DNA of 44,088 nt from assembly GCF_017302315.1 (NCBI RefSeq), contig NZ_JAFLDT010000028.1, positions 1 through 44,088 of the forward strand, in the 5' to 3' direction. The DNA is from Zoogloea sp. (GTDB lineage Bacteria > Pseudomonadota > Gammaproteobacteria > Burkholderiales > Rhodocyclaceae). The position numbers and the translations under genes are program-made. The notes below the pieces were generated by a model. It was not told the origin of the DNA. It saw nothing but the letters and a program-made list of their open reading frames with translations, and did no database searches. Positions 1 to 44,088 of the stretch are shown piece after piece. Numbering within the stretch: the first letter of the stretch is position 1; the number at the start of each line of letters is the position of its first letter.

Positions 1-110
1 TGGCTTGGTTCAACCATCATCGGCTGCTCGCGCCTATTGGCTACATGCCGCCGGCTGAAGCTGAGGCAAACTATTACCGCAGCCAAACCGGTCAGGCTGT
101 GTTGGCCTGA
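1..110 (+). CDS. IS3-family transposase OrfB, C-terminal end (partial)
   Basis: The window opens inside a reading frame whose last 35 residues read AWFNHHRLLAPIGYMPP and continue to a TGA at 108-110. The WxNxxRxxxxxGxxxPxxxE pattern, followed by a YY pair, is characteristic of the C-terminus of IS3-family DDE transposases (OrfB/InsF type). The remainder lies upstream of the window, so whether the element is intact cannot be judged. About 35 bases downstream of the stop resemble the right end commonly found after these genes, but the terminal inverted repeat cannot be confirmed without the left end. Confidence 0.85.
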   Translation, partial: AWFNHHRLLAPIGYMPPAEAEANYYRSQTGQAVLA

Positions 111-335
111 CTAAAACCAAACGGCCTCCTCGAAACCCGGGGCGATTCAATATGGTCAGCCGTCACCTCGTTCTAAGGCGCGTTGTCGGCTATAGCCGCC
201 AGCCAACCCGCACCATCACGCGGGTCCGTCTGGCGGGTGTCACCGACCGGCACAATGGCGCCAGTTTCTCTCTGACGGAAGTCTCGACCTTGAGTGAACC
301 GCCGCCCCCCTCCCCGGTTTGGCAGGACGAAACCG

Positions 336-458
336 ATGGCCCGCAGGCGTATCACAATGCATGCGAACCGCCAGGTTCTGATGCGTTTGCGGCAGGGCGA
401 TTCGGGACGTGAGATTGCGCGCTCCGGTTTGCAGAAAACCATCGACAACAGGCTGTAG
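336..458 (+). pseudogene. IS21-family IstA-type transposase remnant (N-terminal 40 aa)
   Basis: An ATG at 336 opens a 40-codon frame reading MARRRITMHANRQVLMRLRQ followed by GDSGREIARSG, then a TAG at 456-458. The segment looks like the N-terminal helix-turn-helix start of IS21-type IstA proteins (a motif of the type RQxLxRLRxGDSxREIARxxL). The rest of the roughly 500-residue protein and its IstB partner are absent, so this is a truncated remnant. The family assignment rests on pattern recognition of a short stretch and is moderate. Together with the IS3 and IS110 fragments it marks this end of the window as a site of repeated insertion. Confidence 0.55.
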
Positions 459-1135
459 GAGTCGAGCCTACTGTGGGATGGGAAAACCTGCCGGAGCCGG
501 TGGATGGGTTGGGGGAGTGGAAGGTCGGCCGGGGGGTGTCGCGGTTATTCTTGGGGGGTGTGAATGTCGCGTTGTCGGCCGGAGCGGACGTTCCTATGCA
601 CTGCAGTATCATTCCACTCTGGACTACAAAGCAGCCATTGATACCGGGCTGTGCACTGACCCGGCCGTCTATAGCGGTAAGCACTCATATAGAGAGGGCT
701 ACGCTGTCCTGCTAAGTCAGCCAGTAGCACTACACAAACTACTCCATGTAGAAGCTGTATGCTTAAGGTATTCCTTGGTAGGGAGTAGAAAGGTCTACTC
801 GATGATTATCGTAAGCATTGGGGCGGAACAGCGTTCGCTCCAAGACGCGACCCCGGTCTGGATCAATGAACAGGTACAACGGCGGCGCGCAGACGGACAG
901 CCCATCTGTGCAAGAGTGTCAATCCAGCAAGGCGGGCTAAATATGAGTCTTGCCACACCCAACTGCACAAGCACACAAGGTGGCGGACGGCGACCAACCC
1001 CAGATGAGAACGACCTTTTGCGCTTTGGGCTGATCGGGGGCCCAATGACCCACATTTTTCTGGAGGCAACCTCGTCGCCTTCCTTACACAACTTCGGCGG
1101 CTCTTCGCCTGAACCCCTCTGGCCCGTGAATGACC
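459..1135. other. Gene-free stretch between IS remnants and the TIR operon
   Basis: About 680 bases with no frame that looks like a protein. Several open frames cross it on both strands, but their translations are low in recognisable motifs and rich in Arg, Pro, Ser and Cys, as expected from noise. Base composition is more AT-rich than the core genes to the right. No clear terminator or repeat array was seen. The promoter of the TIR gene must lie in the right-hand part, but I cannot point to convincing -35 and -10 elements. Confidence 0.5.
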
Positions 1136-2083
1136 ATGGCAAAACTGTTTTTTTCATACTCCCATAAGGACGAGGATCTGCGCAACGAACTCGAAACTCA
1201 TCTTGCGCTATTGAAACGCCAAGGAGTGATTTCGTCGTGGCACGACCGCCGGATTTCGGCCGGCAGCGACATCGACAAGACTATCGATGCCGAACTGGAA
1301 TCATCGCAGATCATCTTGCTTCTGGTGAGTGCGCACTTCCTTGCATCCGACTACTGTTTTGAAAGGGAGATGGCTAGAGCGCTAGAGAAGCACAACGAAG
1401 GAAGTGCAACCGTCATTCCGGTCATACTTCACCCCTGTGATTGGCACTCGGCGCAGTTTGGTAAGCTCCGGGCCACGCCTACTGATGGCAAAGCAATTTC
1501 TATGTATGCCAATCGACACGAGGCCCTTGCCATCGTTGCTAGAGATGTTCGGGAAATAGCCACCAGCGTTTCGGCAATGGAGCCTCCATCGCGAGAAGCC
1601 CCACCACTAGAACGTCTTGATCTCAGATCAAGCCCGAAACCTCGCTCAAGTAACCTGAGGGTAAAGCGCAAGTTCGACGATCACGAGCGGGACGGATTCC
1701 TGGAAGACAGCTATGAATACATCGCTCGTTACTTCGATGGTTCATTGGAGGAACTAGCCGCAAGGAACCCGCAGCTGAAAACGCGTTTCAAGCGCCTCGA
1801 TGCCACGAGCTTTACCGCTTCGATCTATAAGAACGGCCAACGGGTCGCACAATGCTCTGTGTGGTATGGAAGTGCCTTAGGTTCGTCCGGCATCGCCTAT
1901 TCCCAATCCGCAGACGCCCCTCGCAACAGCCTCAATGAGTCGCTTTCCGTCGTAGATGATGGCTATGCCCTCCAACTCAAGCCGCTGGGCATGCAGCGTT
2001 ACGGCGGCGATCGTGACAAGGCTTTATCTGAACAGGGTGCTGCGGAGTATTACTGGGAAATCCTTATCCGCCCTCTGCAGTAA
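1136..2083 (+). CDS. TIR-domain protein, probable NAD-cleaving defence effector
   Basis: The 315-aa product begins MAKLFFSYSHKDED, the classic first strand and box 1 of a TIR domain. A BB-loop-like RRISAGSDID follows near residue 38, then a FLASDYCFEREM helix in which Glu78 sits where bacterial TIR NADases carry their catalytic glutamate. The TIR fold occupies roughly residues 1-145. A second, unrecognised domain covers about 180-315 and is rich in aromatic and charged residues. There is no signal peptide or membrane segment. ATG 1136 is preferred over ATG 1130 because MAKLFFSYSH is the usual TIR start; no strong ribosome site separates them. It is followed after 29 bases by a small ORF and then a 299-aa ORF, suggesting one operon. 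TIR proteins in prokaryotic defence (Thoeris, CBASS, TIR-pAgo) deplete or modify NAD+; that role here is inference. Confidence 0.85.
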   Translation: MAKLFFSYSHKDEDLRNELETHLALLKRQGVISSWHDRRISAGSDIDKTIDAELESSQIILLLVSAHFLASDYCFEREMARALEKHNEGSATVIPVILHPCDWHSAQFGKLRATPTDGKAISMYANRHEALAIVARDVREIATSVSAMEPPSREAPPLERLDLRSSPKPRSSNLRVKRKFDDHERDGFLEDSYEYIARYFDGSLEELAARNPQLKTRFKRLDATSFTASIYKNGQRVAQCSVWYGSALGSSGIAYSQSADAPRNSLNESLSVVDDGYALQLKPLGMQRYGGDRDKALSEQGAAEYYWEILIRPLQ

Positions 2084-2112
2084 CCACCTGAGCACCATAT
2101 TGAGCCAATGTC

Positions 2113-2438
2113 ATGAAAATTAGCCCCAAGGTCGTCGACGAATTTATCCATCTTAAAAGACGGCACACGCGGCTTACACAAATTTTTTCCCGTTTCGTCG
2201 AGAGAGCGCAGTATTTCGTAGGTAAACACTCATCGCTCAAGGCGCTCAAACTGAAGGTTTCCGCGGACGGATACAACCTTGATGCCATTTTTGCTGGCAT
2301 ACACCTGCGCTTCCTGTTACTTCCAGGTTATGGCGAAGATGGGGCAGTGCGAGGCCGGGTCATGTAGATGTTCGCTTTCCGTTCGTTGCCGTTACCGTAA
2401 ATGGATGTCCCGGCATTGAAGTCCTTCCACCTTTTTAA
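2113..2438 (+). pseudogene. Small unknown protein of the TIR operon, apparent -1 frameshift
   Basis: A frame starting at ATG 2113 encodes MKISPKVVDEFIHLKRRHTR and continues as a plausible basic, helical protein until about 2340, then runs into a TAG at 2365. The adjacent frame from 2340 continues with protein-like sequence (GHVDVRFPFVAVTVNGCPGI) to a TAA at 2436-2438. The two are joined in one frame if a single G is added to the GGGG run at 2341-2344. The restored product would be about 108 aa. It could be a real inactivating deletion, a sequencing error or, less likely, programmed frameshifting. The 29-base gap from the TIR gene and 18-base gap to the next ORF indicate an operon. I do not recognise the family. 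If the short form is real, it ends at 2367 with 84 residues. Confidence 0.55.
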
Positions 2439-2456
2439 GCCCCTCTGGAGTAATGA

Positions 2457-3356
2457 ATGCATCTTGGCGTTGAACGTAACTCCGGTCATATCTACGAGGG
2501 ATACTCAGCACCTCAGTTTGCCGTCTGGCCTCGCCCCGCCATTACTTTAGCGACACTGATTGAATCTCCTAACGGCTGGAATAGGCTTCCTCGGAACATG
2601 AGCACCACGCCTTTTCCATGGCTGTTTAGGGAGGAGTCGTTCGATCCCGTGACCAGGATCCGACGTGGGCGTTTGTATGAGTCATGCACTGGGGCTCAAC
2701 CGCAGATTGTTCCGGTCAGCGCACATCCATTCGATCACGAAGCTGTAAGAGAAATTGCCGCCAGTCGGCACCCAACAAAGAGCCTCTACACATACGGGCC
2801 ATGCCAATCTATGGTTGCGCGGCCCGACCGCGGGTTCGGCACTGTTCTTGCCCTCGGAACAGGCCATGCAGCTTCGGCATGGAGAGCCATTCAGCTAGAG
2901 GTGCTGGTAGACGACGATATTCTGGTAACGCTGAAGGCGTTATCTGCCTTCGGAATATTGCCAGAAGTCGATTTTGGAGATCTTGCCGACGAGCTTCGCC
3001 TGCCTGTTCGGCGAGCCATTGACCGAGTTCTCGATGCTGCATTCCGTGAGTCCCCGATTTCCGTGGTCGATCACTGCCGCAATGCAGCCCAAGTGATTCT
3101 GTCGCGATGGATGGTTCATTCAGGCGCGAGCAACAGTTTGCTAGCCAAAGACCTCGGTGAGGTGTGCAAAGCAATCGAGCGTGATTTCAATAAATCAGCA
3201 GCGCGAGATGCAGCTAACATTGTTCGATTGCTACATTCTCGCGGGAAGGCCAATAAGCAAGAGACAGAACAACTTCGTCTAGCCGTAGAAGAGGATGCAA
3301 CACTATCGATAGAGGCTCTCGGATTCCTTTTGCGTGAATTAGGTTGGGCAAAGTAG
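2457..3356 (+). CDS. Unknown 299-aa protein, third gene of the TIR operon
   Basis: The product begins MHLGVERNSGHIYEGYSAPQ. A GGAG at 2447-2450 lies six bases before ATG 2457, and in-frame stops immediately upstream fix the start. Residues 1-150 look like a mixed alpha/beta domain containing SFDPVTRIRRGRLYE, an arginine-rich motif that seems deliberate. Residues 150-299 are strongly helical and charged, with no membrane segment or signal peptide. I do not recognise a family. Its position, immediately behind the TIR gene and a small ORF and with matching AT-richer codon use, argues that the three were acquired together and work together. A sensor or regulatory role for this protein, with TIR as the effector, is only a hypothesis. 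Confidence 0.75.
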   Translation: MHLGVERNSGHIYEGYSAPQFAVWPRPAITLATLIESPNGWNRLPRNMSTTPFPWLFREESFDPVTRIRRGRLYESCTGAQPQIVPVSAHPFDHEAVREIAASRHPTKSLYTYGPCQSMVARPDRGFGTVLALGTGHAASAWRAIQLEVLVDDDILVTLKALSAFGILPEVDFGDLADELRLPVRRAIDRVLDAAFRESPISVVDHCRNAAQVILSRWMVHSGASNSLLAKDLGEVCKAIERDFNKSAARDAANIVRLLHSRGKANKQETEQLRLAVEEDATLSIEALGFLLRELGWAK

Positions 3357-3688
3357 AGCGGTGCGGCGTGGCGCAGAGTCTCACGCCGACAGCTTCGATC
3401 TATGACGCTGAATCCCTTCCAGCGACAAGCAATTCGAAAACTGGACTTTCGGGGTCAGGTTGGCCGAGAGGTCGGCTGATAGTTGGAGAACTGCCAACTG
3501 CCGTTCATATGTCGCATGCCGAAAGACCGCTCTGGCCGATCAACGGTCTATCGAGTCGGGCAGATAATCGGCCGAAGCGGCCATTCCTAGGGTGGGCAGT
3601 TGCTGCTTTGCAAAAAATCCGGACGCGCACCCAATCGACTGCGACCTCTATTTTCGTAAGCTCAATTGCTTACTAATTAGATATCAGA
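3357..3688. repeat. Gene-free stretch with short inverted and tandem repeats
   Basis: Between the TIR operon and the Mrr-like gene lie 332 bases with no credible gene. They contain a 6-bp inverted repeat AGTTGG/CCAACT (3481-3486 and 3494-3499, 7-base loop), a tandem AACTGCC duplication (3489-3502) and a small palindrome GGCCGaagCGGCC (3570-3582). Degenerate clusters of such CCGA/CGGTC-containing repeats occur between genes in many betaproteobacteria; whether this is one of them needs a genome-wide comparison. The AT-rich 3' end may hold the promoter of the next gene. Confidence 0.35.
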
Positions 3689-4399
3689 ATGACCGAAATG
3701 GCAAGACACAAAGTACCTCCGGTTAATTTTCGTATTCGAACCCATCCAAAATCGGCACGGCATGCCTATGAACTAATAGAACAAGCCGATACTGCTATGA
3801 AGAAGCTTTTTCTTGGAGAGGATTTATCGCAGCGGGAATGGAATTCACTTCTAGGCTCAGACTACCTCGAGCCGACACAAACCGAACGTAGGGAAGAAGG
3901 CGTTGAAGAATTTACTGAACAGCTTTACTCGGCCTCAACGCTACAGCTTGCAAGCGCGCATCCATTTATATACACAGACATCGAGACTGAAATTCTCGCT
4001 TACTTTGGACGGCACCCGGAATTGCTGTACTCGTTGCCGCCGCGAAAGTTCGAAGAACTGATTGCATCTGTGTTTCACAAAAACGGCTTCGATGTAGAAC
4101 TAACGCCAGAGACGCGCGACGGTGGGATCGACATAATTGCAGTGCAGCGTGATGATTTGTGCGGCGGCAGTTTGAACTTGATTGAGTGCAAACGTTATCT
4201 TCCTCACAACACCGTGGGCATCGGCGTTGTTCAGCGTCTGTACGGTGTTGTTGAGCAGCACAAGGCGACAAAAGGAATCATTGTTACAACTTCCAGCTTC
4301 ACTAAAGACGCAAAAGAGGCTGCGGAATTCTCTAAGCATCGACTTGTTCTTAACGATTACAGCAACTTGACGTCTTGGTTGAAAGCGTTTAGAAAATAG
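3689..4399 (+). CDS. Mrr-like restriction endonuclease domain protein
   Basis: The 236-aa protein has an uncharacterised charged N-terminal half (residues 1-110) and a C-terminal Mrr-type nuclease domain (about 113-230). Visible catalytic elements of the PD-(D/E)xK fold are the FEEL helix near residue 121, RDGGIDI with Asp148, and IECKRY with Glu166 and Lys168, followed by a conserved GVVQRLYGVVEQHKATKGIIVTT segment (residues 179-201). This is the layout of Mrr_cat proteins, which cleave DNA, often when it carries modified bases. No methyltransferase lies next to it, so it would act as a modification-dependent (type IV-like) or stand-alone nuclease; that is inference. The start at ATG 3689 lacks a good ribosome site, and ATG 3698 is a close alternative. 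Confidence 0.85.
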   Translation: MTEMARHKVPPVNFRIRTHPKSARHAYELIEQADTAMKKLFLGEDLSQREWNSLLGSDYLEPTQTERREEGVEEFTEQLYSASTLQLASAHPFIYTDIETEILAYFGRHPELLYSLPPRKFEELIASVFHKNGFDVELTPETRDGGIDIIAVQRDDLCGGSLNLIECKRYLPHNTVGIGVVQRLYGVVEQHKATKGIIVTTSSFTKDAKEAAEFSKHRLVLNDYSNLTSWLKAFRK

Positions 4400-4459
4400 T
4401 CGTGACAAGCTTAGAGGTACGAGTACTCATTGAAGTGAGCGTCGTGATCTCATTCGGGT

Positions 4460-4490
4460 TGGAAGTCTTCACTTCTTCTTTAGTTTTATT
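4460..4490 (+). terminator. Weak candidate terminator after the Mrr-like gene
   Basis: About 60 bases after the stop, GAAGTcttcACTTC forms a small 5-bp hairpin followed by a T-rich run (ttctttagttttatt). The stem is short and AT-rich, so the call is tentative. Just beyond it, ATTGCaatcGCAAT at 4488-4501 is a second small palindrome. Confidence 0.3.
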
Positions 4491-4600
4491 GCAATCGCAA
4501 TGAAGCCATAACTTGCCAAATGGGATTGCATTGGCAGGCGTGTCCGCTCAGCGGTGCGAAGCAGACGCTGCTCGCGAAGGCGTACAACGTCTGTTCCGGC

Positions 4601-4674
4601 CGAACAACCGCCCCCCACCACAAGCACAATACCCCCGCCACTCACCCCACCTGCCAACAATCCCCCAACCCACC
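4601..4674 (+). promoter_or_regulatory. C/A-rich, G-poor leader upstream of the membrane protein gene
   Basis: Immediately before ATG 4675, 74 bases contain by my count 43 C, 22 A, 5 G and 4 T. A C-rich, G-poor and therefore unstructured RNA is the hallmark of Rho-utilisation sites. The leader also lacks any purine-rich ribosome-binding site. It may be a rut-like regulatory leader or a composition artefact; the first is inference. Confidence 0.35.
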
Positions 4675-5208
4675 ATGGAAGCCCTCCAAGAAGTCATCGA
4701 GATCATCCTCCTGCTGATCAGCGTCATCAGCGCGGTGGCGGCGTATTTCCGTTTTCGGGGGCGCAGCTTCGGGGTGTCGGACATGCTGATCTTCGTGCCC
4801 CTGGCGGTGGCGGCGGATGTCGTCTGTTACCAGCTTTTCCAGGCAATGGCCGGGCCCCACGGCGAGTCGACGGCCTATGGGGCGCTGGCGGCGATGCTGG
4901 GCTTGTTCGGGCTGGCGCCGGTTGCGGCGGGGCTCAACATGGTCGCGGCGGCGGCGACGCTGGTCTGCATGCTGCGGCACGCTGCGGTGCGTTACGGCGT
5001 CTTGGCCCTTGCGCTTGTGGCGTGGGCCGCGCATCTTTTCCTGGGGCATCGCGACGAGATGTCGGCGCCCGGCGGGGCACTCAACGGCGACCGGGTGGCC
5101 GGGGAGAACTGGGCGCTGGAGTCCGGCGCGGCGAGCCGGGCGGAGTGTGACCGGCAATCCGCTATGCAGGCGTTTCGCGAGGGATGCTATTCGAAGCTGG
5201 GACGGTGA
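4675..5208 (+). CDS. Small integral membrane protein of unknown function
   Basis: From ATG 4675 the frame gives a 177-aa protein beginning MEALQEVIEIILLLISVISA. It has four to five hydrophobic stretches: about residues 6-24, 35-55, 65-85, 88-105 and 109-124. A short basic loop (YFRFRGR) follows the first helix. The C-terminal 50 residues are hydrophilic and include two cysteines (AECDRQ and REGCYS). The open frame extends upstream to 4513, but that part is C/A-rich repeat-like sequence, so the internal ATG is preferred even though no Shine-Dalgarno is visible. Codon use is much more GC-rich than in the TIR and Mrr genes to its left. I do not recognise the family. Whether it belongs with DarTG downstream or is a separate cargo gene is unclear. 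Confidence 0.55.
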   Translation: MEALQEVIEIILLLISVISAVAAYFRFRGRSFGVSDMLIFVPLAVAADVVCYQLFQAMAGPHGESTAYGALAAMLGLFGLAPVAAGLNMVAAAATLVCMLRHAAVRYGVLALALVAWAAHLFLGHRDEMSAPGGALNGDRVAGENWALESGAASRAECDRQSAMQAFREGCYSKLGR

Positions 5209-5353
5209 TGGTGACACCGCGTGGCTGAGTGGCGTGATGCGGCTACGGTGGCGATCAAGGCTTGCGGAGTGCTTACTGCCCGCGCCCGGAAGCAGCGGGC
5301 CAGCCCTTCAAGTTATACTCCGCGCGATCTGGATGGGGTGAATACATCAGAAG

Positions 5354-5381
5354 CCTGATCGAAGATCAGTCCTTGATCAGG
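5354..5381. promoter_or_regulatory. Inverted repeat upstream of darT, possible operator
   Basis: CCTGATC at 5354-5360 and GATCAGG at 5375-5381 form a perfect 7-bp inverted repeat with a 14-base spacer that contains a further GATC. It lies 32 bases upstream of the darT start, where a toxin-antitoxin operator or attenuating hairpin would be expected. No factor is known from the sequence. Confidence 0.4.
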
Positions 5382-5412
5382 AGGTTGGCGATAACGACAG
5401 GATGTTCATCTG

Positions 5413-6060
5413 ATGCTCTACACCAAGCTCAATCCGGAAAAGGCGCTGATCTGGCGTATCGTCCATCGTGACAACCTGCCCTGGATTCTCGACAACGGTC
5501 TGTACTGCGGCAACAGCGTGGTGAAGGCTCCGGATTGGATCAGCATCGGTAATCCGGAATTGATCGACAAACGCGCCAAGCATCCGGTGCCGCTACCTCC
5601 GGGGGGCTGGCTGAACGACTATGTGCCGTTCTACTTCACCCCTTTCTCGCCGATGCTGCGCAACATCCACACCGCGTGGGGTGGGATTCAGAAACGGTCG
5701 AACGAGGAGATCGTGATCCTTGTTTCCAGCTTGCCTCATATCGCCGCACTTGGCTTACCGTTCTTGTTCACCGACAGCCACGCCTACTACCAGTGGGCAC
5801 GCTTCTATTCAGCGTTGGCAGATCTCGACAAGATCGACTGGCCGCTGTTGCAACGCCGCGACTTCAAGCGCGACCCGGAAGATCTGGCCAAGTTCGAGCG
5901 CTACCAGGCCGAGGCGCTGATTCACCAGCATGTGCCGGTGCAAGGCCTTCTGGGCCTGGTGTGCTACACCGAAGCAGTGAAACAGGGCATTGAAGGGGAG
6001 ATTGCGGCCCGCCATCTGACACTACCGGTTCATGCACGTACAGAGTGGTATTTCTCATGA
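5413..6060 (+). CDS. darT: DarT toxin, DNA ADP-ribosyltransferase (DUF4433 family)
   Basis: The 215-aa protein carries the DarT hallmarks: the N-terminal [20 protein letters not shown] near residue 16 (H18 of the NAD-binding region), [13 protein letters not shown] near residue 69, and [13 protein letters not shown] in which Glu167 occupies the catalytic position. DarT enzymes use NAD+ to ADP-ribosylate bases in single-stranded DNA, blocking replication; several protect against phage. An AGGA at 5399-5402 precedes ATG 5413 by ten bases and an in-frame stop lies just upstream, fixing the start. The stop overlaps the start of the antitoxin gene (ATGA at 6057-6060), the usual coupling for this pair. 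All key motifs appear intact, so the toxin is probably active. Confidence 0.93.
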
Positions 6061-7160
6061 TCACATTCACACAAGGCAATCTGCTCGAGGCCCGTGCCGA
6101 AGCACTGGTCAATACTGTCAACACCGTCGGGGTGATGGGCAAGGGCATTGCGCTGATGTTCAAGGAACGCTTTGCCGACAACTTCCGCCTGTATGCCGCC
6201 GCCTGCAAGGCAAAGGAAGTGCAGACCGGCAAGATGTTCGTCACTTCTGTGCATGAGCTCGATGGGCCGCGATGGATCGTCAACTTCCCCACCAAGCAGC
6301 ACTGGCGCGCGCCTTCGCGCATGGAGTGGGTGGTCGAGGGTTTGCAGAGCTTGCGGCAGTTTCTGCTTGAGCATCAGGTCGCGTCGGTTGCCGTCCCGCC
6401 GCTGGGTGCGGGCAACGGGGGCTTGAACTGGCTCGACGTGCGCAAGGAGATCGAACGGGCCTTGGGGGATCTGGACGCGGAGATACTGGTGTTCGAACCA
6501 AGCACCCAGTATCAAAACGTGGCCAAGCATGCCGGCGTGGAGGTGCTGACCCCTGCGCGCGCGCTGATCGCGGAACTGGTGCGCCGTTACTGGGTGCTGG
6601 GCATGGAGTGCAGCCTGCTGGAGATCCAGAAGCTGGCGTGGTTTCTTGAACGCGCCATTGAGCACTTCAATCCGGGCAACAATCCGCTGGACCTACAGTT
6701 CGTGGCCCACAAGTACGGACCCTATGCGAATCGGCTGGATCACCTGCTGAACAATCTTGACGGTAGCTACCTGCATTGCGACAAGCGCATCAGCGACGCG
6801 GACCCGATGGATGTGATCTGGTTTGATGACGCGCGCAAGGCCTTCGTACAGGCTTATCTGAAGAGTGAGGGCAAGGCATACACGGAAGCCCTTGAGTTCA
6901 CCACCGCCCTGATCGACGGCTTTGAGTCGCCCTTCGGCATGGAACTATTGGCCACCGTCGATTGGCTATTGGCCCGCGAAGGCGTGCCCCCCACGGTGCC
7001 TGCCCTGCGCGAGGGCTTGCGCCGCTGGCGCGGTGGACCCAATGCAGCCGAGCGCAAGAGCCGCTTGTTTGACGACCGGGCGCTGGGCATTGCCTTGGTG
7101 CGTTTAGGCACGCTCGCCGCACATTCACCAACCACACCACCGAAAGTCCCATCCCCCTGA
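6057..7160 (+). CDS. darG: DarG antitoxin, macrodomain ADP-ribosyl-glycohydrolase
   Basis: The 367-aa product begins [20 protein letters not shown]; residues 1-155 form a macrodomain with the ribose-binding signature [20 protein letters not shown] (residues 18-37) and a [10 protein letters not shown] loop. The macrodomain removes ADP-ribose from DNA. The C-terminal part (about 165-350, with [20 protein letters not shown] and [17 protein letters not shown]) matches the DarT-binding domain of DarG. ATG 6057 is chosen because it overlaps the darT stop as ATGA; the frame opens earlier at 6045 inside darT. The last ten residues (TTPPKVPSP region) run into an IS110 remnant at 7159, so the natural C-terminus may have been replaced; the functional domains look complete. 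Confidence 0.92.
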
Positions 7161-7434
7161 GCAGGCCAATCCCCGGGGTGTCACGCAGACGACGGGCGCT
7201 TTCCTGGCTCTTGAGCATCAGGCTGATCTCCTCTTCCATCGCTTGGACGTGCCGCTCGATGTCCGCAAGGGCCAGCAGTTGATCGTCCACCAGCCGCACC
7301 ATGACCGCCGGCACAGCGTCGTTGATCTCGGCGCGTTGCTGGGCCAGTTTTCGCAGGCCTGAGTGCCGACCTCGGGGCAGGGTCACGCCAAATTCGTAGA
7401 GCAGCCCGCGCAGGGCTGTCCGACGCCCTCTCAC
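7159..7434 (-). pseudogene. IS110-family transposase fragment
   Basis: On the minus strand a 92-codon stretch reads [32 protein letters not shown] and intervening helical sequence. This is the linker and start of the Transposase_20 domain found in the middle of IS110-family transposases. The N-terminal DEDD domain and the C-terminal serine region are missing, so it is dead. One end begins directly at the stop codon of the nucleoside-recognition gene (7431-7433), and the other ends at the stop of darG. Both junctions are therefore insertion or deletion scars. The open frame continues to 6898 through darG, but that part is a shadow of darG. Confidence 0.75.
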
Positions 7435-8681
7435 CCCCGGTAATAGAACAGGTAGCCCACCCCTATCGCCCCCACCAGCCCCACGGCGTCGGCGATCAGG
7501 CCGCAGGCTACGGCGTAGCGCGTTTTGGTGATGTTGACGCTGCCGAAGTACACCGCCAACACGTAGAAGGTGGTCTCCGTAGAGCCCTGGATGATGGCGG
7601 CGAGGCGGCCCTGGAAGGAGTCGACGCCGTAGGTGCTCATGACGTCCACCATCAGGCCGCGGGCGCCGCTGCCGCTGAGGGTCTTCATCAGCCCCACGGG
7701 CAGGGCCGGGACGAAGTCGGCGTTCATGCCCAGGGCCACGACGACGCTGCCGATGCCGCCCACAAGGTAGTCCATGCAGCCGCTGCTGCGGAACAGGGAG
7801 ATGGCGGCGAGCATGGCGATCAGGTAGGGGATGATCTGCACGGCAACGCCGAAGCCTTCCTTGGCGCCGTCCACGAAGCTCTCGTAGACATCCACACCGC
7901 GCCAGGCGGCGACGCCGACGAAGAGGGCGATCAGCGAGACGATGATGCCGCTGCCGAGCAGGCCGATCATCTGCGCCATCTCGGCCGGCGGCAGCGGGGC
8001 GAGCCAGGCGTACAGCCCGCCCATGAGCAGGGCGAAGCCGCCCAGGAAGCCCAGCACCGGGGCAGACAGCAGGTTGATGCGCTGCCAGGTGGCCACGGCG
8101 ATGAGCCCGGCACAGAAGGATATGAAGGTGCTCAGCAGGGTGGGCAGGAAGATGTCGGCGGCGTTGAAGCCAGTGAGCCCCTGCTGGAGGGCCATGCTCT
8201 GGCGGATGGCGATGACCGAGGTGGGGATCAGGGTGATGCCCGCGGTGTTGAGCACCAGGAACATGATCATCGGGTTACTGGCGGTGTCCTTTGCCGGGTT
8301 GATCTCCTGCAGTTCGCGCATGGCCTTGAGGCCCAGCGGAGTGGCGGCGTTGTCCAGCCCGAGCATGTTGGCGCTGACGTTCATGACGATGCTGCCGCTG
8401 GCGGGATGGCCAGGGGGAATGTCGGGGAAGACGCGCCGGAAGAAGGGCGCCACCAGCCGCCCGAAGAGCTGGATCAGCCCGCCCCGCTCGCCGATCTTCA
8501 TGATGCCCAGCCACAGGCTCATCACCCCGACCAGGCCGATGGCGATGTCGAAGCCGGTCTTGGCGGTGTCGAAGAGGCCGGTGAGCAGGCGCGAGAAGAT
8601 CTGCAGGTCGCCCTGGAGGGTCTGGACCAGGGCGGCGGAGAAGCCGACGAGAACAAGGGCGACCCAGATCCGGTTGAGCAC
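7431..8681 (-). CDS. SpmA/SpmB-type nucleoside-recognition membrane protein
   Basis: The 416-aa protein is a polytopic membrane protein made of two nucleoside-recognition (Gate) domains, corresponding to SpmA (residues about 1-210) and SpmB (about 230-416) fused in one chain. Visible signatures are SANMLGLDNAATPLGLKAM with NPAKDTASNPMIMFL in the first half, and IIQGSTETTFYVLAVYFGSV with KTRYAVACGLIADAVG in the second. Such fused proteins are frequent in non-sporulating proteobacteria, where their function is not established; the domain occurs in transporters. The start codon is GTG (minus-strand 8681) with no clear Shine-Dalgarno. The last codons FYYRG precede a TGA that directly abuts the IS110 remnant, so any native terminator or downstream gene has been lost. 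Confidence 0.88.
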   Translation of the reverse strand: MLNRIWVALVLVGFSAALVQTLQGDLQIFSRLLTGLFDTAKTGFDIAIGLVGVMSLWLGIMKIGERGGLIQLFGRLVAPFFRRVFPDIPPGHPASGSIVMNVSANMLGLDNAATPLGLKAMRELQEINPAKDTASNPMIMFLVLNTAGITLIPTSVIAIRQSMALQQGLTGFNAADIFLPTLLSTFISFCAGLIAVATWQRINLLSAPVLGFLGGFALLMGGLYAWLAPLPPAEMAQMIGLLGSGIIVSLIALFVGVAAWRGVDVYESFVDGAKEGFGVAVQIIPYLIAMLAAISLFRSSGCMDYLVGGIGSVVVALGMNADFVPALPVGLMKTLSGSGARGLMVDVMSTYGVDSFQGRLAAIIQGSTETTFYVLAVYFGSVNITKTRYAVACGLIADAVGLVGAIGVGYLFYYRG

Positions 8682-8764
8682 GATGGGGGTGGGTCAGCCG
8701 CCGTGGGGCGCGCGACCGGGGAAGGATGGAAAGGCTGGAAGTCTATCGGCGCGGCCGGCGGGTG

Positions 8765-9451
8765 TCACCGCCGGGGCAAGCGCCATTCGGCCCGGCGGTG
8801 GGCGAACTCGGCCTGGGGCAGCTGCACCAGCAGCGGCGCCCGGGCGCCGTCCAGCCACAGGGCGATGTCGCGCATGGGCTCAAGGGCCATGGCGGTGCAG
8901 CCGGCGGTGGGGGTGACGGGCGATTCCCACACATGCAGGAAGATGCACGAACCCGCCCCCGGCTCCGGCGGCGTGCAGTTGTGGGCGACGACTGCGCCCA
9001 GTTCATAGCGCCTGTCCTGGCGCAGCATGTCTTCACACGAGGCCCAGTCGCGGGGCCGCGCCGACCCATCGACGATGCGGTTGTAGTGGGTCGAGGCCGG
9101 GTCGTCCACACACTTCAGATCCGGCCGGGCGCGGTGGTACGGCAGGCGTGGCGGTGCCGGCAGTGCGCTTGCTTCCGCGTAGCCGAACAGGGCGGTGATG
9201 GCGAACACGCCCGCCGGCGCCCGGCCATCGCCCTCACGTTTTTCAAGCCCGCCAGCGGTGGGATGCAGGCCACGCCCCCAGGCCATGCCACTACGCCCCA
9301 GGGCAACGGGTATTTCAGCGCCAACGGGCTGCCAAGCGTCTCCCGCCCGCCGTTCAAAGCACTGCAAGTGCCCGGACGGGGCATCCCAGCCTGGCGAGAG
9401 GCACAGCAGCAGCTGGGTGGTGGCGGGGGGAAGCATGGGGTGGGATGTCAT
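8765..9451 (-). CDS. L,D-transpeptidase-like (YkuD-type) protein
   Basis: The 228-aa product, read from ATG at minus-strand 9451, contains a motif set typical of small L,D-transpeptidase-fold proteins: VALGRSGMAWGRGLH near residue 50, KREGDGRAPAGVFAITALFGYA near residue 73, and IFLHVWESPVTPTAGCTAM, the HxxxSxGC-type catalytic segment with its nucleophilic cysteine. Such proteins crosslink or modify peptidoglycan, or are uncharacterised relatives; the exact substrate cannot be told. The frame remains open upstream to 9709 across the kdp promoter, so the true start is uncertain, and there is no strong ribosome site at 9451. A signal peptide is not obvious from this start. It lies upstream of, and in the same direction as, the SpmA/B gene (83-base gap). 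Confidence 0.75.
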   Translation of the reverse strand: MTSHPMLPPATTQLLLCLSPGWDAPSGHLQCFERRAGDAWQPVGAEIPVALGRSGMAWGRGLHPTAGGLEKREGDGRAPAGVFAITALFGYAEASALPAPPRLPYHRARPDLKCVDDPASTHYNRIVDGSARPRDWASCEDMLRQDRRYELGAVVAHNCTPPEPGAGSCIFLHVWESPVTPTAGCTAMALEPMRDIALWLDGARAPLLVQLPQAEFAHRRAEWRLPRR

Positions 9452-9523
9452 GGCGGATGCTCGGGCTGATGCACCGGCGTGGGCCCGGCGGCCGCCGCAT
9501 TTTCTCGCGACAGCGCCCATTTT

Positions 9524-9540
9524 TATAAGTCCTTTATCCG
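9524..9540 (+). promoter_or_regulatory. Putative KdpE operator upstream of the kdp operon
   Basis: TTTATA (9524-9529), five bases, then TTTATC (9535-9540) form a T-rich direct repeat with an 11-bp period, about one helical turn. From memory, the Escherichia coli KdpE site upstream of kdpFABC is also a TTTATA-type direct repeat in a T-rich context followed by C-rich sequence, as here. A KdpE homologue is encoded at 21422. No good sigma70 -35/-10 pair follows, consistent with an activator-dependent promoter. Confidence 0.5.
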
Positions 9541-9571
9541 CCCTCCTTCCCTTTTTCGAATTTTTTGATGG

Positions 9572-9606
9572 CCCCTTCCCTAGCATGAAGGGGTCGAATA
9601 GTTCGA
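9572..9606 (+). promoter_or_regulatory. Two inverted repeats in the kdp leader
   Basis: CCCCTTC (9572-9578) pairs with GAAGGGG (9587-9593) across an 8-base loop, followed directly by the palindrome TCGAAtagTTCGA (9594-9606). Both lie between the KdpE-like site and the first small gene. They may be a leader hairpin or a second operator; nothing decides between these. Confidence 0.35.
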
Positions 9607-9622
9607 TCCGAAAGGGAAATTC

Positions 9623-9715
9623 ATGGATCTCGTTTATCTCGCCATCACCGCTGCTTTTCTGGCACTGGTGATCGGTCTCGCGCTTGGATGTGACCGTCTG
9701 GGAGGCCAAAAATGA
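9623..9715 (+). CDS. 30-aa single-span membrane peptide preceding kdpF
   Basis: ATG 9623 opens a 30-codon gene encoding [20 protein letters not shown] then [10 protein letters not shown]. It is one hydrophobic helix with a short basic tail containing a cysteine. An AAAGGGAAA ribosome site lies just upstream. Its TGA overlaps the kdpF start as ATGA (9712-9715), so the two are translationally coupled. Short peptides of this shape precede kdpF in other proteobacteria, to my recollection, but no function is known. It may stabilise the Kdp complex as KdpF does; that is inference. Confidence 0.7.
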
Positions 9716-9804
9716 GCTGGCCTTATGTCGTCGGCGCCATCTCGGCCGCCGCGCTGCTCGTCTATCTGCTGGTGGCGCTTCTCAAACCGGAGGACTTTTC
9801 ATGA
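9712..9804 (+). CDS. kdpF: KdpF, small subunit of the K+-transporting ATPase
   Basis: A 30-aa peptide, [20 protein letters not shown] followed by [10 protein letters not shown], forming one transmembrane helix and ending in the typical KdpF tail with an L-(x)n-PEDF motif. KdpF is a non-essential stabilising subunit of the KdpFABC complex in the inner membrane. It overlaps the preceding peptide gene and the kdpA start (ATGA at both junctions), so the first three genes are tightly coupled. Confidence 0.9.
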
Positions 9805-11597
9805 CCTCCCATGCCTGGCTTCTTCTGGGGACTTTCCTGGCCGTATTGCTGTTGTCGGCCAAACCCCTCGGTCACTACATTGCCTACGTCATGGAGGGGC
9901 GCTTCCGCGGCGGGCAACGGGTTGAAAACATCCTGTATCGCCTGACCGGCGTGAAGGCCGACGAGGAGATGAGCGGCTTGCGCTATGCGCTGGCCCTTCT
10001 CCTGTTCAATGCCCTGGGTGTGGTGGCGGTCTACGCCCTGCAGCGTTTCCAGGCTGAGCTGCCCTTCAATCCGCAGCAGATGGGCGCCGTCACGCCGGAT
10101 TCGGCCTTCAATACGGCCATCAGCTTCGTAACCAATACGAACTGGCAAGGCTATGCGGGCGAGTCGACCATGGGCTACCTGGTCCAGATGCTCGGCCTGA
10201 CCGTGCAGAACTTCCTCTCTGCGGCAACAGGCATCGTCGTGGTGATTGCGCTGATCCGCGGCATCGCCCGTCACAGCGCCTCCACGCTCGGGAACGCCTG
10301 GGTGGATCTGACCCGGGCCACGCTGTACCTGCTGTTGCCGCTGTCCTTCCTGATGGCCGTGTTGCTGGTCGGCCAGGGGGTGATCCAGAACTTCGATGCC
10401 TATCGCGACGTGACGACAGTGGAAATCACCCGTTACGACGCGCCACGCCTCGACGCGGACGGGCAAGCCCTCAAGGACGATACGGGCGCGCCCCTCACCA
10501 CGGCCGCCGAAACCCGCACCCAGACCCTGGCCATGGGGCCGGTGGCGTCCCAGGAAGCCATCAAGATGCTCGGCACCAACGGTGGCGGCTTCTTCAATGC
10601 CAATTCGGCCCACCCCTTCGAGAACCCCACGCCGCTCACCAATTTCATCCAGATGCTGGCGATCTTCCTGATCCCGGCCGCCCTGTGCGTGTCCTTCGGG
10701 CGGATGGTGGGCGATGAACGCCAGGGCTGGGCCGTACTCTCCGCCATGACCCTGATGTTCGTGTTCATGGCCTGGGCTGCCATGCACTTTGAGCAGCAGG
10801 GCAATCCGCTTGTGGCCGCGCTGGGCGTGGATCAGGGCGTCAGCACGCTGCAGTCGGGGGGCAACATGGAAGGCAAGGAGACCCGCTTCGGCATCGCCAG
10901 CTCGGCGCTCTTCGCGACGATCACCACGGCGGCCTCCTGCGGCGCGGTCAATGCCATGCACGACTCGTTCACGCCCCTCGGTGGCCTGGTGCCCCTGGCC
11001 AACATGCAGCTTGGCGAAGTGGTGTTTGGCGGCGTCGGCACGGGCCTCTACGGCATGCTGGTGTTTGCCATCCTGGCGGTCTTCATTGCCGGCCTGATGA
11101 TCGGCCGTACCCCGGAGTATCTGGGCAAGAAGATCGAGGCCTACGAGATGAAGATGAGCTCCATCGCCATTCTCGTCACGCCCTTGCTGGTGCTGCTGGG
11201 CACGGCCATCGCGGTGATGAGCGAGGCAGGCCGCGCGGGCATCGCCAATCCGGGTGCCCATGGCTTCTCCGAGATCCTCTACGCCCTCACTTCGGCGGCC
11301 AACAACAATGGCAGTGCCTTCGCCGGCCTGTCCGCGAACACCCCTTTCTACAACGTGCTGCTGGGTATCGCCATGTGGTTCGGGCGATTCGGGGTGATCG
11401 TGCCGGTACTCGCGATGGCGGGTTCCCTTGCCGCCAAGAAGCGGATTCCGGCGGGTGCCGGAACGATGCCAACCCACGGCCCGCTATTTGTCACCCTGCT
11501 GATCGGCACGGTGTTGCTGGTGGGCTTGCTCAACTATGTCCCTTCCCTGGCTCTGGGGCCGGTGATCGAGCACCTGGTGCTGTGGATGGCGGCCTGA
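9801..11597 (+). CDS. kdpA: KdpA, K+-binding and translocating subunit
   Basis: The 598-aa inner-membrane protein resembles a potassium channel of the SKT superfamily and binds K+ for the Kdp P-type ATPase. Recognisable segments are [20 protein letters not shown], the selectivity-filter loop [20 protein letters not shown] (around residue 255-275), and [20 protein letters not shown] near residue 500. Ten or so membrane helices are evident. The start at ATG 9801 overlaps the kdpF stop. The open frame upstream (from 9684) is out of place with respect to KdpA homologues. The length is slightly above the Escherichia coli protein (557 aa). kdpB follows ten bases after its stop. Confidence 0.97.
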
Positions 11598-11607
11598 GGA
11601 GAAAGAC

Positions 11608-13686
11608 ATGAACAAGAAGACCTTTACTCTGTTTGACCCTGCCCTGGTCGTACCGGCGCTGCGCGAAGCCTTCCGCAAGCTCAGCCCGGCGGTGCAGTGG
11701 CGCAACCCCGTGATGTTCGTGGTGTACGTGGGCAGCATCCTGACCACCCTGCTGGCCATCCAGGCGCTGGGGGGCGAAGGTGAAGCGCCGGCCGCCTTCG
11801 TTGTCGCCATCACGGTGTGGCTGTGGTTCACGGTGCTGTTTGCCAATTTTGCGGAAGCGCTGGCCGAGGGCCGCAGCAAGGCCCAGGCCGCGTCGCTGCG
11901 CGGGCTCAAGAAGGAGACCTGGGCGAAGAAGCTGCAGGCGCCCCACTACGGTGCCCCCTGGCAGCTGGTGCAGGGCGGCGATCTGCGCAAGGGCGACCTT
12001 GTCGTGGTCGAGGCCGGCGACATCGGTCAGTCGGTCATTCCCGCCGACGGCGAAGTCATCGAGGGCGTGGCCTCGGTGGACGAATCGGCCATCACCGGCG
12101 AATCCGCTCCCGTCATCCGCGAGTCAGGCGGCGACTTCTCGGCAGTGACGGGCGGCACCCGCGTGCTGTCGGACTGGATCGTCGTGCGTGTCACCGCCAA
12201 CCCCGGTGAGACCTTCGTCGATCGCATGATCGCCATGGTGGAAAACGCCAAGCGCCAGAAGACGCCCAACGAGATCGCGCTGACCATCCTGCTGGTGGCC
12301 CTGACCATCGTCTTCCTGGGCGTCACGGTGACGCTGCTGCCCTTCTCCCTGTTCAGCGTGGACGTATCCGGCGCCGGCAAGCCGGTCGGCATCACGGTGC
12401 TGGTGGCCCTGCTGGTGTGCCTGATCCCCACCACCATCGCGGGCCTGCTGTCAGCCATCGGCGTGGCCGGCATGAGCCGCATGATGCAGGCCAACGTGAT
12501 CGCCACGTCGGGCAGGGCCGTGGAGGCAGCGGGCGACGTGGATGTGCTGCTGATGGACAAGACCGGCACGATCACCCTCGGCAACCGCCAGGCCTCGGCC
12601 TTTCTGCCGGCGGACGGCATCAGCGATGGGGAACTGGCCGATGCGGCCCAGCTCGCCTCCCTCGCCGATGAAACCCCCGAGGGCCGCAGCGTCGTCGTGC
12701 TCGCCAAACATAAATACGCGCTGCGCGAACGCGACATCCAGGCGATGGATGCCCACTTCATTCATTTTTCGGCCCAGACACGCATGAGTGGTGTGGATAT
12801 CGGCACCCGACAGATCCGCAAGGGTGCCGCTGACGCGATCCACCGCCATGTGGAACGCCTCGGCGGGAGCTTCCCGGCCTCGGTCAGTGCCCGGGTCGAC
12901 GAGGTGGCGCGCCGCGGCAGCACACCGCTGGTGGTGTCCGAGGGGAAGCGCGTGCTCGGGGTGATCGAGCTCAAGGACATCGTCAAGGGCGGCATCAAGG
13001 AGCGCTTTGCCGAACTGCGCCGGATGGGCATCAAGACCGTGATGGTGACGGGCGACAACCGCGTGACGGCCGCCGCCATCGCCGCCGAAGCCGGGGTGGA
13101 CGACTTTCTGTCGGAAGCCACACCGGAGGCCAAGCTGGCATTGATCCGCCAGTACCAGGCCGAAGGCCGCCTGGTGGCGATGACCGGCGACGGCACCAAC
13201 GATGCCCCGGCGCTGGCCCAGGCCGATGTGGCGGTCGCCATGAACACCGGCACCCAGGCCGCCAAGGAGGCCGGCAACATGGTGGACCTGGACTCCAACC
13301 CCACCAAGCTCATCGAGGTGGTGGAGACCGGCAAGCAGATGCTGATGACGCGCGGCTCGCTGACCACCTTCAGCATTGCCAACGACATCGCCAAGTATTT
13401 CGCCATCATCCCGGCCGCCTTCGTCGGCACCTATCCCCAGCTGGCGGCCCTCAACGTGATGGGGCTCAGCAGCCCGGGGTCGGCCATCCTCTCGGCGGTG
13501 ATCTTCAATGCGCTGATCATCGTGTTCCTGATCCCCCTGGCACTCAAGGGCGTGCCCTATCGCCCTGTCGGGGCCGCCACGCTGCTACGTCGCAATCTGG
13601 CCATCTATGGCCTCGGCGGAATCCTGGTGCCCTTCGTCGGGATCAAGCTGATTGACCTCATCCTGGCCGCCACCGGCATGGCCTGA
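11608..13686 (+). CDS. kdpB: KdpB, P-type ATPase subunit of the Kdp system
   Basis: The 692-aa catalytic subunit hydrolyses ATP to power K+ uptake. It shows the P-type ATPase landmarks in order: [14 protein letters not shown] (A-domain TGES), the phosphorylated Asp317 in [13 protein letters not shown], the nucleotide-binding [29 protein letters not shown], and the hinge [17 protein letters not shown]. Seven or so membrane helices surround these. GGAGA four bases upstream of the AC before ATG 11608 is the ribosome site. All catalytic residues are present, and the length matches the family. Confidence 0.98.
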
Positions 13687-13702
13687 ACCTGGAGACATGA
13701 CC

Positions 13703-14278
13703 ATGAAAACCCTCTTGCGTCCCGCCCTCAGCCTGTTCGTGCTGCTCAGCGCCATCACCGGTCTTGCCTATCCCCTGGCCGTCACCGGCATTGCCGGGGC
13801 AGTCTTCCCGGAACAGGCCGCCGGCAGCCTGATCCTCCAGGATGGCAAGCCCGTCGGATCGAGCCTGATCGGCCAGAACTTCAGTGACCCGAAGCACTTC
13901 TGGGGGCGCCCTTCCGCCACCGCCCCGCAGCCCTACAACGCAGCGGCGTCGTCCGGCTCCAACCAGGGCCCTCTCAACCCGGCCCTGGTGGACGCGGTGA
14001 AGGGCCGTGTCGAGGCACTGCGCGCCGCAGACCCGGGCAATACGGCGCCGATACCCGCGGACCTGGTGAGTGCATCCGCAAGCGGTCTCGACCCCCACAT
14101 CAGTCCGGCCGCCGCCCTGTGGCAGGCGGGACGGGTAGCGAAAGCGCGTGGCCTGCCGGAGGCGCAGATCACGGCGCTGGTCGATGCCCATACCGAGGGT
14201 CGCCAGTGGGGGCTGCTCGGCGAAGCGCGGGTCAACGTACTGAAGCTCAACCTGGCGCTGGATGCGCTGAAGAACTGA
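13703..14278 (+). CDS. kdpC: KdpC, accessory subunit of the Kdp ATPase
   Basis: The 191-aa protein has one N-terminal membrane anchor ([20 protein letters not shown]) and a periplasmic domain. It carries the family motifs [32 protein letters not shown] and [17 protein letters not shown]. KdpC stabilises the KdpFABC complex and is proposed to aid K+ loading. ATG 13703 is preferred over ATG 13697 because GGAG at 13691-13694 is 8 bases from 13703 but only 2 from 13697. It starts 16 bases after the kdpB stop. Confidence 0.96.
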
Positions 14279-14298
14279 ATCCGGAGTCACGAAGAAAC

Positions 14299-15168
14299 AT
14301 GTCGAATACGATCCAACGCCTTGCCGTGCTGGCCCTGGCCGCCACCACTTTCCACTCCCCCGCCCACGCGCAGCAGGACGCGGAAGGGGCCCCCTCCCCG
14401 TCCTCGCTGACGGCCAATGCGGGGCTCTTCAGCAGCTACCGCTTCCGCGGGCTTGATCAGACCTTTGGCAAGCCGGCCGTGCAGGGTGGATTCGATTACA
14501 CCCACGCATCCGGGCTGTACGCCGGCAACTGGAACTCCAATGTGAGCAGCGGCGCGGGCTATCCGGAGGGCAGCCTGGAGATGGACTTCTATGCCGGCTA
14601 CAAGACCCGCGTGGGCGATGTCGGCCTGGATATGGGTGCGCTGTATTACCACTACCCCGGGACGCGGCTGGAGAACGCCTTTGCTGGCGTCAATCGACGC
14701 CACCCGGGCAAGGCCGCCAACGGCGGGGTCAATAACGGCGAGCTTTACCTCGCGGGGACATGGCGCTTCCTGACCCTGAAGTACTCGCATGCCGTCACGG
14801 ACTATTTCTCGATGCCGGGCACCCGGGGAAGCGGCTACGTGGATCTCTCGGCCGCCCACGACCTGGGCAATGGCTATGTGCTCGGCGCACATGTCGGGCA
14901 CCTGCTGCTGCGCGACTTCTCCTATCGCAATGCCGACGGATCGACCTACGACGGCCGTTACTCGGATTGGCGCGTCGGCGTCACCAAGGACATATCCGGC
15001 TGGATGGTGGGCGCCAGCTACGTGGACAGCGACGCTCAGGGACGCTGTGCCAATGGCGAGTTCTACTGTTTCAGCAGCAGCCTGCGCAGTGATGGCAGCG
15101 GGAGCGGTTCGCGCAGCCGCGATGCGGGCCGGGCGGTGATCGTCCTCTCGATCAGTCGAAGCTTCTGA
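14299..15168 (+). CDS. TIGR02001-type outer-membrane porin-like protein
   Basis: The 289-aa protein starts with a signal peptide (MSNTIQRLAVLALAATTFHS, cleavage probable after AHA) and continues with alternating aromatic strands. SLTANAGLFSSYRFRGLDQT opens the mature barrel and is characteristic of the TorF/TIGR02001 (Gcw_chp) family. The C-terminus ends ISRSF with the terminal phenylalanine typical of outer-membrane barrels. The family is thought to form porins, but substrates are not established. It follows kdpC by 20 bases and is probably in the same transcript, so it might admit K+ or another cation across the outer membrane; that is inference. Confidence 0.85.
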   Translation: MSNTIQRLAVLALAATTFHSPAHAQQDAEGAPSPSSLTANAGLFSSYRFRGLDQTFGKPAVQGGFDYTHASGLYAGNWNSNVSSGAGYPEGSLEMDFYAGYKTRVGDVGLDMGALYYHYPGTRLENAFAGVNRRHPGKAANGGVNNGELYLAGTWRFLTLKYSHAVTDYFSMPGTRGSGYVDLSAAHDLGNGYVLGAHVGHLLLRDFSYRNADGSTYDGRYSDWRVGVTKDISGWMVGASYVDSDAQGRCANGEFYCFSSSLRSDGSGSGSRSRDAGRAVIVLSISRSF

Positions 15169-15189
15169 GCGGGTGTGGAGGAAATGACC

Positions 15190-15654
15190 ATGATCTCGAT
15201 TGCCGACATCCTGCTTCCGGAAGACATTCTGCTTGATCTGGAGGTCAGCGGCGCCGCAGGGCTTTTCGATGAGGTGGGCCAGACCATGCAGCGCTGGCAC
15301 GGGCTGCCCCGTGTGGTGGTTGCCGAGGCACTGGCGCAACGGGAGGCCTTTGGTTCCACAGCGCTCGGCCTGGGGGTGGCGATTCCCCACGGTCGAATCA
15401 AGGGGCTGAACCAGAGCCACGCAGCTTACGTGAGGCCCCGACGTCCCATGCCCTTCCAGTCACCCGATGGCAAGCCCGTGTCGGACTTCATCGTGCTCGT
15501 TCTTCCCGAGCGCGCCACGGACACACACCTGGGGATTCTCGCCAGTGTATCCAGCCTCTTCACCGACCCACGCTTTCGCGATGCGCTGCACGCCTGCGAT
15601 GACCCCTACGCAATCCAGGCGCTGTTCCGGTCCTGGCTGGCGGCCGCAGCGTGA
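15190..15654 (+). CDS. PtsN-like EIIA(Ntr) protein inside the kdp locus
   Basis: The 154-aa protein is a PTS EIIA type-2 domain: MISIADILLPEDILLDLEVS at the start, then ALGLGVAIPHGRIKG with the phosphorylatable His67, and FIVLVLPERATDTHLGILAS. EIIA(Ntr) transfers a regulatory phosphate from NPr and, in Escherichia coli, its unphosphorylated form binds KdpD and TrkA to adjust K+ uptake (established for that organism). Its position between kdpC and kdpD suggests a dedicated copy for Kdp control. Start choice: GGAGGA at 15177-15182 is seven bases from ATG 15190; GTG 15175 and ATG 15184 are too close to it. No NPr or EI gene is nearby. Confidence 0.85.
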   Translation: MISIADILLPEDILLDLEVSGAAGLFDEVGQTMQRWHGLPRVVVAEALAQREAFGSTALGLGVAIPHGRIKGLNQSHAAYVRPRRPMPFQSPDGKPVSDFIVLVLPERATDTHLGILASVSSLFTDPRFRDALHACDDPYAIQALFRSWLAAAA

Positions 15655-16473
15655 ATGGAGCATCAGGACATGGATGCAGCACCATCGCTCAACGCGCTCG
15701 GCAGGGAACAGGCCCGGGTTCTTGCCGAAGCGCTTCCCTATATCCACGCGTACCACGGCAAGACCTTTGTCATCGATTATGAGCGCAGCATCGCCGGACG
15801 GCCTGTTGCGTGGAACAGCATGGGGCGCGATCTGGCCTTGCTCAGCCTCATCGGGCTTCGGCTGATTGTCGTTCACCGAGGTGGTGCGCTCAACGCGGAA
15901 CTGGTCAGCTTGATCAATCGCCATGGTGGCCGGGCAGTCGGCCTTACCGGTGTGGATGGTGGCTTCCTGAAGCTGGGTGCAGCGCCCATGCGGGAGCACT
16001 GCCCCGCTGGCATCGAAATTACCGGGGTCGACGCCACACTGCTCCAGATGCACTTCGCCAGGGGCTTCCTGCCTGTCATTCGTCCTTTGGCGTCAGCACC
16101 GGATGGCCAGGTGTGTCCCGTCGATGGGGGGCAGGTGGCAGCGGCCATCGCTGCGCACCTGAGGGCTTCAAAGCTGATCATCATGCGGGACTCGGCAGGC
16201 CTTGAAGACGCCGAAGGGCACGTCGTTCATCGCCTGTCAGCCGCCGAAGCAGAGGCGCTGGGAGCCGATCACAGCAACGCGAATTTCGTTCGCGCGCTGC
16301 GATCGGGTGTAGGGGCTGTGCATGTCGTCGACGCACGGCGTCCCGATGTGCTGCTGCTTGAAGTACTGACCTGCGAAAGCCGGGGTAGCTTGGTTCTGCC
16401 AGACGGCATTGCCGGAGTGGTCGCCAGGAGTGCGCAATATCTGTCACCCGATGAGAGAGGAGATGAAACGTGA
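15655..16473 (+). CDS. Degenerate acetylglutamate-kinase-like protein
   Basis: The 272-aa protein aligns by eye with ArgB along its length (LINRHGGRAVGLTGVDGGF, HFARGFLPVIRPL, VHRLSAAEAEAL, GVGAVHVVDARRPDVLLLEV) but has lost the catalytic parts. The N-terminal KYGGNAM lysine motif reads FVIDYERSIAG. VVHGGG reads VVHRGG. About 45 residues that include the acetylglutamate-binding RVTD motif are missing after residue 78. The catalytic N-x-D segment reads PVDGGQV, and the GGMxxK lysine loop reads SNANFVRAL. It is therefore unlikely to be a kinase; a regulatory or nucleotide-sensing role in the kdp locus is inference. It starts directly at the ptsN-like stop (TGA-ATG) and its own stop overlaps the next start (GTGA). 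Confidence 0.75.
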   Translation: MEHQDMDAAPSLNALGREQARVLAEALPYIHAYHGKTFVIDYERSIAGRPVAWNSMGRDLALLSLIGLRLIVVHRGGALNAELVSLINRHGGRAVGLTGVDGGFLKLGAAPMREHCPAGIEITGVDATLLQMHFARGFLPVIRPLASAPDGQVCPVDGGQVAAAIAAHLRASKLIIMRDSAGLEDAEGHVVHRLSAAEAEALGADHSNANFVRALRSGVGAVHVVDARRPDVLLLEVLTCESRGSLVLPDGIAGVVARSAQYLSPDERGDET

Positions 16474-16772
16474 GTCCTGCTGATTTATGCGTTGGAGTCG
16501 TCGCATGCAAGAACACCTGTGAGGTGGCCACCCTTGATGCTTCGGGCGCACCCGAGCACGTCGGCTTTCCGGTGTCTCCTTTGGGGCGTGCGGCCTTGCG
16601 GGTCTTCCTGGCCGGCCAGAGCCGCCCCTTGCGCCTCGCGGTTTCCGGCGATGCTGCGATGGGTCTGGCCTTCGCCGTGGGCCCCGCCGAGAGGTGCAAT
16701 ATCTATATCGTGGCCCGTGGCGTGGCGGACCATCCGGTCGCCCTGGCGCGTTATGCCTCGCGGGCCGTGTAA
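16470..16772 (+). CDS. Unknown 100-aa protein in the kdp locus
   Basis: A GTG start at 16470 overlaps the stop of the kinase-like gene and is preceded by AGAGAGGAGA, a strong ribosome site. The product begins MSPADLCVGVVACKNTCEVA and alternates short hydrophobic strands with helices, giving an alpha/beta look without membrane spans. The pattern GVVACKNTCEVA...GRAALRVFL...LAVSGDAAMGLA faintly resembles the N-terminal RNase-H-like domain of IS110 transposases, with the metal-binding Asp replaced by Val. I consider this suggestive only. It sits in the six-gene block between kdpC and kdpD and is translationally coupled upstream. Confidence 0.7.
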   Translation: MSPADLCVGVVACKNTCEVATLDASGAPEHVGFPVSPLGRAALRVFLAGQSRPLRLAVSGDAAMGLAFAVGPAERCNIYIVARGVADHPVALARYASRAV

Positions 16773-16775
16773 CGC

Positions 16776-16976
16776 ATGCCCATCCATGTGTGTCCCGTAT
16801 GTGGTGCCCGGCATGAAGTCTCGGTGGTACTCCACCGTCTTGCCTGCGGGTATGCGCTGACATGCTCACCAAAATGCAAGGTGGCACTGGCGACGCTCGC
16901 CCGCCAGCGCACACTTGCCGCAATGGCTGAATCCGCGGACCTCCGCCGCAGGAAAAGCGCCATGGGGGAAGACTAG
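16776..16976 (+). CDS. Zinc-ribbon miniprotein
   Basis: This 66-aa protein carries MPIHVCPVCGARHEVSV and, after 17 residues, CGYALTCSPKCKVAL. The CPVCG and CSPKC pairs form a likely four-cysteine zinc ribbon of the treble-clef or FYVE-like type, and an additional Cys lies between them. The basic C-terminus (ADLRRRKSAM) could contact nucleic acid or protein. The start is three bases after the previous stop with no strong Shine-Dalgarno, suggesting coupled translation. No family name is offered; function unknown. Confidence 0.65.
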   Translation: MPIHVCPVCGARHEVSVVLHRLACGYALTCSPKCKVALATLARQRTLAAMAESADLRRRKSAMGED

Positions 16977-17047
16977 CGCATGATGTCCGGGCACGATGCC
17001 GTGCAACGGAATTTCGCGCATCCCGCGCCGTAGAGAAGAGGAGACGC

Positions 17048-18682
17048 ATGCTTTCACAACCAGACCAGGTCGTTCGTCACTTCCGGGATGTACTGGTATG
17101 GCCGGTTCAGATCCGGCCTGGCTTCTCGGGTGAAAACGTCGCCCGCATTCATCATCTGATGACCGCCGACGGCCAGTGGGCACCGATTGACGATGAGTTC
17201 ACCACCGATCCAGCAGATTTTCAGGAGCGCCACTACAAGGAGTTCGTGGCCTTTCTGCCCTACGTACAGCGCTTTCTTTATGGCGACAGCCGTTCAGGCG
17301 GCTTTGACGGGCAAGCGCACCAGGCTGCACCGATGGCCGTATTCCGGCGCACCGACGTAGCCGGCCTGAACGTTACCCCTCAAGCCGGCGATGTGCCGAT
17401 CCACCTGCGTGTGGCGCACGTGGATCTGTACCTGTTCCTGGACATGGATGTGGCCCTTCTCAATGTGGAGGTTGCCGCCGACGATCTGCCCCTCGCCACC
17501 GCGCTGGAACTGCTCTACCGCTTCGGGCGGGCCTACCCGACGGGCTGGGATAGCGGCGGGCAGGGCGTGCACAACGTGCATCGCTCGGAGTTGCTGGACC
17601 GGCAGGGGCGGGTGCTCGCCACCTCTGACTCCGAAAACCGGGAGCGTTATCTGCATTTCGTGTGCAGACACAGGGCGCCCTGCGTCGGCGCCCTGTGGGC
17701 CTGGCTGCTGCGGCCGCTGGTACTCGATCAGGAGGAGGCGGTCAGCGAACTGCGTTTCCGGCTGATCGAGTACTACCGGATGCCCATGATGGCCTACCTG
17801 GCCCTCGACGACCCCCGCAGCCTGAGCCGGGAGGATTTCATCCGCATCGGCTTCGCCGCCAACCTGCCGTCCCGTGATCCCGTGCCCCTGCGCGATCCGG
17901 CGGTGGTCCGCTTCGAACGACTGCACTGCGAGGATCGCTACTGGACCGGGTCGGATGGCGGGCCCAACACCCGCTTCATCTGCACGGGTAACGCGCTGAT
18001 GCTGGTGGGCGAAGCCGGATCGGACTACTTCCGTGATGCGGACCATGGCTTTCTGGCCCGCTTCCGGCACCAGTACTTCCTCGTTTTCCTGATCGCCCAT
18101 TTCCACCGCGCCGCCCTCCTCTCCTTTTCCGACGGGCTGGCCAGTGCGGTCAATGACCTTGATATTCGCGACAGTGAATCGGTACGCCGCTTCAAGCGGC
18201 GCATCCGTCAGTCCTTCGAGACCTTCCTGCGCTTCACCCATCGTTACTGGTTTCACGAGGTCTCCGAGCAGGGTCTGGTGCAGGCACTCTTTCAGCGCAC
18301 CACGCGCCTGCTGCGCAATGACGAGCTGTTCTCCGACGTGAAGGAGCAGGTCCGCGAGATGAGCGCCTACCTGGACAGCGACAGCCAGCGGCGCCAGTCG
18401 GCTACCGTGCTGCGACTCACCGTGGTGACCATCTTCGGCCTGATTGCCACCGTGGTGACCGGCTATTTCGGGATGAACCTGTTCAACTTCCCGGAGGTGC
18501 CGGAGTCACGCAAGCTGCTGCAGTTCAGCCTAGTGACGGGCGCCACCCTGGGCCTTGTGCTGTTTGCGGTTGCCCGCTCCAAGCGGCTCTCGGATTTCCT
18601 GGAAGCCATGTCCGACGAGCGTCTCGATCTCCGGGCCAAGTGGACCTCCCTGGCCCGTGTGTTCAGGAAACCGGAGGAATAG
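17048..18682 (+). CDS. CorA-like divalent-cation transporter family protein
   Basis: The 544-aa protein has a large cytoplasmic domain and two C-terminal membrane helices (about residues 460-480 and 495-515). Between them lies TGYFGMNLFNF, the GMN signature of the CorA/MIT family of Mg2+ channels. The N-terminal domain is much longer than in Escherichia coli CorA (316 aa) and begins MLSQPDQVVRHFRDVLVWPV. A long helical segment (about 370-455) precedes the first membrane helix, as expected for the stalk helix. AGAAGAGGAGA is a good ribosome site. The gene lies two bases before the GCATG that starts kdpD, hinting that Mg2+ or other divalent transport is linked to the K+ response. Confidence 0.85.
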   Translation: MLSQPDQVVRHFRDVLVWPVQIRPGFSGENVARIHHLMTADGQWAPIDDEFTTDPADFQERHYKEFVAFLPYVQRFLYGDSRSGGFDGQAHQAAPMAVFRRTDVAGLNVTPQAGDVPIHLRVAHVDLYLFLDMDVALLNVEVAADDLPLATALELLYRFGRAYPTGWDSGGQGVHNVHRSELLDRQGRVLATSDSENRERYLHFVCRHRAPCVGALWAWLLRPLVLDQEEAVSELRFRLIEYYRMPMMAYLALDDPRSLSREDFIRIGFAANLPSRDPVPLRDPAVVRFERLHCEDRYWTGSDGGPNTRFICTGNALMLVGEAGSDYFRDADHGFLARFRHQYFLVFLIAHFHRAALLSFSDGLASAVNDLDIRDSESVRRFKRRIRQSFETFLRFTHRYWFHEVSEQGLVQALFQRTTRLLRNDELFSDVKEQVREMSAYLDSDSQRRQSATVLRLTVVTIFGLIATVVTGYFGMNLFNFPEVPESRKLLQFSLVTGATLGLVLFAVARSKRLSDFLEAMSDERLDLRAKWTSLARVFRKPEE

Positions 18683-18684
18683 GC

Positions 18685-21402
18685 ATGGCCCTCGGTGAAA
18701 ACCCCGGCAAGGGTCGCCCCGACCCCGACGAGCTGCTCGCGCGGGTGCAGCAGGATGAGGCGCGCGCCGGCCGCGGGCGTTTGAAGATCTTCTTCGGCGC
18801 CTCCGCCGGCGTCGGCAAGACATGCGCCATGCTCGCGGCGGCGCGCCAGCAACTCATCCAGGGCGTTGATGTGGTCATCGGCGTGGTCGAAACCCATGGG
18901 CGCATGGAAACCGAGGCGATGGCCGACGGTATCGAGCGCCTCGCGATGGTGGAGGTGCCCTACCGGGGGCGCATGCTGGCCGAATTCGATCTGGATCGGG
19001 CCCTGGCGCGCAAACCGGCCCTCATCCTGATGGACGAGCTGGCCCATTCCAATGTCGCGGGCTCGCGCCACCCCAAGCGCTGGCACGACGTGGAAGAACT
19101 GCTTGCGGCCGGCATCGACGTGTATTCCACCGTCAATGTGCAGCACCTGGAGAGCCTCAACGACGTGGTCAGCGGCATCACCGGCATTCGCGTCTGGGAG
19201 ACGGTGCCGGACAAGGTCTTCGATGATGCCGACGAGGTCGTTCTGGTGGACCTGCCGCCGGATGAGCTGCTGGAGCGCCTTCGGGACGGCAAGGTCTATC
19301 TGCCCAATCAGGCGGAACGGGCGATCCGCAACTTCTTCCGCAAGGGCAACCTGCTGGCGCTGCGCGAACTGGCCCTGCGCCGTACTGCCGACCGGGTGGA
19401 TGATGATGTGCAGCAGTACCGGCGCGATCGACTGGTGTCCCCCGTCTGGCAGACCCAGGACTCGCTGCTGGCCTGTATCGGCCCCGGCGCAGGGAGCGAG
19501 AAGATCGTGCGTACCGCTGCGCGCATTGCCGGGCGCCTCGAAGCGCCCTGGCACGCGATCCATGTGGAGACTCCGGATCGCCAGCGCCTGTCGGCCGGCA
19601 GCCGGGACCGCATCCTGAAGACACTCAAGCTGGCCGAGGAGCTTGGCGCGACCACCGCGACCGTCGCCGGCACGAAGGTCGAAGAAGAGGCAGTGCATTA
19701 CGCCCGCACCCACAACCTCTCCCGGATCATGGTCGGCCGGGACGAGCCCTCGCCCTGGCGTGCCTGGAAGCGCTCAGTGGCCGACCGGATCGGACAGCGC
19801 GCTCCGGATCTGGATGTCATCCAGGTGGCGCGCGCAGAGGGGCATGCTCCCGCCACCGAAGACCTTTCACAACGGCCCGCAGGCCAGCTCGCGGCCGACT
19901 GGCGCGCCTACGCCTTGACCGTCGTGGTCTGTGGCCTGGCCGGGCTGCTTGCCACCCCGCTGCATCCGCTGTTTGATCTGGCCAACATTGTCATGGTCTT
20001 CCTGCTCGGGGTCGTGTTCGTGGCGGTGCGCTTCGGCCGCGGCCCTGCCGTGATGGCATCGTTTTTATGTGTGGCCATCTTCGACTTCTTCTTCGTCCCG
20101 CCACGGATGTCCTTCGCGGTCAGCGACGTTCAGTACCTGATGACCTTCGCCGTGATGCTGGTCGTGGGCCTGGTGGTGGGCCAGCTTACCGCCGGGTACA
20201 AATATCAGGCGTATGTCGCAGGTAGCCGGGAGAGCCGTGTCCGGGCGCTCTACGAAATGTCGCGAGACCTGTCAGCAGCCTTGCTGCCGGAGCAGATTGC
20301 CGAGATTGGCGAGCGCTTTCTGGTGGCAGAGATGGGTGCCCGCTCGGCCTTCCTGCTCACCGACGACGCCGACCACCTGCAAGCCCCCATCTTTGCCTCT
20401 GCGGGGCTGCCCGAGATCGATCCCGGCATTGCCCAGTGGGCCTTCGACCACGCCGAGCCCGCCGGCCAGGGGACCGACACGCTGCCCGCCAGCCCTGTCC
20501 TTTACCTGCCCCTCAAGGCCCCCATGCGCCTGCGTGGCGTGCTGGCCCTGGAGATGCGCAATCCGGCACGTCTGCTCATTCCGGAGCAGCGACGTCTGCT
20601 GGAGACCTTCGCGTCGCTGATCGCCATTGCCCTGGAACGGGTTCATTACGTCGTCGTGGCCCAGGAGAGCACCGTCCAGATGGAGTCGGAGCGCCTGCGC
20701 AACTCCCTGCTTTCCGCCATTTCCCATGATCTGCGCACACCATTGAGCGTGATGATCGGGCTGGCGGACTCCATGTTCCTGACCCAACCGCCGCCCACCG
20801 ACGCCCAGGCCGCCATCTCCCGGAAGCTGCGGGAGCAGGCTTTACGGATCAACGCCCAGGTGGACAACCTGCTCGACATGGCCCGCCTGCAGGCAGGCCG
20901 GATTCAACTGAACCGTCAATGGCAACCCATCGAGGAGGTGGTCGGCAGTGCGCTCAAGAGCCTGCGGCCAGTGCTTGGCACGCATCAGGTCAGGGTGGAG
21001 CTTGACGAGGACCTGCCTCTGATCGAGGTGGATTCGGTTCTGATGCAGCGGGTGTTCTGCAATCTGCTTGAGAATGCGCTGAAATACACGCCGTCGGGCA
21101 GCCATATCTGGATCCGGGCGATCACGACGGATCGCACGATGGAGGTACGCCTGGAGGACGACGGCCCGGGCCTGCCACCCGGTCGTGAGGAAGCGATATT
21201 CAAGAAATTCGAACGGGGGATGCCCGAGGGCAGTACGCCCGGAGTCGGTCTGGGGCTGGCGATCTGTCGTGCCATCGTTGAAGCCCATGGCGGCGCGATC
21301 CATGCACGGCAACGCCCCGGTGGCGGAGCCTGCTTCATCTTCACCCTGCCCCTGGGCTCCCCCCCGACACTTGAGACCGATGAAGCCGACACGGCACCAT
21401 GA
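18685..21402 (+). CDS. kdpD: KdpD, K+-responsive sensor histidine kinase
   Basis: The 905-aa protein shows the full KdpD order: an N-terminal KdpD domain with Walker A GASAGVGKT (residues 38-46), a UspA-like domain to about residue 395, four clustered membrane helices around 410-510 (DUF4118), a GAF domain (about 530-660), HisKA with the phospho-accepting His681 in SAISHDLRTPL, and HATPase_c with NLLENALKYTPSG and GVGLGLAICRAIVEAHGG. It senses K+ limitation and phosphorylates KdpE. GGAGGA at 18673-18678 is six bases from ATG 18685. The six genes separating it from kdpC are unusual. kdpE follows after 19 bases. Confidence 0.97.
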   Translation: MALGENPGKGRPDPDELLARVQQDEARAGRGRLKIFFGASAGVGKTCAMLAAARQQLIQGVDVVIGVVETHGRMETEAMADGIERLAMVEVPYRGRMLAEFDLDRALARKPALILMDELAHSNVAGSRHPKRWHDVEELLAAGIDVYSTVNVQHLESLNDVVSGITGIRVWETVPDKVFDDADEVVLVDLPPDELLERLRDGKVYLPNQAERAIRNFFRKGNLLALRELALRRTADRVDDDVQQYRRDRLVSPVWQTQDSLLACIGPGAGSEKIVRTAARIAGRLEAPWHAIHVETPDRQRLSAGSRDRILKTLKLAEELGATTATVAGTKVEEEAVHYARTHNLSRIMVGRDEPSPWRAWKRSVADRIGQRAPDLDVIQVARAEGHAPATEDLSQRPAGQLAADWRAYALTVVVCGLAGLLATPLHPLFDLANIVMVFLLGVVFVAVRFGRGPAVMASFLCVAIFDFFFVPPRMSFAVSDVQYLMTFAVMLVVGLVVGQLTAGYKYQAYVAGSRESRVRALYEMSRDLSAALLPEQIAEIGERFLVAEMGARSAFLLTDDADHLQAPIFASAGLPEIDPGIAQWAFDHAEPAGQGTDTLPASPVLYLPLKAPMRLRGVLALEMRNPARLLIPEQRRLLETFASLIAIALERVHYVVVAQESTVQMESERLRNSLLSAISHDLRTPLSVMIGLADSMFLTQPPPTDAQAAISRKLREQALRINAQVDNLLDMARLQAGRIQLNRQWQPIEEVVGSALKSLRPVLGTHQVRVELDEDLPLIEVDSVLMQRVFCNLLENALKYTPSGSHIWIRAITTDRTMEVRLEDDGPGLPPGREEAIFKKFERGMPEGSTPGVGLGLAICRAIVEAHGGAIHARQRPGGGACFIFTLPLGSPPTLETDEADTAP

Positions 21403-21421
21403 AGGTCTGAGAGGAAACACC

Positions 21422-22120
21422 ATGTCTCACTCAATGCCGACGGTCATTGTCGTCGAGGACGAAGCCAACCTGCGCCGCTTCGTACGCCTGGCACTGGAAG
21501 CCGAAGGCTGCGAGGTCTTCGAAGCCGACTCGGTCAAACGCGGCCTCATCGAGACGGGAACGCGGAAACCCGACCTCCTGGTGCTTGATCTCGGGCTGCC
21601 GGATGGCGATGGGATCGACCTGATCCGGGAACTCCGCACCTGGTCGGAGATTCCGATCATTGTCCTGTCCGCCCGCACCGCCGAAGCCGAGAAGGTCGCC
21701 GCGCTCGATGCGGGTGCCGACGACTACCTCACCAAACCGTTCGGATCGGCGGAGCTGCTGGCGCGCATACGGGCCCATCTGCGGCGACGCCAGCGCGCGG
21801 GCGCCGACGGGCCCAGCCTGCTGACATTCGGCTCGATCCAGGTTGACCTGGGCCGGCGACTGGTCGAGAAGAACGGGCAATCGCTCCACCTGACCCCGAT
21901 CGAGTTTCGTCTGCTGGCCTATCTGCTGGCCAATCCCGATTGCGTGTTGACCCATCGACAACTGCTCAAGGCCGTGTGGGGGCCTACCCATGCGGAGGAC
22001 AGCCACTATGTCCGCGTCTACATGGGACACCTGCGCAAGAAGCTCGAAGCCGACCCCGCCAACCCGGACCATATCGTGACCGAACCCGGTATCGGCTATC
22101 GGTTTGTTGCCGAGCCCTGA
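21422..22120 (+). CDS. kdpE: KdpE, OmpR-family response regulator
   Basis: The 232-aa protein has a receiver domain (VVEDEANLRRF, phospho-acceptor Asp56 in LLVLDLGLPDG, Lys in YLTKPFGSAEL) and a C-terminal winged-helix DNA-binding domain (LTPIEFRLLAYLLANPDCVL then RKKLEADPANPDHIVTEPGI). It activates kdp transcription; the T-rich repeat at 9524-9540 is a candidate site. AGAGG precedes ATG 21422 at a suitable distance. A second in-frame ATG at 21434 would give the shorter MPTVIVVEDE start. Confidence 0.96.
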   Translation: MSHSMPTVIVVEDEANLRRFVRLALEAEGCEVFEADSVKRGLIETGTRKPDLLVLDLGLPDGDGIDLIRELRTWSEIPIIVLSARTAEAEKVAALDAGADDYLTKPFGSAELLARIRAHLRRRQRAGADGPSLLTFGSIQVDLGRRLVEKNGQSLHLTPIEFRLLAYLLANPDCVLTHRQLLKAVWGPTHAEDSHYVRVYMGHLRKKLEADPANPDHIVTEPGIGYRFVAEP

Positions 22121-22133
22121 CACGCACGCCCCG

Positions 22134-22149
22134 GCCCTCGCGACAGGGC
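22134..22149. terminator. Hairpin between kdpE and the convergent barrel gene
   Basis: GCCCT (22134-22138) and AGGGC (22145-22149) form a 5-bp stem with a 6-base loop in the 32-base gap between two convergent genes. There is no T-run, so it may act as a modest bidirectional terminator. Confidence 0.35.
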
Positions 22150-22152
22150 GCA

Positions 22153-22752
22153 TCAGAACTTCTGCACGAACTCCACGATGTAGGCATCACTGGCGTGGCG
22201 GCCGGTGCTGGCGTCCCAGTTGCGCACGAAGCGGAACTCGATCTCCGACGCCTTGCCGAGATCGAAACTGGGGCCGATGCGGAACTTGTTGACGTCATGG
22301 CCCGGCGTGCCGTCCACCGCGCGCACGGCGCGAAAGCCCATCATCATCTCCAGGTCATCGAAGGCGTACTTGAGGCTGGGTTCAAGGTAGGCGTAGGTGT
22401 AGCTCTCATTGCCGTTGAGGGCGCGGCCTAGCAGGCCACGCAGGACCAGGCGGGTACGCTCGTTCAGGGCAACGTCCTTGCGCAGACGGATACCCAGCTT
22501 GCCGGCCCGGTCGGTGACACGGCCGGCCTCCCGCTCCTGCTCTGATTCGATGAGCAGCTCGGTCATGGTCAGCCAACCCGAGCGCCATTTGATGCCGGGA
22601 ATCAGCGTGAGCGCGTCTGCTCGCTCACGGCCGTCCGCGGCTTTTTCGTACTCGTACTCGACGCCCAACCGAAGCTGGCCGTCGAGAGACGACGGGCTGT
22701 CGGCCTGCACCGATCCCAGGCCCAGCACGATCGTCCCTGCGCCACCAGCCAT
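22153..22752 (-). CDS. Outer-membrane beta-barrel protein of unknown function
   Basis: Read from ATG at minus-strand 22752, the 199-aa product begins MAGGAGTIVLGLGSVQADSP and continues with alternating strands (RLGVEYEYEKAADGRE, TMTELLIESEQ, YTYAYLEPSLKYAFDDLEMM) ending VEFVQKF, a C-terminal aromatic residue typical of outer-membrane barrels. A signal peptide is likely, but with this start it lacks basic residues. The frame extends upstream to a TTG at 22854, which would add an Arg-rich stretch and overlap the xthA stop. The true start is therefore uncertain. It is downstream of xthA on the same strand. I do not recognise a named family. Confidence 0.65.
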   Translation of the reverse strand: MAGGAGTIVLGLGSVQADSPSSLDGQLRLGVEYEYEKAADGRERADALTLIPGIKWRSGWLTMTELLIESEQEREAGRVTDRAGKLGIRLRKDVALNERTRLVLRGLLGRALNGNESYTYAYLEPSLKYAFDDLEMMMGFRAVRAVDGTPGHDVNKFRIGPSFDLGKASEIEFRFVRNWDASTGRHASDAYIVEFVQKF

Positions 22753-22843
22753 GCACCGGCGAGCTCTGCGGGCAAGGGTCTTTCCGGTAGGCAGGCATGG
22801 GGAACAGGCGCGACAAAGTGCCGCACGGCAGCGGCGGCGCAGA

Positions 22844-23644
22844 TCAGGCGTCAAAGGGATGCTCGTAATCCACCGTCAGCGGCGCGTGATCGCTGAAGCG
22901 CTCATCCTTATACACCGTGGCGCTGCGGGCCAGCGTACCGACGCCGGGGGTGGCGAGCTGATAGTCGAGACGCCAGCCCACGTTCTTGGCCCAGGCCTGG
23001 CCCCGGTTCGACCACCATGTGTAGCAGGCGTCGGTGGCATCGGGGTGCAGGCTGCGGTAAGTGTCCACCCAACCCTGTTCCGTCAGCAGGCGTCCGAACC
23101 AGGCACGCTCTTCGGGCAGGAAGCCCGAGTTCTTCTGATTTGAACGCCAGTTCTTGAGATCGATGGCCTGATGGGCGATATTCCAGTCACCGCAGATAAT
23201 CACTTCACGGCCACTCTCACGCAGAGCAGCCATGTGGGGCAGGAACAGATCCATGAAGCGGAACTTTGCAGCCTGGCGTTCCTCCGAGCTGGAGCCGGAG
23301 GGCAAGTAGAGGGAAACGACCGACAGGGAGCCAAAATCCAGCTGCAGATAGCGACCTTCGGCGTCGAACTCCTCGTTACCAAGGCCCTCGATGACGCGAT
23401 CAGGGGGCCGGCGGGTGTAGATTCCCACCCCGCTGTAGCCCTTCTTCACCGCACAATGAAAGTATCCGGTATATATGCCGGGTTTACGCATATCCGGTGA
23501 AAGGTCGTCGATCTGGGCCTTCAACTCCTGGACGCAGACCAGATCGGCATCCTGCTTGTTGAGCCAGTTGAGGAAACCCTTCACGTTTGCGGAGCGGATG
23601 CCGTTGAGGTTGGCGGAAACAACGCGTAACATTTTTAGAGACAT
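22844..23644 (-). CDS. xthA: Exodeoxyribonuclease III
   Basis: The 266-aa protein is an exonuclease-endonuclease-phosphatase fold enzyme: RVVSANLNGIRSANVKGFLN at the start, VCVQELKAQ with the metal-binding Glu, YSGVGIYTRRPPDRV, IICGDWNIAH, NVGWRLDYQL and FSDHAPLTVDY with the catalytic Asp-His pair. It repairs abasic sites and trims 3' ends. It starts MSLKMLRV; the ATG at 23632 is an alternative. Its start is only 26 bases from the divergent pyrE start, an arrangement common in betaproteobacteria. Confidence 0.95.
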   Translation of the reverse strand: MSLKMLRVVSANLNGIRSANVKGFLNWLNKQDADLVCVQELKAQIDDLSPDMRKPGIYTGYFHCAVKKGYSGVGIYTRRPPDRVIEGLGNEEFDAEGRYLQLDFGSLSVVSLYLPSGSSSEERQAAKFRFMDLFLPHMAALRESGREVIICGDWNIAHQAIDLKNWRSNQKNSGFLPEERAWFGRLLTEQGWVDTYRSLHPDATDACYTWWSNRGQAWAKNVGWRLDYQLATPGVGTLARSATVYKDERFSDHAPLTVDYEHPFDA

Positions 23645-23670
23645 GGTCCGATTTTTTTGCTGGGAGCATC

Positions 23671-24318
23671 GTGGATTTTAGCCGTGATTTCATCGCCCTC
23701 TCGTGTGACAAGGGCGTTTTGAGGTTTGGGGAGTTCGTGACCAAGGCAGGTCGCCTGTCCCCATACTTCTTCAATGCGGGCCTCTTCAATGACGGCGCGT
23801 CTTTCGGTGCGCTTTGCGGTTTCTATGCCCGTACCCTGCTGTCGGCCAGCCTGCCCTGCGACATGTTGTTCGGGCCGGCGTACAAGGGCATTCCACTGGT
23901 AGCCGGCACGGCCATGCGTCTGGCCGAGCACGGGCACAACCTGCCCTTCTGTTTCAACCGCAAGGAAGCCAAGGACCATGGCGAAGGCGGCACCCTGGTT
24001 GGCGCGCCCCTGCAGGGTCGTGTGGCCATCCTCGATGACGTGATCTCCGCCGGCACTTCCGTGCGCGAGTCCGTCGAGATCATACGCGCCCATGGTGCGA
24101 CGCCCTCTGCCGTGGTCATCGCCCTCGACCGCATGGAGCGCGGCACCGGCAGCCTATCGGCGGTCCAGGAGGTTCGGGAAGCCTATGGCATTCCGGTGCT
24201 GGCCGTGGCGAGCCTGAAGGATCTGATCGGCTATCTCGCCGACAGCCCGGCCCTGAAGGCAAACCTTGAAGCTGTCCAGCGTTACCGCGAAACCTACGGT
24301 GTGAGTGGAGACGCCTGA
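23671..24318 (+). CDS. pyrE: Orotate phosphoribosyltransferase
   Basis: The 215-aa enzyme joins orotate and PRPP to make orotidine monophosphate in pyrimidine synthesis. The PRPP-binding motif VAILDDVISAGTSV and the FNRKEAKDHGEGG flexible loop are intact, as is the N-terminal KAGRLSPYFFNAGLF. Translation starts at GTG 23671 with GGAG five bases upstream. The divergent xthA start lies 26 bases away, so the two promoters must overlap each other's leader or coding start. Confidence 0.97.
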   Translation: MDFSRDFIALSCDKGVLRFGEFVTKAGRLSPYFFNAGLFNDGASFGALCGFYARTLLSASLPCDMLFGPAYKGIPLVAGTAMRLAEHGHNLPFCFNRKEAKDHGEGGTLVGAPLQGRVAILDDVISAGTSVRESVEIIRAHGATPSAVVIALDRMERGTGSLSAVQEVREAYGIPVLAVASLKDLIGYLADSPALKANLEAVQRYRETYGVSGDA

Positions 24319-24322
24319 ACCC

Positions 24323-24946
24323 ATGCGACGTCTGATGCTCGTTTCCCTGCTGCTGGCCATGCCCCTCGCCCACGCCCAGACGGCATCGAAGGGTACGGTC
24401 TACTGCTGCACGGACAACGGCCACCAGGTGTGTGGCGACGTGCTGCCGCCCCAATGCTTCGGCAAGAGCTACCGGGAGATGAGCCCCCAGGGCACGGTAC
24501 GGCGCACGGTCGAGGCGCCCCTGAGCCCCGAGCAGTTGGCCCGCCGTGAAGCCGAGGAACGCGCCCGCCGGGCCGAGGTGGCCCGCCAGCGGGCCGAGAT
24601 GCGGCGCAACCAGTCCCTGCTCGAAACCTACTCCAGTGTGGCCGACATCGACAGCCGGCGCGACCGGGCCATCGAGAGCGTCGAACTGGAGCTCCGGCAG
24701 GCAGAAGCCCGCCACGCCCAGCTAATGAAGAAGCGCACCGGGCTGCTGCGCGAAGCCGAGTTTTTCCAGAAGCGCGCCATGCCGCCCGCCCTTGCGGCAT
24801 CCCTGCGCGAATCCGACAGCGAGCTGGCCGCCCAAAACTCGATCATGGATGCCAAGCGGCGCGACATCGAGGCCATCCGCAATCGCTTCGAGCAGGATCG
24901 CAGCCGCTACATCGCCCTCACCGAATCACGCACCTTCCCACGCTGA
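24323..24946 (+). CDS. Secreted coiled-coil protein, DUF4124-like N-terminus
   Basis: The 207-aa protein starts MRRLMLVSLLLAMPLAHAQT, a clear signal peptide. A short cysteine-containing segment follows (VYCCTDNGHQVCGDVLPPQC), resembling the small DUF4124 fold in which a Trp/Tyr-x-x-D-x-x-G pattern is followed by D-x-x-P-P. The rest (residues 65-200) is a highly charged helical coiled coil rich in Glu, Arg and Ala. ATG 24323 is taken because the signal peptide starts there; the frame is open from a GTG at 24305. It is four bases after the pyrE stop, so the two are likely cotranscribed. A periplasmic role is probable, the function unknown. Confidence 0.75.
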   Translation: MRRLMLVSLLLAMPLAHAQTASKGTVYCCTDNGHQVCGDVLPPQCFGKSYREMSPQGTVRRTVEAPLSPEQLARREAEERARRAEVARQRAEMRRNQSLLETYSSVADIDSRRDRAIESVELELRQAEARHAQLMKKRTGLLREAEFFQKRAMPPALAASLRESDSELAAQNSIMDAKRRDIEAIRNRFEQDRSRYIALTESRTFPR

Positions 24947-25304
24947 ACCCGTAACGCAGGTTACGCCTCGCCCGTTGCGGTTAGGTGACATCTCCATTTC
25001 TGGCATGGGCGTCCCCATTGGCAGATCCCGCGATGATCTCTCACCGCCTCAATACGCGCCCCGCCGATGTGATTGGGATTGCTTTCTGACACTTGGATAA
25101 ATGCGATCAAATCCAGTGTGAAAACAAGCGTGTCGGCAGGCCCGATAGGCGCTTGGGCAGTGGCAGCGCCAATGGCTCCCCAATTTGAGCGTGATAAACT
25201 TGACGGCATGCGGAGTGCTTTCACAGCGGCCTTGAAAAAACTGCGGCCGAGGCGTAAGTAGTCTCTTTACCGATCCCTGCCCCTTTGGCAGGCAACTTCA
25301 AACC
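24947..25304. other. Gene-free stretch with a palindrome
   Basis: These 358 bases separate the coiled-coil gene from the MBL-fold gene. Directly after the stop, CGTAACgcagGTTACG (24950-24965) forms a small hairpin that may serve as a terminator. The rest is more AT-rich than its surroundings and contains a 62-codon frame from TTG 25073 to 25261 ending in ALKKLRPRRK. It lacks a ribosome site and a recognisable motif, so I do not call it a gene. It may be the decayed end of an inserted gene. Confidence 0.4.
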
Positions 25305-25946
25305 ATGCTCAGATACCAGATCGTTCCCGTCACTCCGTTTGAACAGAACTGCTCGATCCTGTGGTGCGACAAGACCCTAAGAGCGGCGGTCGTGGACCCG
25401 GGCGGCAACCCCGAGCGCATTTTGAAGGCGATCGACACCCTTGGCGTAAGGATCGAGCTGATCCTCCTGACCCACGGTCACATCGATCACGCCGGTGGTA
25501 CCGCGAGCCTGGCGAGGCAGCTGGGCGTTCCCATTGAGGGGCCCGAGAAAGGCGACGCCTTCTGGATCGACGATCTGCCCAAGCAGAGCAAGATGTTCGG
25601 CTTTCCCCATGTCGAGGCATTCACGCCGGATCGCTGGCTGTCGGACGGCGACGTGGTCCACGTGGGCGAGGAAAGCCTGTCGGTGATTCATTGCCCAGGC
25701 CACACGCCGGGCCACGTGGTGTTCTTCAGCAATTCGGCGAGACTGGCCGTGGTGGGTGATGTGCTCTTTGCCGGGTCGATCGGACGGACGGATTTTCCCC
25801 GGGGCAACCACAAGGATCTGATCAATTCGATCCGGCAAAAACTGTGGCCCCTGGGCAACGATGTGAGTTTCATTCCCGGTCATGGGCCGATGTCAAACTT
25901 CGGCGAAGAGCGGGACAGCAATCCGTATGTGGGTGATTACGCGTAA
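25305..25946 (+). CDS. MBL-fold hydrolase, YcbL/glyoxalase-II-like
   Basis: The 213-aa enzyme has the metallo-beta-lactamase metal motif LLTHGHIDHAGG (His57, His59, Asp61, His62), a second histidine in HCPGHTPGHVVF, an Asp in VVGDVLFAGSIGRTDFP and a third His in FIPGHGPMSNFG. This set matches the short glyoxalase-II-like family (YcbL), which hydrolyses thioesters such as S-lactoylglutathione; the precise substrate cannot be read from sequence. All metal ligands are present. Confidence 0.9.
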   Translation: MLRYQIVPVTPFEQNCSILWCDKTLRAAVVDPGGNPERILKAIDTLGVRIELILLTHGHIDHAGGTASLARQLGVPIEGPEKGDAFWIDDLPKQSKMFGFPHVEAFTPDRWLSDGDVVHVGEESLSVIHCPGHTPGHVVFFSNSARLAVVGDVLFAGSIGRTDFPRGNHKDLINSIRQKLWPLGNDVSFIPGHGPMSNFGEERDSNPYVGDYA

Positions 25947-26031
25947 ATGCGCCGCTGGGGATTTCAGCCGGTCAATGCCGGCGTGCATTCCCGAATGGCA
26001 TGCTTCAATTTCTCGATAAAGGTAAACCAGC

Positions 26032-26760
26032 GTGCGATTAGCTATTCTCGAAGACGACCCGGCCCAAATGGAAGTGCTGACCGGCTGGCTGAGGGACGCC
26101 GGGCACGACGTGCATGGCTTTGGGCTGGCCCGCGAATTGATGCGGGTCGCCAGCCGTGAGAGTTTTGACCTCTTCCTGGTGGATTGGGTGCTGCCCGACC
26201 TGACCGGTGAGCAGGTGCTGCGCTGGCTGCGGGTGGAGCGGGGCAATGACACCCCGGCCATCTTCATTACCTCCCGGGATGCGGAAGAGGATATTGCCAA
26301 CGCCTTCAGTGCCGGTGCCGATGATTACCTCATCAAACCGCCCCGCCGCATCGAACTGCTGTCGCGCATCGAGGCCGTGCTGCGTCGGGCCCAGCCTCGC
26401 AACACCAACCAGACCCTGACGGTGGCGCCCTATCATTTCGACCTGGTCAAGAAGTCCCTGTCGATTGATGGCGTGGCGGTGGAGATGACCGACAAGGAGT
26501 TCGAGCTGGCCGCCTTCCTGTTCCGCAACCTCGGTCGCCTGCTGTCGCGGGGTCATCTGCTGGAGGCGGTGTGGGGACGCAACCCCGATCTGGCAACGCG
26601 CACGGTGGATACCCATATCAGCCGCGTGCGCAGCAAACTCAATCTGCGCCCCGAAAACGGCTTCCGCCTGACCCCGACCTACAACTTCGGCTATCGGCTG
26701 GAGAAGATCGACCCATCCGAATCGTCGACCCTCGGCGAGGCCGCGATGTCGCCAGCCTGA
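26032..26760 (+). CDS. OmpR-family response regulator, likely partner of the CHASE2 kinase
   Basis: GTG 26032 starts a 242-aa regulator: receiver domain with LAILEDDPAQME, phospho-acceptor Asp in LFLVDWVLPDLTG and Lys in YLIKPPRRIEL, followed by a winged helix with MTDKEFELAAFLFRNLGRLL and TRTVDTHISRVRSKLNLRPE. It lies a few hundred bases upstream of a FecR-domain protein and a CHASE2 histidine kinase, a set that occurs together in betaproteobacteria, and only the inverted mscL separates them. It is probably the kinase's cognate regulator; this is inference from position. Confidence 0.9.
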   Translation: MRLAILEDDPAQMEVLTGWLRDAGHDVHGFGLARELMRVASRESFDLFLVDWVLPDLTGEQVLRWLRVERGNDTPAIFITSRDAEEDIANAFSAGADDYLIKPPRRIELLSRIEAVLRRAQPRNTNQTLTVAPYHFDLVKKSLSIDGVAVEMTDKEFELAAFLFRNLGRLLSRGHLLEAVWGRNPDLATRTVDTHISRVRSKLNLRPENGFRLTPTYNFGYRLEKIDPSESSTLGEAAMSPA

Positions 26761-26767
26761 CCGCTTC

Positions 26768-26789
26768 GGGGGCCCGGTCGCGGGCCCCC
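26768..26789. terminator. Strong hairpin between convergent regulator and mscL
   Basis: GGGGGCCC (26768-26775) and GGGCCCCC (26782-26789) form a perfect 8-bp GC stem with a 6-base loop in the 41-base gap between two convergent genes. It can terminate transcription from both sides, although no T-run follows. Confidence 0.65.
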
Positions 26790-26801
26790 GGCTTCGCGCG
26801 C

Positions 26802-27224
26802 TTACTTCTTCAGCGCGTCACGGATTTCCCGCAGCAGCTTCACGTCTTCCGGTTCGGCAGGGGGCGCCTCGGGCGCCGGTGCCGGCTCATCCCGCTTGAG
26901 CTTGTTCATGGCCTTGATGGCCACGAAAATAGCCAGGGCGACGATGGTGAAATCAATGATCGAATTGACAAAGACACCGTACTTGAACAAAGGCGCACCG
27001 GCCTTTTCGGCGGCCTCCATGGTTTCGAAGGTCTTGTCGCCCAGATTGATGTAGAGGTGCTTGAAATCGACGCCCCCCAGGAGCTTGCCGATCACGGGCA
27101 TCAGCATGTCCTTGACAAGGGAATCGACGATTTTCTGGAAGGCTCCGCCGATGATGACGCCGACCGCCAGATCGACGACGTTGCCCTTCATTGCAAATTC
27201 CTTGAATTCCTGGATGAAGCTCAT
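26802..27224 (-). CDS. mscL: Large-conductance mechanosensitive channel MscL
   Basis: The 140-aa protein has the MscL layout: N-terminal amphipathic helix [20 protein letters not shown], the first pore helix [20 protein letters not shown], a periplasmic loop, the second helix [20 protein letters not shown], and the cytoplasmic helix [17 protein letters not shown]. It opens under membrane tension to release osmolytes. AAGGAAAA precedes the ATG on the minus strand. It interrupts an otherwise forward regulator-FecR-kinase set. The channel is common near osmotic and K+ genes, but here that may be chance. Confidence 0.97.
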
Positions 27225-27443
27225 GGGTTTTCCTTTAAGACGGGTTGAAGAGGGGAAGAAACAAGATCATGCCCAATGGGGGGAGTCGGGATGTCTGTGG
27301 CGCATGATAGAACTCCCAAGCACATGCATCGTTATGGAATTGACACCGGAGGATGCAGTTCTCGCCTATTTTGCGATGTTTTGCACCCTGCGCCGGACCG
27401 GGAACTAATATAGTTGCCCAAACTCTGCAGAAAGACCTTTCCC

Positions 27444-29024
27444 GTGGCACGTCATTCCGTCCCTCTCCTGGCTACCGCCCTTGGCTTGGCGCTTGCCGGC
27501 CCCGGTGTCCACGCAGCGGATCTGGAAATCGTCTACACCACCCGCGCGGGCGACACCTTGATCGGCCTGGAGCGCCAGTATCTGTCCGCTCCCTTCGGAT
27601 GGAAGGGGCTCAAGGCACTCAACCGCATCGGCAACCCGATGCGTCTGCCCATCGGCACGCCCCTGCGCATTCCGGAAAACTGGCTGCGGGCCCAGCCTCA
27701 CACGGCCCGGGTCGTAGCAGTGAGCGGCGACGTCACCATGGACGGGAAGCCCCTGGACCCGGACACCCGGGTGTCCGCCGGCGCCATCCTGCGTACGGGT
27801 GAAGGAGGCTTTGTGACCCTTGCGCTGCCCGATGAGTCCCGCCTTACCGTTCAGCCCGGCAGTCAGGCGCGCTTGGAAAAGGTACAGAGTTTCCACGGCC
27901 TGCCCGGTCAGAACACCCGGATTCACCTTGAACAAGGACGCATCGAGTCCTCCGTGGCGCCCCAACGCGGCCCGGCCGCCCGCTATCAGATCCGCACGCC
28001 GTCGGCCACGCTCAGCGTTCGCGGTACGGCCTTCCGGGCCGGGGCAGACCCGGATGCAGGCACGGCCCAGGCCGAGGTCACGGCGGGCGAGGTCGGCATG
28101 CGCAATGCCACAGCGGCGGATGCCACAGCCCTTCCGGCGGGTTTTGGGGTCGTTGCACGGGCGGGCGCCCCGATTCCCGCGCCACGAGCCCTGCTGCCAG
28201 CGCCTGCCCTGGATGACGTGCCTGCGCTGTTCCAGCGGATCACCATGGACATTCCCTTCCCCCCGATCGCAAAGGCGGTGGCCTACCGGGCCCAGATTGC
28301 CCGCGACGAGGCCTTCGGCGACGTGGTGGCAACAGGTGTCTTTGCGACCCCGCGGGCGCGATTCACCGATCTTCCCGACGGGGACTACCGGCTGCGCGTG
28401 CGTGCCATCGATGCGGACGGCCTGGAGGGCCGGGACGCCACCCGCGATATCGCACTGCGCGCCCGTCCGGAACCCCCGGAGGCCATCAGTGCCCCGCCGG
28501 GCGTCGTCGCGTGGTCAGCCCGACCCGACGCGTCGGGCTACCAGCTGCAGATTGCGGACGACAGCCGCTTTGCCCAGCCCGCCATTGACCACAAGGTGGA
28601 CGGGCTGCAGTCCATGCCGCCCCTGGGGCCGGGCCGCTATGCGTGGCGAATCGCCAGCCTGCGCACCGATGGCAAGCCGGGTCCGTGGAGCGATTCGCGG
28701 ACGCTGGACATCCGTCCGGCCCCGGGCCCTGCCACCGTCGAGCACTACAACAGACGCTTGCGTCTGGCCTGGGCCGGACGCCCCGGTCAGATCTACGACG
28801 TCCAACTGGCCCATGACGAGGCCTTCCAGGATCTCATCGTCGACCAGCGCATCGGGGAAGCCGCCCTGACCCTCCCTGAGCCAGACCCGGGCCGTTACCG
28901 ACTGCGCATCCGGGCCACCGACCCGGACGGCGGCGTCAGCCCCTGGTCGGGAATCCAGCATCTGCAGTCCCTCCACCTGCTGCCCGTTTGGAGCCTTTCG
29001 GCACCGGCAGTGAAGAATCCGTGA
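27444..29024 (+). CDS. LysM-FecR domain secreted protein
   Basis: The 526-aa protein has a signal peptide (MARHSVPLLATALGLALAGP), a LysM domain (IVYTTRAGDTLIGLERQYLS, about residues 23-70), a FecR domain (VVAVSGDVTMDGKPLDPDTR, RLTVQPGSQARLEK, LSVRGTAFRAG; about 78-205) and two or three fibronectin-type III-like repeats (about 255-500, FTDLPDGDYRLRVRAIDADG). GTG 27444 is chosen for the signal peptide; an earlier in-frame TTG at 27414 is possible. It likely acts in the periplasm as an accessory to the CHASE2 kinase whose start overlaps its stop (GTGA at 29021-29024). The ligand is unknown. Confidence 0.85.
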   Translation: MARHSVPLLATALGLALAGPGVHAADLEIVYTTRAGDTLIGLERQYLSAPFGWKGLKALNRIGNPMRLPIGTPLRIPENWLRAQPHTARVVAVSGDVTMDGKPLDPDTRVSAGAILRTGEGGFVTLALPDESRLTVQPGSQARLEKVQSFHGLPGQNTRIHLEQGRIESSVAPQRGPAARYQIRTPSATLSVRGTAFRAGADPDAGTAQAEVTAGEVGMRNATAADATALPAGFGVVARAGAPIPAPRALLPAPALDDVPALFQRITMDIPFPPIAKAVAYRAQIARDEAFGDVVATGVFATPRARFTDLPDGDYRLRVRAIDADGLEGRDATRDIALRARPEPPEAISAPPGVVAWSARPDASGYQLQIADDSRFAQPAIDHKVDGLQSMPPLGPGRYAWRIASLRTDGKPGPWSDSRTLDIRPAPGPATVEHYNRRLRLAWAGRPGQIYDVQLAHDEAFQDLIVDQRIGEAALTLPEPDPGRYRLRIRATDPDGGVSPWSGIQHLQSLHLLPVWSLSAPAVKNP

Positions 29025-31357
29025 GAGCACCGGCCTCCAGCCTGCATCGGCCGACCGTCGAGTGGTTCGCCGTCACCCTCTTGTGTGTGCTGCTGACCCT
29101 GGTCTCGGCGGTTGAGGGCTGGCTGTGGCGTATTGACCAAACCCTTTACGACGGGGTGTTGTCGGCGTGGACCCAGCCCGCCAGCGACGATGTGGTCATC
29201 GTCTCCATCGACGATGCCAGCCTCGCCAGCATCGGGCGCTGGCCCTGGTCCCGGCGCGTTCATGCTGCCCTCATCGACCTGGCCCGCGAGGCCGGAGCCC
29301 GGGCGATTGTCCTCGACCTGATCCTCGATGCCCCCAGCCAGGACGACCCCGGTGCCGACATGGCCCTGGCCCGCGCCATCCACCACCAGGGCCGGGTGGT
29401 GTTGCCGATGACCCAGGCCACCACGGGTGCCATGCTCTCCGGCGAGGTCCGTCCGCTTGATGTCTTCGCGGATGCCGCCGCCGCCATCGGCCACAGCCAG
29501 GTGGAATTCGACCCGGACGGCATCGCTCGCAGCGTCTACTTGTGGGAAGGCTTCGGTGCGGCCCGCCATCCCCAGCTCTCCCTCGCCCTGTTGCGCCTGC
29601 TCGAACCGGAAGCGGCAAACCGCTTTCCCCCTCCGCCCACCGGTGAAGGTCTTGACCATCAGCAATGGCAGCGCGCCGACTGGCTGCGCATGCCCTTCTC
29701 CGGCCCGCCCGGAACCTACACCCACTATTCCTACCAGGCCGTCCTGAGCGGTGAAGTCCCGCCGGAAGCGCTGCGTGGCAAGATCCTGCTGGTGGGTACC
29801 ACCGCCGCCGGCATGGGCGATGCGGTGCCCACCCCCACCTCCGGCCTGTCCCGTCCCATGCCCGGGGTCGAGGTGCAGGCCAACGTGTTCGATGCCCTGC
29901 GGCGCGGCGCGGCGGTCATGCCACTGTCGCCGTGGGTGTCGGCTGCCGTGGCAACGGTGATGGTGGTGGTGGTGATGCTGATCCTGCTTTACGCCGAAGC
30001 CCGCGCAGGCCTGCTGGCCTCGTTCATCCTCGGTGCCTCGGCAGTCCTGCTGGCCGGGCTCGGATTGCACCTGGGTGGCTGGTGGTTCGGCCCTGCCCCG
30101 GCTGTCCTGGGCTGCGTGCTGGCCTATCCCCTGTGGAGCTGGCGGCGCCTGGAGTCGGCCCAGCGTTACCTGGACGCCGAACTGATCGCCCTCGAACGTG
30201 AGGGCACGCCCCTTGGCCGGCCCGTCGACGAGGGCGGACGGACCGCCGCCGACCCCCTTGAGCGCCGCATCCACATCGTACGTCGGGCGGCCCAGCACCA
30301 GCGCGATGTACGCCGCTTCATCGCCGACACCCTCGAACACCTGCCCATCGGCGTGGTGGTGATTGACCAGATGGACCACGTCATCCTTCACAATGAGCGC
30401 GCACGCCACCTGCTGAGAGCCTTCCGCAACGATGCCCTGCTGAGCGCCCTGCGCGGCCTACCCTGGCCGACCTACCTGCCCATGCGGGATGGCCTGCCCG
30501 ACGTCAGCGGCTTTTCCGGCACCCGCCAGTTCGAACTCACCCCCGACAAGAAGCGCTACCTGCTGGTGTCGGTGGCCGATCTGTTCTCGGAGTCCAGCAA
30601 CCGCCCCGGACGGGTCATCGGCCTGGCGGATGTCACAACCATGCACGAAGCCCAGCGCAGCCGCGAGGACACCATGCATTTCCTGTCCCACGATCTGCGT
30701 GCGCCCCTCGCCTCCATCCTGACCCTGATCGATGGCTACCGGGACGATCCCGTCCTTCAAGCCGGACAGATCCCGCGCATTGCCCGCTATGCCCGCTCCG
30801 CCCTCGATCTGGCGGACGGTCTTTTCCGTCTGGTGCGGGCCGAAGGCTCCGATCCCAAGGACTTCGTTGAACTCGACCTGGCCGGCCTGGTGGATTCCGC
30901 CGCCGACGAAGTGTGGCCCCAGGCCAACGCCAGGGGTATCAACATCGACGTGGATTCCCGGGACGCCGAAAGGGAGGAGGCCATCATTCGCGGCGACTTC
31001 TCCCTGCTGCGGCGGGCGGTGATCAACCTGCTGACCAATGCGATCAAATACGGCAATGCCGGCAGCCGTGTGTCCGTGAGCCTGAAGGCTGAAGGTACGG
31101 ACTGGGTCATCCGGGTACGTGACCAGGGGGAGGGCATTCCTGCCGATGCCCTGCCACGGCTCTTCAAGCGCTTCAGCCGGATCATCGACGAGGGACGGGA
31201 CAAGCCCTCCGGTGTGGGTCTGGGCCTGATCATCGTCAAGACCGTGGCGGAACGCCATGGTGGCAACGTCACCGTGGATAGTCAGGTGGGAGTTGGAAGC
31301 ACCTTCGAGCTGCGCCTGCCCCTGCGCGGCCAGACGGCCGACGCGGTCGGCGTGTAA
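29021..31357 (+). CDS. CHASE2-domain sensor histidine kinase
   Basis: A GTG start overlapping the FecR stop encodes a 778-aa kinase: an N-terminal membrane helix, a periplasmic CHASE2 domain (about 45-305, with DDVVIVSIDDASLASIGRWP and LRGKILLVGTTAAGMGDAVP), three membrane helices (about 307-380), a PAS-like region (about 445-545), HisKA with MHFLSHDLRAPLASILTLID, and HATPase_c with NLLTNAIKYGN and GVGLGLIIVKTVAERHGG. CHASE2 is an extracellular sensor whose ligands are unknown. It probably signals through the OmpR-type regulator at 26032. The family length and the catalytic residues are intact. Confidence 0.93.
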   Translation: MRAPASSLHRPTVEWFAVTLLCVLLTLVSAVEGWLWRIDQTLYDGVLSAWTQPASDDVVIVSIDDASLASIGRWPWSRRVHAALIDLAREAGARAIVLDLILDAPSQDDPGADMALARAIHHQGRVVLPMTQATTGAMLSGEVRPLDVFADAAAAIGHSQVEFDPDGIARSVYLWEGFGAARHPQLSLALLRLLEPEAANRFPPPPTGEGLDHQQWQRADWLRMPFSGPPGTYTHYSYQAVLSGEVPPEALRGKILLVGTTAAGMGDAVPTPTSGLSRPMPGVEVQANVFDALRRGAAVMPLSPWVSAAVATVMVVVVMLILLYAEARAGLLASFILGASAVLLAGLGLHLGGWWFGPAPAVLGCVLAYPLWSWRRLESAQRYLDAELIALEREGTPLGRPVDEGGRTAADPLERRIHIVRRAAQHQRDVRRFIADTLEHLPIGVVVIDQMDHVILHNERARHLLRAFRNDALLSALRGLPWPTYLPMRDGLPDVSGFSGTRQFELTPDKKRYLLVSVADLFSESSNRPGRVIGLADVTTMHEAQRSREDTMHFLSHDLRAPLASILTLIDGYRDDPVLQAGQIPRIARYARSALDLADGLFRLVRAEGSDPKDFVELDLAGLVDSAADEVWPQANARGINIDVDSRDAEREEAIIRGDFSLLRRAVINLLTNAIKYGNAGSRVSVSLKAEGTDWVIRVRDQGEGIPADALPRLFKRFSRIIDEGRDKPSGVGLGLIIVKTVAERHGGNVTVDSQVGVGSTFELRLPLRGQTADAVGV

Positions 31358-31402
31358 GCACCCTGAGGTAAGATCGGCGCATCGGTCATGGGATTGCCTG
31401 AC

Positions 31403-33691
31403 ATGCGATTCAAATACCTCAAGTATCTGGCCTTCGCGCTGGGCGGGCTGAGCACCGTCATCGCCGCCGGAGCCCTGTATCTCCATGCCACCTTCGATGG
31501 CTTGCGCCTGGCAGGTGAGCTGGCGCACTTCGCCAAGCAGCGCTATCAGCGCACCCTGCGCATCGAAGGGCCAGTAGAGCTGTCCATGTTTCCCCGACTC
31601 CGGCTGCAGCTACCCGCCGGCACCCTGTCGGGGCGCAACAGCACCAGCGAGTTCATGGGCTTTGAGCAGGCCAGCGTCAGCGTGCGCCTGCTGCCCCTGC
31701 TTACCCGGCGCGTGGTGGTGGAGCGGGTCGAGATCGACGGACTGCGCATGGCACTGCTCCGCGACAAGGCGGGCAAGCTCAATGCTGCGGATCTCCTTGG
31801 CACCGAAGACAACAACGCTCCCCCACCCTCCGGCAACGATCCCTTTGACCTGGACATTCGCGCCCTGGCGATCCAGCGGGGGGCGATCACCTGGACGGAC
31901 GAACGGGCTGGCCGACAGCTCGCGCTTTCCGATCTCTCCATCGAGACCGGGCGCCTCGGCCAGACCGCCGACGGCCGGGTCAATGCCAGCGCCCGCCTGA
32001 CCCGGGCCGAACCCGCCACCGACATGCACCTGGACCTGGAAAGCGCCTACCGCGTGGGCGAAAGCGACGGCCCCCTCCGCCTGCGTCAGCTACGTGTGAC
32101 CGCCCGGGGCCATCTGGCAGGCTGGCAGGCCCTCGACGCGGAAAGCACCCTGTCGGAGCTGGAATGGGCGGACGACGGCCCTTCGAGCATCCAGGGCGGC
32201 AGCCTGCAGGTGCGCGGCAAGAGCACGGGCGGGCCTTTCGAACTCCGTGCCAATGCGCCTCGCCTGGCCCTCACCCCCACCGGCCCTGAGGCCGAAAGCA
32301 TCGATGCCAGCCTGCGCCTGGATGGCAAGCTGCGGGGCGGCAGCGTTCGTCTGCGCCTGACCGACCTGCAGCCCGCCGACGGCGGCCTGATGGGTGGCAA
32401 GCTGGCGACCGATCTTGATCTGCGCATGGCCAGCGGCCGCCTTGCCGGCAACCTTGCCGGCCCGATCCGATGGCGTGCAGCCAACCGCCAGCTCGACTTG
32501 CCGAGTCTGGCCGGGGATCTGAACTTCTCGCCCGCTCGCCCCGGCACAAGCCTGCTCAAGTTCGCCAGCGAAGCCGACGCCCGGGTCGATCTGCAGCGCA
32601 ATAGTGCGGGCGGCCACTTCACACTGCGCTCGGCGCAGCAACAGGCCAAAGGTAGCTGGACCCTGCCCCGGCTCGACGCTGCTGCCATCGGCTTCGAGAT
32701 CGATGTCAATCGGCTGGATGCGGATGCGCTCCTGGCCACCCAGCCCGCGCGTGGCCCCGCCACCGACAAGGCCGAAAACGACCGCTTCGACCTGTCGGCG
32801 CTGCACGGGCTGGATCTGGATGGCACGATCCGCTTCGGCCACCTGAAGTTGGCTGGCCTGAAGCTGGAACAGGTCAAACTGCCCATCAGCCTGCACGGCG
32901 GGCGGCTGGTGTCTGCCGGCCATAGCCTGTCCCTGTACGGCGGCAGCCTGGAAGGCAGCCTCAACATCGCGGCGGATGACGGCCGGGCAAGCTATCGGGC
33001 TTACCTGCAGAACGCCGACCTGGCCCCCCTGCTCGTGGATTTCGGTGCCCGGCAAAAAGTCGCCGGGACCGCCAATTTCTTCGTCGACGTGAGCAGCAAA
33101 GCCGAAAGCCACAGCAGCCTGCTGCGCGACCTGCAGGGCCTGGCACGCCTGCGATTGAAAGGCGGCAGCGTACCCGGCATCGACATCGGTCAGGCGATCC
33201 GGGAATGGCGCGGTCCGCTCGGCGCCCGCCAGGGTGCCCGGCGCGCCCACCGGGAGCGGGAGTCGACAGCGGTGGGAGAACTCACCGCCAGCTTCCGGAT
33301 TGACGGCGGAGTCGCCCGCAGCACCGACCTGAAAGCCGAGAGCGGCATGCTGCGGATCAGCGGTGCGGGCGAGATCAGTCTGCCCCAGCGGCAGATCGAC
33401 TACCTGACCCGGGTGACACTCCTCGTTATCCCCGTAGGGCCGGACAGCGGCCCTCTGGCCAGCCTGCGCGGCGTGACTCTGCCGATCCGGATCAAGGGTC
33501 CCTTCGACGGTCCGTACTGGCACCTGGAGCCGGGTGCGAACCTGCCGTCTGCCGCGCTCAGCGCCGGTCGGGCGGCCGTCCGCAGCCTGCCCCGGGTGAT
33601 TCCCAAGAGCGTGACCCAAGCGGTCGGCCGGGTTGTGAAGAAGGCCGTACCCACCCCCGAAAAGGCGGCGGAAGAGGCCGTTTCGGAGTAA
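31403..33691 (+). CDS. AsmA-family inner-membrane-anchored protein
   Basis: The 762-aa product starts MRFKYLKYLAFALGGLSTVI, a membrane anchor with a basic N-terminus, and has the AsmA N-terminal region LRIEGPVELSMFPRLRLQLP and RVEIDGLRMALLRDKAGKLN. The C-terminal part contains SSLLRDLQGLARLRLKGGSV and PIRIKGPFDGPYWHLEP, as in the AsmA-like C-terminal domain. Such proteins bridge the periplasm and affect outer-membrane lipid supply. An in-frame ATG at 31388 is an alternative; neither has a good ribosome site. It starts 45 bases after the kinase stop. Confidence 0.88.
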   Translation: MRFKYLKYLAFALGGLSTVIAAGALYLHATFDGLRLAGELAHFAKQRYQRTLRIEGPVELSMFPRLRLQLPAGTLSGRNSTSEFMGFEQASVSVRLLPLLTRRVVVERVEIDGLRMALLRDKAGKLNAADLLGTEDNNAPPPSGNDPFDLDIRALAIQRGAITWTDERAGRQLALSDLSIETGRLGQTADGRVNASARLTRAEPATDMHLDLESAYRVGESDGPLRLRQLRVTARGHLAGWQALDAESTLSELEWADDGPSSIQGGSLQVRGKSTGGPFELRANAPRLALTPTGPEAESIDASLRLDGKLRGGSVRLRLTDLQPADGGLMGGKLATDLDLRMASGRLAGNLAGPIRWRAANRQLDLPSLAGDLNFSPARPGTSLLKFASEADARVDLQRNSAGGHFTLRSAQQQAKGSWTLPRLDAAAIGFEIDVNRLDADALLATQPARGPATDKAENDRFDLSALHGLDLDGTIRFGHLKLAGLKLEQVKLPISLHGGRLVSAGHSLSLYGGSLEGSLNIAADDGRASYRAYLQNADLAPLLVDFGARQKVAGTANFFVDVSSKAESHSSLLRDLQGLARLRLKGGSVPGIDIGQAIREWRGPLGARQGARRAHRERESTAVGELTASFRIDGGVARSTDLKAESGMLRISGAGEISLPQRQIDYLTRVTLLVIPVGPDSGPLASLRGVTLPIRIKGPFDGPYWHLEPGANLPSAALSAGRAAVRSLPRVIPKSVTQAVGRVVKKAVPTPEKAAEEAVSE

Positions 33692-33777
33692 GCCCCCCAC
33701 TGTTGTCCTGCCTGCCGCATGCTAGATTGCCAGCCGCAGCACCCCGATACCTACAAGACAAGCCAGGAGACAGCAAC

Positions 33778-34746
33778 ATGACCCTTCCGCACGCATTCCG
33801 CGGCGCAATGCGCGTTCCCGCCATTGCCGCCCCCATGTTCCTGGTGTCCGGCCCCGAGCTGGTCACCGAAACCTGCAAGGCCGGTGTCGCCGGCACCTTC
33901 CCGGCACTCAACGCGCGCACTTCGGCCCAGCTCGATGCCTGGCTGGGAACCATCGACGAGGCGCTCGCGACGGCCAGGGCAGCCGATCCGTCCGCCCCCA
34001 TCTCCCCCTACGGCATCAACCTCATCCTGCATGCGTCGAATTCCCGCGTGGGGCCGGACCTGGAACTCATCTGCCGCCACCGGGTGCCCTTCGTCATCAC
34101 CAGCCTGGGGCATCCGGGCGACGTGGTAAAGGCCGTCCACGCCTATGGGGGGCTGGTCTTCTCCGACGTTATCCATGCCTATCACGCACGCAAGGCCATG
34201 GCCGCGGGCGTGGATGGAATCATCGCCGTCGCGGGCGGTGCGGGCGGCCATGCGGGCACCCAGAGCGCATTCAGCCTTGTCCGCGAGATCCGGGAGTTCT
34301 TTGACGGTACCCTGATACTCGGGGGCGCCATCTCCGATGGCCATGCCGTGCGGGCCGCAGAAGTGCTCGGCGCCGATCTGGCTTACATGGGCACGCGCTT
34401 CATCGCCACCCGGGAATCCAACGCCCAGGAGGCCTACAAGCAGATGCTGGTGGACGCCGCCGCTGCGGACATTGTCTATACCGATGCGGTCTCCGGCACC
34501 AATGCCAACTTCCTGTGGCCCAGCCTGGCGCGACTGGGCCATCGTCGCGAGGAGCTGGTCCAGGGGATCGGCAAGGGCAAGCTCAAGCCCCTGGCGGACG
34601 AAGCCAAGGCATGGCGCGACGTGTGGAGCGCCGGCCACGGGGTTGCCACCATCCACGATGTTCCACCGGTACGTGAATTGTGCGAGCGTCTCGCCAGCGA
34701 ATACCGGGCGGCCTGCGCTCTGCCCCCCAGCCCGGCATTGGCCTGA
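33778..34746 (+). CDS. Nitronate-monooxygenase-like flavin oxidoreductase
   Basis: The 322-aa protein is a TIM-barrel FMN enzyme of the NMO/2-nitropropane dioxygenase family. Landmarks are RVPAIAAPMFLVSGPELVTE at the start, GVDGIIAVAGGAGGHAGTQS (phosphate-binding glycines and the HxGT-type loop) and ADLAYMGTRFIAT near residue 200. It may oxidise nitronates or reduce quinones; the substrate cannot be read from the sequence. AGGAG upstream of ATG 33778 is a good ribosome site, which is why the earlier in-frame start at 33703 is rejected. Confidence 0.9.
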   Translation: MTLPHAFRGAMRVPAIAAPMFLVSGPELVTETCKAGVAGTFPALNARTSAQLDAWLGTIDEALATARAADPSAPISPYGINLILHASNSRVGPDLELICRHRVPFVITSLGHPGDVVKAVHAYGGLVFSDVIHAYHARKAMAAGVDGIIAVAGGAGGHAGTQSAFSLVREIREFFDGTLILGGAISDGHAVRAAEVLGADLAYMGTRFIATRESNAQEAYKQMLVDAAAADIVYTDAVSGTNANFLWPSLARLGHRREELVQGIGKGKLKPLADEAKAWRDVWSAGHGVATIHDVPPVRELCERLASEYRAACALPPSPALA

Positions 34747-34753
34747 GCGGGTG

Positions 34754-34771
34754 CAGCCCCCTTGTGGGCTG
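34754..34771. terminator. Hairpin between convergent genes
   Basis: CAGCCC (34754-34759) and GGGCTG (34766-34771) form a 6-bp stem with a 6-base loop in the 33-base gap between the flavin oxidoreductase and the diguanylate cyclase, which converge. It is a probable shared terminator without a T-run. Confidence 0.5.
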
Positions 34772-34779
34772 AAGGTGCG

Positions 34780-36132
34780 TCAGATCTGTGCAGAGGGCTG
34801 GGCGATCGGATCGTTCCTGGCGTAGCGGGCACGTTTGGCCGCGTACATCGCCTTGTCGGCGTGGGTCAGCAGGCTGAGCGGGTCGCTGCCATGGTCGGGG
34901 TAGATGGAGACACCGATGGCGCATCCGACGCGCACATGGCAATGCCCCAGGTTGATGGGCAGCCCGACCGCCTGATGGAGCTTGAAGAGGATGGCATCAA
35001 GGGTTTCCGGATCACCGGTTCCGTTCAGCAGCACCGCAAACTCGTCACCGCCGTAACGGGCCACGATATCCTCGCTGCGCAGCACCCGGCGCACCCGTGC
35101 CGCGATGGTCTTCAACACCGTATCGCCCGCATGATGCCCGTGGGTGTCATTGATGCCCTTGAAGTCGTTCAGGTCGATGAAGAGCAAGGCCATCCGGTCG
35201 GCAACTTCACGGGCACCGGAAATGGCAGCACGCAGGTGGCGCTCGAAGCGGTCGCGATTGAGGAGGGAGGTGAGGCCGTCATGGTTTGCGCGGAACTCGT
35301 TGCGGGTCGCGCGCTCGTGGAACTCCGTGACATCAAGCAGGGTGCCGACGAAACCGCTCATCCGGTCATTCCCGTCGCGCTGGGGCCCCGCCTCAGCCCG
35401 GATCCAGCGGTTTTCTCCGTCGGGGCCGACATAGCGGAACTCCTCGGCGAAACGCGTTGCCGATGCCACGGCCAGGCACCAGATGGCCCTTACCCTGGCC
35501 TGTTCACTGACCGGCAGGAGATTGATCCACGGGGTGCCGGCCACATTCTCGAGGCTATACCCGAGAATCTGCTCGCAGCGTTCGTTGAGAAAGGTGCAGC
35601 AGGCCTCTGCATCGGCCTCGAAGAGACCCGCCGGTGCCTGGCGGGCCAGTTCCCTGAAGCGCATTTCGCTGCGCTGGAGTTCGACCTGGGCCTGGGAAAG
35701 GCGCAGCAGATCAAGACGTAGCTGTCGCGACTGCTGCTTGAGCAGGGCTTCGCGGCGCACGGTTTCCGTCACGTCGCGCACCTGCAGGAGACAACGAGGG
35801 CCGCCTTCGCCCTGGACCGGAGTGATGTCGATGGACTGCTTCATGCGCTCCACCCGCCCACCGCCGGGTGGGTAGAGCGGCAGGGGCATGGGATGGAGGG
35901 CATGGGAGAGGCGGGCCGACCACCCGAAATCGAGGGCTTCCCGCACAACCAGGGCAATCCGTGGGTCCACGTGGGGCCCGAAGGCCTCGGCAAGCGTCAC
36001 GCCACATACCTGGCTGGCCAGGCGCCCGCTACGCTCTTCGATCCAGCGATTCCACAGGCGGATGCGCCCCTCCCCGTCCACCATGATCAGGCCCATGTCC
36101 ACGCTATCCGGAAGGAGGTGGCAGCAGTCCAT
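34780..36132 (-). CDS. PAS-PAS-GGDEF diguanylate cyclase
   Basis: The 450-aa protein has two PAS domains (about 1-120, with MGLIMVDGEGRIRLWNRWIE, and 150-275, with APAGLFEADAEACCTFLNER), a coiled linker, and a GGDEF domain. The active-site motif GGDEF is intact (residues 361-365 in ARYGGDEFAVLL), and an RSED motif five residues before it fits the inhibitory I-site RxxD. It should make cyclic di-GMP and be product-inhibited. No membrane segment or EAL domain is present. Its ATG overlaps the stop of the CheC gene (TGATG), so it is coupled to the chemotaxis-type genes upstream. Confidence 0.93.
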   Translation of the reverse strand: MDCCHLLPDSVDMGLIMVDGEGRIRLWNRWIEERSGRLASQVCGVTLAEAFGPHVDPRIALVVREALDFGWSARLSHALHPMPLPLYPPGGGRVERMKQSIDITPVQGEGGPRCLLQVRDVTETVRREALLKQQSRQLRLDLLRLSQAQVELQRSEMRFRELARQAPAGLFEADAEACCTFLNERCEQILGYSLENVAGTPWINLLPVSEQARVRAIWCLAVASATRFAEEFRYVGPDGENRWIRAEAGPQRDGNDRMSGFVGTLLDVTEFHERATRNEFRANHDGLTSLLNRDRFERHLRAAISGAREVADRMALLFIDLNDFKGINDTHGHHAGDTVLKTIAARVRRVLRSEDIVARYGGDEFAVLLNGTGDPETLDAILFKLHQAVGLPINLGHCHVRVGCAIGVSIYPDHGSDPLSLLTHADKAMYAAKRARYARNDPIAQPSAQI

Positions 36133-36776
36133 CAGACGCGCTCGCCCGTGTCGTACAGTGGCAGCTTGAAGTAGCGGCTCACCCGATCCATGAAGTGTTC
36201 GATGGAGGGTACATCCATGATGAACAGCACAAAGCCATGGAGGTTGTGGGCCGCCATGCTCATGCCGATGCGGGCCACCAGGATCACATCGGTGGCGGCC
36301 TTGTCATCAAGGAGGGTATGGACAGTTCGCGACTGGACCCTGGGCAGGGAACCATGCATCTCGCTTCCGAAGAGACTGGCCAGGCTGCTCATGCAACTGT
36401 TGATGATGATGTTGCCGATCTCCGCAAGGGCGTCCTGCTCCAGCTCGGTGATGTGTTCGATGGCGGTATCGTCGCCGAGCATGCGGCGCACGATTTCCAG
36501 GCTGCCGTGCTCGGGAAAGAGCAGCAGCGCATCCGTCTGGAAGCCGCCTGCTGCACAGAAATGCTGGTTGATGCGGCACAGGCGTTCGGTTGCACCCGCC
36601 GGCTGGGCGCTTTCAAGACGACCGGTCAGTTCCTCCCGGGAGACGATCTCAATGGTCGGCACGGACAGTTCTATCTCTTCACGGACGATGGCCGAGAAGG
36701 TGCTTGCTGCCTCTCCCAGGGACAGGTTGAAGGCCTCGGTCAAGGCATCCATCTCGAGTTCCGAGAACGTCCTCAC
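36132..36776 (-). CDS. CheC-family phosphatase
   Basis: The 214-aa protein has two copies of the CheC/CheX/FliY active-site pattern: ALTEAFNLSLGEAAS (Glu14, Asn17) and DALAEIGNIIINSCMSSL (Glu119, Asn122). CheC proteins dephosphorylate CheY-type receivers. Its neighbours are a single receiver-domain protein three bases upstream and a diguanylate cyclase overlapping downstream, so it most likely resets that receiver and so influences cyclic di-GMP output; this is inference. The stretch between the two sites carries the usual beta strands (DALLLFPEHGSLEIVRRMLG). Confidence 0.88.
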   Translation of the reverse strand: MRTFSELEMDALTEAFNLSLGEAASTFSAIVREEIELSVPTIEIVSREELTGRLESAQPAGATERLCRINQHFCAAGGFQTDALLLFPEHGSLEIVRRMLGDDTAIEHITELEQDALAEIGNIIINSCMSSLASLFGSEMHGSLPRVQSRTVHTLLDDKAATDVILVARIGMSMAAHNLHGFVLFIMDVPSIEHFMDRVSRYFKLPLYDTGERV

Positions 36777-36779
36777 GGC

Positions 36780-37145
36780 CTACTCCAGCAAGGCGAGGAT
36801 GTCTGCAACGACCTTCTCGCCAATGGGTTTCCGGAAGAAATGCACACCGAGGGCGGCGGCCCTGCGTTGAATGGCTTCCTGGGTGTTGGCCGTGAGGAGG
36901 GCCAGCTTCATCCCGGGATGACTGAGGCGCAGCCGTTCCGCCAGTTCGATGCCGGACATGCCCGGCATGTTCATGTCCAGCACAGCCAGATCAGGATGGG
37001 CATCGTCGAGCAGGGCGAGTGCGGCAGCCCCGTCTCCCGCTTCGAGCAGATGAAGCTCGGGATGCAGGCTGCGCATGACCGCCGCACACAACATGCGCGA
37101 GGCGCGACTGTCATCAACGAGCAGAATCGAGGCGGGCTGGGACAT
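36780..37145 (-). CDS. Single-domain CheY-like response regulator
   Basis: From ATG at minus-strand 37145 the 121-aa product is a lone receiver domain: SILLVDDSRASRMLCAAVMR, the phospho-acceptor Asp57 in LAVLDMNMPGMSG, Thr in ALLTANTQ and Lys in FFRKPIGEK. No output domain follows. GGAA precedes the start on the minus strand; the longer frame up to 37214 is rejected because the receiver begins here. It heads a three-gene operon with the CheC phosphatase and the diguanylate cyclase. No kinase for it lies in the window. Confidence 0.9.
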   Translation of the reverse strand: MSQPASILLVDDSRASRMLCAAVMRSLHPELHLLEAGDGAAALALLDDAHPDLAVLDMNMPGMSGIELAERLRLSHPGMKLALLTANTQEAIQRRAAALGVHFFRKPIGEKVVADILALLE

Positions 37146-37366
37146 GGATGGATTCCGGTGATGTCGTGAGCCGGTAACGACGTCAAATATGCAAACTTTA
37201 GTTAAATTATGCACAGCAGATCAATGCAAGGACACGCATCACATCGCCCCCCCGGATGCGACTCGACCAACCAGACCGAAACGTCTTGGGGCTTACCCTA
37301 GTGTTCTGACACGAAGCCAGCCGCCCCCGGTAAGCTCCGGGCTCGCCCAATCGTTCCGCTTGTCCC

Positions 37367-38596
37367 ATGCCCGCCCGCCCAGCTCCTTCCTCGCTCTTTC
37401 TGGTCAGCCGGATCTTCCTGCCCTTTGCCCTGGGCTATTACCTTTCCTACCTGCTGCGCACCGTCAACGCCGTGATCTCGCCGGATCTGACCCGGGAGCT
37501 GGGCCTGACCGCCGCCGACCTGGGCCTGCTCACCAGCACCTACTTCTTTGCCTTCGGTCTGGCCCAGATCCCCGTGGGTATCGCCCTGGACCGCTATGGC
37601 CCGCGGCGGGTGGAGGCAGCCCTGCTGCTGATCACGGCCCTCGGCGGGGTGCTCTTTGCCACCGGTGACAGCCTGCCCACCCTGGCCAGTGCCCGCGGCC
37701 TGATCGGCCTGGGGGTGGCGGCCTGCCTGATGGCCGGGCTGAAGGGATTCACCCTGTGGTTCCCGCGGGAGAAGCTGGCCTCGATGACGGGCTACATCAT
37801 GTCCTGCGGCGCCCTCGGTGCCGTCACCGCATCGGCCCCCCTCGAAGCTGCGCTGCCCTTCCTGGGCTGGCGCGGCGCCTTCTGGGTGGTGGCCGCCCTG
37901 GCCGCGGGCATTGCCGCCCTGATCTTCCTTGCCATGCCGGAGAAGGACGAGGGCACCCACGGCGTGGATCTGCAGAGCGCTCTGCGCGGCGTCGCCGAGG
38001 TGCTGTCAGCAGGGCGTTTCTGGAGCTTCTCGGGGCAGTCCGCCTTCTTCACCGGGGGCTTCATGGCCCTGCAGGGCTTGTGGGCCGTGCCCTGGCTGAT
38101 GGAGGTCAATGGCTACAGCCGCGGCGTGGCCGCCGACCATCTGTTCTGGCTCAACATCGGCATGCTTACCGGCCAGCTCTCCATCGGCGCCTGGGCGACC
38201 CGGCTCGCAGCCCGGGGCTTCACGCCCCTGCGCCTGATGCAGGTGGGGCTGTTCCTGACCATGGTGGTGGAGGGCCTGATCATCGCCGAGGCGGGTTCAA
38301 CTCTGGTGCTGTGGTGCCTGCTCGGGGTCGTGTCGGCCACCGGCGCGCAGATGTACGGGGTGGTGGCCGGCCTGTTTCCCCTGCACCTTACGGGCCGGGT
38401 GACCACCAGCATCAACCTGATGGCCTTCATCGGCGCCTTCGTGGTGCAGTGGGGCCTGGGCGGGCTGCTGGACGGCTTTCGCGTCGGCGGCATGGGCGGA
38501 GCAGATGCCCTGCGGGTGGCTTTCCTGATCCTGCTGGGGGCGCAGATCCTGAGCTTCGTGCCGTTGGCCCGCGCCGGCCGCTTCAAGCCCCACTGA
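37367..38596 (+). CDS. MFS transporter
   Basis: The 409-aa protein has twelve predicted membrane helices with the MFS signature between helices 2 and 3 (IPVGIALDRYGPRRVEAALL). It resembles the NNP/ACS-type sugar-phosphate or organic-anion members (LLRTVNAVISPDLTRELGLT near the start), but the substrate is not recognisable. It is divergent from the response regulator across 221 bases and ends seven bases before the convergent DUF2325 gene stop. The start is ATG 37367, without a strong ribosome site. Confidence 0.9.
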   Translation: MPARPAPSSLFLVSRIFLPFALGYYLSYLLRTVNAVISPDLTRELGLTAADLGLLTSTYFFAFGLAQIPVGIALDRYGPRRVEAALLLITALGGVLFATGDSLPTLASARGLIGLGVAACLMAGLKGFTLWFPREKLASMTGYIMSCGALGAVTASAPLEAALPFLGWRGAFWVVAALAAGIAALIFLAMPEKDEGTHGVDLQSALRGVAEVLSAGRFWSFSGQSAFFTGGFMALQGLWAVPWLMEVNGYSRGVAADHLFWLNIGMLTGQLSIGAWATRLAARGFTPLRLMQVGLFLTMVVEGLIIAEAGSTLVLWCLLGVVSATGAQMYGVVAGLFPLHLTGRVTTSINLMAFIGAFVVQWGLGGLLDGFRVGGMGGADALRVAFLILLGAQILSFVPLARAGRFKPH

Positions 38597-38603
38597 ATGA
38601 GAT

Positions 38604-39899
38604 TCAGCCCGCCTCGCTTCCGGCCACGCTGAACTCTCCCCGGCTGACCCGGGCCATCGCCACGGCAAAGCCCGACACGCCGCCTCCCCGGTAGAACAGG
38701 CAGGGCTTGCCGACCCGCTTGCAGTGGGCCTTCACGTGGTAGTAGGCGTTGTGGCTGATGCGATCGGTGGGGCACACCACCGCGTCTGCGCCGCGGATCA
38801 GCTCGGGCAGCCGCGACAGGGACTCCTCCTGCCCGCCGTCGTGGTGGATCAGGGTGATGCCAAGCCGCTCGGCAAGCTGACGATACTGTGCCAGCAGGGA
38901 GGCACGCCCCCCCACGTAGAGCACGCAACGTGCCGTCAGGGCCTCGCTGCAACCGGCGCAGTCGTCACCGCCGGCCTTGTCGCACACAGGCGAATCCAGG
39001 GCCTGCAGCAAGTGCTCCAGGGCTTCCCGTTCGGCCACCGCCGTATCGCGCTCCACCGACAGCCGACGCAACTCCTCACGGCTCTCCTTGAGCTGCCGCT
39101 CCAGCTCCTGCACCTGCCGGGCGCTGCTGAGCAGGGCCTCGTGGGAGGCCTGCAGAGCCAGCAGGCGCTGCCCCATCTCCACATAGGCCTGACCCGACTC
39201 GAAACGTTGCAGGCGCTTCTGGTACAGCGCCGCCTGCTCGGCTGCAGCCTCCCGCTCGGCGAGCCCGGCAGTTGCGTCGGCAAGCTGGCGGCGCAAGGCC
39301 GCCGTTTCCTGCGCGTGGCTGCGCTTCAGATCGGCGTTCTCAGCCAGAAGATGGGCCAGGCGCCTGGCGTCGGCAGCCTGTCCCGCCCCCACCTGATGGG
39401 ACAGCATGTGGATGTCCGTATAGGCACGCTGACGGGTTTCCGCCGACACGGCCCGGTGGGTGCACACCGCCCACAGGGGGCCGGCCACCTCGCCCCGGTT
39501 GCAGCATTCGATCCACTGCTGGCGGACTTCGGCATCGCTCTTGAGCTTTCCGAAACGCTCCACTGCCAGGTGGAACTTCTTCTCGAGGTGGCGCTGCAGG
39601 GCTTCGGACACCGGGTTGCGATTGCGGGCGAGGCCCACTGCTTCCACGTGCACCGTGAAGTCGTCATCGGACGGGCCGGCAAACTGGAAACGCCGCGCGA
39701 GGCGTTGCAGCTCCTCGATGGAGATGCAGGTGCCGATGATCGGGCAATGCAGCTTGTCGTCCAGATCCCACAGGCGGGCACGCCGGAGGGAAGGCAGGGC
39801 GCCCGGCTTCGGGAGCTCGATGGCCACCAGGGCACTGGCGTACTCGGCACGCAGCAGGGCCTGCAGATCTCCGCCCTTCGGATCAGACGCCAGGCACAT
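38604..39899 (-). CDS. DUF2325 domain protein
   Basis: The 431-aa protein begins MCLASDPKGGDLQALLRAEY at minus-strand 39899, where AGGAG lies seven bases upstream; the longer frame to 39971 is rejected. It has an N-terminal helical domain, a coiled-coil of about residues 195-310 (HAQETAALRRQLADATAGLA), a cysteine cluster CDKAGGDDCAGCSEALTARC and a C-terminal DUF2325 domain (VLYVGGRASLLAQYRQLAER ... DAVVCPTDRISHNAYYHVKA). DUF2325 is a Rossmann-like domain of unknown function. Its start overlaps the end of the 82-aa protein gene, and its operon promoter carries two Fur-type palindromes, suggesting metal or redox control. Confidence 0.8.
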   Translation of the reverse strand: MCLASDPKGGDLQALLRAEYASALVAIELPKPGALPSLRRARLWDLDDKLHCPIIGTCISIEELQRLARRFQFAGPSDDDFTVHVEAVGLARNRNPVSEALQRHLEKKFHLAVERFGKLKSDAEVRQQWIECCNRGEVAGPLWAVCTHRAVSAETRQRAYTDIHMLSHQVGAGQAADARRLAHLLAENADLKRSHAQETAALRRQLADATAGLAEREAAAEQAALYQKRLQRFESGQAYVEMGQRLLALQASHEALLSSARQVQELERQLKESREELRRLSVERDTAVAEREALEHLLQALDSPVCDKAGGDDCAGCSEALTARCVLYVGGRASLLAQYRQLAERLGITLIHHDGGQEESLSRLPELIRGADAVVCPTDRISHNAYYHVKAHCKRVGKPCLFYRGGGVSGFAVAMARVSRGEFSVAGSEAG

Positions 39900-40131
39900 G
39901 GCGACGCTCCTGGGCAGGGTGGGTGAGCCGGTCGCAGGCCCGTTCGCACAGGTCGCGGACCTCACGATCAACGGCCGGACTCTCAGCCAAGCGGGTCAGG
40001 AGATCGGCAGCCCGGCGCGCGGACTGGCGGCAACCGGTCTCACCATGATTGAGGAGTTCGCTGAGCGCCCCGGCCCACAGGCTGGCCGGGACGGGGGCAA
40101 GGGCGGGCGGCAGGCCGCTGACAGGATCCAT
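39883..40131 (-). CDS. Small unknown protein upstream of DUF2325
   Basis: From ATG at minus-strand 40131 the 82-aa product begins MDPVSGLPPALAPVPASLWA; a GTG at 40143 would add four residues. Residues 15-75 are helical with a regular hydrophobic pattern (RRAADLLTRLAESPAVDREV, then RDLCERACDRLTH). Two cysteines and a histidine near residues 40 and 65 could bind metal, but no motif is convincing. Its end overlaps the DUF2325 start by 17 bases, so they are cotranscribed and probably coupled. A palindrome (40153-40169) lies 22 bases before the start. Unknown family. Confidence 0.65.
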   Translation of the reverse strand: MDPVSGLPPALAPVPASLWAGALSELLNHGETGCRQSARRAADLLTRLAESPAVDREVRDLCERACDRLTHPAQERRHVPGV

Positions 40132-40152
40132 GAAATCACCCACTTGGGATTG

Positions 40153-40169
40153 TTGAGAACAGTTCTCAA
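40153..40169. promoter_or_regulatory. Fur/Irr-type box upstream of the DUF2325 operon (box A)
   Basis: TTGAGAAcagTTCTCAA is a perfect 7-3-7 palindrome (equally a perfect 7-1-7 TGAGAAC-a-GTTCTCA). This geometry fits Fur-superfamily operators. It lies 22 bases before the start of the small gene and 97 bases beyond the 3' end of the Fur-family gene. Confidence 0.65.
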
Positions 40170-40195
40170 TTTAATCCCACAGGCTGATTTTGTAA

Positions 40196-40212
40196 ACGAG
40201 AATAATTCTCAA
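40196..40212. promoter_or_regulatory. Fur/Irr-type box upstream of the DUF2325 operon (box B)
   Basis: ACGAGAAtaaTTCTCAA shares the AGAA-TTCT core of box A, and the inner 13 bases, GAGAAT-a-ATTCTC, are a perfect palindrome. Compared with the Fur 7-1-7 consensus TGATAATnATTATCA, it keeps the GA-AAT-ATT-TC frame. It is centred 43 bases from box A, so two dimers could bind on about the same face. Confidence 0.6.
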
Positions 40213-40265
40213 AATGTAAGTCGATGCCCCCACCGAACCTGCCGCGGGCAGGTAGGCAGCACCAA

Positions 40266-40679
40266 CTATGGGCGGCTGCGCACGCGGATTATCACATCCA
40301 CCTCCTCGAGCTCCATCCCGGGGGGAAGGGCGGGCATGCCGACCACCTTCAGCTCGTCGGCGGAGACATCGACGAGCCGGCCGCTTGCGGCATCATAGAG
40401 GTGGTAATGGGGCGCGGTGTTGGAGTCAAACACAACCCGCTCCGGGTCCACGATGAGCTCTCGTACCAAGTTCTTCTCTCTGAACAGTTTAAGGGTGTTG
40501 TACACCGTGGCCCGGGAGGTGGCCGGCACGCTCTCGCGGACACGGCTGAACACCTGGTCGGCCGATAGATGGACCGGAGCGGACAACATGCTGCGGGCGA
40601 TCTCGACACGCTGCAGGGTGACCGGAATGCCGGCCTCGCGCAGCAGCTCGGTCGCCTGCCTGATGCTCATGTCTGCCAT
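40266..40679 (-). CDS. Fur-family regulator of the Irr/PerR-like type
   Basis: From ATG at minus-strand 40679 (GGAGAT seven bases upstream) the 137-aa protein has a winged helix (GIPVTLQRVEIARSMLSAPV, then SRATVYNTLKLFREKNLVRE) and a Fur dimerisation domain with FDSNTAPHYHLYDAASG. No cysteine is present, so the structural CxxC zinc site of Fur is absent. The FDSNT-HYH segment and the tail ELEEVDVIIRVR look like the Irr subgroup, which senses haem or peroxide/iron state. The gene lies between the cytochrome c peroxidase and the DUF2325 operon, both with matching palindromes. Whether its signal is peroxide, haem or iron is not decided. The open frame continues to 40796; the extra N-terminus is rejected. 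Confidence 0.85.
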   Translation of the reverse strand: MADMSIRQATELLREAGIPVTLQRVEIARSMLSAPVHLSADQVFSRVRESVPATSRATVYNTLKLFREKNLVRELIVDPERVVFDSNTAPHYHLYDAASGRLVDVSADELKVVGMPALPPGMELEEVDVIIRVRSRP

Positions 40680-40820
40680 GGTGGGATCTCCGTCGGGGCG
40701 TCCGTACTGTTCGAATTCTGTCTCCCTCGCGGGAGGAGGTGATCCGGATCTTATCGAGTCAGGAGGCCACTGGTCTACGCGCGCGGGGCTGTCCATGCCG
40801 GACCGCCCCGCCAGCGGGAT

Positions 40821-41825
40821 TTACTCGAAGGGCTTCGGACGCGGCGTGGCGTTGGTCGAAGGCGGCAGGATCGGCATCCTGAAGCTGGGCTGATCGCCGG
40901 TAAGTGTCTTCAGGAAGGCCACGATCTTCGCGTTCTCGTCGGCGGTGAACTGCTTGCCGAGCTGCAGGCGGCCCATGGTGTCCACGGCCTGCTCCAGGGT
41001 GGCCGCTTCGCCGTCATGGAAGTACGGATAGGTGAGTTCCACGTTGCGCAGGGTCGGAACCTTGAAGTTGAAGCGGTCGGCATCCTTGCCGGTCACCGCC
41101 GAACGGCCCTCGGCCGGGCTGCTGGCCTTGTACGGCTCGACCACACCCATCTTCTGGAAGGAGGTGCCACCCAGGGCCGGACCGTTGTGACAGGCCACAC
41201 AGCCACTGTTCTTGAACAGGGCATAGCCGGCCAGCTCCTTCTCGTTGAGGGCCTTTTTGTCGCCCTTCAGCCACTTGTCGAAGCGGGAATTGGGCGTGAC
41301 CAGGGTTTCCTCGAAGGCGGCGATGGCGTCGGTGACCTTGCTGATGTCCACCGTCTCCGACCCGAACACCGCCTTGAACTCGGCCACGTACTGGGGAATG
41401 GACTTGAGCACATCCACGGCCAGCTCGTGGGTGAAGGCCATCTCACCCGGGTTGGCGATGGGGCCGCCGGCCTGAGCCTTCAGATCCTTGGCCCGTCCGT
41501 CCCAGAACTGGGCCACGGCAAGGCTGGAGTTGAGCACCGTCGGGGCGTTGATGGGGCCCTTCTGCCAGTTGTGACCGATGGAGGTCTTGAGATTGTCGGT
41601 GCCGCCCATGGACAGGTTATGGCACGAGTTGCAGGAGATGAAGCCCGACTTGGACAGGCGCGGATCGAAGTAGAGCTTCTTGCCCAGCTCGACCAGCTTC
41701 GGGTTGGTGACCTTGGCCGGCGCGATGGGAGCGACCGGCTCACTGGCGGGCTTGGCTGCCTGGACAAGGGAGGTGAGGCTGCCACAGACGACGGCAGTGA
41801 CAAGGGCAAGGCGGCTGATCTTCAT
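40821..41825 (-). CDS. Di-heme cytochrome c peroxidase
   Basis: The 334-aa periplasmic enzyme has a signal peptide (MKISRLALVTAVVCGSLTSL) and two c-type heme sites: CNSCH (Cys65, Cys68, His69) and CVACH (Cys209, Cys212, His213), with the family segments NAPTVLNSSLAVAQFWDGRA and KVPTLRNVELTYPYFHDGEA. It reduces hydrogen peroxide to water with electrons from cytochromes. GGAGGA is seven bases from the ATG at minus-strand 41825; the frame to 41861 is ignored. It is followed by the Fur-family gene after about 140 bases. A related palindrome lies upstream at 41888-41904, so peroxide- or iron-responsive control is likely (inference). Confidence 0.95.
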   Translation of the reverse strand: MKISRLALVTAVVCGSLTSLVQAAKPASEPVAPIAPAKVTNPKLVELGKKLYFDPRLSKSGFISCNSCHNLSMGGTDNLKTSIGHNWQKGPINAPTVLNSSLAVAQFWDGRAKDLKAQAGGPIANPGEMAFTHELAVDVLKSIPQYVAEFKAVFGSETVDISKVTDAIAAFEETLVTPNSRFDKWLKGDKKALNEKELAGYALFKNSGCVACHNGPALGGTSFQKMGVVEPYKASSPAEGRSAVTGKDADRFNFKVPTLRNVELTYPYFHDGEAATLEQAVDTMGRLQLGKQFTADENAKIVAFLKTLTGDQPSFRMPILPPSTNATPRPKPFE

Positions 41826-41887
41826 GTTTTCATCCTCCAGAAAGAACTGATGTCGAAACACTGAAACCGGATCTCTTGGGGGGGTTT

Positions 41888-41904
41888 TTTAGAATTGGTC
41901 TAAA
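41888..41904. promoter_or_regulatory. Irr/PerR-type box upstream of the cytochrome c peroxidase
   Basis: TTTAGAAttgGTCTAAA is a 7-3-7 inverted repeat with one mismatch, matching, from memory, the Irr control element TTTAGAAnnnTTCTAAA and resembling PerR boxes. It lies 63 bases before the peroxidase start on the minus strand, in the expected promoter position, and shares its core with boxes A and B at 40153-40212. Confidence 0.55.
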
Positions 41905-41979
41905 TCGCGGACTGATTTGACGCCTTTCCTGGGCAGCGGATCTTGATCTGAATCATGGATCGGCACGGTAAACGACGGA

Positions 41980-42013
41980 GGGGGCGTGCCCCGGATGTCC
42001 GGAACACGCCCCC
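41980..42013 (-). terminator. Strong hairpin downstream of the Ala-rich protein gene
   Basis: GGGGGCGTG (41980-41988) pairs perfectly with CACGCCCCC (42005-42013), and inside it CCGGAtgTCCGG (41991-42002) forms a second stem, giving a long, nearly continuous hairpin. It starts 20 bases after the stop of the minus-strand Ala-rich gene. No T-run follows, but the stability makes termination or mRNA stabilisation likely. Confidence 0.7.
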
Positions 42014-42033
42014 TCGGGGAAGAGGAAGAACGC

Positions 42034-42312
42034 TTACTTGACGGCGGGTGCAGCTGCCGGTGCCGCAGCTGCCGGCATGGCGGCAGGCTTTGCGTGTTCC
42101 TTGGCATGTTCCTTGGCCTTGTGGGCCTTGGCGGCAGCGCCCTTCTCGACCTTGGCCACTTCAGCCTTCACCGGCTCGGCGGCCTTGACGGCCTCGACCT
42201 TCTTCTCCATGGCTGCAGCCGGCGCTGCGGCGGGGCCGGCTGCCGGTGCCTGGGCGAAGGTGGCGGAAGCGAAACCGGCGGCGATGGCAAGGGCGATGAT
42301 CTTGTTCAGCAT
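42034..42312 (-). CDS. Ala/Lys-rich secreted small protein
   Basis: The 92-aa product starts MLNKIIALAIAAGFASATFA, a signal peptide probably cleaved after AQA. The rest is low-complexity Ala, Lys, Pro and Glu (KVEAVKAAEPVKAEVAKVEK, KAHKAKEHAKEHAKPAAMPA), resembling a histone H1-like or lysine-rich tail, with histidines that might bind metal. AGGAGA precedes the ATG. It has its own strong hairpin downstream. The family is not named with confidence; similar short proteins are annotated only as hypothetical. Confidence 0.7.
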   Translation of the reverse strand: MLNKIIALAIAAGFASATFAQAPAAGPAAAPAAAMEKKVEAVKAAEPVKAEVAKVEKGAAAKAHKAKEHAKEHAKPAAMPAAAAPAAAPAVK

Positions 42313-42459
42313 GGTGTTCTCCTGGACTGGGTATGTTGATCAACCGGACCGGCGTGATTGCCGGCCCTTGCTGCGATCAACGCGCCCTGTCCGCGCGAGG
42401 TTGGCAATGCAGATGTAAGGGCATGTGCGTTTGTAACAGGGCCGCAGGACACCGGCGGC

Positions 42460-44088
42460 TTACACCTCGGCGGGGTCCACGTCCAGGTGCCAGCGCAGCT
42501 CGCGGGGTGCACGCAGGCCCCACAGGTGCCGGCTCCATTCGGTGAGGAAGGCCTGCAGCGCCGGGCGGGCGGGGGCCTCGACGAGGAGTTGGGCACGCTC
42601 ACGGCGGGCCAGGCGGACCATGCGCATGGGTACCGGGTCGAACACCTGCACGCCGAAGGCCTGGGCCAGGGGCGCGGCGAGGGCACGGGCTTCTTTTAGC
42701 CAGTCGATGGCGATGGCCACCTCCGGTGCGGTCGCGAACAGCAGGGCGTTGGCCGCATACGGCGGAAAACGGGCCTGCTTGCGCTCCTCCAGCTGCAGGG
42801 CCGCGTAGCGGGCGAAGTCGTGGGCCTCCAGGCACTTGTAGAGGGGGTGATCCGGGTACTGGGTCTGGATCATCACTTCGCCGGGCAGCTCGCCCCGGCC
42901 GGCCCGGCCACCCACCTGCATGAGCTGCTGGAACAGACGTTCGGGGGCGCGGAAGTCGGCGGCAAACAGGGAGGAGTCGGCGTTGAGCACCCCAACGAAG
43001 GTCAACCGCGGAAAGTCGTGCCCCTTGGCCATCATCTGGGTGCCGACGAGGATGTCGGCGTCGCCGCGGCCGATCTGGTCGAGGAGGGCATCCCACTGGC
43101 TGCGGGTGCGGGCGGCATCCCGATCCACGCGCAGCACGCGGGCCTCGGGAAAACGCTGGCCCAGGGTCTCTTCAAGACGCTGGGTGCCGCGGCCAAAGGG
43201 CTGGATGTCCTGGTCACCACAGTCGGGGCAGGCCAGGGGAATGCCCGCCTCGTGGCTGCAGTGGTGGCAACGCAAGCGCTTGTCGGCCAGGTGCAGCACC
43301 ATGTTGGCCGTGCAGTGGGGACAGCGGCTGACCCAGCCGCAGGAAGGGCAGGACAGCACCGGCGCATAGCCCCGGCGGTTGAGGAAGACCAGGCTCTGTT
43401 CGCCTCGCTCCAGGCGGGCCGCAATGGCCCTCAGGAGGTGTTCCGACATCCCGTTCTGCAGCTTCTCGCGGCGGATATCCACCGGCCGCACCTTGGGCAG
43501 GGTCGCGGCCACGGCACGGCTGGCCAGCTCCACGCGCCGATAGCGGCCGGTGTCGGCGGCATGCCAGCTTTCCAGGGAGGGGGTGGCCGAGCCGAGAACG
43601 ATGGGCACGCCCCGCTGGCGGGCACGCCAGATGGCCAGATCCCGGGCGTTGTAGCGCACCCCTTCGTGCTGCTTGTAGCTGGCATCGTGCTCTTCATCCA
43701 CGACGATCAGGCCCAGGCGGGGCAGGGGGGTGAACACCGACAGGCGGGTGCCGAGCACGATGTCGGCACGCCCCTCCATGGCCTGCACGAAGCCCTGGGA
43801 GCGCGCACCCTCGGCCAGGGCCGAATGCAGGCTGACCACCCGGGCGGCAGGGAAGCGCCCCGCCACGCGCCCTTCCAGCTGCGGCGTGAGGGCGATCTCG
43901 GGCACCAGGATCAGGGCTTGCCCACCCCGGGCGATGGTCTGCTGCACGAGGCGCAGATACACCTCGGTCTTGCCGCTGCCCGTCACCCCGGCCAGCAGGA
44001 AGGGCTGGAAGCGGCCAAATCCGCCGGAGAGGATTTCCAGCGCAGCCTCCTGCTCCCCGGTAAGCGTAGGGGCACCGGCCATGGCCGC
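42460..44088 (-). CDS. priA: Primosomal protein N' (PriA helicase), C-terminal part
   Basis: The frame runs off the right edge, so the N-terminus is missing. The visible about 540 residues contain Walker A AGVTGSGKTEVYL, the Walker B DEEHD of the DEEH box, GSATPSLESW, the zinc-binding set CPSCGWVSRCPHC and CHHCSHEAGIPLACPDCG, and the helicase motifs VGTQMMAKGHDFP and QVGGRAGRGELPGEV. PriA reloads the replisome at stalled forks. The C-terminus ends HLDVDPAEV. All visible motifs are intact. Confidence 0.97.
   Translation of the reverse strand, partial: AAMAGAPTLTGEQEAALEILSGGFGRFQPFLLAGVTGSGKTEVYLRLVQQTIARGGQALILVPEIALTPQLEGRVAGRFPAARVVSLHSALAEGARSQGFVQAMEGRADIVLGTRLSVFTPLPRLGLIVVDEEHDASYKQHEGVRYNARDLAIWRARQRGVPIVLGSATPSLESWHAADTGRYRRVELASRAVAATLPKVRPVDIRREKLQNGMSEHLLRAIAARLERGEQSLVFLNRRGYAPVLSCPSCGWVSRCPHCTANMVLHLADKRLRCHHCSHEAGIPLACPDCGDQDIQPFGRGTQRLEETLGQRFPEARVLRVDRDAARTRSQWDALLDQIGRGDADILVGTQMMAKGHDFPRLTFVGVLNADSSLFAADFRAPERLFQQLMQVGGRAGRGELPGEVMIQTQYPDHPLYKCLEAHDFARYAALQLEERKQARFPPYAANALLFATAPEVAIAIDWLKEARALAAPLAQAFGVQVFDPVPMRMVRLARRERAQLLVEAPARPALQAFLTEWSRHLWGLRAPRELRWHLDVDPAEV

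What the first reader, a model, noticed from the sequence alone, without database searches (positions are those of the whole stretch)
1136..3356. Candidate undescribed three-gene TIR defence operon
A TIR protein with an intact candidate catalytic Glu78 and an unknown C-terminal domain is followed after 29 and 18 bases by two proteins I cannot assign: about 108 aa (frameshifted) and 299 aa with an SFDPVTRIRRGRLYE motif. No SIR2 or SLOG ThsA, no Argonaute and no CBASS cyclase is nearby, so it does not match the TIR systems I know. The tight spacing and shared composition suggest a functional unit.
Basis: partly seen in the sequence, partly recalled or inferred. Interest (0 to 1): 0.75.

Follow-up and report, generated by a model that had tools for sequence, protein, structure and literature searches.

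The report
TIR defence gene with small partner

Summary
The sequence facts are right: an intact TIR gene (1136-2083, Glu78 present), a broken gene 2 (2113-2438) and an intact 299-aa gene 3 (2457-3356). The proposed three-gene operon is mostly not supported. Gene 3 was found in 0 of 98 other TIR loci, and a TIR relative in 0 of 9 other gene-3 loci. Gene 2 accompanies the TIR gene in 2 of 98 and also occurs alone. The conserved partner lies upstream: a ~101-aa gene at 802-1112, broken across two frames here. It directly flanks the TIR gene in 14 of 98 other loci. On the tree it is confined to one TIR group (15 of 22 rows, 0 of 61 outside). Four family libraries have no model for it. The TIR protein matches PADLOC's ThsB1 end to end, but no ThsA was found, so this is not a complete Thoeris system. 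Best reading: an NAD-consuming TIR effector with its own C-terminal domain plus a small sensor or activator protein, in a defence island with Mrr and DarTG. The window's copy looks partly decayed. Function is inferred; nothing was tested at the bench.

The parts
802..1112 (+). Small partner gene (~101 aa), broken: first part 802-1026 in one frame, last part (about 999-1112) in another; stop at 1110-1112, 23 bases before the TIR start
   Evidence: tblastn of the intact relative L037:7048-7434: 48% over 75 aa (E 7e-22) and 55% over 33 aa (E 2e-8); profile hits in the same two frames; stop read from the sequence
1136..2083 (+). TIR protein, 315 aa, intact
   Evidence: Pfam TIR_2 2.9e-15; PADLOC ThsB1 PDLC00420, residues 1-315 against 1-316/319, E 1.1e-121; 81% identity to L058, 75% to L037
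1148..1462 (+). TIR domain (residues 5-109) with candidate catalytic Glu78
   Evidence: Pfam range; E78 invariant in 49 of 49 rows
1679..2077 (+). C-terminal domain (residues 182-314): long helix, six strands, helix; joined to the TIR part by a low-confidence stretch (150-174)
   Evidence: AlphaFold2 model, mean pLDDT 83.9, pTM 0.47
2113..2438 (+). Gene 2, broken and apparently short of its C-terminal end; occasional companion, not a core part
   Evidence: 32% to L071 from 2166 on (E 2e-12); open relatives are 139-150 aa
2457..3356 (+). Gene 3, 299 aa, intact: a separate family, judged not part of the TIR module
   Evidence: Nine other loci without a TIR relative; homologues follow an HsdS-like gene or a PDC-S06 ATPase

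Best explanation
The core is a two-gene module: a ~101-aa protein beside a TIR protein that has its own C-terminal domain. On infection the TIR domain most likely clusters and consumes NAD+ (or makes a signal from it), stopping the cell before phage release. The C-terminal domain and the small protein most likely form the sensing and switching part, with the small protein as sensor or activator rather than antitoxin. Genes 2 and 3 are neighbours in the same defence island. The window's small gene and gene 2 are broken, so this copy is probably impaired. Shown here: gene pairing, its restriction to one TIR group, the conserved Glu78, domain layout, broken frames. Inferred: NADase activity, phage trigger, role of the small protein.
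For: The small gene is directly beside the TIR gene in 15 of 99 TIR loci including this one: upstream in 13 (overlapping by one base in L092 and L094, otherwise 9-28 bases away) and about 50 bases downstream in 2 (L066, L067). In a tree of 83 TIR rows all 15 lie in one group of 22 rows (SH-aLRT 97), 0 in the other 61. Small and TIR identities covary (12 loci, Mantel r 0.66, 2 of 10000 permutations as high). Searches beyond TIR loci: 2 of 398 genomes, the own and G201, whose coordinates equal L060's; 1 of 229, the own; 0 of 72,556 plasmid records with either of two queries; none in viral contigs. Glu78 invariant in 49 of 49 rows. Of 9 neighbours of TIR loci picked by eye, 8 match PADLOC models at E 1e-5, among them type I RM subunits, methyltransferases and a type II REase; the window adds Mrr and DarTG. 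Against an antitoxin role: L058, L063 and L068 carry the TIR gene with no small gene found, and the window keeps an intact TIR gene beside a broken small gene. SpbK is a worked precedent for a TIR NADase with its own sensor domain (PMC12847820, passages).
Against: No activity or phage protection has been measured. 7 of 22 rows of the group, including the nearest relative of the window's TIR (L058, 81%), lack the small gene, and the tree needs six changes of state, so it is not obligatory. The small protein's model matches no solved fold (best E 2.1), so its role is a guess. 11 of the 13 named small-gene loci are metagenome bins, whose labels may be wrong for short contigs. The TIR model's pTM is low (0.47), so the arrangement of its two domains is unsure.
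Confidence: 0.55

Rival explanations
1. The small protein is an antitoxin-like inhibitor that holds the TIR protein off and is lost or degraded on infection.
For: Small gene first in 13 of 15 loci, close to or overlapping the TIR start, as in many toxin-antitoxin pairs (the comparison is from general knowledge).
Against: TIR genes persist with no small gene found in L058, L063, L068 and beside a broken copy in the window; in L066 and L067 it comes second.
Confidence: 0.2
2. The protein is a ThsB of a Thoeris system, making a cADPR-type signal for a ThsA elsewhere in the genome.
For: End-to-end match to PADLOC ThsB1 PDLC00420; weak Pfam ThsB_TIR match, E 0.001, under its cut-off.
Against: No STALD (ThsA SLOG) domain in the own genome; 2 of 41 genomes searched carry one (L091's was not held), at coordinates that do not fit the TIR contigs. 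ThsA_Macro in 0 of 17 genomes, but the control did not ring, so this is weak. Other Thoeris effector types were not searched for.
Confidence: 0.1
3. One reading: TIR, gene 2 and gene 3 form one functional unit.
For: Tight spacing and similar G+C; gene 2 relatives near small+TIR in L060 and L071 (Fisher p 0.019 without the window, 0.0029 with it).
Against: Gene 3 in 0 of 98 other TIR loci, a TIR relative in 0 of 9 other gene-3 loci; gene 2 apart from any TIR in G108; gene 2 lies after the TIR gene in L060 but before the small gene in L071.
Confidence: 0.06
4. The window's copy is a non-functional remnant: the unit has lost its small gene and gene 2, and the TIR gene merely has not decayed yet. 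(About this copy only; not exclusive with the best explanation of the family.)
For: The small gene and gene 2 have broken frames while long ORFs elsewhere in the contig are open.
Against: TIR and gene 3 are fully open, and Glu78 is kept; the frame breaks could be local assembly errors.
Confidence: 0.4

Closest known systems
Thoeris ThsB (PADLOC ThsB1, PDLC00420)
   Same: Full-length sequence match, TIR domain with conserved Glu
   Different: No ThsA found beside it; carries its own ~130-aa C-terminal domain (as the PADLOC model's length of 319 implies for that family); paired here with an undescribed small gene
SpbK (B. subtilis TIR NADase; PMC12847820, passages read)
   Same: One protein with a TIR domain plus a second domain that could sense phage
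   Different: SpbK has an N-terminal helical bundle and a C-terminal TIR; here the TIR is N-terminal and the second domain is helix-strands-helix. PADLOC spbK match only E 0.031, TIR part alone
Type VI retron next to a TIR gene (PADLOC RT_VI)
   Same: The same TIR family directly follows a reverse transcriptase gene in five other loci; the one RT tested is RT_VI
   Different: No RT among the window proteins scanned; small gene instead
Cat1 / TIR-SAVED / SPARTA TIR effectors
   Same: TIR domain; Cat1 is the best PDB sequence match (E 2.4e-8, residues 2-98); PADLOC SAVED_TIR matches residues 3-207 at E 1e-11
   Different: No CARF, SAVED or APAZ domain by Pfam in this protein, and no CRISPR, cyclase or Argonaute gene among the proteins scanned

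Membership tests
TIR-domain protein family | TIR domain above the curated cut-off | tested here: met
   TIR_2 57.3 bits against 28
TIR-domain protein family | Conserved Glu at the TIR active-site position | tested here: met
   E78 in 49 of 49 rows; that it is the catalytic Glu rests on position, not on superposition
TIR-domain protein family | NAD+ cleavage | not testable with these tools
   Needs an enzyme assay
Thoeris | ThsB-family TIR protein | tested here: met
   PDLC00420 E 1.1e-121, full length
Thoeris | ThsA effector with SIR2-SLOG, encoded alongside | tested here: not met
   No STALD domain in the own genome; none among the window proteins scanned
Thoeris | ThsA effector with TM-Macro, encoded alongside | tested here: inconclusive
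   0 of 17 genomes, but no control genome rang
Retron with TIR effector | Reverse transcriptase beside the TIR gene | tested here: not met
   No RT among 8 proteins of the first 7.2 kb; seen in five other loci
CBASS / SPARTA | Cyclase plus SAVED, or Argonaute plus APAZ | tested here: not met
   PADLOC and Pfam scans of 8 proteins of the first 7.2 kb found none; the SAVED_TIR model matches only its first half, 15-220 of 404
SpbK | N-terminal helical bundle followed by TIR | tested here: not met
   TIR at residues 5-109, other domain behind it

The most novel reading that the evidence does not exclude
A family of TIR effectors with a shared C-terminal domain plugs into interchangeable partner genes: a ~101-aa protein of unmatched fold in one multi-phylum group, a type VI retron reverse transcriptase in roseobacters and kin, a ~160-aa protein in other alphaproteobacteria. 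The small protein would be a new kind of phage sensor or switch for TIR immunity.
Probability: 0.3. Interest if true: 0.7.

Novelty: new variant of a known kind. Interest (0 to 1): 0.45.

Why it matters
How bacterial TIR proteins sense infection has been worked out for few systems. A small, conserved partner gene specific to one TIR group gives a compact, testable sensor-effector pair. It also shows that proteins filed as ThsB include a large family that sits beside genes other than ThsA, so automated labels may mislead.

Tried and rejected
Ubiquitin-like operon as the partner: in L037 the pair follows multiubiquitin, DUF6791-ThiF and DUF6527 genes, but tblastn found these in none of the other loci searched, so a neighbour only.

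Gene 2 as a free copy of the TIR C-terminal domain (similar helix-strand-helix pattern by eye): profile comparison gives probability 0.9%. A first run was in the wrong alignment mode and is disregarded.

Fold or sequence matches: small protein, none in PDB by fold (best E 2.1) or profile (best E 1.9); gene 3, none convincing (best E 0.058, entry named DYNA_1b7); gene 2, none (best E 1.5). One gene-3 relative has a sub-cut-off HEPN match (E 0.0025), too weak to use. The 50 fold matches shown of 1135 for the TIR model are all TIR-bearing proteins, so the C-terminal domain's fold stays unidentified.

Neighbour clustering: the two largest clusters (34 and 28 loci) are reverse-strand ORFs near the TIR gene, which I took for antisense shadows and left out of the argument, as I did other clusters that looked like overlapping-frame artefacts; this sorting was by eye.

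Literature: nine answered full-text searches showed no paper on this pair in their listings; this is not proof of absence.

Full report
Setting. The window is the whole of one contig (C87, 44,088 bases) of a 4.5-Mb, 165-contig genome. Its first ~7 kb looks like a defence island: the TIR gene, gene 2, gene 3, an Mrr-type endonuclease (3689-4399) and a DarT-DarG pair (5413-7160). The ten further proteins I scanned are not defence genes by Pfam and include Kdp potassium-transport genes and PriA. The stretch 1136-3356 has 52.8% G+C against 65.5% for 7161-44088.

The observation. All stated features are in the sequence. The TIR gene is 1136-2083; gene 2 starts 29 bases later and is broken; gene 3 starts 18 bases after the end of gene 2's second frame and is intact. 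Glu78 is present and invariant in 49 of 49 aligned rows: the window, 47 of the 80 genome loci and one viral locus.

The missed gene. A close relative (L037, 75% identical TIR) has a 129-codon ORF just upstream whose last ~101 codons match window 802-1026 in one frame (48% over 75 aa, E 7e-22) and 999-1097 in another (55% over 33 aa, E 2e-8). So the same gene is present but broken in the window; its second frame stops at 1112, 23 bases before the TIR start.

Is it a real partner? A scan of the genome collection (84,980 species) with a TIR alignment found 291 relatives and kept the best 80. The small gene was found in 14 of 98, directly beside the TIR gene each time: 12 upstream and 2 (L066, L067) downstream. 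Iterated profile search found no further copies. In L092 and L094 its last base is the first base of the TIR gene. In a quick tree of 83 TIR rows (the window, the 80 genome loci, L037 and L139; the 14 plasmid loci and L035, L036 left out), all 15 small-gene rows fall in one group of 22 (support 97), none in the other 61; the tree needs six gains or losses. The 13 named small-gene loci carry labels of six phyla (Pseudomonadota, Thermodesulfobacteriota, Latescibacterota, Actinomycetota, Chloroflexota, Myxococcota); 11 of the 13 are metagenome bins. Small and TIR identities covary (12 of 13 aligned loci, r 0.66, 2 of 10,000 permutations). Beyond TIR loci the small gene was not found: 2 of 398 genomes, the own one and G201, whose coordinates equal those of L060; 1 of 229, the own one (the draws may overlap); 0 of 72,556 plasmid records with either of two queries; none in viral contigs. 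Pfam, PADLOC, NCBIfam and PHROGs give no match above noise (best E 0.072, under cut-off).

Gene 3. Homologues: 3 of 299 genomes including the own, 6 of 72,556 plasmid records, one viral contig, 0 of 50,697 phage records. None of 9 such loci holds a TIR relative, and none of 98 TIR loci holds gene 3 (L008 and L009 are near-copies). It follows other genes tied to defence: in L003 it lies behind an HsdS-like gene (my reading of the sequence, not scanned), 18 bases from the first start codon of its ORF, about 70 from the start that aligns with homologues; in L138 it lies 21 bases behind an ATPase of the candidate-defence set PDC-S06 (E 1.4e-196). On plasmids it lies within 6 kb of DUF262 and ZorA genes (L006) or BREX PglZ (L010); L011 shows no named defence gene within 6 kb apart from a RelE/ParE toxin pair. 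It behaves as an independent rider, mostly of defence islands. In G076 it matches in two pieces.

Gene 2. It has open relatives of 144 aa (L071, upstream of the small gene) and 139 aa (L060, behind the TIR gene), and 150 aa in G108 (profile E 8.4e-15), where tblastn finds no TIR, small gene or gene 3 within 6 kb. Among 98 other TIR loci it is in 2, both with the small gene (Fisher p 0.019 without the window, 0.0029 with it). With the window's own piece alone as query it was found in 1 of 274 genomes, the own, and in no plasmid; with the profile in 3 of 299, the own, G108 and G201. It is an occasional companion at most.

The TIR protein. It matches PADLOC's ThsB1 PDLC00420 from end to end (E 1.1e-121), a family found at E 1e-20 or better in 14 of 369 genomes of the class, four of them over the full length; its own sequence matches 47 plasmid records, 30 over 80% or more, and no phage record. 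The model (mean pLDDT 83.9, pTM 0.47) shows a TIR domain, a low-confidence stretch at 150-174 and a C-terminal domain of helix, six strands, helix. ThsA was not found: STALD in 2 of 41 genomes, not the own, and at coordinates that do not fit the TIR contigs; ThsA_Macro in 0 of 17, with a silent control. Elsewhere the same TIR family directly follows a reverse transcriptase gene (five loci; the one tested matches PADLOC RT_VI, E 1.2e-85) or precedes or slightly overlaps a ~160-aa protein in several alphaproteobacterial loci.

The small protein. The model of L061's copy (mean pLDDT 87.7) is strand-strand-helix-strand-strand-helix-helix; the best PDB fold match has E 2.1, which is no match.

Mechanism. 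SpbK cleaves NAD+ when its second domain docks on a phage portal (PMC12847820, passages), and staphylococcal Thoeris is triggered by a capsid protein through one TIR protein that recruits another (PMC11312562, passages). By analogy the C-terminal domain and the small protein are the likely sensing and switching parts. I favour sensor or activator over antitoxin because TIR genes persist with no small gene found (L058, L063, L068) and beside a broken one in the window. This step is inference.

Verdict. The most useful result is the small-plus-TIR pair. Papers: PMC12847820 and PMC11312562, passages; PMC13142454, outline, abstract and passages, not used in the argument; all others, search listings only.

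Noticed in passing
window 5413-7160: Complete DarT-DarG toxin-antitoxin pair (NCBIfam DarT 255.7 bits against 150, DarG 432.1 against 250).
   Followed up: partly
window 3689-4399: Mrr-type restriction endonuclease domain (Pfam Mrr_cat E 1.6e-29), G+C 47.0%, the lowest of the stretches measured.
   Followed up: no
window 6898-7434: Reverse-strand ORF that resembles a fragment of an IS110-type transposase; recalled from its look, not tested.
   Followed up: no
L037 7045-10750: The small-TIR pair directly follows a ubiquitin-like operon (multiubiquitin, DUF6791-ThiF, DUF6527), with a HTH gene and a weak peptidase-like match before it.
   Followed up: partly
L045, L046, L131, L132, L136: HTH, reverse transcriptase (RT_VI in the one copy tested) and TIR gene in a row, the RT about 20 bases before the TIR gene: possible TIR-equipped type VI retrons.
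   Followed up: partly
L076, L083, L095, L100, L106: A ~155-170-aa protein starts right behind the TIR gene or overlaps its end; the one copy tested has no Pfam, NCBIfam or PADLOC match.
   Followed up: partly
L003 1489-2442; L138 2450-3352: Gene-3 homologues lie directly behind an HsdS-like gene and a PDC-S06 ATPase: a possible accessory protein shared by different defence systems.
   Followed up: partly
L145 6211-6663: Gene-2 homologue standing alone between genes that look like rpoD/dnaG and a metallophosphoesterase (names from look, not tested).
   Followed up: no
L061 2999-7004: Small-TIR pair inserted between a type I methyltransferase gene and a specificity subunit gene.
   Followed up: no
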